A DNA stretch of 64,000 nucleotides from Sporomusaceae bacterium. Lineage in GTDB: Bacteria > Bacillota > Negativicutes > Acidaminococcales > JAJUGR01. This document shows, piece after piece, positions 1 to 64,000 of this stretch (within the stretch, counting starts at the first letter, position 1; every line of letters begins with the position of its first letter). The stretch is taken from assembly GCA_029265905.1 (NCBI GenBank), contig JAJUGR010000005.1, forward strand, positions 66,553 through 130,552, read 5' to 3'. The position numbers and the translations under genes are program-made. The notes beneath the pieces are model-generated. The model was not told the DNA's origin and made no database searches. It was given only the letters and a program-made list of their open reading frames with translations.

Positions 1-1
1 C

Positions 2-436
2 TTACTGATTGGCGAAAGAACGGCGGAAGATGTAAAGATTTCGATCGGCTCGGCGATTGCGCCTGACAAGGAAGAGGCTTATGAATTGCGGGGGCGGGAC
101 TTGGTCAGCGGATTGCCCAAAACCGTTGTTGTTACCTCTACGCAAATCCAGCAAGCTTTGAGCGAACCGGTCGCCGGCATCGTGGAGGCGGTGAAGGTAA
201 CGCTTGAGAAAACGCCGCCGGAATTGGCGTCTGACATTATGGATCGCGGCATCGTCATGACGGGCGGCGGCTCCTTGCTGCGAAATCTGGACAAACTCTT
301 AAGCCAGGAAACCGGCATGCCGGTCTACGTTGCCGAGGATGCGTTGTCTTGCGTTGCCCTTGGAACGGGCAAGGCGGTGGAAAATGTCGATGCATTGAAA
401 CGCGGCTTCACGTTCTCTTCCCGGCGGAAAGGGTAG
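2..436 (+). CDS. mreB: Rod shape-determining protein MreB, 3' part
   Basis: This is the C-terminal part of the actin-like MreB, which forms filaments under the membrane and steers lateral wall synthesis. The reading frame is open from the window edge, so the start lies upstream. The visible part carries the family's LLIGERTAE stretch, a [10 protein letters not shown] segment and the nucleotide-site motif MTGGGSLL. The gene is followed 10 bases later by mreC, then mreD, mrdA and rodA, the classic elongasome order. The end looks intact, with a basic tail (SSRRKG). Identity is firm; the missing N-terminus cannot be judged. Confidence 0.95.
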
Positions 437-445
437 GAACAGGCT

Positions 446-1336
446 ATGAGAGGTTTTCTGCGGCGCAAAACCATGATTTTAACCGTTGCGGTCTTGGTCA
501 TTGTCGCAATTAGCGTTTCCGCTGCGCAGGGGAAGTACCAGTTCGCTTTGGTCAGCCGCGTACTGGCTGGCGTATGCGCTCCTTTCAATTCACTGTTTAT
601 GAAAAGCGCCGTTTGGACCAAGGGAAAAGCGAGCGCCGTGGGCGACCTCATGACGACGTACCGCGACAACCAGAAGTTGACCGCGGAGGTGGATTCGCTG
701 CGCGCGGCCAACTTGCAGGCGGCTGAGATCTGGGCAGAGAACGAACGGCTGCGTCAGCTGCTTGACTATAAGCGGCAGCAGCCGGCCTTTCAGCTTATGA
801 CTGCCTCTGTCGTCGGACGGGAATCTGGACAAGTCGCCGGTTCAATTCTTATTGATCGCGGCCGGCGGCATGGCGTTGAGAAAGACATGCCGGTGATCAC
901 TGCCAAAGGTTTAGTTGGAACCGTGGCGCAGGCATATGATTCATCAGCCCAGGTCCAACTGCTGCTGCATCCCCGCTCCGCCGTTGGTGGTGTTGTGCAG
1001 CGCGCCGCTTCGCGCGCAATCGGGGTCGTGAGCGGAAACACTGGCGATCATTTTTCGCCGCAACTGCAAAATTTGGCACGTGACGCGGACGTAGTCGAAG
1101 GGGATGTCATTGTCACCTCAGGGTTTGGCGGTTTGTATCCGAAAGGCATTGCCATCGGGGTGGTGCGCGAGGTTCGCAATGCCGAAGGCGGGCTGCTGAA
1201 GTACGCGTTGCTGGCGCCGACGGTTGACTTCAACCGCCTGGAGGAAGTCATGCTCATCACTAATGCGCGTCTGCTGCGGCCAGAGGCGGAGCCGGGCAAA
1301 CCGGTTGAAGCGCCGGCGGGGAAAGCGGCGCCATGA
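446..1336 (+). CDS. mreC: Rod shape-determining protein MreC
   Basis: MreC is a membrane-anchored elongasome scaffold that links MreB to PBP2 and RodA in the periplasm. The 296-residue product has a short basic N-terminus, one membrane anchor (about residues 8-28), a coiled-coil stretch (about 60-100) and the two beta domains of the family, including the ASVVGR and ILIDRG segments and the later VTSGFGGLYPKGI region. A proline/alanine-rich tail ends the protein. The stop overlaps the mreD start by four bases (ATGA), implying translational coupling. Length is usual for the family. Confidence 0.95.
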   Translation: MRGFLRRKTMILTVAVLVIVAISVSAAQGKYQFALVSRVLAGVCAPFNSLFMKSAVWTKGKASAVGDLMTTYRDNQKLTAEVDSLRAANLQAAEIWAENERLRQLLDYKRQQPAFQLMTASVVGRESGQVAGSILIDRGRRHGVEKDMPVITAKGLVGTVAQAYDSSAQVQLLLHPRSAVGGVVQRAASRAIGVVSGNTGDHFSPQLQNLARDADVVEGDVIVTSGFGGLYPKGIAIGVVREVRNAEGGLLKYALLAPTVDFNRLEEVMLITNARLLRPEAEPGKPVEAPAGKAAP

Positions 1337-1824
1337 AGCAGATCCTGATTTTTGGCTTTGGTCTGTTTATTCTCTTGATGATGCAAATGACCTGGCTGCC
1401 GGTCTGGTTTTTTTCCGGCGCAGAGGTCGACTTGCTGTTGGTAGTCACGGTATGCGCGGGGCTGCTCGCCGGACGCGAGCAAGGCGTGGCGGTTGGCTTT
1501 TTCGCCGGGTTGCTGCAGGACCTGCTGAGCGGCTTTTTATTCGGTTACCACACACTGACGCGGATGCTGTGCGGTTTTTTGTGCGGGCTGATGGAAAAGC
1601 AAATTTTTAAGGAGAATTTCCTCGTCCCAATGGTTGCTGCCGCATCTGCCACGGTCGCAACGCAGATTTTTTATTGGCTCAGCGCCTATTTTGTGGGGGA
1701 GCATGTTGTTTTTAGCCGGGCTATGCTATTCAATCTCATCTTTTCGTCTGTTTGCAATGGGGCGTTGGCATGGCCGATTTATGAATTGCTTCGGTGGCTT
1801 TACCGGGCAAGCGAGACCAAATAA
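1333..1824 (+). CDS. mreD: Rod shape-determining protein MreD
   Basis: The product is a small integral membrane protein of 163 residues with about five or six hydrophobic helices, as expected for MreD. It carries a typical region near residues 45-65 (GREQGVAVGFFAGLLQDLLS). It overlaps mreC by four bases and is followed by mrdA after 14 bases. MreD sequences are poorly conserved, so the assignment rests on hydrophobic profile, the GxxxGFxxGLLxD motif and position between mreC and mrdA. Confidence 0.9.
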   Translation: MKQILIFGFGLFILLMMQMTWLPVWFFSGAEVDLLLVVTVCAGLLAGREQGVAVGFFAGLLQDLLSGFLFGYHTLTRMLCGFLCGLMEKQIFKENFLVPMVAAASATVATQIFYWLSAYFVGEHVVFSRAMLFNLIFSSVCNGALAWPIYELLRWLYRASETK

Positions 1825-1838
1825 GGCGGAGGCCGGTA

Positions 1839-3683
1839 ATGTTAAGCAAGAAGTTTACGTATCGATTTGAAATCCTTGGGCTGCTGGTTATTGCAGTCTT
1901 TCTTGCGTTAGGCACCCGTCTGTTTTATCTGCAGATCGTGGCAGGCGAGCACTACAAAGGGTTGGCGGACGGCAATCGCATACGACTGACGCCGATCATG
2001 GCGCCGCGCGGCATTTTTTACGACAAAAAGGGCGTTGCGCTAGTCACGAACCGGCCCGGCTTTGCGGTTTCTTTGCAACCATCCCTGGCTTATTCCGACG
2101 GCATGCTAAGTCAGCTTGCGGCCATGCTGGGTGTGCCGAAGCAGGAAATTTTGCTGCGGCTGGAACGCGGCAAAGACTCTGTGGAGCCGATCCGCATCAA
2201 GGCCGATATTTCTCCGGCAATGGTGACCCGCATTGAAGAGCGGCGGCACGAGCTGCCCGGCGTTGTGATTGAAATCCAACCGGTTCGTGCGTATAACTAC
2301 AACGAACTGGCGGCGCATGTTTTCGGCTATGTCGGTGAAATCAACGAACGGGAGCTGGCCGAAGCGAAGGATAAAAACTATCGAGCGGGCACACTGATTG
2401 GAAAAATGGGGCTGGAGAAGCTCTATGACCAGCAACTCAGAGGGGTTGATGGCGGTGACCGCGTCGAAGTGGACGTAGCCGGTCGCATCGTGCATGACCT
2501 TGGCCGGCGGGAACCGATTCCGGGCAACAACCTTATGCTGACGATTGATTATGAATTGCAGGTGGCAACCGAAAAAGCGGTTGACGAGCACCTTGCCTAT
2601 ATTCGGGCTGCCGGCGGCAGCCCGAACGCTTACGGCGCTTCTGTCGTGGCACTGGACCCGCGTAATGGGGCAGTGCTGGCTATGGTAAGCCGTCCGGCGT
2701 ACAACCCGAATCTTTTCGCCACAGGCATATCGGTCAGCGAGTGGAAAAAAATCAATGACAATCCCTATCATCCTATGGATAACAAGGCGATTGGCGGCGA
2801 ATATCCCCCCGGCTCGACCTTTAAGATCGTCACCGGCCTTGCCGCGCTTGAAACGGGCAAGGTGACGCCTGAGGAAAAAATCTTTGACTCCGGCACGCAT
2901 TGGCTTGTCCCGAAGGGCAATGCCGACGGCGAAGCGCTGGGCTGGCTGAACTTTTACGACGCTCTGGCAAAATCGGACAACGTGTATTTTTATGAAATGG
3001 GCAATCGGCTTGGCATAGATTTGCTGGAGCAGTATGCGCGCGAGTTTGGGTTTGGCGCCTTGACCGGCATCAACCTGCCGGACGAGGCGGAGGGACTTGT
3101 CGCCAGTCGCAAATACAAGGAAAAAGTGTACCAGGAAGACTGGTACTTGGCAGAAACCTTTGATGCTGCCATCGGCCAGGGTTTCCAGTTGGCGACTCCC
3201 TTGCAGGTTGCGGTGATGATGAGCTCAATAGCTAACGGCGGCATCCGTTACCAGCCGTACTTGATCGACCGGATCGTATCCGATCAGGGCAAAGAAATAC
3301 AGGTTTTCAAGCCGCGCGAGTTAGGGCGGTTGCCGTTTAAGGCCGATTATATCAAACTGGTGCAGCAGTCTTTGCGCGGCGTAGCGCTGGAAGGCGGCAC
3401 CGCGGCCCAATTGGCAAAGTTCCCAATCCCCTTGGCGGGCAAGACCGGCACGGCGGAAAATTCGCACGGGAAAGATCATGGCTGGTTTGTCTGCTATGCT
3501 CCGTTTGATAATCCGGAAATTGTTGTGGTGGTTATGGTAGAGCAGGGCGGGTATGGCACGACGGCCGCCGTGCCGATTGCGCAAAAAGTGCTGGAAACAG
3601 CCTTCCATATTGGTCCATCTTCCGCCCCCGGCGCAAAATCCGCCGTGCCTGCGCCAGCGGCAGCGCCAAAAAAATATAATTAG
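1839..3683 (+). CDS. mrdA: Penicillin-binding protein 2 (elongation transpeptidase)
   Basis: PBP2 is the class B D,D-transpeptidase that cross-links peptidoglycan during elongation together with RodA. The 614-residue protein has an N-terminal membrane anchor (about residues 9-30), a dimerisation domain, and a transpeptidase domain with the active-site motif GSTFK (Ser326), a KSDN motif and GKTGTAEN. I chose ATG 1839 rather than upstream in-frame codons that lie inside mreD because an AAGGCGGAGG ribosome site sits just before it. The C-terminus ends in an Ala/Pro-rich tail. No key residue is missing. Confidence 0.95.
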   Translation: MLSKKFTYRFEILGLLVIAVFLALGTRLFYLQIVAGEHYKGLADGNRIRLTPIMAPRGIFYDKKGVALVTNRPGFAVSLQPSLAYSDGMLSQLAAMLGVPKQEILLRLERGKDSVEPIRIKADISPAMVTRIEERRHELPGVVIEIQPVRAYNYNELAAHVFGYVGEINERELAEAKDKNYRAGTLIGKMGLEKLYDQQLRGVDGGDRVEVDVAGRIVHDLGRREPIPGNNLMLTIDYELQVATEKAVDEHLAYIRAAGGSPNAYGASVVALDPRNGAVLAMVSRPAYNPNLFATGISVSEWKKINDNPYHPMDNKAIGGEYPPGSTFKIVTGLAALETGKVTPEEKIFDSGTHWLVPKGNADGEALGWLNFYDALAKSDNVYFYEMGNRLGIDLLEQYAREFGFGALTGINLPDEAEGLVASRKYKEKVYQEDWYLAETFDAAIGQGFQLATPLQVAVMMSSIANGGIRYQPYLIDRIVSDQGKEIQVFKPRELGRLPFKADYIKLVQQSLRGVALEGGTAAQLAKFPIPLAGKTGTAENSHGKDHGWFVCYAPFDNPEIVVVVMVEQGGYGTTAAVPIAQKVLETAFHIGPSSAPGAKSAVPAPAAAPKKYN

Positions 3684-3756
3684 GGCAGGATTTTACCAAT
3701 TAGAAGCGAACTAGAAAAAGGTGTTTTAAGTTTCGCATGAAATGGGAGATTGTAAG

Positions 3757-4416
3757 ATGGCGCACGATGTTTTGATCAAAGGGAACCGCTATGGTTTGGA
3801 GTTGATTGTAGATGCCGTCGGTGAGTTTGCCGAACTGCTGCAAGCCGTGGAGAAAAAGCTGACCTCGGCATCGGAGTTTTTCGCCAAGGCGCCAACGCCG
3901 CCGTTGATTTGCCTAAAAGGGCAGGCGCTGCTGTCGGCGGAACAAAAGACGGCGCTTGGCGAACTGCTGCAGCGGTATGGCCTTTGCCTGGAAGAACGGG
4001 TTGAGCCGGTGCGGGAAAGGGAGCAACCGCGGACGGCGGCGCCCGCATATGAAATACCGGCGTTTTTGTCTGGCGGGGAAGCGGTGGAACGGCCTACCTT
4101 GTTTGTATACAAGACGTTGCGCGGCGGGCAGGAAATCCGCTATCACGGAAGCGTTGTTGTTTTGGGGGACGTGAATCCCGGCGCCCGGATTTTCGCCGAA
4201 GGCGACATTTTGGTGACCGGTAGCACGCGCGGCGTGCTCCATGCAGGCGTCCTGGGTGACGAAAATACAGTGATAACCGCCGGCCGGCTGGCCGGCGGGC
4301 AAGTCCGAATCGCCGGCTGCATCGCCCGGGCTCCGGACCAGGAAGAAAACACGCAGGGACCGGAACGTGCTCGCGTTAGTGGCGATCAAATTGTCATTCA
4401 AACGGTCAATCGATAA
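3757..4416 (+). CDS. minC: Septum site-determining protein MinC
   Basis: MinC inhibits FtsZ assembly away from midcell and is recruited to the membrane by MinD. About 219 residues are visible: an N-terminal FtsZ-inhibiting domain, a variable linker, and a C-terminal right-handed beta-helix with the repeated Gly pattern starting at HGSVVVLGDVNPGA, the conserved MinC_C signature. ATG 3757 is preceded by GGGAGA with a 7-base spacer, which favours it over ATG 3742. The stop overlaps the region of the minD ribosome site. Presence with minD and minE indicates an oscillating Min system of the Gram-negative kind. Confidence 0.92.
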   Translation: MAHDVLIKGNRYGLELIVDAVGEFAELLQAVEKKLTSASEFFAKAPTPPLICLKGQALLSAEQKTALGELLQRYGLCLEERVEPVREREQPRTAAPAYEIPAFLSGGEAVERPTLFVYKTLRGGQEIRYHGSVVVLGDVNPGARIFAEGDILVTGSTRGVLHAGVLGDENTVITAGRLAGGQVRIAGCIARAPDQEENTQGPERARVSGDQIVIQTVNR

Positions 4417-4433
4417 TGAGGGGGACAACGACA

Positions 4434-5225
4434 ATGGGTGAAGTCATCGTAATAACCTCAGGCAAGGGCGGCGTTGGCAAGACGACAACGACCGCGAACA
4501 TTGGAACCGGGCTGGCGTTGCTGGGCAAAAACGTGGCGATCGTTGACGCCGACATTGGTTTGCGCAATCTCGATGTGGTCATGGGGCTTGAAAACCGCAT
4601 CGTCTATGACCTTGTGGATGTTGCAGAGGGGAATTGCCGTTTGAAGCAGGCGCTCATTCGCGACAAGCGGTATCCGACGCTGCACCTGTTGCCCGCAGCC
4701 CAAACGCGTGATAAAAATGCCGTGTCGCCTGAACAGATGAAAGTGCTGTGCGAAGAATTAAAGCAAGAGTTTGACTTTGTGCTGATTGACTGCCCGGCTG
4801 GTATCGAGCAAGGCTTTAAAAACGCCGTCGCGGGCGCCGATCGCGCCATTGTAGTGACGACGCCGGAGGTCTCAGCCGTCCGTGACGCGGACCGCATCAT
4901 CGGCTTGTTGTATGCTGAAGGGCTGACTGCGCCCAAATTGATTGTCAACCGCATACGCCAGCACATGGTGAAAAAAGGCGATATGATGAACATTGACGAC
5001 ATTGTCGATATTTTGGCCATTGATCTAATCGGGATTGTCCCGGATGATGAGTATATCGTTGTTTCCACCAACCGCGGCGAACCGGCCGTTGCCAGCGCCG
5101 ACTCGCAGGCGGGGAAAGCCTACCAAAATATCGTGCAGCGCCTGATGGGGGCCGAGGTGCCGTTTCTGAACCTCGATGAGCCCCAAAACTTCTGGGGCCG
5201 CATGAAGAAAATTTTTGCTCGTTAG
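4434..5225 (+). CDS. minD: Septum site-determining ATPase MinD
   Basis: MinD is a membrane-associated ParA-type ATPase that carries MinC and is released by MinE. The product has the deviant Walker A motif GKGGVGKT with signature lysine K11 and catalytic K16, a switch region with DADIGLRNLD, and DCPAGIE for Walker B. A basic amphipathic C-terminus (FWGRMKKIFAR) fits the membrane-targeting sequence. The start at 4434 gives the canonical MGEVIVITSGKGG N-terminus and has GAGGGGGA ahead of it. Length (263) is standard. Confidence 0.97.
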   Translation: MGEVIVITSGKGGVGKTTTTANIGTGLALLGKNVAIVDADIGLRNLDVVMGLENRIVYDLVDVAEGNCRLKQALIRDKRYPTLHLLPAAQTRDKNAVSPEQMKVLCEELKQEFDFVLIDCPAGIEQGFKNAVAGADRAIVVTTPEVSAVRDADRIIGLLYAEGLTAPKLIVNRIRQHMVKKGDMMNIDDIVDILAIDLIGIVPDDEYIVVSTNRGEPAVASADSQAGKAYQNIVQRLMGAEVPFLNLDEPQNFWGRMKKIFAR

Positions 5226-5245
5226 TATAGAAAGGGGGCGTCCTG

Positions 5246-5533
5246 GTGCTGGACTTATTCCGGAAGCTGTTTGGCGATAAAAGCGCAAGCTCCAAAGAGG
5301 TGGCGAAGGAACGGCTGCGGCTCGTGCTCGTGCATGACCGCGTCAACGTTACGCCGGAACACATGGAAGCGCTTCGCAACGACTTGATCCGTGTGATATC
5401 AAGTTATCTGGAAATTAATGAAGAAGAGATGGAAATCAGCTTGGAGAAAAACGATTCTTCCGTCGCTTTGGTAGCTAATATTCCCGTCAACAAAGTGAAG
5501 CGCGGCGAGCCGCAGGCCAGGGTAAGATGCTGA
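5246..5533 (+). CDS. minE: Cell division topological specificity factor MinE
   Basis: MinE stimulates MinD ATPase and drives pole-to-pole oscillation. The 95-residue protein begins at GTG after an AAAGGGGG ribosome site. It shows the N-terminal membrane-binding helix (LDLFRKLFG), the anti-MinCD segment (AKERLRLVLVHDR) and a C-terminal topological domain. It overlaps rodA by seven bases. The last residues (GEPQARVRC) are unremarkable. Identity is clear from motif and order. Confidence 0.93.
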   Translation: MLDLFRKLFGDKSASSKEVAKERLRLVLVHDRVNVTPEHMEALRNDLIRVISSYLEINEEEMEISLEKNDSSVALVANIPVNKVKRGEPQARVRC

Positions 5534-6633
5534 CAAACCGACTGCTTCGCAGCCTCGATTACACGTTAATCGGGGCAACATTATTATTGCTTGCCATTAG
5601 CCTTGTTATGATCGGCAGCGCAACGCATATCAATACGGCCTCGGAAGACCGTTATTGGTATCTGCAGCGCCAGGGCCTGTTTGCTTTGCTGAATATTGTC
5701 GTGCTGGTGGTCTCTTTGTATTGGGATTACCAGCAGCTGGCCCGTATGGCCAAGGGGCTGTATGTCGTCAACCTGATTTTATTGCTGGCGGTTATGTTTG
5801 TGGGGCATTCCGCGCTGGGTGCCCAGCGTTGGATTCAGATCGGCCCCGTCAGTCTGCAGCCATCGGAGTTTTCCAAGCTGATTATGATTATTTCATTGGC
5901 GCAGATGCTTGACGAGAGAAAAGACCGGCTGCAAACGTGGCGCGATCTGGTGCCGATCTTCGCCTATGTCGGCGTGCCGTTCCTGCTGGTTATGAAGCAA
6001 CCGGATTTGGGCACTTCGCTCGTCTTTTTAGCGATCTTATTCGGCATGCTTTACGTAGCGGGCATCAATCAGCGCCTGCTTTTTTCGATTTTTGGCGCCG
6101 GCGTCGCGGCTATGCCGCTTTTTTGGCATGTTTTAAAGGATTACCAAAAACAGCGTCTGACGGTTTTCATTGATCCCGGGGCCGATCCGCTGGGGTCCGG
6201 ATACCATATCATTCAATCCAAGATTGCGATTGGCTCCGGCATGCTGACCGGAAAGGGCCTGTTTGAGGGGACGCAAAGCCAACTGAAGTTTTTGCCGGAG
6301 AACCACACTGATTTTATTTTCGCCGTTATCGGCGAGGAGTTGGGCTTCATCGGTTGCCTGTTGGTTTTGACGGTCTTTTTTGTGTTGATCTATCGCAGCT
6401 TGCAGATCGCCTTGGGGGCACGTGATGATTTTGGTTGTCTATTGGCAGCCGGAATTGTTTCCATGCTGACTTTCCACGTGCTGGTCAATGTTGGCATGAC
6501 GGCCGGCATCATGCCGGTTACGGGCATTCCGCTGCCCTTTATCAGCTATGGCGTCAGCTCGCTGACGACAAACATGCTGAGTATTGCCTTGCTGTTAAAC
6601 ATTTACGTGCGGAGACAAAAACTATTTTTCTAA
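5527..6633 (+). CDS. rodA: Rod shape-determining glycosyltransferase RodA
   Basis: RodA is a SEDS-family peptidoglycan polymerase that works with PBP2 in elongation. The 368-residue protein has about ten hydrophobic helices. It carries SEDS features such as the LQPSEFSK motif, MKQPDLGTSLVF, and a C-terminal region ending PFISYGVSSLTTNM. It overlaps minE and probably ends the shape/division operon, since the next gene follows 18 bases later with its own strong ribosome site. FtsW is the main alternative, but the mre/mrdA/min context favours RodA. Confidence 0.93.
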   Translation: MLTNRLLRSLDYTLIGATLLLLAISLVMIGSATHINTASEDRYWYLQRQGLFALLNIVVLVVSLYWDYQQLARMAKGLYVVNLILLLAVMFVGHSALGAQRWIQIGPVSLQPSEFSKLIMIISLAQMLDERKDRLQTWRDLVPIFAYVGVPFLLVMKQPDLGTSLVFLAILFGMLYVAGINQRLLFSIFGAGVAAMPLFWHVLKDYQKQRLTVFIDPGADPLGSGYHIIQSKIAIGSGMLTGKGLFEGTQSQLKFLPENHTDFIFAVIGEELGFIGCLLVLTVFFVLIYRSLQIALGARDDFGCLLAAGIVSMLTFHVLVNVGMTAGIMPVTGIPLPFISYGVSSLTTNMLSIALLLNIYVRRQKLFF

Positions 6634-6651
6634 AGTAACCAAGGAGGAAAC

Positions 6652-8544
6652 ATGGCTGGAAAGATTCAACCGGAACAACTTATGCGGGTCGAACGGCCTG
6701 TCCGCTATACGGGAAATGAGTACGGGCAGGTAATCAAAGACGCGGACGCGGTCAAAGTCCGCGTGGCCCTTGCTTTTCCGGACGTTTACGAAGTCGGCAT
6801 GAGTTACCTGGGCTATAAGATTCTCTACCACTTGCTGAACAAAGAGGACGATATCTGGGCGGAGCGGACCTACGCCCCGTGGCCGGACATGGAAAAAGAG
6901 ATGCGCCAGCTTGGCGCGCCGCTAGTTGCCCTGGAGAGCAAGTCGCCCCTGGCATCCTTCGATTTGCTGGGGTTCACCCTGCAATACGAGCTTTCTTACA
7001 CCAACATCATCAACATGCTCGACCTGGGTGGCGTGACGCTGCTGGCAAAGGACAGGGGCTTGGCGGAGCCCATTGTTATCGGTGGCGGCCCGTGCGTATT
7101 CAACCCGGAACCGCTGGCCGACTTTTTTGACGTTTTTTTGATCGGCGAGGGCGAGGATCTGCTCGTGGAGGCCGCCCGAGTTGTCGGCAACTGGAAGGCG
7201 GCAGGAAAACCAGGCGGAAGACACGGGGTGCTCCTGGAATTAGCCAAGTTGGACGGCTTGTATGTTCCCGCTTTCTATGAGGTAAGCTATGGCGCCGACG
7301 GACGGTTTGAAGCAATTGCCCCAAAACAGGAAACAGCCCGCCTGCCGATTACTAAGCGCGTGGTGGCGGATTTGAACGCTGTTGATTATCCGACTGCCCC
7401 GATCGTGCCGTTTGGCGAGATCGTCCATGACCGCATGATGCTGGAGGTGTTTCGGGGCTGCACGCGCGGCTGCCGCTTCTGTCATGCGGGCGTCATAACT
7501 CGTCCGGTCAGAGAGCGAAAACCGGAGCTGTTAAAAGAACTGGCCAGAAAGCTTGCTGATTCAACCGGCTACAACGAAATTTCGCTGTTTTCTCTGAGCA
7601 CGGCTGATTATTCCTGCCTGGCGCCGCTGATAACGGACCTTATCGATGAATATAAAAACGACCGTATCAGTGTTTCGCTGCCATCGCTGCGCCTGGACAG
7701 CTTTTCGATTGACTTGGCCAAGCAGGTGCAGGCGGTGCGAAAAAGCGGCCTGACCTTTGCGCCGGAAGCCGGCACCCAGAGGATGCGGAATGTGATCAAC
7801 AAAGGCGTCACCGAAAAAAATCTGGATGATGCGGTTGAGGCCGCGTTTAAGGCGGGCTGGTCGCAGGTCAAATTGTATTTCATGATCGGCTTGCCGACGG
7901 AAACCGATGAGGACATCCATGGTATTGCCGACATGGCTTACCGCGTTGTTGACAAATACCGCGAAGTCATGGGGCGGCGTGGCGCAAAAGTAACGGTCAG
8001 CGTGTCCTCGTTTGTCCCCAAACCGCACACGCCCTTTCAGTGGATGCCGCAAAATTCAATGGAAGAGATTGCCCGGAAACAGGCGATTTTGCGCCAGCGC
8101 TTGAGAAGCCGTGATGTTACCTTGCAATACCACGATGCCACTACCAGCCGCTTAGAGGGTGTTTTTGCGCGCGGCGACAGGCGCCTCGGCGCCGTTTTGC
8201 TGGCCGCCTGGGAAGCTGGCGCCAAGTTTGACGGCTGGTCGGAGTATTTCGATTATGATCGCTGGGCGCGGGTGTTCGCCGAGCAAGGGGTTGATATGGA
8301 TTTTTATGCCGGCCGGGAGCGCGGCCAAGCGGAGCCGTTTGCGTGGGAGCACCTGGATACTGGTGTGAGCCGAGCTTTTTTGTGGCATGAATACGAAAAA
8401 GCGCAACGCGGGGAATTGACGGCAGATTGTCGGCATGGCGACTGCACGGGGTGCGGTGTTTGTCCGAAGTTAGGAGTGAAAGTAATTGACTGGAGCGAAA
8501 AACATGCAGCCGATCAGGCTAAGAATGTGCCTGTCCAAGGATGA
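6652..8544 (+). CDS. B12-binding-domain radical SAM protein, TIGR03960 type
   Basis: The 630-residue product looks like the TIGR03960 family: an N-terminal cobalamin-binding-like Rossmann region (FPDVYEVGMSYLGYKIL), then a radical SAM core with the cluster motif CTRGCRFC (Cys270, 274, 277), and a Cys-rich C-terminus with DCTGCGVCP. These proteins almost always sit beside a DUF2344/TIGR03936 protein, as here. The substrate is unknown; the neighbours rng and rplU suggest an RNA or ribosome link, which is inference only. An AAGGAGG site precedes ATG 6652. The 3' end overlaps the next gene. Confidence 0.9.
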   Translation: MAGKIQPEQLMRVERPVRYTGNEYGQVIKDADAVKVRVALAFPDVYEVGMSYLGYKILYHLLNKEDDIWAERTYAPWPDMEKEMRQLGAPLVALESKSPLASFDLLGFTLQYELSYTNIINMLDLGGVTLLAKDRGLAEPIVIGGGPCVFNPEPLADFFDVFLIGEGEDLLVEAARVVGNWKAAGKPGGRHGVLLELAKLDGLYVPAFYEVSYGADGRFEAIAPKQETARLPITKRVVADLNAVDYPTAPIVPFGEIVHDRMMLEVFRGCTRGCRFCHAGVITRPVRERKPELLKELARKLADSTGYNEISLFSLSTADYSCLAPLITDLIDEYKNDRISVSLPSLRLDSFSIDLAKQVQAVRKSGLTFAPEAGTQRMRNVINKGVTEKNLDDAVEAAFKAGWSQVKLYFMIGLPTETDEDIHGIADMAYRVVDKYREVMGRRGAKVTVSVSSFVPKPHTPFQWMPQNSMEEIARKQAILRQRLRSRDVTLQYHDATTSRLEGVFARGDRRLGAVLLAAWEAGAKFDGWSEYFDYDRWARVFAEQGVDMDFYAGRERGQAEPFAWEHLDTGVSRAFLWHEYEKAQRGELTADCRHGDCTGCGVCPKLGVKVIDWSEKHAADQAKNVPVQG

Positions 8545-9208
8545 GTCGATCCGCTTTGTTTCCCACCTTGAATACGCGAAGGCCCTAGAGCGGGCGTTGC
8601 GGCGGGCCAAATTGCCGGCTGCCTACTCGGAGGGCTTCAACCCGCATATGAAATTGTCGTTGGCATCGGCGCTGGCGGTCGGCACAACCAGCCGCAATGA
8701 ATACGCCGAAGTGGAATTGACGGAAAAACGGCCGCTGGCGGAATTGGCAGGGGCTTTGTCTAAGGCGCTGCCGCCCGGGATGCGCCTTATAAAAGCCCTG
8801 CTGGTGGAAGGCCCGGCGCCGAAACTGATGGCTGTGGTGGCAGGCGCGTCTTACCTGATCAGCCTCCCGTTTGACGGCGATCCGGTTGTGCTGAAGCAGC
8901 AGATCGAGGCCTTTATGGCCATGCCGTCGTTTCCGTACGAAAAACGCTCCCCAAAGGGGAAACCCGCAAAACAGCTTGACTTGCGGGCGCTGATTCGCCA
9001 AATGAGCGCGACGGTTGATGAAGCTGGCATGGCGTCAATCGCCCTGTCGATCGCCATGCCGCCGGCCGGCACGATCAAGCCGCTTGAGGCCCTGCAGGCC
9101 TTGCAGGAACATTTCCAATGGTCCTTGCCGTTGGAGCGGGCGCTGGTTGAGCGGGTTGCGCTGTACGAGAATCAGCAAGGCGGCTGGCGGCCGTTGCTTG
9201 GGGGATAG
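8504..9208 (+). CDS. DUF2344 / TIGR03936 protein, partner of the radical SAM protein
   Basis: The product of about 234 residues has the family N-terminus (RLRMCLSKDESIRFVSHLEY) and the motif AYSEGFNPHMKLS typical of DUF2344. In some genomes this domain is fused to the radical SAM protein; here it is separate and overlaps it by 41 bases. Two starts are possible: TTG 8486 after TAGGAGTG, or ATG 8504 after GGAGCG. I prefer ATG 8504 because the family normally begins close to the MRLRxxF segment. Its biochemical role is not established. Confidence 0.85.
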   Translation: MQPIRLRMCLSKDESIRFVSHLEYAKALERALRRAKLPAAYSEGFNPHMKLSLASALAVGTTSRNEYAEVELTEKRPLAELAGALSKALPPGMRLIKALLVEGPAPKLMAVVAGASYLISLPFDGDPVVLKQQIEAFMAMPSFPYEKRSPKGKPAKQLDLRALIRQMSATVDEAGMASIALSIAMPPAGTIKPLEALQALQEHFQWSLPLERALVERVALYENQQGGWRPLLGG

Positions 9209-9211
9209 AAT

Positions 9212-10621
9212 ATGGGAAAGTCACTGTTGCTGCTAGATGCCGGCGAGGAGGAAACACAGCTGGCCATTGTTAAAGATGGCCGGCTGGATGAATTCATCGT
9301 CGAAAAAAGCCAAATGACAACCTTTGTCGGCAGCGTGTTTAAAGGCCGCGTGCGCAATGTGCGGCCGGGCATGCAAGCAGCTTTTGTCGACATCGGCCTG
9401 GAGCGGGCCGCTTACTTGCCGATCAGCGCTCAGGATGCGCCTGTGACGGAAGGCCAGATGGTTCTGGTGCAAATCGAGAAGGATCCGGTCGGGACAAAGG
9501 GGCCGCGCGCGACGCGAAAGATTAGCCTGCCCGGCAGCTTCGTCGTTTGGATGCCGGACACGGATTATGTCGGGGTGTCGCACCGGATTACGCCGGATTC
9601 GTTGCGCGAAAAATTGCGCCAAACGGTTGAGCGGCTACGGCCGCCGGGCGTGGGGCTGATTGTGCGAACGGCGGCACAGGAGGCTGACGCGGATGACCTG
9701 GCGCAGGATATCGATCATTTGTCCCTGAATTGGCAAACCTTGTTGCTGCGAGCCGCGCATGCAACGCAGCCCGGTTTGCTGTACCGCGAATATGATTTGC
9801 CGATTCGCATGGTCCGGGATTATTTGTCGGATCAGGTGGAGTCGGTTTTGATCAACGGCGAGTCGGCCTACCAGCGCGTCAGGGAAATTGCAACGGAGCG
9901 TTCGCCCCAGCTTGCCGAACGCATTGCGCTTTACCGCGGCAAGGAGCCGCTTTTCCAGCATTACGGGGTCGAAGACGATATCGCCGCGCTTGGCTCGCGG
10001 CGGGTCGAGCTGCCGTGCGGCGGCTACCTGGTGATTGATGGAACTGAAGCGTTGACGGTTGTTGACGTCAATACCGGCAAATATACGGGCGAGACGTCCT
10101 TGGCGGAAACGGCTTTTTTAACGAACTGTCAAGCCGCAGTAGAAATTGGCCGCCAGGTTCGGTTGCGTGACATAGGCGGCATCGTGGTGGTTGATTTTAT
10201 CGACCTCCATGATAATAAAAACCGCGAAACAGTACTTAAACTTTTGGAACAGGCTTTTTCCGGTGATCGGATGAAAGCCCGGGTGCTGGGCTGGACGCCG
10301 GCCGGCCTGGTTGAAATCAACCGCAAGAAATCGCGGCGCAGCGCTGCCACCATTTTGTACGACGCCTGCCCCACTTGCCAGGGAACCGGGAAAATCACCG
10401 CCGCCGCCAAGACGGCGCAGCAGATTCGTCAATTAGTTGCGCAAAGGGGGCGGGAGATGCCCGGACAGGCGTTATTGCTGGAGGTGCATCCGCGCATGTC
10501 CGCTCTGCTTGATAGACGCACGCTGGCCGAGTGGGAAAGCCAATATGCGGTCCGCTTGCGGATGCAAACCAGCGCGGCCCTGCATCCGGAAGCGTTTTCC
10601 GTGCTGTGGGATCGGCATTAG
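9212..10621 (+). CDS. rng: Ribonuclease G (Rne/Rng family endoribonuclease)
   Basis: RNase G processes rRNA and decays mRNA. The 469-residue protein has an S1 RNA-binding domain (about 35-120), the catalytic DNase I-like region with the acidic motifs TVVDVNTGK and IVVVDFIDLHD, and the zinc-link motif CPTCQG that joins subunits. There is no long C-terminal degradosome tail, so it is RNase G-like rather than RNase E-like. It begins three bases after the DUF2344 gene, forming one unit with the radical SAM pair. Confidence 0.92.
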   Translation: MGKSLLLLDAGEEETQLAIVKDGRLDEFIVEKSQMTTFVGSVFKGRVRNVRPGMQAAFVDIGLERAAYLPISAQDAPVTEGQMVLVQIEKDPVGTKGPRATRKISLPGSFVVWMPDTDYVGVSHRITPDSLREKLRQTVERLRPPGVGLIVRTAAQEADADDLAQDIDHLSLNWQTLLLRAAHATQPGLLYREYDLPIRMVRDYLSDQVESVLINGESAYQRVREIATERSPQLAERIALYRGKEPLFQHYGVEDDIAALGSRRVELPCGGYLVIDGTEALTVVDVNTGKYTGETSLAETAFLTNCQAAVEIGRQVRLRDIGGIVVVDFIDLHDNKNRETVLKLLEQAFSGDRMKARVLGWTPAGLVEINRKKSRRSAATILYDACPTCQGTGKITAAAKTAQQIRQLVAQRGREMPGQALLLEVHPRMSALLDRRTLAEWESQYAVRLRMQTSAALHPEAFSVLWDRH

Positions 10622-10623
10622 CG

Positions 10624-10652
10624 TTGACAGTTCCTGCTTCCTATGATATACT
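10624..10652 (+). promoter_or_regulatory. Sigma-A-type promoter for rplU-prp-rpmA
   Basis: TTGACA (10624-10629) and TATACT (10647-10652) are separated by exactly 17 bases. It lies just after the rng stop and ahead of the L21 leader. Transcription would start near 10659. Confidence 0.85.
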
Positions 10653-10658
10653 ACTTTA

Positions 10659-10745
10659 GCATGGGACTGTGTTCCATCCCGAACCGCACGGTTCCGGTAG
10701 GAAAAGCCCGTAGGGGCTACCGCGCTCCGGCGAGTCTATATGAGG
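10659..10745 (+). ncRNA. Ribosomal protein L21 mRNA leader (putative)
   Basis: This structured leader lies between the promoter and the rplU ribosome site. GC-rich complementary segments are visible (GAACCGCACGGTTC; AGCCCGTAGGGGCT) and it stands directly before rplU. Firmicutes commonly carry an L21 leader here that is thought to mediate feedback control by L21. The assignment is by position and fold only. Confidence 0.65.
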
Positions 10746-10758
10746 GAGGTGTAATTAG

Positions 10759-11070
10759 ATGTACGCAATTATTCAAACTGGCGGCAAGCAATACCGTGTT
10801 GCTGAGGGCGATACGCTCAACGTGGAAAAGCTCGTTGCTGAAGAAGGTGCTGTAGTCACTTTTGACCAAGTGTTGACGGTTGTTGATGCCGCTGACGTGA
10901 AAGTTGGCCGTCCGCTCGTTGATGGCGCGAAAGTTACTGCGAAGGTCGTGGCACACGGCAAAGGTGAGAAGATTTATGTTTTCAAATACAAAGCAAAATC
11001 CAACTACCGTCGTCGCCAAGGCCATCGCCAACCGTACACTGAAGTTTTGATCGAAAAGATCGAAGCGTAA
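10759..11070 (+). CDS. rplU: 50S ribosomal protein L21
   Basis: L21 binds 23S rRNA in the large subunit. The 103-residue product begins [14 protein letters not shown] and ends with the conserved [15 protein letters not shown] signature. A GAGGGAGGTG site precedes the ATG. It is the first gene of an operon with prp and rpmA, the standard Firmicute arrangement. Length and motifs are normal. Confidence 0.98.
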
Positions 11071-11075
11071 TCAGC

Positions 11076-11396
11076 ATGGTAACGGTTAAATTAACGCGCA
11101 ATCAGGCTAGCCAGGTCGTCGCTGTGGCGGTGACGGGTCATGCTGATTACGCGCCTCGTGGTGAGGACATTGTTTGTGCCGCCGTGTCTGTATTGACGCA
11201 AACGGCGCTGCTCGGGCTGCTCCGTTATGCGGTGCATCCGGTGCAGTATAAAATGAAGTCGGGCCGCCTGTCGTTGCAGCTTGAAAAAGAGCCGACCGAC
11301 GTTACCGACACCATTTTGGAAACAATGGCAATGGGGTTAGAAGAAATTGCCCGGAATTATCCGGATCGTGTTCAAATTCAAGAACACAGGAGGTGA
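11076..11396 (+). CDS. prp: Ribosomal-processing cysteine protease Prp
   Basis: Prp (YsxB) removes the N-terminal extension of ribosomal protein L27 in Firmicutes and relatives. The 106-residue product shows the catalytic motif [18 protein letters not shown], with the His near residue 22 and the nucleophilic Cys about a dozen residues later. It lies between rplU and rpmA, and its stop codon overlaps the rpmA ribosome site. The adjacent L27 has the matching cleavable extension, which supports the call. Confidence 0.93.
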
Positions 11397-11401
11397 AAAA
11401 C

Positions 11402-11692
11402 GTGTTCCGTTTTGACTTGCAATTATTTGCACATAAAAAAGGTGTTGGCAGCTCCCGCAACGGCCGTGACAGCCATTCCAAGCGCCTTGGCGTAAAACGG
11501 CAGTCCGGTGAAGTGGTTACCGCTGGCAGCATCCTCGTTCGTCAACGTGGTACCCATTTCCATCCAGGGGCAAATGTGGGTATTGGCAAAGATGATACCT
11601 TGTTTGCAAAGATCGCCGGCCGGGTTGCGTTTGAGCGTAAAGGCCGCGAAGATCGTCAAATTAGCGTATATCCTGCAGAAACGGCTATTTAA
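11402..11692 (+). CDS. rpmA: 50S ribosomal protein L27 with cleavable N-terminal extension
   Basis: L27 reaches the peptidyl transferase centre with its N-terminus. The product begins [14 protein letters not shown]. The LQLFA segment matches the extension that Prp removes before ribosome assembly, exposing an AHKKG-type mature end. I chose GTG 11402 because the AGGAGGTG site ends seven bases upstream and the result matches the usual extension length; GTG 11393 is in frame but lies inside the ribosome site. The body ([22 protein letters not shown]) is canonical. Confidence 0.97.
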
Positions 11693-11708
11693 TTGTTCTA
11701 GCCGCGAA

Positions 11709-11737
11709 GCCCGCGATTCTGATCGCGGGCTTTTTTT
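11709..11737 (+). terminator. Intrinsic terminator after rpmA
   Basis: A GCCCGCGAT / ATCGCGGGC stem with a four-base loop is followed by seven T residues. It closes the rplU-prp-rpmA operon. Confidence 0.93.
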
Positions 11738-11741
11738 CTAG

Positions 11742-11770
11742 TTGGAAATAGACAAACAGGATTTCATAAT
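11742..11770 (+). promoter_or_regulatory. Candidate promoter for obgE
   Basis: TTGGAA (11742-11747), a 17-base spacer and CATAAT (11765-11770) lie between the rpmA terminator and obgE. Both boxes deviate from consensus, so this is a moderate call. Confidence 0.5.
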
Positions 11771-11798
11771 AAATGAAGCGAAGTATACTCTTTATTGA

Positions 11799-13109
<1,311 letters not shown>

Positions 13110-13146
13110 TGGTTGCAGCGACAGTTACTAGGTGGGGGGCGGACAC

Positions 13147-14274
13147 ATGTTGGAGCGAAGCACATTGGCGGAAGCAAAACGGGTAGTTGTTAAAGTGGGA
13201 ACGAGCACCTTGACCCACAGCACGGGCAAGCCGAACCTATTTCGCATAGAGCAGCTGGCCAAGGAGCTGGCCGATCTGGCTAACCAAGGCAAAGAGATCA
13301 TTCTCGTTTCATCCGGCGCGGTCGGGGCAGGCATGGACCGGCTCGGGCTGAAGGAGCGGCCAAAGACCATCCCTGAAAAGCAGGCGGCTGCCGCTGTTGG
13401 GCAGGGCTTGCTGATGCACATTTATGAAAAGGCGTTTTCCGAGTATGGGCAGGTTGTGGCGCAAGTTCTGCTGACCAGGGAAGATTCCGTCAACCGCAGC
13501 CGCTACGCCAATTCGCGCAACACCCTGCGGACCTTGCTGTCTCATGGCGTCATTCCGATCGTCAACGAAAATGATGCGGTTGCCATTGATGAACTGAAGA
13601 TCGGCGACAATGATACGCTGTCGGCGATGGTGGCCAATATTGTCGATGCTGACTTGCTGATTATCTTGTCCGACATTGACGGGCTGTATACGGCCAACCC
13701 CCAGACAGATCCGACCGCCACCCTGGTGCATGAGTTGGCGGACATTACCGAGGAAGTGGAAGCGTCTGCCGGCGGCGCTGGCACCACCCGCGGCACGGGC
13801 GGCATGTACACAAAAATCCAGGCGGCCAAGATGGTGATCAACTCCGGTATCGCCATGGTCATTGCTTCCGGACTGGAAAAAGACGCGATCCGCCGGGTCT
13901 TGCAAGGGGAAAAAATCGGCACCTTGTTTCTTTCGCGGGAAAACCGCCTGCAGTTCCGCAAGCGCTGGCTGGCCTTCGGTTCGCGGGTGAAGGGCTGCAT
14001 CCAAGTGGACGAGGGGTGCGAGCGGGCCATTGTCGAGCACGGCTCCAGCGTCTTGCCGGCCGGCGTTATCGCTGTGCAGGGAGATTTTGAAGAAGGCATG
14101 ACAGTAAGCATACTTTCCGCTTCCGGGCGGGAGATTGCGCGCGGCCTGGTCAATTATTCGGCGGCGGACGTCCAGCACATCCAGGGCGCTCATACGCATG
14201 AGATTGCCGACCTGCTGGGAACAAAACCGTACGATGAAGTGATTCACCGAGACAACTTAGTTTTACTTGTGTAG
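13147..14274 (+). CDS. proB: Glutamate 5-kinase
   Basis: ProB phosphorylates glutamate, the first step of proline synthesis. The product of about 375 residues has an amino-acid kinase domain (VVKVGTSTLT; ILVSSGAVGAG; VNENDAV; SDIDGLYTANP; GTGGMYTKIQAA) and a C-terminal PUA domain from about residue 280. ATG 13147 follows a GGGGGG ribosome site with good spacing. proA follows 12 bases later, so the two first steps are cotranscribed. Confidence 0.96.
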   Translation: MLERSTLAEAKRVVVKVGTSTLTHSTGKPNLFRIEQLAKELADLANQGKEIILVSSGAVGAGMDRLGLKERPKTIPEKQAAAAVGQGLLMHIYEKAFSEYGQVVAQVLLTREDSVNRSRYANSRNTLRTLLSHGVIPIVNENDAVAIDELKIGDNDTLSAMVANIVDADLLIILSDIDGLYTANPQTDPTATLVHELADITEEVEASAGGAGTTRGTGGMYTKIQAAKMVINSGIAMVIASGLEKDAIRRVLQGEKIGTLFLSRENRLQFRKRWLAFGSRVKGCIQVDEGCERAIVEHGSSVLPAGVIAVQGDFEEGMTVSILSASGREIARGLVNYSAADVQHIQGAHTHEIADLLGTKPYDEVIHRDNLVLLV

Positions 14275-14286
14275 GAGGCGGAAAAC

Positions 14287-15540
14287 ATGGAATTGGAGAA
14301 GCAGATTAGAGAACAGGCGCAGCTGGCAAAGCAAGCCGCAGGCCAATTGGCCAACCTGGGAACGCCCGTTAAAAACAAAATCCTGCTGGCAATGGCCGAT
14401 GCCTTGCTTGACGCCCGCCAACTCATTTTGGAGGCAAATCAGCGCGACATTCAGGCCGGCCGGAAAGCCGGACTGTCAAACGCGCTCCTTGACCGGCTGC
14501 TGTTGACGGACAACCGCCTGGAGGCAATGGCCATCGGCTTGCGGCAGGTGGCGGCCTTGCCCGATCCGGTCGGCGAGGTGCTGAGCGGACAGCGTTTGCC
14601 GAACGGGCTTGAAATCCGCAAGGTGCGTGTTCCGTTTGGCGTGGTGGGGATGATTTATGAAGCGCGCCCGAATGTCACGGTCGATGCGGCCGCACTCTGC
14701 CTCAAGTCGGGCAATGCCGCGCTGCTGCGCGGGGGCTCGGAGGCGCTGCAGTCGAATATTGCCCTGATGCAGGTTTTGCGTCAGGCTGGCGAGACAAACG
14801 GCCTGCCGGCGGGTGCGATCCAGCTGATCGAGACAACTGACCGCGAAGCCGTCAAAGTCATGCTGCGTCTGAACGGCCTGATTGACGTGGCGATTCCGCG
14901 CGGCGGGGCCGGTCTGATCCGCATGGTGGTCGAAACGAGCACGGTGCCGGTGATCGAAACAGGCATCGGCGTCTGCCACACTTTTGTTGACGCTGCCGCT
15001 GACCTGGGCATGGCGCAGAATATCGCCTTCAATGCGAAGGTGTCGCGGCCGGGCGTTTGCAACGCGATGGAAACCTTGCTTGTGCATAAAGACGTGGCGG
15101 AGGCTTTTTTGCCGCCGATGCTGTCACGCCTGGCGGCGGCTGAGGTGGAAATTCGCGGCTGCCCGGTTGTCTGCCGCCTTTATCCGCAAGCGATCGAAGC
15201 GGCAGATGAAGACTGGAGCACCGAGTATTCTGACTTGATCCTGTCCGTCCGGGTTGTTGACAGCCTGGAAGAAGCGTTGGCGCACATCGCCGCCTACGGC
15301 ACGCGCCACTCGGAGGCGATTGTCACCAACGACTACCGGGCGGCCAAACGTTTTCAGCAAGAGGTGGATGCGGCAGCTGTCTATGTCAACGCCTCGACAC
15401 GTTTTACCGACGGCTTTGAATTTGGCTTCGGGGCGGAAATCGGCATCAGCACGCAAAAACTGCATGCACGAGGGCCGATGGGGTTGGTTGAATTAACCAG
15501 CATTAAATATCTGGTCGATGGCTCCGGCCAAATTCGTTAG
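14287..15540 (+). CDS. proA: Gamma-glutamyl phosphate reductase
   Basis: ProA reduces gamma-glutamyl phosphate with NADPH to glutamate semialdehyde. The 417-residue aldehyde-dehydrogenase-fold protein shows GVVGMIYEARPNVTVDAA near residues 120-138, an IPRGGAGLI segment, and the catalytic cysteine in SRPGVCNAMETL. The C-terminal GFEFGFGAEIGISTQKLHARGP region is typical. It forms an operon with proB; no proC is present in this window. Confidence 0.97.
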   Translation: MELEKQIREQAQLAKQAAGQLANLGTPVKNKILLAMADALLDARQLILEANQRDIQAGRKAGLSNALLDRLLLTDNRLEAMAIGLRQVAALPDPVGEVLSGQRLPNGLEIRKVRVPFGVVGMIYEARPNVTVDAAALCLKSGNAALLRGGSEALQSNIALMQVLRQAGETNGLPAGAIQLIETTDREAVKVMLRLNGLIDVAIPRGGAGLIRMVVETSTVPVIETGIGVCHTFVDAAADLGMAQNIAFNAKVSRPGVCNAMETLLVHKDVAEAFLPPMLSRLAAAEVEIRGCPVVCRLYPQAIEAADEDWSTEYSDLILSVRVVDSLEEALAHIAAYGTRHSEAIVTNDYRAAKRFQQEVDAAAVYVNASTRFTDGFEFGFGAEIGISTQKLHARGPMGLVELTSIKYLVDGSGQIR

Positions 15541-15573
15541 CGGAGCCGATTCGACGGAAAAGAGGTGGCAGGG

Positions 15574-16665
15574 ATGCCGTTCAAGACGAGCAGTTGGAAA
15601 CCTTGGCTGGTTTTTGCTTTTTTACTGGCGGCAGTTGCCGGCGGCGGATATTGGTATTATATGCGCGCGCAAGCGCCGGTTGCCGTCACGAAGACGGTTC
15701 GAGTCGAACGCGGCGACGTGGCGGCGTCTGTGTCGGCCACCGGTACGCTCGTGCCACTGAACAAAGTTGATGTGAGCTCTAAAATAACCGGACTGATCAC
15801 GAAAGTGTCGGTCAAGGAAAATGACCTTGTCAAGCAGGGGCAGGTCATGATTGAGCTCGACGACAAGCAACTGCAAAGCGATAAAGCGCAGGTGCAGGCG
15901 AAGCTGAACAATGCCTCGCAAAATTACCTGCGCTACAAGGAATTGCTGGCTCAAGGCGCCATCAGCACCCAGCAATTCGACCAGGCCGAAACCGATTATT
16001 TGGTGGCGAAAGCGACTTACGACAATGCCGTTTCGAAATTGGACGACACCATTATCCGGGCTCCGATTGACGGGATCGTGATCGGCAAGCCAATTTCCGC
16101 CGGCCAAACGGTGGCCCCCGGCATTTCGACGCCGATGGTGCTGCTGACGGTGGCCGAGCTGACGGTAATGCAGATTGAAACGTTGGTGGATGAATCAGAC
16201 ATTGGCCGCATCGCCGTGGGGCAGCGCGTTTCCTTTACCGTTGACTCCTACCCAAACCTGACTTTTTCCGGCTCGGTAACGAATGTCTCCCGAAAATCAG
16301 TGGTGCAGCAAAACGTCGTTTATTACACGGTGCTGGTGGATGTTGATGATACGAAGGGCAAGCTGTTTCCGTCCATGACGGCGCGCGTCTCGGTCAACGT
16401 CGGCGAAAGCAAAGGGGTTTTGTTGCTGCCGTTATCCGCGCTGCGGGAGCGCAAAGGTCAAAAGTATGTTTCCGTGCAGCGTCCGGATGGCTCGATCGAA
16501 GACGTGAACGTCGAGGTGGGGCTGATGGGCGAAGAAAAGGTAGAGGTGCGAGGCGGGCTGTCTGAGGGCGATCAGGTGGTAACGCGGTCGGCAACGGCAC
16601 CAAAAACAACCCAGTCCTCTCAGCGGCAGCTCAATCAGGTGATCAGAACCGGGGGGGGACGGTAA
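15574..16665 (+). CDS. Periplasmic adaptor (MacA/HlyD family)
   Basis: This is a membrane-fusion protein of an ABC efflux system. An N-terminal membrane anchor (about residues 8-27) is followed by split lipoyl-like motifs, an alpha-hairpin (about 90-150, with LLAQGAISTQQFDQAETDY) and beta-barrel domains, as in MacA. The in-frame GTG 15565 is possible, but ATG 15574 is better spaced from AGAGG. It overlaps the ATPase gene by one base; with the two following genes it forms a MacA-MacB-type exporter. The substrate (antibiotic, peptide, lipid) cannot be inferred. Confidence 0.9.
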   Translation: MPFKTSSWKPWLVFAFLLAAVAGGGYWYYMRAQAPVAVTKTVRVERGDVAASVSATGTLVPLNKVDVSSKITGLITKVSVKENDLVKQGQVMIELDDKQLQSDKAQVQAKLNNASQNYLRYKELLAQGAISTQQFDQAETDYLVAKATYDNAVSKLDDTIIRAPIDGIVIGKPISAGQTVAPGISTPMVLLTVAELTVMQIETLVDESDIGRIAVGQRVSFTVDSYPNLTFSGSVTNVSRKSVVQQNVVYYTVLVDVDDTKGKLFPSMTARVSVNVGESKGVLLLPLSALRERKGQKYVSVQRPDGSIEDVNVEVGLMGEEKVEVRGGLSEGDQVVTRSATAPKTTQSSQRQLNQVIRTGGGR

Positions 16666-17369
16666 TGAAAGCGCAGCAAGGGAAAGAGAAGGTCATCGTG
16701 CTGGAGAATGTCGTTAAGACTTATTCCATGGGAGATGCCTCTTTCAATGCGCTGGATGGCGTTGACTTGTCAATTGAAAAAGGATCGTTCGTTTCAATAA
16801 TGGGGCCATCGGGATCGGGCAAATCAACGATGATGAATATTTTGGGATGCCTTGATCGTCCGACGAGTGGCGCCTACTGGCTTGATGGGCAGCAGGTTGC
16901 CGATCTGTCGGATGATGAGCTTGCTACTGTTCGAAACAAGAAAATAGGCTTTGTCTTTCAAAATTTTAACCTCCTGCCTCGCATGAGTGCGTTGCAGAAC
17001 GTGGCTTTACCGCTTACCTATGCCGGCGTACCGTTGGCGGAACGTTTGCGACGGGCTAAAGCCGCGCTGGAAGCGGTTGGTTTAGGCGACCGGATTAATC
17101 ACAAGCCGAACGAGATGTCCGGCGGACAACGGCAACGCGTCGCTATCGCCCGTGCGGTGATTAACGAACCGGCGATTTTGCTGGCCGACGAACCGACCGG
17201 CAACCTGGACACGAAGTCGGGCGAGGAGGTCATGAAAATTTTTGCTGCCATACACGAGCAGGGGCGCACGGTCATTTTGGTTACGCATGAGCCGGAAATC
17301 GCTGCCTATACGCAGCGCGTCATCTACATGCGCGACGGGCGGATTGTTCAGGATGAAACGAGAGTGTAG
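16665..17369 (+). CDS. ABC transporter ATPase (MacB/LolD type)
   Basis: The 234-residue ATPase has Walker A GPSGSGKST, Q-loop FQNFNLLP, signature MSGGQRQRVAIARA, Walker B LLADEPTGNLD and the H-loop histidine in VTHEP. The lack of a fused permease shows a split MacB, as in YknY or LolD. It sits between the adaptor and the permease with a one-base overlap and an 11-base gap. It energises the mechanotransmission-type export of the neighbouring permease. Confidence 0.95.
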   Translation: MKAQQGKEKVIVLENVVKTYSMGDASFNALDGVDLSIEKGSFVSIMGPSGSGKSTMMNILGCLDRPTSGAYWLDGQQVADLSDDELATVRNKKIGFVFQNFNLLPRMSALQNVALPLTYAGVPLAERLRRAKAALEAVGLGDRINHKPNEMSGGQRQRVAIARAVINEPAILLADEPTGNLDTKSGEEVMKIFAAIHEQGRTVILVTHEPEIAAYTQRVIYMRDGRIVQDETRV

Positions 17370-17379
17370 GTGAGCGGAG

Positions 17380-18594
17380 ATGGTGTGGGAGAGTGTATTG
17401 ATTGCTTTAGAGTCGCTGCGCGTTAACAAGCTGCGCTCGATCCTGACCATGCTCGGTATCATTATTGGCGTCGGGGCCGTCATTGCTATGGTGGCGATTG
17501 GCCTTGGCGTGCGTGAAAAGGTGAAGGGCTCGATCGCCGGACTTGGCAGCAATTTGCTGATTGTGACTCCTGGCGGCGTGTCGCCTACCGGCATTCGGCT
17601 TGCTGCCGGCAGCGGAACCCGCCTGACGCTGGATGATGTCCGCGCCATACAGAGGGAAGTTGAGGGCGCCATTTACGTTATTCCTAGCGTACAGCGCCAG
17701 TATCAGCTTATAGCCGGAAACCAGAACTGGACAAGTTCGGTCGAAGGCACCTCGCCGGATTGGCTGGGCGTCCGCGGGTTTGAGGTTGTCAGCGGCGCTT
17801 TTTTCGGCAGTCAGGACGTGGATGCGCGGGCTCGGGTGGCGGTTATCGGACAGACCGTAGCGCTGAACCTGTTTGGCGAGGTTGATCCTGTCGGCCTGAG
17901 CATTCGCATCGACAAGGCCCCTTTTAAAGTGATCGGCGTGTTGGGCGCGAAAGGACAGTCCGCAACCGGTTCGGATCAGGATGATATTGTTATCATCCCG
18001 GTCACAACCGCCATGCAGAGGTTGCAGGGGGTTACGTACATCAACCGGATCAGCATTCAGGCGGAGTCGGAAACGGTTCTTGACCAGGTGCAGGAGGATG
18101 TAACACAGTTGCTTCGCTCGCGCCACCGTCTGTCGGCAACCATGCCGGATGATTTTACGGTGCGTAATTTATCAGCCATCATGGAGGCGGCGGTCGAGAC
18201 GACCAATACCATCACCCTGCTGCTGGGCAATATTGCCGCGATCAGCCTTTTGGTCGGCGGTATTGGCATCATGAATATCATGCTGGTGTCAGTGACGGAG
18301 CGCACCCGGGAAATTGGCATCCGGAAGGCGCTTGGTGCAACCTACAGAAGCATTTTGCTGCAGTTTTTGATCGAATCAATCGTGATCGGGGTGGTCGGAG
18401 GGAGCCTGGGCATTTTGCTTGGGATCGGCGCTTCCTACGTTATCTCTTATTTTTCCGAATGGCAGACCTTCATTGCCCCCTGGTCGATGCTGCTGGCCTT
18501 TTCCTTCTCTGTCGGGATCGGGCTGGTCTTTGGCCTTTATCCGGCCCGCAAAGCAGCCCTGCTTGATCCGATTGAAGCTTTGCGTTATGAGTGA
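17380..18594 (+). CDS. ABC transporter permease (MacB type)
   Basis: The 404-residue product has one N-terminal helix (SILTMLGIIIGVGAVIAM), a large extracytoplasmic MacB-type domain, and three C-terminal helices with the FtsX-like motif TERTREIGIRKALGA. It ends in the typical PARKAALLDPIEALRYE tail. With the preceding adaptor and ATPase it completes a tripartite-capable exporter; an outer-membrane TolC-like partner is not encoded here. The substrate is unknown. Confidence 0.94.
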   Translation: MVWESVLIALESLRVNKLRSILTMLGIIIGVGAVIAMVAIGLGVREKVKGSIAGLGSNLLIVTPGGVSPTGIRLAAGSGTRLTLDDVRAIQREVEGAIYVIPSVQRQYQLIAGNQNWTSSVEGTSPDWLGVRGFEVVSGAFFGSQDVDARARVAVIGQTVALNLFGEVDPVGLSIRIDKAPFKVIGVLGAKGQSATGSDQDDIVIIPVTTAMQRLQGVTYINRISIQAESETVLDQVQEDVTQLLRSRHRLSATMPDDFTVRNLSAIMEAAVETTNTITLLLGNIAAISLLVGGIGIMNIMLVSVTERTREIGIRKALGATYRSILLQFLIESIVIGVVGGSLGILLGIGASYVISYFSEWQTFIAPWSMLLAFSFSVGIGLVFGLYPARKAALLDPIEALRYE

Positions 18595-18606
18595 GGTGGT
18601 GATCTC

Positions 18607-18756
18607 GTGCGTGAAATCTGGCGCGCTTGGCGCGGCTATTGCCGTGATCCAAAGAACAGATGGGACTTTTTTGATCAGACGCGAGCTGGTTTGATTATCG
18701 GCGCGACAGGCTTGGTGGCATACCATCTGCTGGTTGTACTAACAGCTGGCTATTGA
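18607..18756 (+). CDS. Possible 49-residue single-pass membrane protein
   Basis: A GTG-started frame of 49 codons follows a strong GAGGTGGTGA site (18592-18601). The deduced peptide has a basic, aromatic N-terminal half (with WRAWRGYCRDPKNRWDFF) and one hydrophobic helix at the C-terminus (GLIIGATGLVAYHLLVVLTA). It begins 12 bases after the permease stop, so it could be the last gene of the efflux operon. The nadD promoter overlaps its 3' end. I recognise no family. Real translation is likely from the ribosome site and the amphiphilic profile, but unproven. Confidence 0.5.
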   Translation: MREIWRAWRGYCRDPKNRWDFFDQTRAGLIIGATGLVAYHLLVVLTAGY

Positions 18757-18762
18757 TATAAT
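18734..18762 (+). promoter_or_regulatory. Promoter for nadD-yqeK-LCP-rsfS
   Basis: TTGTAC (18734-18739), a 17-base spacer and a perfect TATAAT (18757-18762). It lies at the end of the small open frame, 43 bases before nadD. Confidence 0.75.
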
Positions 18763-18804
18763 GGATAAGCAAGATCGCAGACTTTAACTTCGGAGGCCGC
18801 TAGT

Positions 18805-19413
18805 ATGGAAAAAAGAAGGATCGGCATCATGGGAGGAACCTTTGATCCGATTCACATCGGACACTTGGTCATCGCCGAAGCCGTATATGAAACTTATCGC
18901 CTGGACAAAGTGTTGTTCATTCCGGCCAGTTCTCCGCCGCATAAGCCTGGGGTTAAAGTGGCGCCTGCTTTGCACCGTTATGTCATGACGGTCCTTGCCA
19001 CCGTTGGACATCCGGCCTTCAGCGTTTCAGACATTGAAATGAGACGTCCAGGCCCCTCTTATTCCTATGATACGGTGCGTGCCTTGCGACAGGAAATGGG
19101 TGATGGCTGCGAGTTCTTTTTTATATTAGGAACTGACGCGGCCAAGGAACTGGGTACCTGGAACAATGTTGATGAATTGCTTGACCTATGCCATTTTGTC
19201 GCGGCTACCCGGCCAGGCACGCAGCGCGCCGTTGACGACGTAATCAAGCAGTTTGGTGAAAAGGGACAGGCAAAAATCCATCCGCTCTCTACGCCGGAAT
19301 TGGCGATTTCTGCAACTGATATTCGCAAACGAATTCAAACCGGCCGATCGGTTCGCTTTATCCTGCCTGAACAGGTGGAGGCTTATATTAAGAAAGAAGG
19401 TCTTTATCGTTGA
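18805..19413 (+). CDS. nadD: Nicotinate-nucleotide adenylyltransferase
   Basis: NadD makes deamido-NAD from nicotinate mononucleotide and ATP. The 202-residue protein starts with the nucleotidyltransferase signature GGTFDPIHIGH (His17 and His20 of HxGH) and ends with the ISATDIRKRI motif. A CGGAGG site precedes the ATG. The last four bases overlap the yqeK start. The nadD-yqeK-LCP-rsfS order is widely conserved in Firmicutes. Confidence 0.96.
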   Translation: MEKRRIGIMGGTFDPIHIGHLVIAEAVYETYRLDKVLFIPASSPPHKPGVKVAPALHRYVMTVLATVGHPAFSVSDIEMRRPGPSYSYDTVRALRQEMGDGCEFFFILGTDAAKELGTWNNVDELLDLCHFVAATRPGTQRAVDDVIKQFGEKGQAKIHPLSTPELAISATDIRKRIQTGRSVRFILPEQVEAYIKKEGLYR

Positions 19414-20021
19414 GTTCCATAAATAGTCATTTGCAAGCGCAACAAGAAAAACTCAAGGATATGCTGTCGGAAAGGCGGTACCAGCACTCCGTGGCGGTAA
19501 TGGAAACGGCCGTCTTGCTGGCGCAGCGCTACCGCGCTGATGTTGAAAAGACTGCGTTGGCGGCCTTGCTTCATGACTGCGGGAGATCGATTCCACTGGA
19601 GGATGTGGTGTCGAGCGCAATTGATTTCGACATCCAGCCTGATGAGATAGAGCGCCAGCATCCTATTTTGCTGCATGCCAAGGTCGGCGCTGTGTTAGCC
19701 CAGCTTGAATTTGGCGTCACAGATGAGGAAGTTATTCATGCGATTCAACGGCACACGGTCGGCGGGGCAAACCTGTCAAAAATCGCAAAGATACTGTACC
19801 TGGCGGATATGATCGAACCAGGGCGGGATTATGAGGGCGTTGCGTCGTTGCGCCAGCTTGCCGCGCAGCATTTGGACTCCGCGCTCCTGGCCGCGTATGA
19901 AAAAAGCATCGGGTTTGTTTTAAACCGGCGGATGTTGCTGCATCCCGACACTGTGGCCGGCAGAAATGAGCTGGTCGTCAAGTTGGGGGCCGGGTCACCC
20001 TGCAGAGGAGAATTTGCTTAG
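19410..20021 (+). CDS. yqeK: HD-domain Ap4A hydrolase, YqeK family
   Basis: YqeK-type proteins cleave diadenosine tetraphosphate symmetrically to two ADP. The 203-residue product has the HD signature: HSVAVME, LLHDCGR (metal-binding His-Asp), a later HAKVGA and the YLADMIEPGRDY segment. The start is TTG 19410, overlapping the nadD stop. Location directly after nadD fits a role in adenine dinucleotide metabolism. Confidence 0.92.
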   Translation: MSSINSHLQAQQEKLKDMLSERRYQHSVAVMETAVLLAQRYRADVEKTALAALLHDCGRSIPLEDVVSSAIDFDIQPDEIERQHPILLHAKVGAVLAQLEFGVTDEEVIHAIQRHTVGGANLSKIAKILYLADMIEPGRDYEGVASLRQLAAQHLDSALLAAYEKSIGFVLNRRMLLHPDTVAGRNELVVKLGAGSPCRGEFA

Positions 20022-20022
20022 C

Positions 20023-21006
20023 ATGAGATATGACGAGCAGGCCGGTTGCCGGAAGACGCCGCACAGACGTTTTCGCTGGGGTCGCTTTGTCTTGCTGCTG
20101 CTGTTTTTTTTCGGCTCGATAGCCCTGTTCTTTTTCGGGGGGCGTTTTGCATACGAATTCTTTTTTGCCGATGATGCCAATTTGGCAATTGTGCAGCCGA
20201 CAGACAAAAGCTTGACCCAAGAAACCTTGAACCGGCGGATCAATATTTTGCTCCTCGGTACCGACGAAGGCGATAATGAGTTTCCGGACGCGCCCAAGCG
20301 GACCGACACGATGATGCTGGCCAGCATCGACCCAGCGAAAAAAGAGATTGCCCTATTATCGATTCCGCGGGATACGCGGGTTGCGATTCCCGGGCGAAGG
20401 GGCAACGACAAGATTAATCATGCGTACGCTTATGGCGGCGTTGCGCTGACGAAACAAACAGTAGCCAATTTATTGCAGGTGCCTGTTCATTACCATGTGA
20501 CGATTGATTGGAAAGCGTTCGTTCAAGTCGTTGATATTTTAGGCGGCGTCAATTTATACGTCGAAAACGACATGGCGTATGAGGACCCGTACGCCGACCT
20601 GAAAATAGAGCTCAAGAAGGGTTATCAGCATTTGGACGGACAAAAAGCGGGCCAATACGTGCGGTTCCGCAGCGACGAGCTGGGTGATATTGGCCGGGTG
20701 CAACGTCAGCAGCGCTTCATGAAGGCTATGCTCGAAGAAACAGCCCAAGTCGAAACGGTGCTCAAGCTCCCGAGTTTGATTTCTACGCTCGACCGCTATA
20801 TTGATACGGACATGTCGGTGATGACGATGGCTAAAACGGCCAATACGGTTAAGAGTTTTGGCGCCAGCGGTCTGCATAGCAATATGCTGCCCGGCGAGCC
20901 GGAATTGATCGGCGGCGTCAGCTATTGGGTTGTTAATGAGGCGGAGATGAGGAATATGCTCGATCGATTGAATGTTCCTTATGTCGGTTCGAAAAATAAA
21001 CGATAA
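20023..21006 (+). CDS. LytR-CpsA-Psr family protein
   Basis: LCP proteins attach undecaprenyl-linked glycopolymers to peptidoglycan or related acceptors. The 327-residue product has a basic cytoplasmic N-terminus, one membrane helix (about 25-48) and the LCP domain with NILLLGTDEG, RTDTMMLASIDP, LSIPRDTRV and the KINHAYAYGG segment. ATG 20023 lies one base after the yqeK stop; its GAGGAG site is 12 bases upstream, a long spacing. In a diderm the acceptor polymer is uncertain. Confidence 0.92.
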   Translation: MRYDEQAGCRKTPHRRFRWGRFVLLLLFFFGSIALFFFGGRFAYEFFFADDANLAIVQPTDKSLTQETLNRRINILLLGTDEGDNEFPDAPKRTDTMMLASIDPAKKEIALLSIPRDTRVAIPGRRGNDKINHAYAYGGVALTKQTVANLLQVPVHYHVTIDWKAFVQVVDILGGVNLYVENDMAYEDPYADLKIELKKGYQHLDGQKAGQYVRFRSDELGDIGRVQRQQRFMKAMLEETAQVETVLKLPSLISTLDRYIDTDMSVMTMAKTANTVKSFGASGLHSNMLPGEPELIGGVSYWVVNEAEMRNMLDRLNVPYVGSKNKR

Positions 21007-21028
21007 TGAGGAGTGTGAGGGAAAAGAG

Positions 21029-21376
21029 ATGATGGATTCGAAAAAGATTGCGGAATTGATTGCCCGCGCCGGCAGCGAGAAAAAGGCCGACGACATTTTG
21101 CTATTGGAACTGAAAGCGTTGACGATCATGACGGATTATTTTATTATCATGAGCGCCTCTAATACGCGGTTGGTGCAAGCAATTGCCGACAACATTGAGG
21201 AGGAACTCGGAAAAGCCGGCGTCATCCCGCTGCGCAAGGAAGGGTATCAGGAGGGACGCTGGATTCTCATGGATTATGGCGTTTGCGTCGCGCACATCTT
21301 TCTGCAGGATGAACGGGCGTTCTATAACCTCGAGCAACTGTGGGCCGATGCGCCGTCTGTTTCGTTTGAGGAATAA
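21029..21376 (+). CDS. rsfS: Ribosome silencing factor RsfS
   Basis: RsfS binds L14 on the 50S subunit and blocks subunit joining when nutrients are short. The product of about 115 residues has the DUF143 features: ADDILLLELKALTIMTDYFIIMSA, KEGYQEGRWILMDYG and the VAHIFLQDERAFYNLEQLW segment. ATG 21029 or 21032 are both possible; neither changes the domain. It is the last gene of the nadD operon, with a terminator right after it. Confidence 0.95.
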   Translation: MMDSKKIAELIARAGSEKKADDILLLELKALTIMTDYFIIMSASNTRLVQAIADNIEEELGKAGVIPLRKEGYQEGRWILMDYGVCVAHIFLQDERAFYNLEQLWADAPSVSFEE

Positions 21377-21387
21377 TAGTAAGAGAA

Positions 21388-21422
21388 AACACCTTCTGGC
21401 TGGTTGGCCAGAAGGTGTTTTT
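21388..21422 (+). terminator. Intrinsic terminator after rsfS
   Basis: ACACCTTCTGGC and its complement GCCAGAAGGTGT form a strong stem with a short loop, followed by TTTTTC. Confidence 0.88.
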
Positions 21423-21515
21423 CATTTTGTTTTCATAATAACCCCCTATACTTTGTAGTAGTGAACAAGTTGCCGAACGTTTTAGGATGATATTGAGATT
21501 AGAGCAGGTGCGGTT

Positions 21516-22382
21516 ATGAAACAACTGATTGTCAATGCGGATGATTTTGGGCTGCATGAGTCGATTAACGACGGCATCGTCGAGGCGCACATGGCGGGGT
21601 GCGTGACCAGCGCTTCCCTTATGGCGGGCGGCGCCGCTTTTGAACATGCGGTTCAACTGGCTAATCGGCACGATCGTTTGGGGATAGGAGTGCACCTGAC
21701 GCTGGTCGGAGCAAACCCGGTAGCGCGCGGCGACGTGCACACGCTGCTAACGGAGGCCGGAACTTTTTTTCCCAGTTATGGGCAGTTTATCAAGCAATAC
21801 CTGCTTGGCCGCATAGCAAAGGCGCATATAGAGTATGAACTCCGGTGCCAAATGCAAAAAATAGTAAAAACGGGGATCAATATCACGCACATCGACAGTC
21901 ACCAACATCTTCATGTCCTGCCGGGCTTGCCGAAAGTCATTGTTCGATTGGCCAGGGAGTTTAATATTCATAAGATCAGAATCCCGGCTGAGCCAATACT
22001 TTTTTTGGGGACGTCGCCCTTGCCTGCCAGCCGGCATCTTGCCCGAGGCTGCCTTACTGTCTGTGCCTTGGCAGCCCGGCGGGTTTATAATCGGCAGGGG
22101 CTAGCTTCTCCCCAGTATTTTTTTGGCATGCTGAACGGCGGCGAGATGTCGCAAGCGGCCTTGCTGCACATTCTTGATAACTTGCCGCCCGGCATTTCCG
22201 AAATCATGGTTCATCCCGGAACAAATACTCAGGATTTGAGGCAGGCCTTTCCCTGGGGCTATCATTGGCAGGAGGAGCTAGCCTCCTTGAAAAGCGGCGC
22301 AGTGCTTGAGAAGCTGCAAAAAGATGATATCGCACTTGTGAATTTTAACAGCGCTGGTTTTGATGAATGCCGCTCAAAGTAA
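21516..22382 (+). CDS. YdjC/NaxD-type carbohydrate deacetylase
   Basis: This 288-residue protein belongs to the YdjC/ChbG/HpnK deacetylase family. The N-terminal metal-site motif VNADDFGLHESIN is intact, with GVHLTL and the HIDSHQHLH motif further on. YdjC relatives include NaxD, which deacetylates undecaprenyl-phosphate GalNAc in lipid A modification, and ChbG. Directly downstream are an ArnC/GtrB-type glycosyltransferase, an epimerase and ArnT-type transferases. I therefore infer that it deacetylates a polyprenyl-linked N-acetylhexosamine, filling the place that ArnD has in the aminoarabinose pathway. It opens the cluster. Confidence 0.85.
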   Translation: MKQLIVNADDFGLHESINDGIVEAHMAGCVTSASLMAGGAAFEHAVQLANRHDRLGIGVHLTLVGANPVARGDVHTLLTEAGTFFPSYGQFIKQYLLGRIAKAHIEYELRCQMQKIVKTGINITHIDSHQHLHVLPGLPKVIVRLAREFNIHKIRIPAEPILFLGTSPLPASRHLARGCLTVCALAARRVYNRQGLASPQYFFGMLNGGEMSQAALLHILDNLPPGISEIMVHPGTNTQDLRQAFPWGYHWQEELASLKSGAVLEKLQKDDIALVNFNSAGFDECRSK

Positions 22383-22416
22383 TGCAGACGGGCGGGCAAC
22401 TGGAGGGGGATTTGTG

Positions 22417-23385
22417 ATGGTAAAGCGCGTTTCGATTATTGTGCCGGTCTATAATGAGCAGGAAAACATCCGCTATTTTTATCAGGAAGTACGAACCTAC
22501 ATGGATCCGCTAGGTTATTCGTATGAACTAATTTTTGTGGATGATGGGTCAACCGATAATACCGCGCCGATTCTGGAGCAAGTAGTGCGGCAGGATGGGC
22601 GCGTAAGGGCCATTTTGCTGGCACGCAACTTCGGGCATCAAATTGCGCTGACCTGCGGCTTGGACCATGCAAGCGGCGAGGCGGTGATTTCCATGGACGG
22701 GGATATGCAGCATCCGCCGGCGCTGCTGCCGGTATTGCTGGAAAAATGGGAGGCCGGTTTCGAAGTCGTCCAGACAATTCGTCTGGAGACGGAAGATGCG
22801 TCCTGGTTCAAAAAACATACGTCCAGCCTGTTTTATCGGCTGATCAATGCCATGTCGAATGTGTATGTTGCGGAAGGCGGCTCTGATTTCCGGCTGCTGG
22901 ACGGCAAGGCCGTGGCGACTTTTCTGCGCTTTAAAGAGCGGGCGCGGTTTATCCGGGGGCTCATTGGCGATCTAGGCTATCGGCAAACGTTTGTGGAGTT
23001 TACCGCTCCGCCACGGCATGCTGGAAAATCGAAGTTTTCGCTGCGTAAGATGCTGTCGTTTGCGCTAGACGGCATCACCTCTTTTTCAAAAATGCCGTTG
23101 CGGTTCGCCTTCTACGTCGGCTTGCTGTTGGGCCTGATCAGCTTTGGACTGACCTTGGATGTTGTTTACACAAAACTGTTTACAACCGGGGCTGTTCCCG
23201 GGTGGGCGACAATTGCGGCAAGCGTGCTGCTGTTGGGCGGATTGCAATTAGTTGGACTGGGGATCATCGGTGAATATGTTGGCCGCATATTTGAGGAAGT
23301 GAAGCACCGCCCTTTGTATTGGGTGAAAGACGAATTGCGCGGCAATGTCGAAGCGATTCCGAAAAACAAGCGAATGGCGCTGTGA
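22417..23385 (+). CDS. Polyprenyl-phosphate glycosyltransferase (ArnC/GtrB-type GT2)
   Basis: The 322-residue protein has a GT2 catalytic domain (SIIVPVYNEQENI; VDDGSTDNT; a DGDMQHPP metal site), an RFIRGL segment, and two C-terminal membrane helices followed by EVKHRPLY. This is the layout of ArnC, GtrB and FlmF-type enzymes, which load a nucleotide sugar onto undecaprenyl phosphate. ATG 22417 sits after a TGGAGGGGGA site; upstream in-frame codons lie in the deacetylase gene. The sugar is unknown; by context I infer an N-acetylhexosamine. Confidence 0.88.
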   Translation: MVKRVSIIVPVYNEQENIRYFYQEVRTYMDPLGYSYELIFVDDGSTDNTAPILEQVVRQDGRVRAILLARNFGHQIALTCGLDHASGEAVISMDGDMQHPPALLPVLLEKWEAGFEVVQTIRLETEDASWFKKHTSSLFYRLINAMSNVYVAEGGSDFRLLDGKAVATFLRFKERARFIRGLIGDLGYRQTFVEFTAPPRHAGKSKFSLRKMLSFALDGITSFSKMPLRFAFYVGLLLGLISFGLTLDVVYTKLFTTGAVPGWATIAASVLLLGGLQLVGLGIIGEYVGRIFEEVKHRPLYWVKDELRGNVEAIPKNKRMAL

Positions 23386-23395
23386 AGGTAAGCTG

Positions 23396-24379
23396 ATGAA
23401 CTATTACAAGCGCTTAGCGGTATTGATTGCGGTTATTGCAGTTATTTCGGGAACGGTTGTTTATTTGACAAGCGAAGCGGGTTTGCTGCAGCGGCTAACG
23501 GCGTTTCGTCCGGAAGCTGTTTTGCTCGCTGTGGCCTTTTTAATCCTTGGCATGTATTTTGATGCCGCTCGCTTAGTCACCTTGGTGCGAATTACCGGAC
23601 AATATATATCACTACTTCAAGCTATGCAAGTAATCCTCAGCAACTATTTTCTGTCCATGCTGACCCCAGGGGCGACCGGCGGGCCGGTTGCGCAAGTGCT
23701 TTTTCTCCGCCGGCTGGGAATGCCGGCCGGCCAGGCTACGGTGGTGGTGCTGGTCAGGACGACTTTGTCGATCCTGTTTTTAGTGGTCTGCCTGCCTCTC
23801 GTCTTGTTTAGTTCGGCAAGCGAAGTGCTTTGGTTACGCTCAGAAACGGCAAATGGGATAGTGGCGGCTTTAGCGGGATTGGTTGGGGTCGGCGTTTGGT
23901 TTGCTCGGACAAGTCTGATGACGCGGTTTGTGATATGGCTGGCCCAAAAACTCTCTAAACCGCAGCGCCGCCGTGTGGGGAAACTGTACGGAGATATCCG
24001 GGAATCGTTGCGGTTGCTTCTTTCTTCACCCAAAGATATGGCCAGGGTGTTTGTTGAGACGGCCTTGAGTTTGCTTTGTTTGTATGCCATCGTTCCGGCC
24101 CTGTTTCTGGGATTGGGCGTGAAGGTGGATTGGCCGCTTATTATGGGGAGAATGATTGTCCTAAACTTTCTCTTGTATTTTGCGCCGACGCCAGGCGGTT
24201 CCGGGGTGGCGGAGGGCGGATTCGTTTTTTTGTTCAATAGCTATGTGCCGGCCGGTACGGTTGGCGCTTTAGCGGTTGCCTGGCGAATTTTGGCGGAGTA
24301 CATGCCGTTTCTTGCCGGCATGTATTTTACGCTGAAAGCGTTCGGGGCGCAGATGGTGGCAAACAAGCGAGCGGCCTGA
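23396..24379 (+). CDS. UPF0104 / lysylphosphatidylglycerol-synthase-TM-like membrane protein
   Basis: This 327-residue polytopic protein has about seven or eight hydrophobic helices and the UPF0104 features LTPGATGGPVAQVLFLRRLGM and, near the C-terminus, PTPGGSGVAEGGF. Relatives include the membrane half of MprF and proteins found in glycolipid loci. I infer a flippase or scaffold for the polyprenyl-linked sugar, but the family's function is not settled. ATG 23396 is preceded by GAAGGTAAG. It is tightly spaced (10 bases) after the glycosyltransferase. Confidence 0.82.
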   Translation: MNYYKRLAVLIAVIAVISGTVVYLTSEAGLLQRLTAFRPEAVLLAVAFLILGMYFDAARLVTLVRITGQYISLLQAMQVILSNYFLSMLTPGATGGPVAQVLFLRRLGMPAGQATVVVLVRTTLSILFLVVCLPLVLFSSASEVLWLRSETANGIVAALAGLVGVGVWFARTSLMTRFVIWLAQKLSKPQRRRVGKLYGDIRESLRLLLSSPKDMARVFVETALSLLCLYAIVPALFLGLGVKVDWPLIMGRMIVLNFLLYFAPTPGGSGVAEGGFVFLFNSYVPAGTVGALAVAWRILAEYMPFLAGMYFTLKAFGAQMVANKRAA

Positions 24380-24419
24380 TTTATAATGAAAATTATCCGA
24401 AGAGGAGAACAAACTGCTT

Positions 24420-25349
24420 ATGAAAGTTCTTGTTACTGGCGGGGCAGGTTTTATCGGCTCCCATGTTGTGGAAAAACTTATCGAAAACGAGGCGCAAGTC
24501 ACGGTCTTGGACAATTTGAGCACCGGCGTTATCCGCAACCTTCGACCGGGAGCTGTGTTTGTCAAAAAAGATATTCGGGACAAGAACCTTGCCGAATTGT
24601 TTATGCGGGAACGGTTTGACTATGTGATTCACCAGGCGGCGCAAACGATGGTTCCTAGCTCCTTGAAGGATCCCTATTTTGATTGTGACGTTAATGTTCT
24701 CGGCATGGTTAATGTATTAGAAGCTTGCCGACTGTCCGGCGTAAAACGGATTGTTTTTGCGTCAAGCGCCGCAGTTTACGGTGACGCACAAGCGCTTCCC
24801 CTTGTGGAGCGTTGCGAAAAGCGCCCGGCCTCGTTTTACGGGGAAAGCAAATTAACCGGCGAACGCTATCTTGAACTGTACCGCCGCAATTATGGCTTGG
24901 AGTACGTCGCCTTGCGCTACGCCAATGTTTACGGTGAGCGCCAGGAAGAGAGCGGCGAGGGGGGCGTAATCTGCCGGTTTCTGACCCGCTTGAGGGCTGG
25001 CGACCCCGTTGTGGTTTACGGGGATGGCGGACAAACTCGCGATTACATCTATGTAAAAGATGTTGCTGAGGCTAATTATGCGGCTTTGCTGGCGCCGGCC
25101 GCCAATCAGAGCTTCAATGTCAGCACTGCGAGGGAAACAAGTGTCAATGAACTTATTGCTGTTATGGCAAACCTGTTAGGGTGCGAGCCAGCTGTCATCA
25201 ATACCGAACCGCGCGAAGGCGATATAAGACAATCAGTGCTCGATAATACAGCGGCCATCAGGGGGCTGAACTGGCGTCCGCGCTATACGCTGGCGGAGGG
25301 GTTGCGCCTGACATCGCGTATCTGGGAGGCCAAGCGGCTGCAGGCGTAG
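24420..25349 (+). CDS. NAD-dependent nucleotide-sugar epimerase (GalE-like)
   Basis: This is a short-chain dehydrogenase-type epimerase of 309 residues. It shows the dinucleotide motif GGAGFIGSH, the catalytic Tyr-Lys pair in YGESK, and the ALRYANVYGERQ segment typical of UDP-glucose/UDP-GlcNAc 4-epimerases. In this cluster it would supply the nucleotide sugar, for example UDP-GalNAc from UDP-GlcNAc. Which sugar is made cannot be told from sequence alone. A GAGGAG site lies 12 bases upstream of the ATG. Confidence 0.88.
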   Translation: MKVLVTGGAGFIGSHVVEKLIENEAQVTVLDNLSTGVIRNLRPGAVFVKKDIRDKNLAELFMRERFDYVIHQAAQTMVPSSLKDPYFDCDVNVLGMVNVLEACRLSGVKRIVFASSAAVYGDAQALPLVERCEKRPASFYGESKLTGERYLELYRRNYGLEYVALRYANVYGERQEESGEGGVICRFLTRLRAGDPVVVYGDGGQTRDYIYVKDVAEANYAALLAPAANQSFNVSTARETSVNELIAVMANLLGCEPAVINTEPREGDIRQSVLDNTAAIRGLNWRPRYTLAEGLRLTSRIWEAKRLQA

Positions 25350-25388
25350 GATGGGCAGTGGCTAATATTAAAGAAGGATTGTTGATAA

Positions 25389-26942
25389 ATGACAAATAGA
25401 AGCGCTTGGCTCAACATGGCAATAATCACCTGCATCGCTGGCAGCCTGATGTTTTCTTATCTCGACAGCCAGCCGTTATTGGATCCGGATGAACCGGTAT
25501 ATGCCGAAACGGCTCGGGAAATGATCCAATATAATGATTTTATCTCCCCGCGCATTTATGGGAACTACTGGTACGACAAGCCGCCGATGTATTATTGGCT
25601 GGTGGCGGGGGCATTTAAAGCCTTTGGCGATGGCGAATTTGCGGCGCGGTTTCCCTCGGCCCTGCTGGCGGTCGGCGGCGCTGTGCTGGTTTACCTGTCT
25701 GGCCGCAAGCTTTTCAGCGAGCGGGCCGGCTTGTTGGCGGCCTTGGTGTCAGCAACCAGCCTGGAGTATTTTTACTTAGGCAATGCGGCTGTTACAGACA
25801 TGACGCTGACCTTCTTTTTGACGGCGGCTTTGCTTTCGTTTCTACACCGCAAATATTACCTGCTGTATGCTTTTGCTGCGCTGGCCGTGGTGACGAAGGG
25901 GCCGGTGGGCGTTTTCTTTTGCGGGACAATCATCGGCGCCTACCTGCTGGTTACAGGAAGCGTGGGTGAGCTTACCCGCATGAAGCTTATGCGCGGGGCG
26001 GGGCTATTTTGCCTTATTGCCTTGCCTTGGTATTTGGCCATGTATGCGATTCATGGCATGGCGTTCATTGACACGTTTTTGGGTTTTCATAATGTGACAC
26101 GGTTTTTACAGCCGGAACATCCGTCGGGTAAATTGTGGTATTTTTATCTTCCCGTTCTGATTATCGGTTTTTTTCCGTGGACGGCCTTCTTGGGACAGGC
26201 GGTTTGGGCGGGAATCAGAGAAGCGGGGGGCAATCGCAAGGCGCGCATCTTCTTGGTTCTGTGGGCGGCAATCGTCTTTTTGTTCTTCTCCGCATCGCAA
26301 ACAAAGCTGGTTTCCTATATTCTGCCGATGTACCCGCCGCTGGCACTGTTGGTCGGCTGGTACTTTGACAAAGCTTGGACTGATCAGCGTTATGGGAGTC
26401 TGAAAGGTGCGGCGGCCGCCTTTGTGCTGACCATTATTCTCTTAGCGGCAGGCTTGCTATACGCCGGGACGGCAGTATCGGGGGCGCTTTTGCTGCCCGT
26501 TAAGCTCCTGGCGGGTTTTTTAGCGCTGCCGGCCTGTGCGGCAGCGTTCTACAGCCTGCGCGGCAACTTCCGCGCTGTGTTTGCCACGCATATAGCGGGG
26601 ATGTTGCTGTTTACAGCCTTGTTAATGACGCAAGTCCTTCCCGTTATTGTGCCCGGCGTCTCCGTGAAGGCGTTTGTCGGCGTTTTTAAACAGCATTATG
26701 ACGGCAAGGCGCCGGTATACGTGGCCAAGTTTTACCGGCCCGGTTTCATGTATTACAGCGGCATGACGGGGGTCGAGCTTGACGTGAAGGAAGAACTGCA
26801 GCTTGCCGTCAGCAAACAAAGCAAGGCCTATTTTATCATGCAGAAGTCGCAGTTTGAAAAAGCCCCGGCGGCAGTAAAGGACAGCGTACAGGTCATCGCC
26901 GTCCAAGAGGACAAGATCTTGTTTGTGAAAAACAGCAACTGA
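25389..26942 (+). CDS. ArnT-type GT-C glycosyltransferase, copy 1
   Basis: The 517-residue protein is a GT83-like membrane glycosyltransferase. It shows the first-loop acidic motif DPDEPVYAETAREM, the conserved PRIYGNYWYDKPPMYYW block and TKGPVG, followed by many membrane helices and a small soluble C-terminal domain. ArnT and FlmK relatives move an aminosugar from undecaprenyl phosphate to lipid A on the periplasmic face. A second similar gene follows 22 bases later. The acceptor (lipid A versus another lipid) is inferred from family and the diderm context. Confidence 0.88.
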   Translation: MTNRSAWLNMAIITCIAGSLMFSYLDSQPLLDPDEPVYAETAREMIQYNDFISPRIYGNYWYDKPPMYYWLVAGAFKAFGDGEFAARFPSALLAVGGAVLVYLSGRKLFSERAGLLAALVSATSLEYFYLGNAAVTDMTLTFFLTAALLSFLHRKYYLLYAFAALAVVTKGPVGVFFCGTIIGAYLLVTGSVGELTRMKLMRGAGLFCLIALPWYLAMYAIHGMAFIDTFLGFHNVTRFLQPEHPSGKLWYFYLPVLIIGFFPWTAFLGQAVWAGIREAGGNRKARIFLVLWAAIVFLFFSASQTKLVSYILPMYPPLALLVGWYFDKAWTDQRYGSLKGAAAAFVLTIILLAAGLLYAGTAVSGALLLPVKLLAGFLALPACAAAFYSLRGNFRAVFATHIAGMLLFTALLMTQVLPVIVPGVSVKAFVGVFKQHYDGKAPVYVAKFYRPGFMYYSGMTGVELDVKEELQLAVSKQSKAYFIMQKSQFEKAPAAVKDSVQVIAVQEDKILFVKNSN

Positions 26943-26964
26943 CCGGTATCTTGGAGGGTAAAAT

Positions 26965-28629
26965 ATGAATTTTGTTGTGCGGATTGCAATTATGCAAAAT
27001 CGATCTTTGACCTACGGGGCCGTCTTTCTGGCGTCGTTCTTGCTCTACCTCCTGTTTAGCGCGCAGTTGCCGGTCACGGATCCGGTGGAATCAAATTACG
27101 CGCTGACCGCCAAGGAAATGGTCGAAACGGCCGATTGGCTGTCGCCGCGCATTTACGGGAATGTGTGGTATGATAAGCCCGTATTCTTTTACTGGCTTAT
27201 CGCACTGTCGTTCAAGCTTTTCGGCCTTACCGAATTGGCCGCCCGCTTGGTTCCGGCCTTGTTTGCCGCCGGCGGTCTGACCTTTCTATATTGGTTTGCG
27301 AAGGTAGTTGCTGACAAGACGACTGCCCTTGCAGCGGTTGTGATTTTAGGCACCTCCGTTGAGTATGTCATGTTGGCCAAGTTGATCATTACGGATATGG
27401 TGTTCTTTTGGTTTAACAGCCTCGCCCTGGCCCTCTTTTATCTCGGATACGGCAGGTGGCGCGGGACAAAAAAGTGGTATCTTGCCATGTACGTCTGTCT
27501 GGCGCTGGCCGTGCTGACCAAGGGGCCGGTTGGACTGCTTTTGCCGGGGCTGGTGATGATCATTTATATTGGCCTCGAGCGCAACTGGTCTGAACTGAAA
27601 AACATGTCAATCCCGTTGGGAATCATCCTGTTTGCCTTTGTGGCTGTCCCTTGGTATGCAGCTATGTATCTTGCGCATGGGTCTGACTTTATCAGTACGT
27701 TTTTCGGCGTGCATAATTATCTGCGGGCGACCGTGTCGGAACATCCTAAGGACAACGTCGCCTATTACTATGTTGTTGTGTTTTTTCTTAGCCTGCTTCC
27801 CTGGTCTGCGGTTGCCGCAAAGGCGATCATAGCAGGATTTAAATCGTTTCGCGCAGAATCTTCAGCAATAAGCTTGTTTTGTCTGGTTTGGACAGCTGTT
27901 TATTTCATCTTTTACTCGCTGATGGCGACAAAATACCTCACTTATATTTTCCCGATCCTGTTTCCGGCCTCAATCCTGACCGGCGTGTACCTGGCAAATG
28001 TTTTTGCCAAAGGCGATAGCAAGACGATTGCTTATTGGTGCGGCATGCCGGCCGGCTTTGCGGCGCTGGTCTATACAGCGGTCGCGTGGCGATATTTGAC
28101 GGGGGCTGGCTTGGCGGTTGCGGCAATTAGTTTGTTGGCGCCGCTGGCCTTTGTCTGGCGGCGCGCCGGAGAGGGGAAGGATGCGACCTGGCTATTCAAG
28201 CATCTCGTCGCCTGTCAGCTCGTTTCTTTGCTGACGTTATCCGTGCTTGTTTTTCCGGCCATTGCCAGCAGCCGGTCGGCAAAAGACATGGCAAACACCA
28301 TTTCGGATATCGCGGTTTCAAAGGTCGGTCACTACCGCTTTTACGACACTTCAGCCGTTTTTTATGGCGGCGCTGTCGCCGTCAAGCTGTTGTCCCCGGA
28401 TGAGCTGCAATCAGAGGCGGCGGGCGGCCTGACCTGGACCAAAAAATACACAATGCCCGCGCAAACGCTGGCAGATTTTTTGTCTGGGGATCCAGCGGCG
28501 GTCGTTGTGGTGCCTGACAAATTGGTTGCTCAATTCAGCGCGGAAGCCGGGCCGTTCGAGCCGGAACTGATAAAAAGCGCTAACGGACACCACTATTATC
28601 TGGTTAATCACGGAATGTCAAGACGATAA
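26965..28629 (+). CDS. ArnT-type GT-C glycosyltransferase, copy 2
   Basis: The 554-residue protein is a paralogue of the preceding gene with the same blocks: DPVESNYALTAKEM, PRIYGNVWYDKPVFFYW and LTKGPVGLLLPG. The first acidic loop keeps the D-P-x-E spacing but differs in the next residues, which may mean another sugar or acceptor site. It has about 12 helices and a C-terminal periplasmic domain. A GGAGGG site precedes ATG 26965. It is followed 12 bases later by the response regulator, so cluster and regulator are probably one transcript. Confidence 0.88.
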   Translation: MNFVVRIAIMQNRSLTYGAVFLASFLLYLLFSAQLPVTDPVESNYALTAKEMVETADWLSPRIYGNVWYDKPVFFYWLIALSFKLFGLTELAARLVPALFAAGGLTFLYWFAKVVADKTTALAAVVILGTSVEYVMLAKLIITDMVFFWFNSLALALFYLGYGRWRGTKKWYLAMYVCLALAVLTKGPVGLLLPGLVMIIYIGLERNWSELKNMSIPLGIILFAFVAVPWYAAMYLAHGSDFISTFFGVHNYLRATVSEHPKDNVAYYYVVVFFLSLLPWSAVAAKAIIAGFKSFRAESSAISLFCLVWTAVYFIFYSLMATKYLTYIFPILFPASILTGVYLANVFAKGDSKTIAYWCGMPAGFAALVYTAVAWRYLTGAGLAVAAISLLAPLAFVWRRAGEGKDATWLFKHLVACQLVSLLTLSVLVFPAIASSRSAKDMANTISDIAVSKVGHYRFYDTSAVFYGGAVAVKLLSPDELQSEAAGGLTWTKKYTMPAQTLADFLSGDPAAVVVVPDKLVAQFSAEAGPFEPELIKSANGHHYYLVNHGMSRR

Positions 28630-28641
28630 GGGGCGCTTAGG

Positions 28642-29322
28642 ATGCGGCTGTTGCTTGCGGAAGATGACGTTAAATTAGGCAATTTGCTTAAACACTTGTT
28701 GGAAAAGGAAGCCATCCAGGTCGATTGGGTGGTGCGCGGCGACACGGCGATCGATTACGCCCTTTATTCAGCGTATGATGTCATTGTTTTAGACTGGATG
28801 ATGCCGGGTGAAACCGGGATTAACGTGTGCGATTTTTTGCGCAAGCAACACTACCAAGGGGCCATTTTGATGCTCACGGCAAAAGATGCAGTCAGCGACC
28901 GGGTGCTGGGGTTGGACACGGGGGCTGACGATTATCTTGTGAAGCCTTTTGAATATTCCGAGTTGCTGGCAAGGGTGCGGGCGCTGGCGCGGCGCAGCAG
29001 TTTCCAGCTGAAGGAGGATGTGCTGGCGGTTGGCGGATTGCTGCTGAATCGCTCGACCCGCAGCGTGCTGCATGGAGCGGAAGAAATTCAGCTAAGCGCA
29101 AGGGAGTTCCAGCTGCTTGAATTGCTGGCGCAAAATAGCGGCAAGGTTGTGCCTAGGGACGTGATTCTAGACAGAGTCTGGGGCTTGGATGCGGAGGTTT
29201 CTTCCAACAATCTGGATGCCTATGTCCGTCTGCTGCGCAAGAAGCTGCCGGAGGGGAGCGGCGTGGAAATACAGAATATCAGGGGGATAGGCTTCAAACT
29301 GGAGGCGCAGCATGTTTTCTGA
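28642..29322 (+). CDS. OmpR-family response regulator
   Basis: The 226-residue regulator has a receiver domain with the acidic pocket (EDD at 7-9), phospho-acceptor Asp51 in VLDWMMP and the lysine of LVKPF, then a winged-helix DNA-binding domain (EIQLSAREFQLLELL; NNLDAYVRLLRKKL). It overlaps the sensor kinase gene by 11 bases. By position it is the likely regulator of the glycosylation genes just upstream, much as PmrA controls arn genes; that link is inference. Confidence 0.94.
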   Translation: MRLLLAEDDVKLGNLLKHLLEKEAIQVDWVVRGDTAIDYALYSAYDVIVLDWMMPGETGINVCDFLRKQHYQGAILMLTAKDAVSDRVLGLDTGADDYLVKPFEYSELLARVRALARRSSFQLKEDVLAVGGLLLNRSTRSVLHGAEEIQLSAREFQLLELLAQNSGKVVPRDVILDRVWGLDAEVSSNNLDAYVRLLRKKLPEGSGVEIQNIRGIGFKLEAQHVF

Positions 29323-30610
29323 AATCCGCAACCGGCTGACGGCTCAATATACTGCCGTCATGGCTGTTTTTCTATTGGCGTTCATTGTCAGCACCTATTC
29401 GGCTGTGCTTTGGGTGCTCTATCGTGAAGAGCAACGTGCGATAAAGGCCTTTTTGGACGAGGAGACAAGAGAACACGTCGTGACGCTTAAAGACAGCGAA
29501 GGCACCAATTTGACAGGGAGCAATGACAATAGCATCGCCGAGGCCAAATTGTTTTCATATGTCTACGACCGCACAGGACGGCTGATTGCGGCAGAATTTC
29601 CTCCCGCGCCAATGCGTTTTGCTGTTGAAGCGGCAATGCGGGATTGGCGGGCGCCCGATGGCGTGGGGAAGATCAGGCGGCATCGCTTAAGCAATGGGGA
29701 AACGGCAATTTACATTATGGCAAGCACTCAGGTTGTCGAGGCTGACACTGTCTTAGGCACCGTTTATGTGGGCGAAGACATTACTTCCTACTATGAGGTG
29801 CTCAAGTTGACTCTGCTTATTTTAGCAGTGGGAGCCATAATATTCCTTTTGTGCGCTGCCTATCTTGGGCACCTATTGGCGGGCAAGGCCATCGTTCCGG
29901 TAAGGCAGTCGTTTTTCCGACAACGCGAATTTGTTGCCGACGCATCCCATGAACTGCGGACGCCGCTTGCCGTGCTCTTAACCTCGGTTGATGTCGTACA
30001 AAGAGACGACGGGAACCGGTTGACGCCTTTTTCCTCGGCGACCTTAGACGATATGAAAAGCGAGATTCGGCGAATGACAAAGATTGTTGCGGACTTGCTC
30101 ACGTTGGCTCGCGCTGATGCGGGCGCTGTCAATATCGTCAAAGAGCAAGTTGATTTGGCTGCTGTAACCGGTCAAATCGTCCGTTCGTTTCAGCCGCTTG
30201 CTGACGACAAGGGGATTAAGTTGGAGTTGGCGAATCCAAGCAAGCTGATCATCTTAGCTGACCGGGAAAGAATCAGCCAGCTGCTGTTGATCTTGATCGA
30301 CAATGCGCTGAAGTACACCCCTTCCGGTGGCACGGTCAAAGTGGCGCTTGAGACGGCAATGGGGAAGAAGCCGGGTGTCGTCATTTCGGTGGCCGACACA
30401 GGCATCGGCATCGAAAGCGAGTATCAAGACCTTGTCTTTGAGCGCTTTTATCGGGCTGATAAGGCTCGGTCGCGTGAAGAGGGCGGCAGCGGTCTCGGTC
30501 TGTCGATCGCAAAATGGATCGTCCAAGCGCACGGAGGAACGATCAGGGTGGAGAGCGTAGTGGGGAAGGGCAGCACTTTCATCGTGACCGTTCCAAGTCA
30601 ATTTCCGTAA
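29312..30610 (+). CDS. Sensor histidine kinase
   Basis: The 432-residue kinase has two membrane helices (about 13-35 and 165-190) around a periplasmic domain of roughly 130 residues, then a phospho-acceptor His213 in HELRTPL, an N-box NALKYTPSGG, DTGIGI and GGSGLGLSIAKWIV. It pairs with the overlapping response regulator. The periplasmic domain shows no obvious acidic iron/cation-sensing cluster of the PmrB type, so the signal is unknown. Confidence 0.94.
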   Translation: MFSEIRNRLTAQYTAVMAVFLLAFIVSTYSAVLWVLYREEQRAIKAFLDEETREHVVTLKDSEGTNLTGSNDNSIAEAKLFSYVYDRTGRLIAAEFPPAPMRFAVEAAMRDWRAPDGVGKIRRHRLSNGETAIYIMASTQVVEADTVLGTVYVGEDITSYYEVLKLTLLILAVGAIIFLLCAAYLGHLLAGKAIVPVRQSFFRQREFVADASHELRTPLAVLLTSVDVVQRDDGNRLTPFSSATLDDMKSEIRRMTKIVADLLTLARADAGAVNIVKEQVDLAAVTGQIVRSFQPLADDKGIKLELANPSKLIILADRERISQLLLILIDNALKYTPSGGTVKVALETAMGKKPGVVISVADTGIGIESEYQDLVFERFYRADKARSREEGGSGLGLSIAKWIVQAHGGTIRVESVVGKGSTFIVTVPSQFP

Positions 30611-30704
30611 CGGGCTTGAGCGGAACTGCCTGAAAACGAGGTATAAGCACACCCCCCGGCGCCATCTTGGGAGGGGTGACTGCAAGTTTCAATCAAATGG
30701 ATAA

Positions 30705-30737
30705 AACAAAAAAGGCTTTGCATTTCTGCAAAGCCTT
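30705..30737 (-). terminator. Terminator downstream of tRNA-Ala
   Basis: AAGGCTTTGC and GCAAAGCCTT (30712-30737) form a 10-bp stem with a six-base loop. On the minus strand it is followed by TTTTTTGTTTT, so it ends the tRNA transcript. The plus-strand side lacks a T run. Confidence 0.85.
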
Positions 30738-30745
30738 GTGATTTC

Positions 30746-30821
<76 letters not shown>

Positions 30822-30847
30822 AGTTGCTGTCGCTGCCGACATAAGAT

Positions 30848-30876
30848 ATATTAACCGATCATCATCAATCTGTCAA
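30848..30876 (-). promoter_or_regulatory. Candidate promoter for tRNA-Ala
   Basis: On the minus strand TTGACA (30876-30871), a 17-base spacer and TAATAT (30853-30848) lie about 27 bases before the tRNA 5' end. Confidence 0.65.
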
Positions 30877-30889
30877 CGGTTTTTAACAA

Positions 30890-30935
30890 AATAAAATTTA
30901 TTATTTCATTGTATAATGAAATAATAAATTTTATT
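30890..30935. repeat. 46-base perfect AT-rich inverted repeat
   Basis: Two 21-base arms (30890-30910 and 30915-30935) are perfect reverse complements around a GTAT spacer. The sequence is nearly all A/T. It lies between the divergently oriented tRNA-Ala and the PAP2 fusion gene. A TATAAT lies at its centre and another just outside at 30952-30957. It could be an operator or a cruciform-forming site; neither side looks like a GC-rich terminator. Confidence 0.85.
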
Positions 30936-30998
30936 GCTTAACGAACCCATGTATAATCAAGTTGTGAAGAGAAAAATAATGTAGACAGGGTGATGGCA

Positions 30999-32138
30999 AT
31001 GGCGACGTTAATGCGCCTTCTTCTTATTGGCCTGTTTTTACTCGGGGGTATTGCATTCGCCGATTTTGAGCGGGAGACAGAGGCCGCGGATTTGTTTGTC
31101 CGCGAAAATGCGACAATCGAGAGGGGCCAGCGCGTCGGACGCTTGTTCGGCACTGGGGCTGAGGTGGCAGTCAGCGGCGTGGTGGAAAAAGGCGTCGTCT
31201 TAGTCGACGGCGATTTGGTCTTGACCTCAAGCGCGCGGATTAAAGGGCCGATTATCGTTGTTGGCGGCGACGTCAAACGCGAGGCAGGGGCGCAGCTAGA
31301 AAAAACCGTGCTGATAATGGCGCCAGGTGCGTCGCCGTATGCCGGCAAGCTTATCGCTGGCTTTTTCAGCATGCTGGCCTTTTTCATAGTGGCCCTGCCG
31401 GCAAGCTTATGGCCCTTGCTGGAACTGCTCAAAAAGAGTTCGTTTTGTCGAAACGCGGCGGCGTTTCTGGGCCTGCTGCAGTGGCGCTGGCCGGCGTTAT
31501 ACATCATTCTCGCTCTAGCAATCAGTGGATTTATGATGGCCTTGTTTGCCGAGTTAGCGTGGGAGACCTTGTTTCGGCAACAGATGGATGCCGTCGACAA
31601 CGTGTTCATCTGGCTAGTGCGCTACTATGCCAATCCAAGCTTGGATTTGATTATGGTCGCCTTGTCTGATTTGGGGTCCGGCTTTTCGTTTGGCTTGATT
31701 GCCGTATTCACATTTTTGAGATTGATTTCTGGCCGAAGGTGGTTGGAATCCGCATCTCTGACGCTTTGCCTGGGGGGGGCTGTGCTCTTGAACACGTTGT
31801 TGAAGCATTTGTTTGAGCGCAGCCGGCCGGATTATCTCCGGGTAGTCGAGGTGTCCGGTTACAGCTTTCCCAGCGGACACGCAATGGTTTCTCTTTGCTT
31901 TTACGGTATGCTGGCATTGGTAATTATTCGTCAGCTTGCTGATTGGCGACTTCGCTTGGTGGTTGTGATGGCAACAATGGGACTGGTTGCCGGAATCGGC
32001 ATCAGTCGGGTTTATTTGGGCGTTCACTACCCGTCGGATGTAGCAGCAGGGTATGCGGCAGGCGGAATGTGGCTTGCTTTTTGCATATCGTTGTTTTTTT
32101 ATTGGTCGAAAAACGGATTGCGCAATGACGGATACTGA
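30999..32138 (+). CDS. Secreted beta-solenoid segment fused to PAP2-type lipid phosphatase
   Basis: The product of about 379 residues starts with a signal sequence (about 1-21), then a stretch of short Gly/Val repeats (about 40-105; VVLVDGDLVLTSSARIKG, PIIVVGGDVKREAG) resembling bactofilin/polymer-forming beta-solenoid rungs. After several membrane helices comes a PAP2 domain with all three phosphatase motifs: KHLFERSRP, PSGHAMV and SRVYLGVHYPSD. It probably dephosphorylates a lipid pyrophosphate such as undecaprenyl-PP or a lipid A phosphate outside the cytoplasm. Start choice is among GTG 30990, ATG 30993 and ATG 30999; AGGGTGAT fits 30999. Confidence 0.82.
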   Translation: MATLMRLLLIGLFLLGGIAFADFERETEAADLFVRENATIERGQRVGRLFGTGAEVAVSGVVEKGVVLVDGDLVLTSSARIKGPIIVVGGDVKREAGAQLEKTVLIMAPGASPYAGKLIAGFFSMLAFFIVALPASLWPLLELLKKSSFCRNAAAFLGLLQWRWPALYIILALAISGFMMALFAELAWETLFRQQMDAVDNVFIWLVRYYANPSLDLIMVALSDLGSGFSFGLIAVFTFLRLISGRRWLESASLTLCLGGAVLLNTLLKHLFERSRPDYLRVVEVSGYSFPSGHAMVSLCFYGMLALVIIRQLADWRLRLVVVMATMGLVAGIGISRVYLGVHYPSDVAAGYAAGGMWLAFCISLFFYWSKNGLRNDGY

Positions 32139-32179
32139 CAACAGGCGGGGGAATTTCCGTCGCCGAAATAGCGGGCGCG

Positions 32180-32238
32180 TAAAAACAAAGCAGAGCGTCG
32201 TTAGCTTGAATCGAAGGCTAACGACGCTCTGCTTTGTT
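32180..32238 (-). terminator. Terminator of the Y-family polymerase gene
   Basis: Arms 32184-32205 and 32217-32238 are perfect 22-base reverse complements with an 11-base loop. On the minus strand the stem is followed by the T-rich TTTTTACG. The CDS stop codon (32218-32220) lies inside the stem. No T run exists on the plus side, so it would serve the PAP2 gene poorly. Confidence 0.75.
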
Positions 32239-33162
32239 GGCCGGAAAGGGGGCTTCTTTTGAATGAAACGACGATAACTGACGATCGGTCAGCATGACGC
32301 AGCGCTGGATGCTCTCTGCCCCGAAGCGGGCGCGGATTTTGTCGATCGTTGACTCAAGAAGATCGGCTTCCGGATGTTCGACATCAAACAGGGAGAGCTG
32401 GTTGTGGCAATCGACCGGCACAAGATCCGAGACTTGAACGCCAAGGCTGCGGATGGTGCAGTTCCAGCGCCAATTGGCACCAAACAAGCGCAGGGCTTGC
32501 TGCGCAATTTCATCCGAGCGGTTTGTGGCGGCGGGCAATTTGGCTTGACGTTCAATGACGTCGAGGGCTTCATTGCGGATTGATATGGCGAGCGTCCGTC
32601 CTTTTAACCCGCGTTTGCGCAGGCGCGCGGCCACGCACTCTGCCAAACTGAAGAAAATTATCTTAACGTCGTTTTCACAGGTTAGATCGCGGGGAGAAGT
32701 TGTGCTATTGCTGATTGATTTGATATCGCTCACTCCATCTGGCGGAACGACGGGGTCGCTGTCACGACCGTTGGCGAAGCGCCAGAGTGCTTCGCCGCTC
32801 TTGCCCAACAGCAAGGAAAGCGAATGCGGATCGCGTCGGGCCAAGTCGCCGATCGTGAAGATCGCGCGGTTGGCCAGTCTGCGCTGGGTCGCTTTGCCAA
32901 CATACAGCAGGTCGCCGACCGGCAGCGGCCAAACGAGTTGCTGGAAATTGGCGGCGGAAATTTTTGCCTTCGCCTGCCAGATGGTCTCAGCTGTTTTCAC
33001 GCCGCAATTTTTTGCCAACTGATTTTTAGATAAGACGATGCCTTGCCGCTGGGCGGCATCCCCGCATACGGCCATCGGCTTTTGTGCTGCCTCGGGGTGG
33101 AAGAGGCAGGCTACAGAGGCGAAAAAATTATTCAAATCGACGTGCAAAATAGTTCTCGTCAA
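32218..33162 (-). pseudogene. Y-family DNA polymerase with in-frame loss of the catalytic palm region
   Basis: The 314-residue frame starts at TTG with GAGGTG upstream. Its N-terminus matches DinB/UmuC-type polymerases (ILHVDLNNFFASV; GIVLSKNQLAKNCGVKTAE), but after WQAKAK it passes straight to FQQLVWPLPVGDLLYVGKAT, which in intact relatives follows the palm. About 100 residues are absent, including the usual catalytic Asp-Glu pair (S-I/L-D-E motif) and the second conserved lysine region. The thumb and little-finger domains and the LFD beta-clamp-like motif (QLSLFD) remain. The frame is open, so either a non-polymerising protein or a decaying gene. An assembly deletion is also possible. Confidence 0.8.
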
Positions 33163-33177
33163 GATAACACCTCGATT

Positions 33178-33227
33178 AACAAACGTTTGTTTGCTAATAG
33201 TATAAAAGAATCATGCCGTTTTTGCAA
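33178..33227 (-). promoter_or_regulatory. Promoter and palindromic operator of the polymerase gene
   Basis: On the minus strand TTGCAA (33227-33222), a 17-base spacer and TATACT (33204-33199). The perfect 14-base palindrome AACAAACGTTTGTT (33178-33191) covers the expected start point, the classical place for a repressor site. The spacing does not fit the usual Firmicute LexA box. Confidence 0.6.
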
Positions 33228-33646
33228 TTGCAGGGTTGCATCATTGCTGCGCGCTTTTTCGCTGCAAGCTGCTTTCTTATGGGTTGGCGGCCGGTTTACA
33301 GGCGACCGAATGGACCGGCATATTTGAAAAATTGCGAATCTGCCTTGGGGCGCCAACTAGTAACAAATGTCCGCCAAATGTTTACAAACACTATTGAAGT
33401 GTACAAATAGATATATAAAATGAGCAAAAAGCGATTTTTAGCCGAAAAGTGCTGAAAATACTTCAAAAATACTGTATACGATTTGACGAGAAGGTTTGCA
33501 GGGTCTATAATTTATTTTGCAACATTTGGTGTGGATTTTCAGCACTAATGTGTATGCGCAGTGAACATTCTGATAATTTCAAACAACTTTAGCACAGATG
33601 TTTGCAAAGCAAAAACATACTTAAAAGAGAAGGCAGGTTGGTGATA
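33228..33646 (+). promoter_or_regulatory. gltBD upstream region with promoter and spaced inverted repeat
   Basis: This AT-rich stretch holds no convincing gene. A strong promoter is visible: TTGACG (33483-33488), 17 bases, TATAAT (33506-33511), with a start near 33518 and a leader of about 130 bases. The 12-base repeat AGTGCTGAAAAT (33448-33459) and its exact reverse complement (33535-33546) flank the promoter, with centres 87 bp apart. This could hold a regulator pair or loop. Control by a LysR-type GltC-like factor is a guess from other Firmicutes. Confidence 0.65.
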
Positions 33647-36600
33647 ATGGAAATGACAGGTCTTCCCCCTCGTCAAGGTCTTTATGACCCGATTTATGAA
33701 CATGATGCGTGTGGCATCGGCTGTGTGGTCAATATTAAGGGCAAGAAGTCAAATAAGATTTTGACGCAGGCACTTGATATCTTGGTCAATCTTGACCATC
33801 GGGGAGGACTTGGTGCGGACCCCGAGACAGGCGACGGCGCCGGCATTTTAATCCAGATTCCCCATGAATTTTACGCTAACGAATGTGCGGCCCTTGGCTT
33901 CGAATTGCCGCCTGCCGGGATGTACGGAGTCGGCATGCTGTTCACGTCTCCGGACCCGGTTGAACAAAAAGCCTGCCAGGAACAACTGGAATCAATCATA
34001 GCGCAAGAAGGTCAGATTCTGCTTGGGTGGCGCGAAGTGCCGGTTGATACCTTGGTGCCCGGCCGCATCGCCCGTTCCGCCCAACCGCGGATCCGGCAGG
34101 TGTTTATCGCCCCGAATCCGACGATTTTGGAGCAGATGGAAAAAGACGACCTGGTCTTCGAGCGTCGATTATATGTAATCCGCAAGCAGGCGGAAAAACT
34201 CATTCGCCGCGCCGGGATGAGCGAGTATTTCTACTTCCCGAGCCTCTCGTGCCGCAAGGTTGTTTACAAAGGCATGCTGACGCCGGCGCAACTCGGCAAC
34301 TTCTATCTGGATTTGAAGAATCCAGGCCTTACAACCGCGATCGCCATGGTTCACTCCCGTTTCAGCACCAATACCTTCCCGAACTGGGAGCGCGCGCATC
34401 CGTACCGGTACGTGATGCATAATGGCGAGATCAACACGCTGCGCGGCAACATCAACTGGATGAAGGCCAGGGAAGCGATGTGCCAATCGCCGATCTTCAA
34501 CGGCGACATGCACAAGCTGCTGCCGATTGTCGATGAAAACGGCAGTGATTCAGGCATGTTTGACAACTGCCTTGAATTCTTGAGCCTGACGGGCCGCTCC
34601 TTGCCCCATTCGATGATGATGATGATACCGGAACCTTGGAGCAAGCATGAGGGCATGAGCGATGCCAAAAAAGCCTTCTACGAATATCACAGCTGCATGA
34701 TGGAGCCATGGGATGGCCCGGCGGCCATGGGCTTTACTGACGGCCGCATCGTCGGCGCTGTCCTGGATCGCAACGGCTTGCGTCCTTCGCGCTATTATGT
34801 GACGAAAGACGATACGCTCATTTTGGCGTCCGAGGTTGGTGTTCTCGACGTTCCGCCGGAAAAAATCCTCCGCAAGGAACGGCTTCGTCCCGGCAGGATG
34901 CTGCTGGTCGACACCGTGGCGGGCGAAATCTACAATGACGACCAAATTAAGACGCCGATTGCGATGGAAAAACCTTATCGCCAGTGGCTTGACCAATATA
35001 TGATCAATCTCGACAACATGCCGTCCGGCACCTTGCCTGAGTCTTTTGACGAAGAAGAGCTGCTCCGCTATCAGCAGGCGTTCGGTTACACGTACGAAGA
35101 CCTCAACAAGATGATCGTGCCGCTCGCGCAAGATGGAGTCGATCCGGTTGGTTCGATGGGCAACGATATCCCACTGGCCGTTCTGTCCGACAAGCCGCAG
35201 TTGCTCTATAACTACTTCAAGCAATTGTTTGCGCAGGTCACGAACCCGCCGATTGATGCGTTGCGGGAAGAGATCTTCACCGACACCGGCATCACGATCG
35301 GACCGGAACGCAATTTGATTGACCCGCAGCCCGACAGCTGCCGCCAGGTTAAGATGGACCAGCCGATCATCAGCGATGAAGAGCTGAGCAAAATCAAGCA
35401 CCTGGGCTATGGCTTCTTCCGCTCTATCACTTTCCCGATCCTCTATGATGTGGCGCGGGGCAAAGAAGGCATGGAGGATGCGCTTGCTGAATTAGGCAGG
35501 GCTGCTGACCGGGCGATTCAGGAAGGCTACAACCTGTTCATTTTATCCGACCGCGGCGTTAGCGAGGAGAAAGCGGCTATCCCGGCCTTGCTGGCGGTTT
35601 CCAGCCTGCACCACCGCATGATCAAAAACCAAACGCGCTTGAAGACCAGCTTGATTCTCGAATCGGCGGAACCGCGCGAAATTCACCATTTTGCCATGCT
35701 CGTCGGTTATGGCGTCAGCGGCATCAATCCGTACCTCGTGTTCCAGACGCTAGATGACTTGATTGAGCGTGGCTTTATCACCGGGGTAACCCGTGAACAG
35801 GCGAGAAAGAATTATATCAAGTCGGTAACCAAGGGCTTGGCCAAAATTCTTTCCAAAATGGGCATTTCGACCGTCCAGGGCTACCAAGGCGCGCAAATTT
35901 TCGAGGCGGTCGGGATCAGCAAAGCCGTCATCGACCGCTATTTCAGCGGCACGCCGTCGCGCGTCGGCGGCATCGGTCTGGCTGAGATTGCCGAGGAAGC
36001 GGCGGCGCGCCATCATCGGGCGTTTTCGGCGCAGCCGGGCCTTGACGACAGCCTGGAAACCGGTTCGCTGTATCAATGGCGCAGCCAGGGCGAAAAGCAC
36101 ATGTTCAACCCGCAAAGCATTATCATGCTGCAGCAAGCCTGCCGCAATAACGACTATGAGCTCTTCAAAGAGTACTCGGCGTTGATGGACAACGCGAAGG
36201 ACGAACCGTACGTGCTTCGCAACCTGCTGGGCTTTAAAAAGGGCCGCAAAGCGGTTCCGCTGGAGGAAGTGGAGTCGGTGGAGAGCATTTGCCACCGCTT
36301 CAAGACCGGCGCCATGTCGTTCGGCTCCATCAGCAAGGAAGTGCACGAGTGCATGGCGATTGCCATGAACCGGATTGGCGGCAAGAGCAACAGCGGCGAG
36401 GGCGGTGAAGATCCGGAACGCTTCCTCCCGGATGCCAATGGCGATTCGCGCCGCAGCGCGATCAAGCAGGTCGCCTCGGGACGCTTTGGCGTATCGAGCC
36501 ACTATTTGGTGAATGCCGATGAAATTCAAATCAAAATGGCTCAGGGCGCTAAGCCGGGCGAAGGCGGGCAGCTGCCGGGCCGCAAGGTTTATCCGTGGGT

Positions 36601-38254
36601 CGCCAAGGTGCGCAACACGACGGCGGGTGTTGGGCTTATTTCGCCGCCCCCGCATCACGATATTTATTCGATCGAAGACCTGTCCGAATTGATCCACGAC
36701 CTCAAAAACGCCAACCCCCGCGCCCGGATCAGCGTCAAACTGGTATCGGAAGTCGGTGTCGGCACGATTGCCGCCGGTGTGGCCAAGGCGAGGGCGGACG
36801 TCATCCTGATCAGTGGTTATGATGGCGGCACGGGCGCTTCGCCGAGAACGAGCATTCGTCATGCCGGGTTGCCTTGGGAGCTCGGTCTGGCGGAAACGCA
36901 TCAGACGCTCTTGCTCAATGGTTTGCGCGACCGCGTTGTCGTCGAGACCGACGGCAAGCTGATGACGGGACGCGATGTTGTTTTGGCGGCCTTGCTGGGG
37001 GCCGAGGAATTCGGCTTTGCCACTGCTCCGCTGGTTGTGCTCGGCTGCGTCATGATGCGCATTTGCAACCTCGATACGTGCCCGGTCGGCGTGGCGACAC
37101 AAAATCCGGAGCTGCGCAAAAACTTCACGGGCAAGCCGGAGCACTTGGTGAACTTCATGCGCTTTGTCGCACAGCAGGTGCGGGAAATCATGGCCGAACT
37201 CGGCTTCCGCACCGTCAATGAAATGGTCGGTCAAACACAGGTGCTGGAATCTGTCGCCTCAGAGAGCCACGGCAAAGCGGCGACGCTTGATTTGTCCAGC
37301 TTGCTCCATCAGCCGTCTGTGCCGGCGTCGTACGGGCGCTACTGCAGCAAAAAGCAAGACCACCGGCTGGAACAGTCGCTGGATATGACCAAGCTGCTTG
37401 GGATTTGCAAGCCGGCCATTGAGTCAGGCGCTTCTGTCACGGCGCACTTGCCGGTGCAAAATACGAACCGGGTAGTGGGAACCATTCTCGGCAGCGAAAT
37501 CACGCGCAAATATGGCGCGCAAGGTTTGCCGGAAGATACGATCCGCTTGTATTTCAACGGTTCGGCCGGACAAAGCTTCGGCGCCTTTTTGCCCAAGGGC
37601 GTGACGATGACGCTCTCCGGCGACACGAACGATCACCTGGGCAAGGGCCTGTCTGGCGGCAAGCTGATTGTTGCCCCGCCCCCGGGCAGCTTCTTCCCAG
37701 CGGAGAAAAATGTCATTACGGGCAATGTCGCCCTCTACGGCGCTATTTCCGGCGAGGCTTATCTGAGAGGCGTGGCGGGCGAGCGTTTTGCGGTCCGCAA
37801 CAGCGGCGCTACCGCAGTTGTCGAGGGCGTCGGTGATAACGGGTGCGAGTATATGACGGGCGGCAAGGTGGTTGTCCTGGGCCGCGTCGGCCGGAACTTT
37901 GCAGCCGGCATGTCCGGCGGTATTGCGTATGTCTACGATGAAAGTGGTTACTTCCCGCGGCGGTGCAACACGCAAATGGTCATGCTGGAAAAACTTGAGG
38001 ATGCGGAAGAGATTGAAGCGCTTCGCCAGCTGATTGAAAATCATTTGCTGTTGACCCAAAGCGCGGTGGCGGCAAAAATGCTGGCCGACTGGGACAATAC
38101 CCATGGTCATTTCGTCCGCGTTATTCCCAAAGATTACAAGCGGATGATCCGCTACATTACTGATTTCCGCAAACAGGGCCTTGATGAAGACGAAGCCATC
38201 ATGGCAGCGTTTGAAGAAAACAAAAATGATCAGTCCCGTGTGGGCGGCAATTAA
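33647..38254 (+). CDS. gltB: Glutamate synthase, large subunit
   Basis: The large GOGAT subunit makes two glutamates from glutamine and 2-oxoglutarate. The product of about 1,535 residues has an N-terminal Ntn amidotransferase domain whose nucleophile is Cys22 (HDACGIGC) after a short propeptide, a central domain, an FMN/synthase domain with [12 protein letters not shown] and a Cys triad in [13 protein letters not shown] for the 3Fe-4S cluster, and the C-terminal beta-helix (Gly-rich GXXG repeats). I chose ATG 33647; GTG 33641 is a close alternative. gltD follows 32 bases later. Confidence 0.97.
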
Positions 38255-38286
38255 CAAACAATATTGAGTGAGCGGGAGGAATCGCC

Positions 38287-39774
38287 ATGGGTAAACCAAC
38301 TGGATTTTTAGACTACCAGCGTGTGCTTCCGGGTTACCGGGACCCGCTGGTGCGGATACAGGACTGGCAGGAAATCGCCGGCGATACGGACGAAATTCAA
38401 CTGCAGCAGCAGGCTGCGCGGTGCATGGATTGCGGCACGCCGTTTTGCCATACGGGGTGCTTGGTAGGGGGCAAACCAACCGGCTGCCCCTTGCACAACC
38501 TCATGCCGGAATGGAACGACTTGGTCTACCGGGGAATGTGGGCGGAAGCGTTTGCCCGCCTGGAAAAAACCAACAACTTCCCTGAGTTCACCGGCCATGT
38601 CTGTCCGGCTCCGTGTGAAGGTTCCTGCACGGCCGGATTGGTAACGGATCCTGTTACGATCCGCAACATTGAAAAGCATATCATTGAAAAGGCTTTTGAG
38701 GACAATGTCATTGCGCCCAAGCCGCCGAAGGTGCGGACCGGCAAAAAGGTTGCCGTTATCGGTTCCGGACCGGCCGGGCTTGCTTGTGCCGCCCAGCTTA
38801 ACAAAGCCGGACATTCCGTGACTGTTTTTGAGCGTGCCGACAAACCGGGCGGTTTGCTGATGTACGGCATTCCCAACATGAAGCTGGACAAAAAAATTGT
38901 CACGCGCCGCATACGGCTCCTGCAGCAAGAAGGCGTCACCTTTATCAACAACATTGAAGTCGGCAAAGACTACGACGCCAAGCAACTGATCGCCGAGCAT
39001 GATGCGGTTGTGCTGGCAACCGGGTCTACGCGGCCGCGCGACCTGCCGATCGAGGGGCGGGAGAGCAAAGGCATTTATCCGGCCATGCAGTATCTTGCCG
39101 CCAACACAAAGCAAATCTTGACGCCAAGCCAGCAATGTCCGACTTACGTTAACGCTAAAGGCAAGGACGTGCTCGTAATCGGCGGCGGCGACACGGGGAC
39201 TGACTGTGTCGCTACGGCCTTGCGCCAGGGCGCAAAGAGCGTCAATCAACTGGAAATCATGTCGTGTCCGCCGCCGAAGCGGGCTGCGGCAAACCCTTGG
39301 CCGCAGTATCCAAATGTTTGGAAACAAGACTACGGCCAGGAAGAAGCGGAAGCGTTGACTGGCCAGGATCCGCGCCAATACTGCATTTCGACAAAGAAAT
39401 TTGTTGCGGACAAGCACGGAAATATCAAGGAAGTGCATACCATTGGCGTCGAGTGGGCCGCTGACGAACAAGGCCGCACTGTATGCCGGGAGATTCCCGG
39501 CTCGGAAAAAGTCTGGCCGGCGCAGCTTGTGCTGCTGGCAATGGGTTTTCTTGGCCCAGAGGGCGAACTGTTGCAGCAAATGGGGATCGAGCAGGATGCC
39601 CGCAGCAATATCAATGCCGCTTACGGCGAGTACAAAACCAACATTAACGGCGTGTTTGCCGCCGGTGATGCCCGGCGCGGACAAAGTCTGGTCGTATGGG
39701 CCATTCACGAGGGCCGGGGCGCGGCAAAAGCCTGCGATGCCTACCTCATGGGGTCGACAAATCTGTCAGATTAA
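38287..39774 (+). CDS. gltD: Glutamate synthase, small subunit
   Basis: The 495-residue beta subunit passes electrons from NAD(P)H through FAD and iron-sulfur clusters to the large subunit. It shows N-terminal cluster cysteines (CMDCGTPFCHTGC; CPAPCEGSC), the FAD motif GSGPAGLACA, and the NAD(P)H motif GGGDTGTDCV. The C-terminal GVFAAGDARRGQSLVVWAI segment is typical. A GGGAGGA site precedes the ATG. It forms an operon with gltB, ended by a terminator. Confidence 0.97.
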   Translation: MGKPTGFLDYQRVLPGYRDPLVRIQDWQEIAGDTDEIQLQQQAARCMDCGTPFCHTGCLVGGKPTGCPLHNLMPEWNDLVYRGMWAEAFARLEKTNNFPEFTGHVCPAPCEGSCTAGLVTDPVTIRNIEKHIIEKAFEDNVIAPKPPKVRTGKKVAVIGSGPAGLACAAQLNKAGHSVTVFERADKPGGLLMYGIPNMKLDKKIVTRRIRLLQQEGVTFINNIEVGKDYDAKQLIAEHDAVVLATGSTRPRDLPIEGRESKGIYPAMQYLAANTKQILTPSQQCPTYVNAKGKDVLVIGGGDTGTDCVATALRQGAKSVNQLEIMSCPPPKRAAANPWPQYPNVWKQDYGQEEAEALTGQDPRQYCISTKKFVADKHGNIKEVHTIGVEWAADEQGRTVCREIPGSEKVWPAQLVLLAMGFLGPEGELLQQMGIEQDARSNINAAYGEYKTNINGVFAAGDARRGQSLVVWAIHEGRGAAKACDAYLMGSTNLSD

Positions 39775-39823
39775 GCACAAAAAAAGAGAAAGTGCGCGAT
39801 TAGCCGCTTTCTCTTTTTTGTGC
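39775..39823 (+). terminator. Terminator after gltD
   Basis: Starting at the base after the gltD stop, a GCACAAAAAA-GAGAAAG arm pairs with CTTTCTCTTTTTTGTGC (one bulge), giving a T-rich 3' arm. Confidence 0.8.
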
Positions 39824-39854
39824 GGGGCGATTTTAATCCGTTGCTGACAGTTCC

Positions 39855-39883
39855 TTGACGTGGTTTTTTCCGCTGGCTATAAT
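39855..39883 (+). promoter_or_regulatory. Promoter for the DnaA-domain-I-like gene
   Basis: TTGACG (39855-39860), exactly 17 bases, then a perfect TATAAT (39878-39883). The gene starts 40 bases further on. Confidence 0.85.
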
Positions 39884-39922
39884 GACAAGTGTGGGATAAG
39901 AATCATTTACAGGAGGATTTTC

Positions 39923-40264
39923 ATGAGAGAAGACTTGGTTGTACCGGGCGAGTCCAGTGAAAAAGAATCCATAGCAATTGGCAGCCGCGTCATCGTTGAA
40001 CCATTTTCTCCTTTGCTTGACCGGATGCGGGTGGAAAAACCAGAATTGGTTGCCGGCTTGGAGACCCTGCGGGATCTGGTGGGGGGAGAAAGCTTTGAAA
40101 AATATTTCAACAGCTTGCAGTCTATAAAAAAAGATGAAAAAAACGTGATGCTGATTACCGATAATGAAATGAAGCGGACAGCCATTGAACGACAGTACAT
40201 CGGCGCTTTGCAGCAGGCGTTCGCCGTACAATATGTGCGGATTGTCTGCCAACCCGCTTTTTAA
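39923..40264 (+). CDS. Small protein resembling the DnaA N-terminal domain
   Basis: The 113-residue product follows an AGGAGG site and its own strong promoter. The first 40 residues are acidic and probably flexible. The rest (LRDLVGGESFEKYFNSL, then a beta pair and NEMKRTAIERQY) matches the spacing of DnaA domain I: a helix, the S-x-F-xx-[WY]-F-xx-L block, strands, and a helix ending in Y before a final strand. No AAA+ or DNA-binding domain is present. In DnaA this domain binds DnaA itself, helicase and regulators such as SirA or DiaA. A role in replication control is therefore possible but inferred. The resemblance is by eye only. Confidence 0.6.
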   Translation: MREDLVVPGESSEKESIAIGSRVIVEPFSPLLDRMRVEKPELVAGLETLRDLVGGESFEKYFNSLQSIKKDEKNVMLITDNEMKRTAIERQYIGALQQAFAVQYVRIVCQPAF

Positions 40265-40313
40265 GAAAAACAAGTCTCCCGAAACGGCCGTTTCGGGAGA
40301 CTTGTTTTTCTTA
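40262..40313. terminator. Perfect 52-base bidirectional terminator
   Basis: The 26-base arms are perfectly complementary around the centre 40287/40288, with a GC-rich core (CTCCCGAAACGG) and A/T-rich ends that give T runs on both strands. It serves the convergent small gene and rubrerythrin. The first gene's stop codon is inside it. Confidence 0.9.
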
Positions 40314-40322
40314 GCACGGGAG

Positions 40323-40871
40323 TTATTTGTTGAAGTGCCTGTCCAGGAGGCCTTTGAACGCCGCGCCGTGGCGGGCTTCGTCCTTGCACATTTCATGCAC
40401 CGTGTCATGAATGGCATCGAGGTTCAGCTCCTTCGCCCGTTTGGCCAGCGCAAGCTTGCCCTGGCAGGCGCCGTACTCGGCGTCGACGCGCAACTCCAGG
40501 TTCTTTTTCGTTGAAGAGGTGACCACCTCGCCAAGCAGTTCGGCAAATTTCGCGGCATGCTCCGCCTCTTCATAGGCAATGCGCTTGTAGGCTTCAGCCA
40601 CTTCCGGGAAGCCCTCCCGGTCGGCTTGACGGCTCATCGCCAGGTACATGCCGACTTCGGTGCATTCGCCAACAAAGTTCATCTTCAGCCCTTCAATAAT
40701 TTGGGGGTCAACACCCGCGGCTACGCCGACTCTATGCTCATCAGCCCAAGCGAGGGCGGCAGCGGACTGCTCGATAAACTTGGCTGCCGGCGCCTTGCAG
40801 AGCGGGCACATTTCCGGAGCGGAATCGCCTTCATGAACATAGCCACAAATAGTGCATACATACTTTTTCAT
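40323..40871 (-). CDS. Reverse rubrerythrin (rubredoxin domain first)
   Basis: Rubrerythrins reduce hydrogen peroxide in anaerobes. In this 182-residue protein the rubredoxin domain is at the N-terminus (CTICGY and CPLCKAP, residues about 6-25), and the ferritin-like di-iron domain follows, with [18 protein letters not shown] and DEARHG motifs. This order is that of reverse rubrerythrins known from clostridia, not classical Rbr. An AGGAGAGA site lies before the ATG. A palindromic AT-rich element overlaps its likely promoter. The function fits an oxygen-sensitive lifestyle. Confidence 0.93.
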
Positions 40872-40912
40872 CTACATCTCTCCTGTCGATAATTATTATT
40901 AACTAATCACGT

Positions 40913-40924
40913 TTATTATAATAA
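40913..40924 (-). promoter_or_regulatory. AT palindrome overlapping rubrerythrin promoter
   Basis: The 12-base palindrome TTATTATAATAA contains a minus-strand TATAAT (40920-40915), placed about 45 bases before the rubrerythrin start. The shape is reminiscent of PerR/Fur boxes but not an exact match. No clear -35 was found. Confidence 0.4.
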
Positions 40925-41044
40925 TCTCTCGCGATCAAAAATGCAAGTAAAAAGTTGTTTCCCTGCTGAATAATTTTACAAGCAGGAATCTGCCGTTTTT
41001 GCGCTTAATATATGGCTATGAAGAGCAGTAGAGGAGGTGTGGAC

Positions 41045-41617
41045 ATGTGGGCAAGGTGGTTGGTTCTACTGGCGGTGCTGTTTTTCCCCGTGCAAGCAAG
41101 GGCGGCAAGTGAACCTGTTTCGGTTTTTGACGCCCGCCCCATTTCAATCGTTATAGAAACGAGTGAGCGTCTGAGTCCGCCGGTGCAGGACAAATTGCTC
41201 GAGCTGTACCGATGGACTTTTCGGCTGCCCGCTTACGACAAACAGCCCTTCAGCGAACCGATAGCGCTGAAGAAAGGCTATAACCCGCTGCAGGATCGCA
41301 AGGGGAATATTGCCGCTGGGGCCGTGCGGGAGCATATGGCTAAAGCAAACTTGCAACGGCTGGTTTTATTGCGCATCGATGAGTTGAGTTCTTTTATTTA
41401 TCATCATTGGTCGATTTTTGATGAGGATGACGTCGAAATTGAGGAGGCGCGCGTGCAGGCTGTGGCCACATTGGTTGACCAGGATGGCCGTGTGCTTTTG
41501 CAACGGAAAATTCGGCGCTGGGAGCGGCGCGAATACACGGTTGACAGCGGGCCCGTCCCGCTGCTGCTGGAAGAATGGGAGCGATTTTTGAAAGAAGCGG
41601 GAACAACCAACAACTAG
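41045..41617 (+). CDS. Secreted protein of unknown function
   Basis: The 190-residue product has a clear signal peptide (hydrophobic residues 3-18, ending at QARAAS) and no further membrane segment. ATG 41045 is preceded by a strong GAGGAGGTG. The mature part mixes helices and strands, contains a TSERLSPPVQDKL segment and a WERREYTV segment, and has an acidic patch (DEDDVEIEE). I do not recognise a family. It is flanked by rubrerythrin in divergent orientation and by the NrdD-like gene. Confidence 0.75.
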   Translation: MWARWLVLLAVLFFPVQARAASEPVSVFDARPISIVIETSERLSPPVQDKLLELYRWTFRLPAYDKQPFSEPIALKKGYNPLQDRKGNIAAGAVREHMAKANLQRLVLLRIDELSSFIYHHWSIFDEDDVEIEEARVQAVATLVDQDGRVLLQRKIRRWERREYTVDSGPVPLLLEEWERFLKEAGTTNN

Positions 41618-41666
41618 ATATAGACAATGTTATTGGTTGTTTAACTAAATATAGTGCAACCGCCCC

Positions 41667-41695
41667 TTTACAGCGGAAAAACAATCTTATATACT
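41667..41695 (+). promoter_or_regulatory. Promoter for the NrdD-tail-like gene
   Basis: TTTACA (41667-41672), 17 bases and TATACT (41690-41695), 31 bases ahead of the GTG start. Confidence 0.75.
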
Positions 41696-41726
41696 AAAAA
41701 CAATCAAAACAGAGGGGGCGTTCGAT

Positions 41727-41999
41727 GTGCTATTTGAGTACCATGGTGTGCAGGTTATTCATCCCGACAATATGGATGAAATGGAAGCGAAAGAATATGT
41801 CGATGAACAGCTGAAGTTAATGCCGACAAAAATGTTGACACGGGTGGAGTTATCTTTCGAAGGCGATGAGGTGCTGATTCGTCCGCGCTACAATACCATC
41901 AACCGGGTGCGCCGCATTACCGGTTATCTGAGCACGATTAGCAAGTTCAATGATGCGAAAAAAGCCGAAGCGCATGATCGAGTTGCTCACGTGCTGTAA
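41727..41999 (+). CDS. Small protein resembling the C-terminal tail of anaerobic ribonucleotide reductase
   Basis: The 90-residue product starts at GTG after AGGGGGCG. Its second half, INRVRRITGYLSTISKFNDA and the following KAEAHDRVAHV, resembles the NrdD C-terminus, where R-x-C-G-Y-L carries the radical glycine and K/R-x-H closes the chain. Here the Gly is kept in R-I-T-G-Y-L while the usual cysteine is Thr. There is no cysteine at all, so the zinc site of full NrdD is absent. A stand-alone radical domain, like GrcA for pyruvate formate-lyase, is one idea; an accessory or decayed fragment is another. The family match is by eye. Confidence 0.6.
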   Translation: MLFEYHGVQVIHPDNMDEMEAKEYVDEQLKLMPTKMLTRVELSFEGDEVLIRPRYNTINRVRRITGYLSTISKFNDAKKAEAHDRVAHVL

Positions 42000-42029
42000 G
42001 CGGGCGCCGTTTTGACAATAAGCTGTGAG

Positions 42030-42065
42030 GAGGCTGTCTCAGTAAAAGGAGACGGCTTCTTTTTT
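42030..42065 (+). terminator. Terminator after the NrdD-tail-like gene
   Basis: GAGGCTGTCTC pairs with GAGACGGCTTC (two G-T pairs) around an eight-base loop, followed by six T residues. Confidence 0.82.
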
Positions 42066-42140
42066 ATTCGCGTGATACTTGTCACATCCAAGGCGTTCGC
42101 CCCTGCGATAAAATAATATTTGAAAATTTGCCCACGGACA

Positions 42141-42245
42141 GGCTACGGTGGCCGTTTTGCCGGCAACTACGGCAACGCCTGGCGGCTGCAGGACAAAGAG
42201 TTTGGGACGTTCAACGGACCGATCATGATGACGACCAACTGCCTC
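42141..42245 (+). pseudogene. Remnant of hybrid-cluster protein gene (hcp)
   Basis: A stretch of about 35 codons reads [16 protein letters not shown] and [10 protein letters not shown], closely matching the internal block of hybrid-cluster proteins (GNYGxxWQxQxxEFxxFPGPIxMTxNC). Upstream and downstream the frame no longer resembles the family, and no start with a ribosome site exists. The rest of the 42066-42424 interval holds nothing else I can name, apart from a small hairpin. I read it as the decayed relic of an otherwise lost hcp gene, with a deletion on both sides. Confidence 0.7.
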
Positions 42246-42381
42246 GCGACGTGCATCTTTCACATCGAACTGCTTCGTGCCCTCAATGCTGCGCGGCTGC
42301 TTCGCTTTAATCTTGAGCGCTGGCAGCCCGGCGGCGCGCGGCAGCCTAGGGGCGACTGGCGAAAATAAATGCAACTTTAAG

Positions 42382-42401
42382 CCCTGCTGCGGCAGGGTTT
42401 T
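42382..42401 (+). terminator. Weak hairpin with short T run
   Basis: CCCTGC-TGCG-GCAGGG followed by TTTT, between the hcp remnant and the yajQ promoter. It may be a leftover terminator. Confidence 0.4.
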
Positions 42402-42424
42402 CGCTTTCCGCGAAGCAGGCTTGC

Positions 42425-42453
42425 TTGGTTCTCTGGCGTGATCGTGATAATAT
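42425..42453 (+). promoter_or_regulatory. Candidate promoter for yajQ
   Basis: TTGGTT (42425-42430), 17 bases and TAATAT (42448-42453), 34 bases before the coding start. Boxes are imperfect. Confidence 0.5.
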
Positions 42454-42486
42454 GAAAGGGTAGATTACGAAGAAGGAGTGGTCCTT

Positions 42487-42978
42487 GTGGCTAAAGACTC
42501 ATCATTTGACGTTGTATCGGAGGTCGATTTTCAGGAACTGGATAATGCCGTTAATCAGGCGGTGAAGGAAATTACGCAACGCTATGATTTTAAGGGCGCG
42601 GTTGCAGAAATGGAACTGGAAGATAAGAAAATCAAGCTATTGGCTTCTGACGAATACAAATTGGAGGTCATGCTGGATATCCTACGGATCAAAATGGGCA
42701 AGCGCGGCGTTCCGCTGCGCTGCTTGACGCCGGGCAAGATTGAACCGGCAGCCAAAGGCGCGGTCCGCCAAGTGATCACGGTGGAAAGCGGCATCGCCAA
42801 GGAGAAGGCCAAAGACATTGTCGCGGCCGTGAAAGCGATGAAACTGAAGGTCCAGGCGCAAATGATGGACGATAAGGTCCGGGTAACGGGGGCGAAAAAA
42901 GATGATTTGCAGGCCGTCATCCAGCTTTTGAAGCAACAGGACTTTGGCGTTGACTTGCAGTTCATCAATTTCCGTTAA
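42487..42978 (+). CDS. yajQ: YajQ-family nucleotide-binding protein
   Basis: The 163-residue product starts (GTG 42487, AAGGAG eight bases upstream) with [20 protein letters not shown], matching the canonical YajQ N-terminus, and ends with LQFINFR. The family has two RRM-like folds; some members bind cyclic di-GMP or act as phage-protein binding factors. The sequence does not reveal the ligand here. GTG 42478 in frame is part of the ribosome site and less likely. Confidence 0.93.
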
Positions 42979-43016
42979 GGGACATATTGGCACAAGAAAT
43001 CAAATAGTGGGGGAAT

Positions 43017-43982
43017 ATGGCGTTGGAAACAAAAAAACGCCCGAAAGCGGCGGTTATCGGTACGATTTTTGTCGATTGCAAAGGTTTTGCAGCTGGCGAA
43101 TATCACCCTCAGGGTCGAAATGTGGGGGAGATTGGCTTTGTTCATGGCGGCGTAGGACGCAACGTCGCGCAAAATCTGGCCGGGTTGGCTGTGGACACGC
43201 GCCTGATTTCAACGGTGCAGGGCAACGGGATCGGACTCGAAGTGCTGCAGCGGTTGCAGGCTTGCGGGGTTGACACCGATGCCGTTTTGCGGACCGGCGC
43301 TGGCGGAACCGGCATGTGGCTGGCCCTATTGGATGCGGAGGGAAACCTGCTCGGGTCGATTTCACAAATGCCCAGTATCGGTTTATTGGAGCAGTCTGTG
43401 GCGATTGCTTTGCAAAATGGTAATGGCGAGCGGCAAAGCTTTGTGCTTGAGGTCGATCTAAGCGAGCAGATTTCACGCCAAGTGTTTGCGGCGGCGAGGC
43501 GAGAAGGGCATGCTGTTTACGGATTGCCCGGCAATCTTTCCATCATGGAAAAGCACCCGGAGTGGCTGGGCGAAATGGACCTGTTTGTGTGCAACGATCT
43601 GGAGGCGTGTCGTTTAGCCGGCCAGGAACAGCGGCCTTTAACCCGTGAGCAGGCGGAAGCGCTTGGTCTGGTTTTGGCGGAGCAACACAAATGCCCCCGG
43701 TTAGTCATTACCTTGGGCGAGCGCGGCGCGGTGTTTTTTGAACAGGGACAGGCCGGCTTCCAAGCGGCGGAACAAGTGCAGCTGGTCGACTCCACCGGGG
43801 CCGGCGATGCGTTCTTTTCCGGCACGGTAATGGGGCTATTGTACGGGCAGACGCTTGCACAGGCGGTTTTGCTGGGGACAAAAACCGCAGCCTGGACGAT
43901 TGCCGAACAGGAAAGCAATTGCGGGTCGCTGGGGGAAAAAATAGCCCAAGATCCGGCTTTTAAAGCGGCGATCGCACAATAA
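43017..43982 (+). CDS. PfkB-family carbohydrate kinase
   Basis: This ribokinase-type sugar kinase of 321 residues has the N-terminal GGVGRNVAQNLA motif and the C-terminal DSTGAGDAFFSG motif with the catalytic Asp. A FVDCKGF segment near residue 20 lies where substrate-binding residues of ribokinase sit. The substrate is not evident. The next gene is a beta-hydroxyacid dehydrogenase, so a role with glycerate or a similar acid is possible but unproven. Confidence 0.88.
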   Translation: MALETKKRPKAAVIGTIFVDCKGFAAGEYHPQGRNVGEIGFVHGGVGRNVAQNLAGLAVDTRLISTVQGNGIGLEVLQRLQACGVDTDAVLRTGAGGTGMWLALLDAEGNLLGSISQMPSIGLLEQSVAIALQNGNGERQSFVLEVDLSEQISRQVFAAARREGHAVYGLPGNLSIMEKHPEWLGEMDLFVCNDLEACRLAGQEQRPLTREQAEALGLVLAEQHKCPRLVITLGERGAVFFEQGQAGFQAAEQVQLVDSTGAGDAFFSGTVMGLLYGQTLAQAVLLGTKTAAWTIAEQESNCGSLGEKIAQDPAFKAAIAQ

Positions 43983-44016
43983 GAGACGAAGATTATTTTG
44001 CGCGGAGGCGATCCGA

Positions 44017-44895
44017 ATGAAACTGGGGTTTATTGGCGTAGGCGTCATGGGCAGAGGCATTGTCCGCAACCTGATGCGGGGCGGGCACGAGCTGATTCTT
44101 TACAACCGCAGCGAAAACGCTGAAGTGAAGCAACTGTTGGCGGAAGGCGCGCGCCGGGCGGATTCTCCGCGCAGCGTGGCGCAACAAGCAGACGTAGTTT
44201 TTACCATGGTCGGTTTCCCAAAAGATGTTGAAGAAGTGTACTGCGGACCGGAAGGCGTTTTCGCCGGCGCAGCGCCGGGCCTTGTCGCTGTTGATTTGAC
44301 AACAAGCAGCCCGGCTTTGGCGAAAAAATTGGCGGAGCTTGGTGAAAAGCAAGGCGTATCAGTCCTTGATGCGCCTGTATCGGGCGGCGACATCGGGGCG
44401 CGGGAGGCCCGACTGTCGGTTATGGTCGGCGGCAAGGAGGCTATTTTTGAAAAACTGCAGCCCCTGTTCCGCCTGATGGGACAAACCGTTGTCCTGCAGG
44501 GCGGACCAGGGGCCGGTCAATATGCGAAGATGGTCAACCAGATCGTTATTGCTTCGAACATGCTTGGGGTCGTCGAAGCGCTGACGTATGCCAAGGCGGC
44601 CGGCTTGGACCAGATGCGGGTATTTAGCAGCATCGCTAATGGCGCGGCCGGCAGCGCAGCACTGTCGAATCTGGGTCCGCGCATGCTCAAGGGCGATTTT
44701 GCCCCGGGTTTTTATGTCAAGCATTTCATCAAGGACATGGGGATCGCGCTTTCGTCGGCGGCGGAACTGGGCCTCCAACTGCCGGGACTGGCGTTGGCGC
44801 ACCGTTTATACGAGCAGTTAGCCGCAAACGGGTGTGAAAACGACGGCACGCAAGCGCTTTACAAATTGTATCTAAGCAATCAGGTTACCCTGTAG
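44017..44895 (+). CDS. NAD(P)-dependent beta-hydroxyacid dehydrogenase (GarR/MmsB-like)
   Basis: The 292-residue protein has the Rossmann motif GFIGVGVMGRGIVRNL, the substrate-binding segment DAPVSGGDIGAREA and the catalytic lysine region KMVNQ. These are family signatures of tartronate semialdehyde reductases and 3-hydroxyisobutyrate dehydrogenases. It lies 34 bases after the PfkB kinase, preceded by a CGGAGG site. Its last 11 bases overlap the convergent DUF4127 gene. Confidence 0.92.
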   Translation: MKLGFIGVGVMGRGIVRNLMRGGHELILYNRSENAEVKQLLAEGARRADSPRSVAQQADVVFTMVGFPKDVEEVYCGPEGVFAGAAPGLVAVDLTTSSPALAKKLAELGEKQGVSVLDAPVSGGDIGAREARLSVMVGGKEAIFEKLQPLFRLMGQTVVLQGGPGAGQYAKMVNQIVIASNMLGVVEALTYAKAAGLDQMRVFSSIANGAAGSAALSNLGPRMLKGDFAPGFYVKHFIKDMGIALSSAAELGLQLPGLALAHRLYEQLAANGCENDGTQALYKLYLSNQVTL

Positions 44896-46471
44896 CGCGC
44901 TTGGTAATCTTTATTTCAAACAGCCGATTCCATGGGAAAACATAGTCGTAAGCAGCTTGGTCAAGACCAGGATTGTTGCGCTGGAAGTCCGCCATTTCAT
45001 CGGCTACGATCAGTTGCAGTTTTCTGGCCGGCATGCCCAGCCGGTACGGATTGAGCTTTTCGGGGACGATGTATTTTTGCATCAGCATTCTTCTAATATT
45101 GGCCTGATAAGCCCAGTCATCGAGCAGCCTTTTTTGCAGAAGGGCTGCTCGTTTTTCTGGCGGCATTTGCGCCGCCAGCAGCCCTTGCGCCAAGGCGTAG
45201 CCAATTTTGTTATCCGCCGTGTTCCAGCCGGAGTAGGCGGCCAATTTTGGCAATGTGCCATTCGCGCTCAACACGGACAAGAAGCCGTTGTCCGCGCCAT
45301 TGGCATAAGCAATGTCGGCAATGGCAACGGGCGGCGTGCTCCTGTTCGCCCAATCGGCGATTGCCTCCGCTAGTTTTTGAGCGGCGAAAGACGGCGTCGA
45401 CAGATTTAACGGGTGGCTTGCTTCTAGCGTTATGCCGTCGCTTGGCGTGTTGACAGCCAAGAGCAGTTGCGCATCTTGCGGCGTCGAGACGGGAGTGCAG
45501 CCAAGGGCGAATATTTGCGCTTCCACCGACTCGCTAACTTTTTGGTCAGAATAAAGCGGGGTGGTTGCAGCCCCAGGGCCATCGGCGTATTGGACGGCTA
45601 TGCAGGGGCTTTTCCAAGCTTTTTCATGGATGGAGCGCACCAGCAAGACAAGGCCCAGCTGGTCCACTCCCGGCACTAACTGGAAACGGGACAGGGCGAT
45701 GTCGGCCGTCCGCTGCTTCATCTGTTGCGCTTCGCGATGGGTTTGGGAGAGCGGAGCGTTGTCGTCTTTGCCAATCACCAGGTAATGAAATACTTGCTCC
45801 TGGGCCAATTTAATGAGGGTGTAATTGACGGCCAGGTTTTTTTGCCGGCGCGCAAACCAATCCTGCAGAACCGCGGCGGGGATTGACTGTCGATGGTGGG
45901 CGACTTCAAGCTTTTCAGCCGGCGCTAGGCCTTCCGTCTCCTCTTTATCGAGCAGGGCGGTCAGGCGGAAGATTGCGGGGCCGTATGCTTCATAGTAATC
46001 TGGCTCCATGCCGCCAAAACTTTGTCTTGGGGTGCGCATGAGCGTGCTCAGCCCGTAGATGCGCAAGCGGGGAAAATCTTGCTTGAGTTTGCGAAATTGT
46101 TCCGCTCTTGCTAAAACCGTTCCCTGTGGCAGTTCATGCCGCCGCGAAGGGACCAATCCGCCGTAAATCAGGCTGTCGGTAGCCACGACAATTGCTTCGG
46201 CCTCAGCGGCCTGGCTGTATAGCCACTGCCAAAGCTTGGCCGGATCGCCATCCTGGCCGCGTGACGCGAGCAGTTGTTTGGGCGGGGTCAGGACGGTTAA
46301 GCCAGCGGCATCCATTGTTTCAACAACGTAGTCGAGACAGACCGGGCGGTCGTCTAAGGGTATATATAAGATCGGTTTTTTCGGAGGCGCAGCGGCCGCT
46401 GCGGCGGTTTGCGCGCCAGTTAACAAAAAAATGAAAAGCCAGGCAGCCAGAATCGATCGAAGCAAATGCAA
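44885..46471 (-). CDS. Secreted DUF4127 protein
   Basis: The 528-residue product starts at TTG after AAGGAGGGG, with a signal peptide (about 1-27, ending TAAAAAA). It has the DUF4127 signature ILYIPLDDRPVCLDYV near the start, TDSLIYGGLVPSRRHEL around residue 105, and ANGADNGFL later. The family is found in Firmicutes and has no settled activity. The gene is transcribed divergently from thrS and convergent with the dehydrogenase gene, overlapping it by 11 bases. Confidence 0.88.
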   Translation of the reverse strand: MHLLRSILAAWLFIFLLTGAQTAAAAAAPPKKPILYIPLDDRPVCLDYVVETMDAAGLTVLTPPKQLLASRGQDGDPAKLWQWLYSQAAEAEAIVVATDSLIYGGLVPSRRHELPQGTVLARAEQFRKLKQDFPRLRIYGLSTLMRTPRQSFGGMEPDYYEAYGPAIFRLTALLDKEETEGLAPAEKLEVAHHRQSIPAAVLQDWFARRQKNLAVNYTLIKLAQEQVFHYLVIGKDDNAPLSQTHREAQQMKQRTADIALSRFQLVPGVDQLGLVLLVRSIHEKAWKSPCIAVQYADGPGAATTPLYSDQKVSESVEAQIFALGCTPVSTPQDAQLLLAVNTPSDGITLEASHPLNLSTPSFAAQKLAEAIADWANRSTPPVAIADIAYANGADNGFLSVLSANGTLPKLAAYSGWNTADNKIGYALAQGLLAAQMPPEKRAALLQKRLLDDWAYQANIRRMLMQKYIVPEKLNPYRLGMPARKLQLIVADEMADFQRNNPGLDQAAYDYVFPWNRLFEIKITKRATG

Positions 46472-46548
46472 TTAAACCCCTCCTTAGATGACTATGCTAT
46501 TACTTCGTCAACTGCCGGGTTTATCCTGCTGCCAGCGTTGCTGCGGTG

Positions 46549-46576
46549 TTGACAGAATGCAGGAGCATGCTATAAT
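46549..46576 (+). promoter_or_regulatory. Promoter for T-box thrS
   Basis: TTGACA (46549-46554), 16 bases and TATAAT (46571-46576), with a transcription start expected near 46583. Confidence 0.85.
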
Positions 46577-46582
46577 GAAGAA

Positions 46583-46827
46583 AATGTTATATTATAATGC
46601 ATTGAAGAGGATAGCGCCGGATTAACACCCTCTGCAAGAGAATCAGCGCCGTGGCTGTAAGCGCTGATAGAGAAGATACTCCGGAGACCGCCTTGGAGCT
46701 GACGGCTGAAATGACAGTAAGCTGATCCGGGTCCCGCCGTTATGGGGCAAGCGAGCAGTGAATACTGCTAAGTTGGGTGGCACCGCGGGCTTTGACTCGT
46801 CCCTTTCGTTTGGGATGAGTTTTTTTA
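46583..46827 (+). ncRNA. T-box leader of thrS
   Basis: The leader carries the T-box core GGGTGGCACCGCG (46776-46788) ahead of a terminator hairpin (GACTCGTCCC 46794-46803; GGGATGAGT 46812-46820; T run to 46827). The AGAGAAGA and GAGACC segments lie in the specifier region. Thr codons ACT (46678-46680) and ACC (46687-46689) are both possible specifiers; I cannot decide without folding. Uncharged tRNA-Thr would stabilise the antiterminator and switch thrS on. Confidence 0.92.
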
Positions 46828-46852
46828 TTGTACTTGAAAGGGGAGGAAATTT

Positions 46853-48766
46853 ATGGGCAAAGTAATAGTTACGTTGAAAGATGGGGCGACGAGAGAATAT
46901 GAGGCGGGTACAACATTAATGTCAGTCGCTTCTGATATCAGCCGCGGATTGGCAAAAAAAGCGCTGGCGGCGAAAGTGAATGGGCAGGTCGTTGATCTGA
47001 TGCTGCCGCTGCACGACGACGCAAACATTGAGTTTTTGACCGGAGAAGACGAGGGCGGCCTCGAGGCGCTACGCCATACCGCCTCGCACATGCTGGCGCA
47101 GGCTGTGCAGCGCCTGTACGGACCGGCAAAACTGGCGATTGGTCCGGCGATTGCCAATGGGTTTTACTATGACATAGACGCGGAAAAAACCTTTGCGCCG
47201 GCTGATTTGGAGGCGATTCAAGCAGAAATGGAGAAAATCGCCAAGGAAGATCTCCCGCTTATCCGGCAGGAGTGGCCGCGCGAACAAGCGTTGGACTTTT
47301 TCCGCAAAGCCGGAGAAATTTACAAGGTCGAACTGATTGAGAACCTGCCGGCGGACGCAAAGATCAGCGTGTATACGCAGGGCGAGTTCACCGATTTGTG
47401 CGCCGGCCCTCACGTGCCGTCAACCGGCCGCGTCAAGGCGTTCAAGCTGCAAAGCCTGGCGGGCGCATACTGGCGGGGCGATGTGAAAAACAAGATGTTG
47501 CAGCGCATTTATGGCACAGCCTTTGAGAAAAAGGAACAGCTTACCGCCTATCTGACGATGCTGGAGGAAGCGGCGCGGCGTGACCACCGCAAGCTCGGCA
47601 AGGAGCTCGATTTGTTCAGCATGCAGGATGAGGGGCCGGGATTCCCGTTCTTCCACCCCAACGGCATGGTGTTGCGCAATGAATTGGAGAATTATTGGCG
47701 CGCGATCCATCGGGAGTTCGGCTATCAGGAAATCAAGACTCCGGTTATTCTTTCCAGGGCGCTATGGGAGCAGTCCGGCCACTGGGATCATTACCGGGAG
47801 AACATGTATTTCACCAAGATAGACGAAGGCGACTATGCCGTCAAGCCGATGAACTGCCCGGGCGCGATCCTTGTTTATCGCGCCAAGCTGCACAGCTACA
47901 AGGAGTTTCCGCTAAGACAGTGTGAGCTGGGGCTTGTCCATCGCCATGAATTGTCCGGGGCCCTGCATGGGTTGATGCGGGTTCGCTCCTTTACGCAGGA
48001 TGATGCGCATATTTTCATGCTGCCGAGCCAAATAAAAGCTGAAATCCAGGAAGTAATCCGCTTGTTCGACACGGTCTACAGCGTGTTCGGCCTGTCGTAC
48101 CACGCGGAGCTGAGTACGCGTCCGGAAAACTCCATGGGCGACGACGCAACCTGGGAAATGACGACGCAGGCCTTGCGTGATGCGCTGGACGCCTACGGGC
48201 TGCCGTTCAAAGTCAACGAGGGCGACGGCGCCTTCTACGGCCCCAAAATCGACTTCCATTTGACTGATTCGATCGGCCGGACCTGGCAGTGCGGCACGAT
48301 CCAGCTTGACATGCAGCTGCCGGAGAAGTTCGACCTCACCTATATCGGCGAAGACGGGCAAAAGGCGCGGCCGGTCATGATTCACCGGGTCGCGTACGGC
48401 AGCATGGAACGTTTCATCGGCATCTTGATCGAACACTTCGCCGGCGCGTTTCCGGTCTGGATGGCGCCCGTGCAGGTGCGCATTCTGCCAATCACCGATC
48501 GACAGGCCGAGTATGCGGAACAGCTCCGCCAGCGCTTTTTTGCGGCCGGCATCCGCGTGCAGGTCGACGACCGCAGTGAAAAGGTCGGCTACAAAATCAG
48601 AGAGGGACAAATGCAGAAGATCCCATACTTGCTCGTCGTGGGCGACAAAGAGGCGCAGGAGGGGCTGGTCGCCGTGAGAAAGCGCGGCGCAGGCGATCTG
48701 GGCGCGCTTTCTGTCGAGGCCTTCCTCGACAATTTGCAAAAAGAAATCGACGAAAAAACGATTTAA
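46853..48766 (+). CDS. thrS: Threonyl-tRNA synthetase
   Basis: The 637-residue class II synthetase has an N-terminal TGS domain (1-62), an editing domain with HTASHMLAQ, the catalytic core with motif 1, the zinc cysteine in MNCPGAI, motif 2 (RHELSGALHG) and the C-terminal anticodon-binding domain (PVQVRILPIT). A GGGGAGG site precedes the ATG. It is controlled by the T-box leader just upstream. No domain is missing. Confidence 0.98.
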   Translation: MGKVIVTLKDGATREYEAGTTLMSVASDISRGLAKKALAAKVNGQVVDLMLPLHDDANIEFLTGEDEGGLEALRHTASHMLAQAVQRLYGPAKLAIGPAIANGFYYDIDAEKTFAPADLEAIQAEMEKIAKEDLPLIRQEWPREQALDFFRKAGEIYKVELIENLPADAKISVYTQGEFTDLCAGPHVPSTGRVKAFKLQSLAGAYWRGDVKNKMLQRIYGTAFEKKEQLTAYLTMLEEAARRDHRKLGKELDLFSMQDEGPGFPFFHPNGMVLRNELENYWRAIHREFGYQEIKTPVILSRALWEQSGHWDHYRENMYFTKIDEGDYAVKPMNCPGAILVYRAKLHSYKEFPLRQCELGLVHRHELSGALHGLMRVRSFTQDDAHIFMLPSQIKAEIQEVIRLFDTVYSVFGLSYHAELSTRPENSMGDDATWEMTTQALRDALDAYGLPFKVNEGDGAFYGPKIDFHLTDSIGRTWQCGTIQLDMQLPEKFDLTYIGEDGQKARPVMIHRVAYGSMERFIGILIEHFAGAFPVWMAPVQVRILPITDRQAEYAEQLRQRFFAAGIRVQVDDRSEKVGYKIREGQMQKIPYLLVVGDKEAQEGLVAVRKRGAGDLGALSVEAFLDNLQKEIDEKTI

Positions 48767-48771
48767 ATCCC

Positions 48772-48800
48772 TTGACGTGGGGAATGGCCCGTGTTATCAT
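48772..48800 (+). promoter_or_regulatory. Promoter for infC-rpmI-rplT
   Basis: TTGACG (48772-48777), 17 bases and TATCAT (48795-48800), beginning 6 bases after the thrS stop. Confidence 0.8.
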
Positions 48801-48806
48801 ACTTGT

Positions 48807-48937
48807 GATGTGGTTAAGCAGAAGCCATCCGCTTCTCACCTTTCAGCGCTGTAGCAGCTAGTAAGGTTGTTCACGTTTTCTTGTGCGAACGAGCGAACTT
48901 GTGCGGGTGGATTATGTCCACCCGCTTGATTTTTTTT
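48807..48937 (+). ncRNA. L20-type leader with attenuator before infC
   Basis: The transcript leader ends in a hairpin GCGGGTGGA (48903-48911) / TCCACCCGC (48917-48925) and a run of T, just before the infC ribosome site. Firmicutes commonly control infC-rpmI-rplT by an L20-binding leader in this place. An upstream pairing partner (AGAAGCCATCCGCTTCT region, 48821-48837) could form an antiterminator; not proven. Confidence 0.7.
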
Positions 48938-48951
48938 GGAGGTGAAAAGCC

Positions 48952-49470
48952 ATTAGCAAAGATAATCTGCGCATTAACGAGGAGATCCGGGCTCGTGAAG
49001 TCAGGGTCGTATCAGACAGCGGAGAACAGTTGGGAATCATGGCACCGAGAGATGCTATGCGTTTGGCGGCTGAGCAGCATCTCGATCTGGTAGAGATTGC
49101 ACCGACAGCCAAACCGCCGGTTTGCCGGATCATGGATTTTGGCAAATACAAGTACGAGCAACAAAAACGGGAACGTGAAACCCGCAAAAAACAGCGGATT
49201 ATCAGCGTGAAAGAAGTTAAGTTGCGCCCGAATATTGAAGATCACGACTTTGATGTCAAACTGAAAAACGCGTTGCGCTTTTTGGAAGATGGCGACAAAG
49301 TAAAGATCACGATTATGTTCCGGGGCCGCGAATTGTCTCACCCTGAGCTGGGCCGGGTATTGCTCGACCGCATGGCGGAGTGCATCCGTGAACTGGCGAT
49401 TATCGAGCGGGAACCAAAGCTGGAAGGGAAAAACATGATCATGATTGCTTCGCCAAAGGCGAACAAATAA
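48952..49470 (+). CDS. infC: Translation initiation factor IF-3 (AUU start)
   Basis: IF-3 prevents premature subunit joining and checks start codons. Read from ATT 48952 the product has 172 residues beginning with the normal SKDNLRINEEIRAREVRV. There is no ATG, GTG or TTG near that point, while a strong GGAGGTG lies eight bases before ATT. AUU starts of infC are known from E. coli and B. subtilis and allow autoregulation, because IF-3 discriminates against this codon. Downstream signatures PVCRIMDFGKY and RGRELSHPE are intact. A TTG at 49030 would cut off half the N-terminal domain. Confidence 0.95.
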   Translation: MSKDNLRINEEIRAREVRVVSDSGEQLGIMAPRDAMRLAAEQHLDLVEIAPTAKPPVCRIMDFGKYKYEQQKRERETRKKQRIISVKEVKLRPNIEDHDFDVKLKNALRFLEDGDKVKITIMFRGRELSHPELGRVLLDRMAECIRELAIIEREPKLEGKNMIMIASPKANK

Positions 49471-49499
49471 AGCATGCTAGATGAGGAGGAAGACTTCTT

Positions 49500-49697
49500 A
49501 TGCCAAAGATGAAAACGCGCAGAAGTGCCGCGAAACGTTTCAAGGTGACTGGTACCGGTGAATTTAAACGTGCGCAGGCTTTCAAAAAACACATCCTGGA
49601 GAAAAAATCTCCAGCACGCAAACGCGCTTTGCGTAAAGCGGCATTGGTTAGCAAATCTGACCATGATCGCGTTGTTAAAATGTTGCCCTACGCTTAA
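49500..49697 (+). CDS. rpmI: 50S ribosomal protein L35
   Basis: The 65-residue basic protein begins [20 protein letters not shown], the L35 signature, and follows a GAGGAGG site. It lies between infC and rplT as in nearly all Firmicutes. It is under the infC leader control. Confidence 0.98.
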
Positions 49698-49735
49698 TGA
49701 GTGCAAAACAAGCATAACTGAAGGAGGTTTTCACC

Positions 49736-50092
49736 ATGCCACGTGTGAAAATTGGTGTAACTGCGCATAAAAGACATAAAAAGATCCTGAAGATGGCCAA
49801 AGGCTACAAAGGATCGAAGAGCAAGCAGTTCAAAAAAGCAAATGAAACCGTAATGAAAGCGTTGTATTACGCGCGCCGCGACCGTCGTGCGAAGAAAGGC
49901 GAATTCCGCCGTCTGTGGATCGCCCGTATCAATGCTGCAGCTAGACTGAACGGCATTTCCTACAGCCGTTTGATGAGCGGCTTGAAAAAAGCCGGCGTTG
50001 AAGTTAACCGCAAAATCCTTGCGGATTTGGCGATCGTTGACGCAGCTGCCTTTACGAAACTTGTTGAAGTTGCTAAAAACGCTCATAACTAA
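49736..50092 (+). CDS. rplT: 50S ribosomal protein L20
   Basis: The 118-residue protein begins with the canonical [19 protein letters not shown] and has the basic N-terminal arm and the globular domain ([19 protein letters not shown]). In B. subtilis and E. coli free L20 represses this operon, so it is the likely ligand of the leader before infC. An AAGGAGG site precedes the ATG. Confidence 0.98.
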
Positions 50093-50096
50093 CGAA

Positions 50097-50127
50097 TCGG
50101 CTCGCCTAGTGCGAGCCGGTTTTTTTT
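50097..50127 (+). terminator. Terminator after rplT
   Basis: CGGCTCGC / GCGAGCCG stem with a five-base loop and eight T residues. Confidence 0.92.
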
Positions 50128-50243
50128 GCGGCAAATTAACTGATTTTTCGATAAAAACAATATTGGCTGACAGGATTTCGCCGTTTGATCAAGAATAGTA
50201 ACAACAATGGAATGATCCACTAAAAAGCGAGGAGGGGATTCCA

Positions 50244-51059
50244 ATGGCTCTTGTTGCTATGAACCAGTTGTTGGAGAAGGCGCATGAACAGTCCTATGCG
50301 GTCGGCGGGTTTAATGTGTTTAACTTTGAAACGATGGGTGCTGTAATTGAAGTGGCCGAAGAATTGAAGGCCCCGGTGATTCTTGGTCTTCCAGAGCGGT
50401 TGTTTAAATTTGTCGACGTTGATCTGTTGGGGGTTGCTATGGTGCGGGCGGCCAATCGCTCGTCTGTGCCGATTGCCATCCACCTGGACCACAGCCATTC
50501 TTATGAAGGGGTTATGCGCGCCATCCGCTGGGGATTCACTTCAATCATGTTTGACGGATCTTCGCTCGAATATGACGAAAACTTGAAACGGACGAAGGAA
50601 ATCGCCAAGGTCGCCCATGCGTTGGGCATTTCCGTTGAGGGCGAATTGAGCGGGAAAAATGGTGCGGAGCTGACGAAAGAGCAGGTTGCAGATTTTGTGG
50701 AAAAGACGCGCGTTGATGCCATTGCGATCGGCGTCGGGGCCGATCATGGCGGTGACGGCGACGAACGCAGACTCCATAAAATGCGGGAGATAAAGGCCGT
50801 TGCCGGCGTGCCGTTTGTGTTGCACGGCTTTTCCAAAGTGGGGTTGCGCAGCCAATCCTACAAGCCCTACATTGAAGCGGGCGTGTCGAAGATCAATGTT
50901 GCGACGGATATGTCGGCGGCTGCGGCGGCGACACTGAAAGAGGAATTAAAAAAACACCCCGAATCAAATTATATTCATCTGATGACGGAAGTGAAAAAGG
51001 GCGTAAAAGAATCCGTCCGGCGCTATATGATTGGTTTCGGGAGTTTTGCCAAAATATGA
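50244..51059 (+). CDS. Class II aldolase-family protein, divergent
   Basis: The 271-residue TIM-barrel protein belongs to the fructose-bisphosphate/tagatose-bisphosphate aldolase class II family. It keeps IHLDHS, VEGELS and VLHG zinc-site blocks and the C-terminal VSKINVATD. The phosphate-binding loop normally reads HGGSG-x; here it is HGFSKVG, and the middle HG-x-Y block reads ADHGGDGDE. The substrate may thus differ from fructose 1,6-bisphosphate. It lies alone between two terminators, after a GAGGAGGGG site. Confidence 0.82.
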   Translation: MALVAMNQLLEKAHEQSYAVGGFNVFNFETMGAVIEVAEELKAPVILGLPERLFKFVDVDLLGVAMVRAANRSSVPIAIHLDHSHSYEGVMRAIRWGFTSIMFDGSSLEYDENLKRTKEIAKVAHALGISVEGELSGKNGAELTKEQVADFVEKTRVDAIAIGVGADHGGDGDERRLHKMREIKAVAGVPFVLHGFSKVGLRSQSYKPYIEAGVSKINVATDMSAAAAATLKEELKKHPESNYIHLMTEVKKGVKESVRRYMIGFGSFAKI

Positions 51060-51068
51060 ATGCTCGCG

Positions 51069-51096
51069 GCAAGGGGCCAACGTCCCTTGCTTTTTT
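51069..51096 (+). terminator. Terminator after the aldolase-family gene
   Basis: GCAAGGG / CCCTTGC with an eight-base loop and six T residues. Confidence 0.87.
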
Positions 51097-51162
51097 CTGC
51101 ACGCCGGACGGCAAACGAAGGCGTGCGCGTGTAAAGAATACATAAAAAATAGCCGGAGCCGC

Positions 51163-51191
51163 TTATCAACTGCGAACAAGTGTATTATAAT
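51163..51191 (+). promoter_or_regulatory. Promoter for trkH-trkA
   Basis: TTATCA (51163-51168), 17 bases and TATAAT (51186-51191), 56 bases before the gene. Confidence 0.7.
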
Positions 51192-51246
51192 GTTTGAAGA
51201 TTTTATTGTTCAGGACAACAAGAGCGGCTTGGGGTGAGTGGATATA

Positions 51247-52584
51247 ATGGGCAGTAGAGAAGGCTGGCGTCCCACGCCTTATCAGATTTTGGCGCTTGGG
51301 TTTGCCGGGGTTATCTTATTAGGGGCGTTGCTCTTGATGACGCCGTGGGTTGCGCAAGAGGGGAAGGGTTTGTCGTTTGTCGACGCCTTGTTTACGGCGA
51401 CCTCGGCTGTCTGCGTTACCGGGCTGGTTGTTGTGGACACGGGAACTTATTTCAACACGTTCGGCCAACTGGTCGTGATTTCGCTGATCCAAATTGGCGG
51501 CTTAGGCTTCATGACGATGGCCACGATGATGAGCATTGCTTTTGGCAAGCGGATTAATTTGCGTGAGCGCCTGATCATGCAAGAGGCGCTCAACCAGTTG
51601 AATTATTCCGGGGTCGTCCGCTTAACGCTGAATGTCTTAAAAATCACTCTGGCGATCGAATTTATCGGCGGAACGGTGCTGGCCTGGCGTTTTTTTCAGG
51701 ACTACGGCTGGTACGGTGTTTACCTCGGCTACTGGCACGCCGTTTCTTCCTTTTGCAATGCCGGGTTTGACCTGATTGGCGGCTTCCGCAGCATGACCCC
51801 TTATGTGGGCGATGTTACCATCAACCTGGCCATCACCGTCTTGATCATTTTCGGCGGCATCGGCTTTACGGTCATTTTGGAACTGCTGCAGCGGCGTGGC
51901 CGGCTTTGGCAGTGCAGCCTGCATACGCGGATTGTCGTGTTGACGACTGGCTTTTTGATCGCATTCGGCGCGGTGGGGATTTATGCGCTGGAAAGCCATA
52001 ACCCGGCGACGTTCGGTGCATTAACGACCGGCGAACGGGTCTTGGCCAGCTATTTTCACTCCGTTTCACCGCGAACGGCCGGGTTTAATACAATCGACAT
52101 CGGCGCGATGCGCGATGTCACGATTTTTTTTACAATCATCCTCATGTTCATCGGCGCTTCCCCCAGTTCCACCGGTGGCGGCATCAAGACGTCGACCTTT
52201 GCCATCCTGGTTCTTTCCGCCTGGGCGCTGATTCGCGGCAAAACGGAGGTCAATGTTTTTAACCGCAGCATCGACGAGCGGACGGTGCACCGCGCTTTTG
52301 TTATCATGTCGATCGCCGCAACTTTGGTCATGACAATAACGTTTATTTTGGCGGCGATTGAAGAAATGCCGTTTTTGCATCTGTTGTTCGAGGTGACATC
52401 AGCGTTTGGCACGGTCGGACTCTCGTGCGGCATCACGACGTCGCTCAGCGATGCAAGCAAATTGCTCGTTACGCTGACGATGTTCGCGGGCCGGGTCGGT
52501 CCGCTGACGCTGGCCCTGGCCTTGGCCCTCAAGGCGCGACATAGTTTAATTCGATATCCGGAAGGCCGGATAATCATTGGATAG
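51247..52584 (+). CDS. TrkH/KtrB-family potassium transporter membrane subunit
   Basis: The 445-residue protein takes up potassium across the cytoplasmic membrane. It has the four-fold M1-P-M2 layout with selectivity-loop segments TSAVCVTGL, SSFCNAGFDLIGGF, SPRTAGFNTIDIGA and FGTVGLSCG, each centred on a Gly, as in KtrB/TrkH. ATG 51247 follows GGGGTGAG; the in-frame GTG 51238 sits inside that site. It is followed 11 bases later by the TrkA-type regulator. KtrB is the closer match by size. Confidence 0.93.
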   Translation: MGSREGWRPTPYQILALGFAGVILLGALLLMTPWVAQEGKGLSFVDALFTATSAVCVTGLVVVDTGTYFNTFGQLVVISLIQIGGLGFMTMATMMSIAFGKRINLRERLIMQEALNQLNYSGVVRLTLNVLKITLAIEFIGGTVLAWRFFQDYGWYGVYLGYWHAVSSFCNAGFDLIGGFRSMTPYVGDVTINLAITVLIIFGGIGFTVILELLQRRGRLWQCSLHTRIVVLTTGFLIAFGAVGIYALESHNPATFGALTTGERVLASYFHSVSPRTAGFNTIDIGAMRDVTIFFTIILMFIGASPSSTGGGIKTSTFAILVLSAWALIRGKTEVNVFNRSIDERTVHRAFVIMSIAATLVMTITFILAAIEEMPFLHLLFEVTSAFGTVGLSCGITTSLSDASKLLVTLTMFAGRVGPLTLALALALKARHSLIRYPEGRIIIG

Positions 52585-52595
52585 AGGTGTTGAAA

Positions 52596-53261
52596 ATGGG
52601 AGGAAACAACAAGCAATTTGCCGTGATTGGCTTGGGGCGGTTTGGCACGACGGTGGCAAAGGCGCTTTATCGCTTGGGTTATGATGTGCTGGCGGTTGAC
52701 AGCGACGAGGAGCGCGTGCATGCCTTCAGCAATGAAGCGACGCATGTCGTTCAGGCAGACTCGACGGATGAGGAAACGCTCAAGGCGCTGGGCATCCGGA
52801 ATTTTGACGTGGTTGTTGTCGCGATCGGGCAGGACATTCAGGCGAATATGATGGCGACGCTGTTGCTGCGCGAGCTGGGCGTGCCGTATATCGTCGTAAA
52901 AGCGGCCAACGCGCTGCATGGAAAGATGCTGGAGAAAATCGGCGCCGACCGAGTTGTTTATCCGGAACGAGACATGGGGCTGCGGCTAGCGCACAATCTG
53001 GTGTCAAGCAATATTCTTGACTTCATTGAACTTTCGCCGAATCTAAGCATCGTTGAAATCAGCGCACCTGCCTTTGTGGTCGGTCAGACGCTTGTCCAAA
53101 GCAATCTGCGCGCCTTGTATGAAGTCAACGTCGTGGCCTTGAAGCGTGGCGACGATATTAAGGTGCCGCCGAAGCCGGAGGAAGTAATCATGGAGGGCGA
53201 CGTTCTCGTTCTCGTCGGCAATAACGAGGGGCTCAGGCGGTTGGAGGCAGAAGTCCAATGA
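52596..53261 (+). CDS. TrkA/KtrA-type potassium channel regulator
   Basis: The 221-residue cytosolic protein has an N-terminal RCK (TrkA-N) Rossmann domain with GLGRFGTTVAKAL and a C-terminal RCK_C (TrkA-C) domain (about 135-221). It gates the KtrB-type partner in response to nucleotides. I chose ATG 52596 after AGAGGTG. The stop overlaps the start of the methyltransferase gene (ATGATG at 53258). Confidence 0.95.
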   Translation: MGGNNKQFAVIGLGRFGTTVAKALYRLGYDVLAVDSDEERVHAFSNEATHVVQADSTDEETLKALGIRNFDVVVVAIGQDIQANMMATLLLRELGVPYIVVKAANALHGKMLEKIGADRVVYPERDMGLRLAHNLVSSNILDFIELSPNLSIVEISAPAFVVGQTLVQSNLRALYEVNVVALKRGDDIKVPPKPEEVIMEGDVLVLVGNNEGLRRLEAEVQ

Positions 53262-54061
53262 TGCTGATCAGCAGCAAGGAGCATGAGTTGGTAAAGTTGG
53301 CGGTCGCTCTGCAGCAGAAAAAAACGCGGGACGAAAAAAGACTATGCCTGTTAGAAGGCCTGCGCTTGGTGGAGGATGCCTTCTTGGCAGGGTGGTCGGT
53401 TCGCCAGTTGTTTGTGGGACAGGCGCTGGCGGCTGAAACGCGTGTGGCCGAATTGCTGGCGGCGGCGGAAAAACGGCGCATTCCGGCCTTTTTTGTGACT
53501 GAAGCGGTGTTGAAAAAAATGGCGACAACCAGTTCACCGCAGGGCGTGATGGCGGTTGTCGCCCAGCCGTCAACCGCTTTGCCGATTGAAGCGAAAGGCG
53601 AATTGTGGCTGCTGGCTGATGAACTTCAAGATCCAGGGAATTTCGGTGCGATTTTGCGCAGCGCCGATGCCGCCGGTTGCAGCGGGGTGATCATGGCCGG
53701 CTACGGGGTCGACCCGTTTGGGCCCAAAGCGGTGCGGGCGACCATGGGGTCCCTTTTTCACCTGCCGATCGCGGTTGCCCATGATCAGGCGCACGCGCTC
53801 GCGTGGATTCGCCGCCAAGGCCTGCGCGTTTTAGTCGCTGACGCAAGCGGCACGCTACCCTATGACAAGGCTGATTATACAGACGGCTGCGTGCTGGTCA
53901 TCGGCAATGAAGCGAGGGGCGTTTCACCTTTTTGGCTGGCTGCAGCGGACGCCGTGGTTGGAATTCCTATTTATGGGAAGGCGGAATCGCTTAACGCCGC
54001 CGTGGCCGCCTCCCTGCTTGTTTATGAGGCCGCCCGGCAACGGTTCGGCCACAAGGCATAG
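53258..54061 (+). CDS. SpoU/RlmB-like RNA 2'-O-methyltransferase
   Basis: The 267-residue protein is a SpoU-family (TrmH/RlmB) methyltransferase. It has an N-terminal substrate-binding domain and a trefoil-knot catalytic domain with the three motifs: ELQDPGNFGAILRSADA, VIGNEARGVS and IPIYGKAESLNAAVAASLL. Substrates of the family are 23S rRNA guanosine or tRNA; I cannot tell which here. It overlaps trkA and precedes the pheS T-box; a methyltransferase before pheST is common in Firmicutes. Confidence 0.92.
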   Translation: MMLISSKEHELVKLAVALQQKKTRDEKRLCLLEGLRLVEDAFLAGWSVRQLFVGQALAAETRVAELLAAAEKRRIPAFFVTEAVLKKMATTSSPQGVMAVVAQPSTALPIEAKGELWLLADELQDPGNFGAILRSADAAGCSGVIMAGYGVDPFGPKAVRATMGSLFHLPIAVAHDQAHALAWIRRQGLRVLVADASGTLPYDKADYTDGCVLVIGNEARGVSPFWLAAADAVVGIPIYGKAESLNAAVAASLLVYEAARQRFGHKA

Positions 54062-54074
54062 CATTTCCTTGTTT

Positions 54075-54101
54075 TGCCTGCTTGCTGGGGGCAGGCTTTT
54101 T
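54075..54101 (+). terminator. Terminator after the methyltransferase gene
   Basis: TGCCTGC pairs with GCAGGC across a nine-base loop and is followed by five T residues. It overlaps the start of the pheS promoter. Confidence 0.8.
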
Positions 54102-54111
54102 GTGCTATAAT
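54082..54111 (+). promoter_or_regulatory. Promoter for T-box pheST
   Basis: TTGCTG (54082-54087), 18 bases and a perfect TATAAT (54106-54111) with an extended TGC just before it (TGnTATAAT). Confidence 0.75.
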
Positions 54112-54117
54112 ACCCTC

Positions 54118-54398
54118 AAGTGCTGGTGGACGTTGCATGGCGCCACTAGCGCCTTATAACATAGCAATATGAGCGATGACGAAGAGAGTAGGCTGTTTGC
54201 GGCTGTTTAGGGAGAAGAACCTCGACTGAAAGTTCTTCCGGTGCGCGCAGTTGAAGTTCACTTCCGAGTTTTCTGGCTGAAGGGAGCAATCTTGCGTAGG
54301 CCGGGCGTTTTCCGCGTTAAGGAGTAGCGAGCAATAAGTAGGGTGGTACCGTGAAAGTCAGACTTTCGCCCCTTCAGGGGAGGCGAAGGTCTTTTTTT
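54118..54398 (+). ncRNA. T-box leader of pheST
   Basis: The leader has the T-box AAGTAGGGTGGTACCGTG (54336-54353) and a terminator hairpin (GACTTTCGCC 54361-54370; GGCGAAGGTC 54382-54391; seven T). The Phe codon TTC (54257-54259) stands in a plausible specifier loop. UGGU fits a tRNA with discriminator A, as tRNA-Phe has. Uncharged tRNA-Phe would turn pheST on. Confidence 0.92.
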
Positions 54399-54434
54399 AT
54401 TGATATTTTGCTTAAACGCGTTGGGAGGACGAAT

Positions 54435-55457
54435 ATGGAAAAGCAGTTGGCTGATTTACAACAGGCGGCATTGGCTGCCATAGCCGAGAGCAACGCGCTT
54501 TCGGGCTTGCAGGATTTGAAGGTGCAATACTTAGGGAAGAAGGGCGCTCTGACTGCCTTTTTGCGTGGCATGGGCGGGTTGGCCCCGGAAGAGAGGCCCC
54601 GCATCGGACAATTGGTCAATGATGTGCGGCAGGTTTTGGAACAAGCGATTGCAGAAAAAGAAGCCGGTTTGGCAAAGCAGGCTCTGGCGCACAAGCTGGC
54701 CTCGGAACGAATCGACATTACACTGCCGGGCCGCAAACCGGAGCTGGGACACCGCCATCCGATCACCCTGACCATGGATAGGATCAAACGGACTTTTATG
54801 CGTATGGGGTTTGAAATTGCCGAAGGGCCGGAGATCGAAAATGACTATTTCAATTTTGAGGTGCTGAATCTGCCCAAGGACCATCCGGCACGCGACATGC
54901 AGGACTCCTTTTATTTCTCGGATGAATTCCTGCTGCGGACGCACACGTCGCCGGTCCAGGCGCGGATGATGCAGTCGCAGCCGCCGAATACGCCGATTCG
55001 CATGATTGCGCCGGGCAAGGTGTACCGCCGTGATTACGATGCCACGCACTCGCCGATGTTCCATCAGGTCGAGGGACTGGTGGTCGACAAACAAATTAGT
55101 TTAGGCGATTTAAAAGGCACGCTGGAAGCTTTCTTGAAAGAAATCTTCGGGTCGTCCGTCCGCGTGCGGTTGCGTCCGAGCTTTTTCCCCTTTACCGAAC
55201 CGAGCGCTGAGGTCGATGTTTCTTGCGTTATCTGCGGCGGCGTCGGGTGCCGCGTCTGCAAACAGTCTGGCTGGCTGGAGATTCTTGGTTCTGGAATGGT
55301 CCATCCGCGCGTCTTGGAAATGAGCGGCTACGATCCCGAACTTGTCAGCGGCTTTGCTTTTGGCATGGGCGTGGAGCGGATTGCCATGCTGTACTACGGC
55401 ATCGACGATCTGCGGCTGTTTTTTGAAAATGACTTGCGGTTTATCCGCCAGTTCTAA
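54435..55457 (+). CDS. pheS: Phenylalanyl-tRNA synthetase, alpha chain
   Basis: The 340-residue alpha chain has an N-terminal coiled-coil arm (1-90) and the catalytic core with [11 protein letters not shown], motif 2 ([19 protein letters not shown]) and motif 3 ([14 protein letters not shown]). The start ATG 54435 follows GGGAGGA; the upstream open frame runs through the T-box terminator and is not coding. pheT follows 12 bases later; the two form an alpha2-beta2 enzyme. Confidence 0.98.
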
Positions 55458-55469
55458 GGAGGAGAAAAG

Positions 55470-57905
55470 ATGCGTGCTTCATTGAAATGGTTGAAGGATT
55501 ATGTTGATATTACTGATGAACCGGCGGTGCTGGCGGAAAAATTGACGCGGGCCGGCGTGCCGGTCGAATGGATAGAAGAACTAGGGACGGAGATTGACAA
55601 GGTCGTTACGGGGCGTGTTGTTGCGATGCAGCGCCACCCGGAGGCTGACCGCCTGTGGATCTGCACAATTGAAGTTGGGGCCGCTGATCCGCTGGTGATT
55701 GTCACCGGCGCGCAAAACGTCAGTGAGGGTGATGTCGTTCCGGTAGCGACAGTCGGAGCCAGCTTGCCGGGGGGCAAGAAGATTGGACAAGCAAAGCTGC
55801 GCGGCGTTGAATCGTTCGGCATGCTTTGCTCGGCAACGGAGCTGGCGATTGACAGCAAATTATTGCAACCCGAGCAGCGCGAAGGAATCCTGCTGCTGCC
55901 GCGCGATACCGAGATCGGCGTTGATGTGCGGACGGTTCTTGGACTTGATGATACTGTCTTTGAATTCGAGCTGACCGCCAATCGTCCCGACTGCTTCAGC
56001 ATGATCGGCCTGGCGCGGGAAATTGCCGCGCTGACAGGCGCGCAGCTGAAAAAACCGATGCTCAATGTGCCGGAAACGGCGGCGGGTGATACCAAGGCGG
56101 AAATCAGTATTGCGATTAGAGACGGCCAGCTCTGCCCGCGTTTTGCCGCCCGCCTGTTGAAGAATGTCCGGATCGCGCCTTCGCCGCAATGGATGCAGCG
56201 TTATTTGAACGCCTGCGGCATTCGCGCGATCAACAACGTTGTCGACGTAACGAATTTTGTGATGCTGGAAATGGGGCAGCCCATGCATGCCTATGATTAT
56301 GACTTGATTGAGGGCAAGCAAATCATCGTGCGGCCGGCCGCCAAAGGCGAAGTCTTGACGACGCTTGATGACGTTAAACGCAACTTGCACGACGATATGA
56401 TTGTTATTGCCGATGCGTCGCAAGCGATCGGCCTGGGCGGGGTTATGGGCGGTTTGGCGACCGAGGTGACAGGCGAAACGAAAACGGTCCTGCTGGAGGC
56501 GGCTGCTTTCCGGGGCGTGAATGTGCGGCGGACCAGCCGCGAACTTGGTTTGCGCAGCGAGGCGTCGGGACGCTTTGAACGCGGCGTTGACCGCACGGCC
56601 ATCCTGCAGGCGCTTGACCGCGCGGCAGGTTTGCTGGCGGCGATGGGGGCGGCGGAGGTTTGCCCGGGCATTGCGGACGAGTACCTGGACGTCAGTTTGC
56701 CAAAGCAGATCAGGACCAGCGTTGCGGCCATTAACCGCCGCCTAGGCACGGCCCTGAACGGCGCGCAGATGGCCGGCATTTTAACTCCGTTGGGATTCCA
56801 CGTTGACTTGGCAAATGAGCACCTGGTGATCACTACGCCTTCTTGGCGGAGCGATGTAACCGGAACGGCCGATATTAGCGAAGAGGTAGCGCGTTGCTAT
56901 GGCTTTGACAATATCCCGGCGACTATGCCTGTTGGGCCGATCAAGGAGGGCGGGCAAAGCGAAGAGGCGGATTTGATTGATAAACTGCGGGACCAATTAA
57001 CGGCCTGCGGCCTTGATGAAACGATTTCATACAGCTTCATTCACGCTTCCTTGTTTGATAAGCTTGGCTTGGCGCCGGACGACGCTCGACGGGCGGCGAT
57101 TCCTGTCTTAAACCCGATCACCGATGAATTTGAGCTGATGAGAACAACGTTGGCCGGGAGCGTGCTGCAGACGGTCGCGTATAATGCAAGCCGCCGCAAC
57201 GAAAACATCCGCGTTTTCGAGATTGGCAAGACTTACTTCGCGGAGGCTTTGCCGTTGAAGGCCCTGCCGGTAGAAACGAATCAACTTTGCATTGCTATGA
57301 CCGGCGCCCGCTATGACGGAGCCTGGAACCGGGAGCGGGATGAAGTTGACTTTTATGACCTGAAGGGAATTTTGGAAAGCCTGCTGGCCGCACTGGGGAT
57401 GCCTTCGGCAACGTTTTCGGCCACGACGTCTGTTAACTATCTTCACCCAGGCAAGAGTGCGCTCGTCCAAGTTGATGGCCGGCCGCTCGGCGTGATGGGG
57501 GAAATTCATCCTAGCGTCGCCAATGCTTTTGACCTGGAGAAAAAGGTGTATCTGGCGGAAATCGACCTCGGCGTGCTGCTTGACGGCTGGGTGCACAGGC
57601 GTCAATACAAAGCTTTGCCCAAGTATCCGGGCAGCCTGCGGGACTTGGCTTTTCTGGCAAGCGCTGATATCACTGCGCAAGAAATCGAGGCGGTCGTACG
57701 AACGGCAGCCGGTCCGCTGCTGCGCAGCGTCAGCTTATTTGACGTGTACGAAGGCAAGCAGGTGCCGGAAGGAAAGCGCAGCATGGCTTTTTCCCTCCAG
57801 TTCCAGGCTGATGACCGTACGTTGAAGGATGAAGAAGTGGATTCGAGCATTGCGCAGATCATCAGCGCGCTGCAGGCTTCCTTGAAAATTTCGCTTCGTT
57901 CATAA
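55470..57905 (+). CDS. pheT: Phenylalanyl-tRNA synthetase, beta chain
   Basis: The 811-residue beta chain has an N-terminal EMAP-type tRNA-binding domain (about 40-150, with VVAMQRHPEADRLWIC), the B3/B4 editing domain, the B5 domain, a non-catalytic synthetase core and a C-terminal FDX-ACB anticodon domain (YPGSLRDLAFL). An AAGGAGG site precedes ATG 55470. Length is the usual full size. Confidence 0.98.
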   Translation: MRASLKWLKDYVDITDEPAVLAEKLTRAGVPVEWIEELGTEIDKVVTGRVVAMQRHPEADRLWICTIEVGAADPLVIVTGAQNVSEGDVVPVATVGASLPGGKKIGQAKLRGVESFGMLCSATELAIDSKLLQPEQREGILLLPRDTEIGVDVRTVLGLDDTVFEFELTANRPDCFSMIGLAREIAALTGAQLKKPMLNVPETAAGDTKAEISIAIRDGQLCPRFAARLLKNVRIAPSPQWMQRYLNACGIRAINNVVDVTNFVMLEMGQPMHAYDYDLIEGKQIIVRPAAKGEVLTTLDDVKRNLHDDMIVIADASQAIGLGGVMGGLATEVTGETKTVLLEAAAFRGVNVRRTSRELGLRSEASGRFERGVDRTAILQALDRAAGLLAAMGAAEVCPGIADEYLDVSLPKQIRTSVAAINRRLGTALNGAQMAGILTPLGFHVDLANEHLVITTPSWRSDVTGTADISEEVARCYGFDNIPATMPVGPIKEGGQSEEADLIDKLRDQLTACGLDETISYSFIHASLFDKLGLAPDDARRAAIPVLNPITDEFELMRTTLAGSVLQTVAYNASRRNENIRVFEIGKTYFAEALPLKALPVETNQLCIAMTGARYDGAWNRERDEVDFYDLKGILESLLAALGMPSATFSATTSVNYLHPGKSALVQVDGRPLGVMGEIHPSVANAFDLEKKVYLAEIDLGVLLDGWVHRRQYKALPKYPGSLRDLAFLASADITAQEIEAVVRTAAGPLLRSVSLFDVYEGKQVPEGKRSMAFSLQFQADDRTLKDEEVDSSIAQIISALQASLKISLRS

Positions 57906-57910
57906 GCTTT

Positions 57911-57938
57911 GCAAAGAGGGCGGGAACGCCCTCTTTGT
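57911..57938 (+). terminator. Terminator after pheT
   Basis: CAAAGAGGGCG and CGCCCTCTTTG form an 11-bp stem around GGAA; the T tract is weak (TCTTGT). Confidence 0.75.
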
Positions 57939-57965
57939 CTTGTAGTGGAAAAAACTCCCCGCACC

Positions 57966-57974
57966 TGATAGAAT
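57966..57974 (+). promoter_or_regulatory. Extended -10 promoter for zapA
   Basis: TGATAGAAT is an extended -10 (TGnTAGAAT). The -35 is poor (TGGAAA at 57946-57951). Confidence 0.5.
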
Positions 57975-58011
57975 AGTTTACAGGAATGTATGTAATCGGG
58001 GGTTGAGGCGA

Positions 58012-58278
58012 TTGTCGGAAGAAATTCGTCGGGTTACAGTTTCGGTTGGACAGGAAAAGTATGTGTTGAAAACGGATATGAGTGATGAGCGATTAGCACG
58101 CCTGACCGGCATGGTGAATCAGCGGCTAGAGCGCGTTTCAGCCGGCAAGGTGCGCCTCCCCGCCTCGCGGGCGGCGGTGCTGGTGGCGCTGCAACTAGCT
58201 GACGATTATATGAAACTCGAGGAAGATCATCAGCTCTTACTGCAACTGGTAGCTGAAACGCGCGACACGGCCCGCTAG
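58012..58278 (+). CDS. zapA: Cell division protein ZapA
   Basis: ZapA bundles FtsZ at the division ring. The product of about 88 residues starts with the beta strand RRVTVSVGQEKYVLKTDMSDE and ends in a long helix (ALQLADDYMKLEEDHQLLL) typical of ZapA dimers. Starts TTG 58003 and TTG 58012 are both in frame. I prefer 58012 because GGGGG (57998-58002) is then at workable spacing. Position between pheT and mutS2 is the conserved Firmicute place of zapA. Confidence 0.87.
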   Translation: MSEEIRRVTVSVGQEKYVLKTDMSDERLARLTGMVNQRLERVSAGKVRLPASRAAVLVALQLADDYMKLEEDHQLLLQLVAETRDTAR

Positions 58279-58287
58279 GGCCGTGTC
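58264..58287 (+). terminator. Hairpin over the zapA stop codon
   Basis: A perfect 10-bp stem GACACGGCCC / GGGCCGTGTC with a GCTA loop; the zapA stop lies in it. It is followed by TTATCTTC, a weak T tract. It may be a partial terminator. Confidence 0.55.
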
Positions 58288-58327
58288 TTATCTTCATGGT
58301 CCATTGATTTAAAAAGGGGAAGAAGAA

Positions 58328-60832
58328 ATGCTGCAACGAAAAATAGAATTGCTGGCGCCGGCCGGCGAATGGGACGCTTTTATCGCGGCGGTGAGGGCGG
58401 GCGCCGATGCCGTTTATCTGGCCGGACACCGGTTTGGCGCCAGGCAGAATGCCAATAACTTTGACTACGAGGAAATGAAGGCAGCCGTGCGGTATGCGCA
58501 TTTATTTCGCGTCAGGATTTATGTCACAGTTAACACGCTGGTGGATGATACCGAGTTTGATGCGCTGCACAGCTATTTGGCTGAATTGCAGGAGGCAGGG
58601 GCGGATGCAATTATTGTCCAGGACATGGGGGTTCTCCGCTTTGTCCGTCAGCACTTTCCTAACCTCGCTGTCCATGCCAGCACGCAGATGTGCATTGCCA
58701 GCGCTGAGGCTGTACGCTTGTTGGCTGACGAATATGGCGTGGAACGCGTTGTGCTGGCGCGAGAGTGCACCTTGGAGGAGATTCGGGAAATTGCTGCCAC
58801 TGGCGTCGATATTGAAGTGTTCGGCCACGGGGCGTTGTGCATTTCCTATTCCGGACAGTGTCTGATGAGCAGCATGATCGGCGGCCGCAGCGGAAATCGC
58901 GGTTGCTGCGCGCAACCTTGCCGCCTGCCGTATGCGTTGGTGGACAATAAAGGCGGGAATTTGCTGGAGGGCGCAAACGCCGGGCAATATCTGCTCAGCC
59001 CGCGCGACTTAAAAACCATTGAGCTGCTGCCGGAGCTGCAAAAAGCAGGTGTGGCCTCGTTGAAAATTGAGGGGCGCATGAAGCGCCCTGAATACGTCGC
59101 TACGGTAGTTGATGTTTACCGCCGGGCGCTCGACCGATTGGCGGCGGGTGGCGAGTACTACGTGCCGGAAGCAGATTTGGACAGCTTGCGTCAAATCTTT
59201 AATCGCGATTTTACGACTGCCTATTTGCCGGGCATAAAACCTGGCCGGGAAATGATGAGTGACCGCCGCCCTAATAACCGTGGCCGCTTGATTGGCCGGG
59301 TTGCGGCTGTCAACCAAGCCGCCCGCCAAGTGGTGATTCGCCTTGACGCGGAGCTGGCGGAGGGAGACGGTATTGAATTTTGGGTAAAGGTCGGCGGTCG
59401 AACAGGGATTGTGGCCAACAACCTGTCTGTCGGCGGCAAAACGGTGGATATCGCTTACCCCGGACAGGAAGTCAGCTTTTTTGCCAACGATTTGGCGGGC
59501 GTCCGGGTTCACGACCGGGTTTTCTGCACGCTTGATAAGCGCTTAATGGATAAGGCACGCAGTTTTTTTGCCGAAGAGAGCGGGGACTGGCGCATACCGG
59601 TTACAGCGCAGGTTGTCGGCAGGCTAGGGGAACCGCTCAGCATTTTGTTTTGCGATGATGAGGGGAATACTGGTTTTGCCAAAACCAACTTTGTTGCCGA
59701 GCCGGCGCGCTCGCAGCCGCTTTCTCTGGCGCGGGTGCGGCAACAGCTTGAACGGCTGGGACAGACCTTATTTCGCTTGACCGAGGCCGATATTCAACTA
59801 GAAGACGGAATCATGGTTCCCGTCAGCGAAATTAATGAAGCGCGCCGGTTGGCCATGCAGATGCTGGAAGAGACCAGACTGCAGGCTTTTGCTGGCGGCA
59901 AGCGGCAGCAAAAGCCGATGTCAATCAGAGACATCGGCTTGCCCAAGGCGCCGCTGGGTGCAAAAATCGCGCGGCGCGGCAGTTTGCAGGTGCAGATCGA
60001 CACGCTTGAGAAAGCGGAAATTGCCTGCCGCCACGGCGCAGACAGCTTGCTGTTTGGCGGCGACCATTTTTCGCGGCAGCCTGTCACTGTGGAGTCCTTA
60101 GCAGCCGTAGCTGAGCTGGCGAGGCGTTGGAAAATACCCGTGCACCTGGCGACGCCCCGGATGATTATGCAGGAGATGGAAGAATCGGTCGCTCGGGAGA
60201 TGGCGGCGGCCGGCCAGCATGGCTTCGCGGGTGTCTATTTGTCGGGCGTAACCGCGTTGGCGCTGGCGAGGAATCATTCGGAGCTGCCGTTGTCCGCCGA
60301 TTGGATGTTTAACACTTTTAATTCACACGCAATTGCTTTGTTGTCGGAAGAGGGCGTGAGGAGTGTGTGCCTGTCGCCGGAACTGACACTGGAGCAAATT
60401 GGCGCTCTGTCTAAAAGAACGGTTTTGCCAATGGAATGCCTTGTCCACGGCCGCTTGCCACTGATGATTTCCGCATATTGCGTGGCCGGCAGCTTTGTTG
60501 GCGAACTGGATAAAGGAAACTGCCGGCAGGCTTGCCAAACGCCGATGTTTTTGCAAGATCGCAAGGATGAGCGTTTCCCGCTGATGACCGACCAGTACTG
60601 CCGCATGCATGTTCTAAATGGCAAAACCTTGTCGCTGACGGGCAATATCGCCCGCATTTTAGATAGCGGGGTTTCTGTAGTTAGAATTGATGGCCGCGCG
60701 TTGGCGGCAGCGGAGCTAGCCACCAGCGTTACCGCTTATCGCCAGGAACTGCTGGGGGGAATGCCGGATTTAGATCGCGCGGGCAGCACGAGAGGACATT
60801 TTTTCCGCGGTGTATTGAATCGGCCTGAATAA
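58328..60832 (+). CDS. U32 peptidase-family protein (RlhA/TrhP type)
   Basis: The 834-residue protein has an N-terminal U32 TIM-barrel domain (ELLAPAGEWDAFIAAVRAGADAV), the conserved EVFGHGALCISYSGQC block and a Cys cluster (GCCAQPC) that may hold an iron-sulfur cluster, then a DUF3656-type middle and a second U32-like part with another Cys motif (NCRQACQTPMF). Relatives hydroxylate 23S rRNA C2501 (RlhA) or tRNA U34 (TrhP) using prephenate. True peptidase activity is doubtful. It precedes mutS2 by 14 bases. Confidence 0.92.
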   Translation: MLQRKIELLAPAGEWDAFIAAVRAGADAVYLAGHRFGARQNANNFDYEEMKAAVRYAHLFRVRIYVTVNTLVDDTEFDALHSYLAELQEAGADAIIVQDMGVLRFVRQHFPNLAVHASTQMCIASAEAVRLLADEYGVERVVLARECTLEEIREIAATGVDIEVFGHGALCISYSGQCLMSSMIGGRSGNRGCCAQPCRLPYALVDNKGGNLLEGANAGQYLLSPRDLKTIELLPELQKAGVASLKIEGRMKRPEYVATVVDVYRRALDRLAAGGEYYVPEADLDSLRQIFNRDFTTAYLPGIKPGREMMSDRRPNNRGRLIGRVAAVNQAARQVVIRLDAELAEGDGIEFWVKVGGRTGIVANNLSVGGKTVDIAYPGQEVSFFANDLAGVRVHDRVFCTLDKRLMDKARSFFAEESGDWRIPVTAQVVGRLGEPLSILFCDDEGNTGFAKTNFVAEPARSQPLSLARVRQQLERLGQTLFRLTEADIQLEDGIMVPVSEINEARRLAMQMLEETRLQAFAGGKRQQKPMSIRDIGLPKAPLGAKIARRGSLQVQIDTLEKAEIACRHGADSLLFGGDHFSRQPVTVESLAAVAELARRWKIPVHLATPRMIMQEMEESVAREMAAAGQHGFAGVYLSGVTALALARNHSELPLSADWMFNTFNSHAIALLSEEGVRSVCLSPELTLEQIGALSKRTVLPMECLVHGRLPLMISAYCVAGSFVGELDKGNCRQACQTPMFLQDRKDERFPLMTDQYCRMHVLNGKTLSLTGNIARILDSGVSVVRIDGRALAAAELATSVTAYRQELLGGMPDLDRAGSTRGHFFRGVLNRPE

Positions 60833-60846
60833 CACAGGAGGATAGC

Positions 60847-63225
60847 ATGCAGCTTAATACGCTCAACACGGTTGAATTTCAAACTGTTTTGTCACACTTG
60901 GGGCAAAAGACGCAAACGAAACTGGGACAGGAAATGGCGCAGGCGCTGCTGCCCAGCCCAAATGAAAAAACAGTGCGCACTTGGCTGGCTGAAACGCGCC
61001 AGGCGGTGGCGCTGCTTGAACGCCAGGCGGCGCCGCCGCTCGGCGGATTGCCCGATGTGCGGGCGACAGTGCGACGCTCGACGCTCGACGCCGTTTTGTC
61101 GGGCGAAGAAATCGTCCAGGTTCGAATGGCGCTGCGGCTAATCGACTGCCTGGAAGCATTTTTGCGGCACCATCACGAGGCGGCGCCGCTGCTAGCGTCG
61201 CGGCTTGAGGGGATAACCTCCTTTCACCGCTTGGAAGCGGAGTTAGCCAAGGCGTTTGATGAAGAGGGGGCGCTGCTGGATACGGCTTCGTCGGAACTGG
61301 CATCAAGCCGCCGGGATATCCGCAGCTGCCAGCATCGGATAAAGGAAAAGCTAGAGGCCATGGTGCGGTCTGCGGACGTGCAAAAATTCCTGCAGGATCC
61401 GATCGTCACCATGCGCCGCGACCGATATGTCCTGCCGGTTAAATCGGAGTATCGCAACCAGGTGCCAGGCTTAATCCATGACCAGTCAGGCAGCGGGGCA
61501 ACCATTTTTGTTGAGCCGATGGCGGTTGTTGAATTGAATAATGATTTGCGTCAAGCGGAAGCGAAAGAAAAGCTGGAAGTTGAGCGCTTGCTTCGGCATT
61601 TTTCCGGTAAAATTGCGCAGGTTGCGGGGCCGTTGACCACCTCCTTGCACAAGGCGGCAGAAATTGACCTCATTTTTGCCAAAGCGCGGCTCGCATGGGC
61701 GTATAAAGCGGCCGAGCCAATTGTCAGTGAGCGCGGGCTGCTTAAAATTTGCGAAGGTCGGCATCCCAGCATCGATCCGGCCCTTGTCATTCCTGTTTCC
61801 ATTGAAATCGGCAGCGGGTATCGGACGCTTGTCATTTCCGGCCCCAATACGGGCGGCAAGACGGTAGCTTTGAAAATGACAGGACTATTTGCCGTTATGA
61901 TGCAATGCGGGCTGTTTTTGCCGGCGCGGAGCGAAACGGAGCTGCCTGTTTTTCAAAATATTTTTGCCGACATTGGCGACGAACAGAGCATCGAGCAGAG
62001 CTTGAGCACTTTTTCGGCGCACATGACGCACCTCGTCGCCATTATGCAAGCTGTCAGCGCAAACGACCTGGTGCTGATCGATGAAATATGCGCCGGCACG
62101 GATCCGAACGAGGGCGCGGCCCTCGCGATGGGGATCCTTGATTTTTTGCGGAGCAAGGGCGCCTTTACTATCATTACTACCCACTACAGCGATATTAAGA
62201 CCTTCGCCTATCGCGAAGAAGGCATGGAAAACGCCAGCGTCGAATTTGACGTTCAGTCGTTGCGGCCGACTTACCGGCTCTTGATCGGCGTTCCGGGCGG
62301 GAGCAATGCGCTGCATATCGCCCGGCGGCTCGGCTTGCCGGACGCGGTGCTGAACCGTTCCAGCTCATTTTTGACAGAGGGGCAACGCCAATTGTCCGAG
62401 CTGATGCTGGGGTTGGAAGCCGAGCGCCAGAAAGCGCAGGCGGCAAACCGGGCGCTGGCGGAAGAAAAACAGCGTCTGGAAAAGCAACGCTTTGATCTGG
62501 AAAAAGAAAACGAAAAACGCCGCCAACAGGTCGAGGTGTGGCGGAAAAAGGCGCGCGAGGAAGCCTGGACCGTGGTGCGCAATGCGCGGCAGGAAGTGGC
62601 GCAACTGCAAGAGCAAATGAAGGAGCTGCAGCTGCAGGAAAGCGAGCGCGAGCGCGCCCGGAAGCTGCAGGCGATTAAAAGTCAGGCCCAGGCCTTGGGC
62701 GATTTCATTCCCGCTGAAGATGATGGCGGCATCGCCTTGCAGGCGATGCCGGAGGCCATGGTTAAACCGGGTGCAATCGTGTATTTGCAAAAACTTCGCC
62801 AAAACGGCGAAGTGGTGGGGCGGAGCGGCAATGCGGTTACCGTTCAAATCGGCATGATTAAAACAACGGTTGATGTGGGCGAGTGCTATCGTTCAACAAA
62901 GAGTGCGCCTCTTCAGCATCAGGAACCGCGCAAAAGTGCAAAGCGGGCGGCAAGCGCCATGGGCTGGCAGAAACAGCAAGAATTGTCGCTCGAGCTTGAT
63001 ATTCGTGGGCTGACGGTGCAGGAGGCGGAAGATAAACTGGCGAAGTTTCTAGACGACGCGGTGCTGGGCGGGCTTGAACAAGTGCGCATTATCCACGGCA
63101 AAGGAACCGGTGCCTTGCGCAAAGGGGTCCTGGCGTATTTAAGCCAACATCCGCAGGTTAAACATGTCGACATGGCTGGTTGGCAGGAGGGTGGCAGCGG
63201 CGCCACCAACGTATTGCTGAAATAG
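60847..63225 (+). CDS. mutS2: MutS2 (RqcU) ATPase with Smr domain
   Basis: The 792-residue protein lacks the MutS mismatch-recognition domains and starts with the lever/clamp region. The ATPase has Walker A GPNTGGKTVALK, a signature DEQSIEQSLSTFSAHM and Walker B LVLIDEICAGTDP. A coiled coil (about 520-620) and the C-terminal Smr domain (LDIRGLTVQEAEDKL; HGKGTG) complete it. Family members suppress recombination or split collided ribosomes (RqcU). An AGGAGG site precedes the ATG. Confidence 0.97.
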   Translation: MQLNTLNTVEFQTVLSHLGQKTQTKLGQEMAQALLPSPNEKTVRTWLAETRQAVALLERQAAPPLGGLPDVRATVRRSTLDAVLSGEEIVQVRMALRLIDCLEAFLRHHHEAAPLLASRLEGITSFHRLEAELAKAFDEEGALLDTASSELASSRRDIRSCQHRIKEKLEAMVRSADVQKFLQDPIVTMRRDRYVLPVKSEYRNQVPGLIHDQSGSGATIFVEPMAVVELNNDLRQAEAKEKLEVERLLRHFSGKIAQVAGPLTTSLHKAAEIDLIFAKARLAWAYKAAEPIVSERGLLKICEGRHPSIDPALVIPVSIEIGSGYRTLVISGPNTGGKTVALKMTGLFAVMMQCGLFLPARSETELPVFQNIFADIGDEQSIEQSLSTFSAHMTHLVAIMQAVSANDLVLIDEICAGTDPNEGAALAMGILDFLRSKGAFTIITTHYSDIKTFAYREEGMENASVEFDVQSLRPTYRLLIGVPGGSNALHIARRLGLPDAVLNRSSSFLTEGQRQLSELMLGLEAERQKAQAANRALAEEKQRLEKQRFDLEKENEKRRQQVEVWRKKAREEAWTVVRNARQEVAQLQEQMKELQLQESERERARKLQAIKSQAQALGDFIPAEDDGGIALQAMPEAMVKPGAIVYLQKLRQNGEVVGRSGNAVTVQIGMIKTTVDVGECYRSTKSAPLQHQEPRKSAKRAASAMGWQKQQELSLELDIRGLTVQEAEDKLAKFLDDAVLGGLEQVRIIHGKGTGALRKGVLAYLSQHPQVKHVDMAGWQEGGSGATNVLLK

Positions 63226-63233
63226 CGACAGCG

Positions 63234-63271
63234 AATAAAAAAACCTGTGCTTTCGCACAGGTTTTTTTATT
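63234..63271. terminator. Bidirectional terminator between mutS2 and the PBP gene
   Basis: Perfect 17-base arms (63234-63250 and 63255-63271) enclose a TTTC loop, with AACCTGTGC at the core and A/T-rich ends, giving seven T on each strand. It serves convergent genes. Confidence 0.93.
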
Positions 63272-63998
63272 AGGTTTTAGGCGGAGTCGGCGGCACCGGG
63301 ACGGTCGGTTTCGTATCCTGCTTGCCGTCATCCGGTTTAGCGCCGGGCTGCTTCGGCGGAACCGGCGGCTTGCCAGGCGTCGCTGGCGTTGTTTTGCCTG
63401 GCGGCGCAGCCCCTTCCTTCTTGGGCTCTTCCTTAATAGCCGGCTCTGACGGAATGTACACGCCGCTGGGGCGGATAAAATCATGCACCGGTATGCCTTT
63501 GTGCGCCTCGGACATGAATTTTCGCCAGATGACGGCTGGGGTAGTGCCGCCTGTCATGCCGTCGAGATCGCTGGCAATGTCATTGCCGACCCAAACGGCG
63601 GCCGATATATCGGGCGTAAAACCGACGAACCAGGCATCCTTATATTCGCTAGTTGTGCCCGTTTTGCCGGCGGCAGGGCGCCCGAAGTATGCAGCCGTTC
63701 CTGTGCCGCGCGTCAAGACATCCTGCATCATGTCAACCAATACGTAAGCACTTTTGGGATTAACTGCCGCTTTTTGCTTCGGCGAGCTGTTGTAGATGGT
63801 TTTGCCGGAACGGTCGACGATTTTGGTTACGGCGATGGGCTCCACATGGACGCCTTGATTAGCTAACACGCCGTAAGCGCTGGCCATTTCCAGTGGCGTG
63901 ACGCCGCGCGTCAGGCCGCCTAACGCCATGGCAAGATTGCGGTCATTGACCGATCCGTTTAGCGCCAGGGTGGTCAAGCCCATTTGCTGCGCATAGTA
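63270..63998 (-). CDS. Class A penicillin-binding protein (PBP1A type), 3' part
   Basis: This is the C-terminal end of a bifunctional peptidoglycan synthase; the frame runs open through the window edge. The visible part has YYAQQMGLTTL, the ALGGLTRGVTPLEMASAY segment and the transpeptidase KTGT motif (GKTGTTSEYKDAWFVG), then VWVGND. The tail is a long, Pro/Lys/Thr-rich low-complexity region. The SxxK and glycosyltransferase domains lie outside. It converges on mutS2 with a shared terminator. Confidence 0.93.
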   Translation of the reverse strand, partial: YYAQQMGLTTLALNGSVNDRNLAMALGGLTRGVTPLEMASAYGVLANQGVHVEPIAVTKIVDRSGKTIYNSSPKQKAAVNPKSAYVLVDMMQDVLTRGTGTAAYFGRPAAGKTGTTSEYKDAWFVGFTPDISAAVWVGNDIASDLDGMTGGTTPAVIWRKFMSEAHKGIPVHDFIRPSGVYIPSEPAIKEEPKKEGAAPPGKTTPATPGKPPVPPKQPGAKPDDGKQDTKPTVPVPPTPPKT

Positions 63999-64000
63999 CA

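Follow-up and report, generated by a model that had tools for sequence, protein, structure and literature searches.

A short gene on the forward strand, at positions 41727–41999 of the 64 000-nucleotide stretch analysed here (the window), was described in a first-pass annotation as a possible stand-alone glycyl-radical tail related to NrdD, the class III ribonucleotide reductase (RNR). This raises the question of whether such a tail could serve NrdD as a separate chain and, if so, whether it would act as a spare part for a damaged enzyme or as a subunit of it. The validated spare parts are only YfiD and Y06I of pyruvate formate-lyase (PFL), others having been called possible (PMC8683613).

The tail gene and its relatives

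The open reading frame of the tail protein runs from a GTG start at 41727 to a TAA stop at 41997–41999 and encodes 90 residues. A ribosome-binding site (GAGGGGG, 41712–41718, +) lies 8 nt 5′ of the GTG, and a terminator-like hairpin followed by a T run was found at 42027–42062 (+). A sigma-70-like promoter (TTTACA-17-TATACT, 41667–41695, +) matches the consensus at 10 of 12 positions and is weak when taken alone, since about one such match is expected by chance in the stretch.

Residues 57–88 matched the Pfam NRDD profile (PF13597) with an E-value of 1.7e-7 and 30.8 bits, above the curated cut-off of 26.2, and the match covered profile positions 532–562 of 562, leaving positions 1–531 unmatched. 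The NCBIfam model NF005497 matched at E = 7e-9, every NCBIfam match was an NrdD, and the radical loop aligned with the NrdD of the solved structure PDB 8p23. NRDD was the sole Pfam family detected up to an E-value of 10, and PF01228, the PFL/GrcA type, gave no match. Lack of NrdD similarity in profile searches had been named as grounds for abandoning the assignment to a stand-alone NrdD tail; both profiles instead uphold it. Residues 57–89 (41895–41993, +) thus correspond to the radical loop, C-terminal helix and end of NrdD (PF13597, TIGR02487). They contain the motif RRITGYL, with the presumed radical glycine Gly66 (codon 41922–41924, +), then a K-rich stretch and DRVAH, in agreement with the first-pass description of this half. 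The same description had the radical glycine kept and all cysteines gone, and indeed none of the 90 residues is a cysteine. The ATP cone, barrel, catalytic cysteine and zinc cysteines of NrdD are all absent from the tail, which has 90 residues against about 650–750 in NrdD. The missing zinc-site cysteines, to which attention had been drawn, are a real absence but need no special explanation, because NrdD, even in the shortened forms described below, retains the zinc site.

The N-terminal half (residues 1–56, 41727–41894, +) was said to be unlike the NrdD barrel, and a Pfam search gave no match for it. It has a strand-strand-helix-strand-strand arrangement, is specific to the family and is presumed to be a docking domain; a fold search against the PDB gave no significant match. 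The AlphaFold model had a pLDDT of 90–94 across residues 1–50 and low confidence in the glycine loop (pLDDT 61), a looseness that is expected because the partner is absent from the model. This domain is not universal in the family, since the tail adjoining the shortened NrdD of genome G746 spans only about 52 residues.

Tail orthologues were found in 17 of the 63 genomes of the order, in the majority of the families of the class and, with a patchy distribution, in the rest of the phylum; the counts for class and phylum are upper bounds, because the ends of full NrdDs were counted among the matches. A search with an alignment of Selenomonas-type tails located named carriers that include Mitsuokella, Selenomonas, Pectinatus, Anaerovibrio, Gordonibacter, Adlercreutzia, Anaerotignum and Ruminococcus, and viral contigs also carry the tail. 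Two matches in the phage collection (H1 and H2) were unannotated faecal scaffolds, and several genomes (G084, G091, G310 and others) have more than one tail gene. All 64 diverse relatives that were aligned match NRDD, and their 11 invariant columns lie, with one exception, in the radical-loop part. The window tail keeps all 26 columns that are invariant in the order. Variation of the glycine among orthologues would have spoken against a radical function; a profile of the N-terminal domain gave 208 matches and the glycine was kept in every one, 206 being flagged directly and two (one a partial match to the domain, the other with GYI) confirmed by eye. Conservation of the glycine is biased in the named and viral sets, which were partly fetched by C-terminal patterns.

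Host reductases, regulation and gene order

The 2.42 Mb assembly, 98.8 % complete, encodes one intact NrdD of 673 residues with an ATP cone, the zinc cysteines and the loop motif RRVRRITGYLS, flanked directly by NrdR upstream and NrdG downstream. Full-length nrdD and nrdG, whose absence from the genome had been proposed as a decisive objection, are therefore both present. A class II-type RNR match was also found. The catalytic chain of the host is of full length and bears its own glycine loop, so that the genome lacks the hallmark of a split RNR. With an intact NrdD and a class II RNR available, dNTP supply in this organism does not depend on the tail.

Two putative NrdR boxes precede the tail gene on the forward strand, CAACTAGATATAGACA at 41611–41626 (core 41614–41623) and TAACTAAATATAGTGC at 41642–41657 (core 41645–41654). 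They are offset by 31 bp, and their 15 bp spacer agrees with the 15–16 bp between boxes at most NrdR sites (PMC12051234), as expected of a member of the NrdR regulon. The pair was matched once in the window and never in 100 shuffles. In the whole assembly only two pairs were found, one before the tail gene and one before nrdR-nrdD-nrdG, and the reversed pattern, used as a genome-wide control, gave zero matches. The own-genome pattern was composed after the four boxes were known, so that what is informative is its restriction to these two places in the genome. Among other tails that are transcribed separately, the best spacing of boxes peaked at 31–32 bp in 36 of 112 cases, compared with 4.5 of 110 in a downstream control, and box pairs scoring at least 19 were common 5′ of tails and absent from that control. 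A smaller second peak at 41–42 bp, seen 5′ of tails at many loci, agrees with the long spacers of 24–27 bp of Streptococcus NrdR sites (PMC12051234).

An oxygen- or nitrosative-stress context had been read from the genes around the tail. An intact rubrerythrin with a rubredoxin-like N-terminus (40323–40871, −) and a fragment of hydroxylamine reductase, hcp (42120–42365, +; Prismane family, E = 2.7e-7 over 33 residues), are indeed present, but their value as a pointer to the role of the tail is small. The adjoining upstream gene (41012–41617, +) encodes a protein of 201 residues that begins like a signal peptide and matches no Pfam family, and the end of its reading frame is overlapped by NrdR box 1. 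Judged from these predicted features, the informative regulatory link of the tail gene is the putative NrdR boxes and not the neighbouring genes.

Operons with nrdG were found in relatives. The order shortened nrdD, tail, nrdG occurs in members of the Selenomonas-type family f20 (Pectinatus cerevisiiphilus and Anaerovibrio among them), and tail, nrdG in Selenomonas and Mitsuokella; an intact nrdD followed by tail and nrdG was seen in Anaerofustis stercorihominis and in one Clostridia MAG. On the viral side, five IMG/VR contigs (L324, L341, L353, L357 and L358) carry an nrdD without the glycine loop, the tail and nrdG in that order. Four others (L285, L289, L293 and L303) have the tail with no NrdD within the fetched stretch, which recalls T4 Y06I. 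In Eggerthella phage EL753P1 (OP172808.1, 2062–12172), the annotated nrdD is without the glycine loop, and its catalytic cysteine is the site of an intein-like insert; the tail lies about 360 nt downstream, and its frame is broken inside the radical motif in that record.

Shortened NrdDs in tail carriers

Of the 17 tail carriers in the order, an NRDD search found 13 with a shortened NrdD, against 0 of 46 non-carriers, contig-end fragments excepted (Fisher 2e-10, kinship ignored). The shortened proteins stop at about profile positions 529–540. Inspection of 12 of these ends placed the stop after the zinc site CxxC...CxxC and before the glycine loop, in some cases within the motif itself (...HERSRIT*); ends elsewhere were ...FERIHRITE*, ...RRVRKIIE* and ...RRVKKA*. 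A catalytic chain without the part borne by a second chain, as in a split RNR, was thus found in relatives of the window's organism. The tail was present in every checked genome with a shortened NrdD, its gene frequently standing between those of the shortened NrdD and NrdG. Among carriers, no shortened NrdD was found in the fragmented assemblies G020 and G060, and G000 and G062 likewise have a tail without one; the related genome G061 has the split form only. In family f20, all 19 sampled genomes had a shortened NrdD, and 18 of them had no other NrdD.

In 16 genomes (12 in family f20 plus G061, G087, G290 and G384), the shortened NrdD was the sole class III enzyme and no class I or II RNR was matched, so the split pair must supply the dNTPs there unless an RNR beyond these profiles exists. 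Columns in which intact NrdDs have a conserved cysteine, among them GCRT and three zinc-site cysteines, were 100 % kept in 41–42 shortened NrdDs, and other conserved columns were 97 % kept. From this conservation the shortened NrdDs look active.

The two chains also correspond in type. The NrdD motif NHP went with tail type VG/TG and NFP with the S type in all 59 classifiable pairs, and intact NrdDs end in the same type-specific way with one exception. In genome G102, two shortened NrdDs (C4:136076–137956 and 192867–194729) were found with one tail gene (C4:135726–135821), and a single radical tail may serve both reductases; G111 presents a similar picture.

On a quick tree of 85 NrdD cores, built with the trait left out, the intact or shortened state changed at least 11 times, 8 of these changes being forced by well-supported branches. 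The host NrdD fell in a clade of 100 % support, whose remaining members are seven shortened relatives and a further intact protein. Parsimony itself gives no direction, but repeated loss of the loop is far easier than repeated regain. Read in this direction, the loop of NrdD was lost repeatedly and only where the tail exists.

Proposed role, alternatives and significance

Taken together, the tail is very probably a separately encoded radical domain of class III RNR that works in trans with NrdD. It would dock on an NrdD whose loop site is vacant, that is, one without a working radical loop, after which the radical SAM enzyme NrdG would take a hydrogen from Gly66 of the docked tail. The loop would then enter the NrdD barrel beside the catalytic cysteine (GCRT), where ribonucleotide reduction would start. 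In the window's organism the site would be vacated by oxygen cleavage at the glycine and the tail would replace the cut-off loop; in the split lineages the vacancy would be permanent. As the host NrdD is intact, replacement of an oxygen-cut loop, as by GrcA/YfiD in PFL, appears the most likely use there, and by this analogy a spare-part role in the window's organism is reasonably likely. The earlier spare-part idea accordingly fits the host, with its intact NrdD, NrdG and predicted NrdR control, but not the many relatives whose NrdD no longer has a radical loop of its own, so that the tail is apparently obligate there. For Selenomonas, Mitsuokella, Pectinatus and others, an obligate subunit is the most likely reading of the tail.

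The readings that deny a split enzyme altogether can be largely set aside. The part of the tail that matches NrdD is only 32 residues long, as a chance likeness or a short motif common to unrelated functions might be, but with E-values of 1e-7 to 1e-9, NRDD matches in 64 of 64 diverse relatives, and regulation and operons common to the tail and nrdD/nrdG, we give this reading practically no weight; judged on sequence, the similarity is not due to chance. It is also very improbable that the shortened NrdDs reflect faulty sequencing or assembly, or are pseudogenes. Some of the genomes are indeed fragmented MAGs, but shortened NrdDs occur in the single-contig genomes G136 and G275 and in isolates of Selenomonas, Pectinatus and Mitsuokella, their conserved columns are kept as given above, and in many cases the cell has no other RNR. 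A chance likeness, an artefact of assembly and a pseudogene were thus all rejected.

Two further readings concern the window's organism itself. The tail could be a routine radical donor or regulator, acting with undamaged NrdD or in competition for NrdG, and could tune RNR under NrdR in this way. The common NrdR control of tail and nrdD and the loop retained by the host NrdD would suit such a role, and GrcA can reportedly restore inactive full-length PFL in vivo, to go by the title of Kammel and Sawers 2022 as cited in PMC12338860. Obligate use in relatives, however, indicates a tail able to work as a radical domain, and the spare-part model suffices without further assumptions, so we regard a routine role as unlikely. 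The gene might alternatively be a leftover of an ancestral split form whose shortened NrdD was lost, and now be functionless or decaying, as the combination of G000 and G062 with the split-only G061 could suggest. This is improbable given the 26 of 26 order-invariant columns kept, the intact predicted promoter, NrdR boxes, ribosome-binding site and terminator, the retention of tail plus intact NrdD in two families (f1 and f4) and in many families outside the order, and the existence of operons of intact nrdD, tail and nrdG.

The favoured function, a radical domain supplied in trans, has its closest parallels in GrcA/YfiD and phage T4 Y06I, which are likewise small proteins that join an N-terminal half of their own to a copy, at the C-terminus, of a glycyl radical enzyme's radical loop; the tail, too, occurs in viral contigs. 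As with GrcA/YfiD, the small protein stands beside an intact enzyme in the host, its gene is apart from that of the enzyme, and the partner is activated by a radical SAM enzyme. The tail differs in deriving from NrdD and not PFL, in its putative NrdR control, in the predicted folded N-terminal domain where the YfiD N-terminus is disordered (PMC8683613), and in a partner that lacks its own loop in many lineages, where the small protein appears obligate. The split class II enzyme NrdJa/NrdJb (PMC4520616, PMC9669993) also consists of two polypeptides with a separate C-terminal part, but it is cobalamin-dependent and, unlike the tail, its separate part is not a radical carrier. Excerpts of the RNR literature mention this split class II form and contain no mention of a split class III. 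Openly licensed PMC full texts yielded no account of NrdD as a split enzyme or of a spare part for it, and priority is thus not established.

We consider it probable that large groups of anaerobes and some viruses possess an obligately two-chain class III RNR with an exchangeable glycyl-radical protein, which was at first a spare part accompanying an intact NrdD, before NrdD lost its loop on many occasions. The tail of the window is a strong candidate for a spare part of an essential DNA-precursor enzyme; PMC8683613 left open whether such parts exist for glycyl radical enzymes other than PFL. The natural shortened NrdDs resemble the oxygen-cut enzyme and come with their partner genes, and the case suggests a route from repair part to indispensable subunit.
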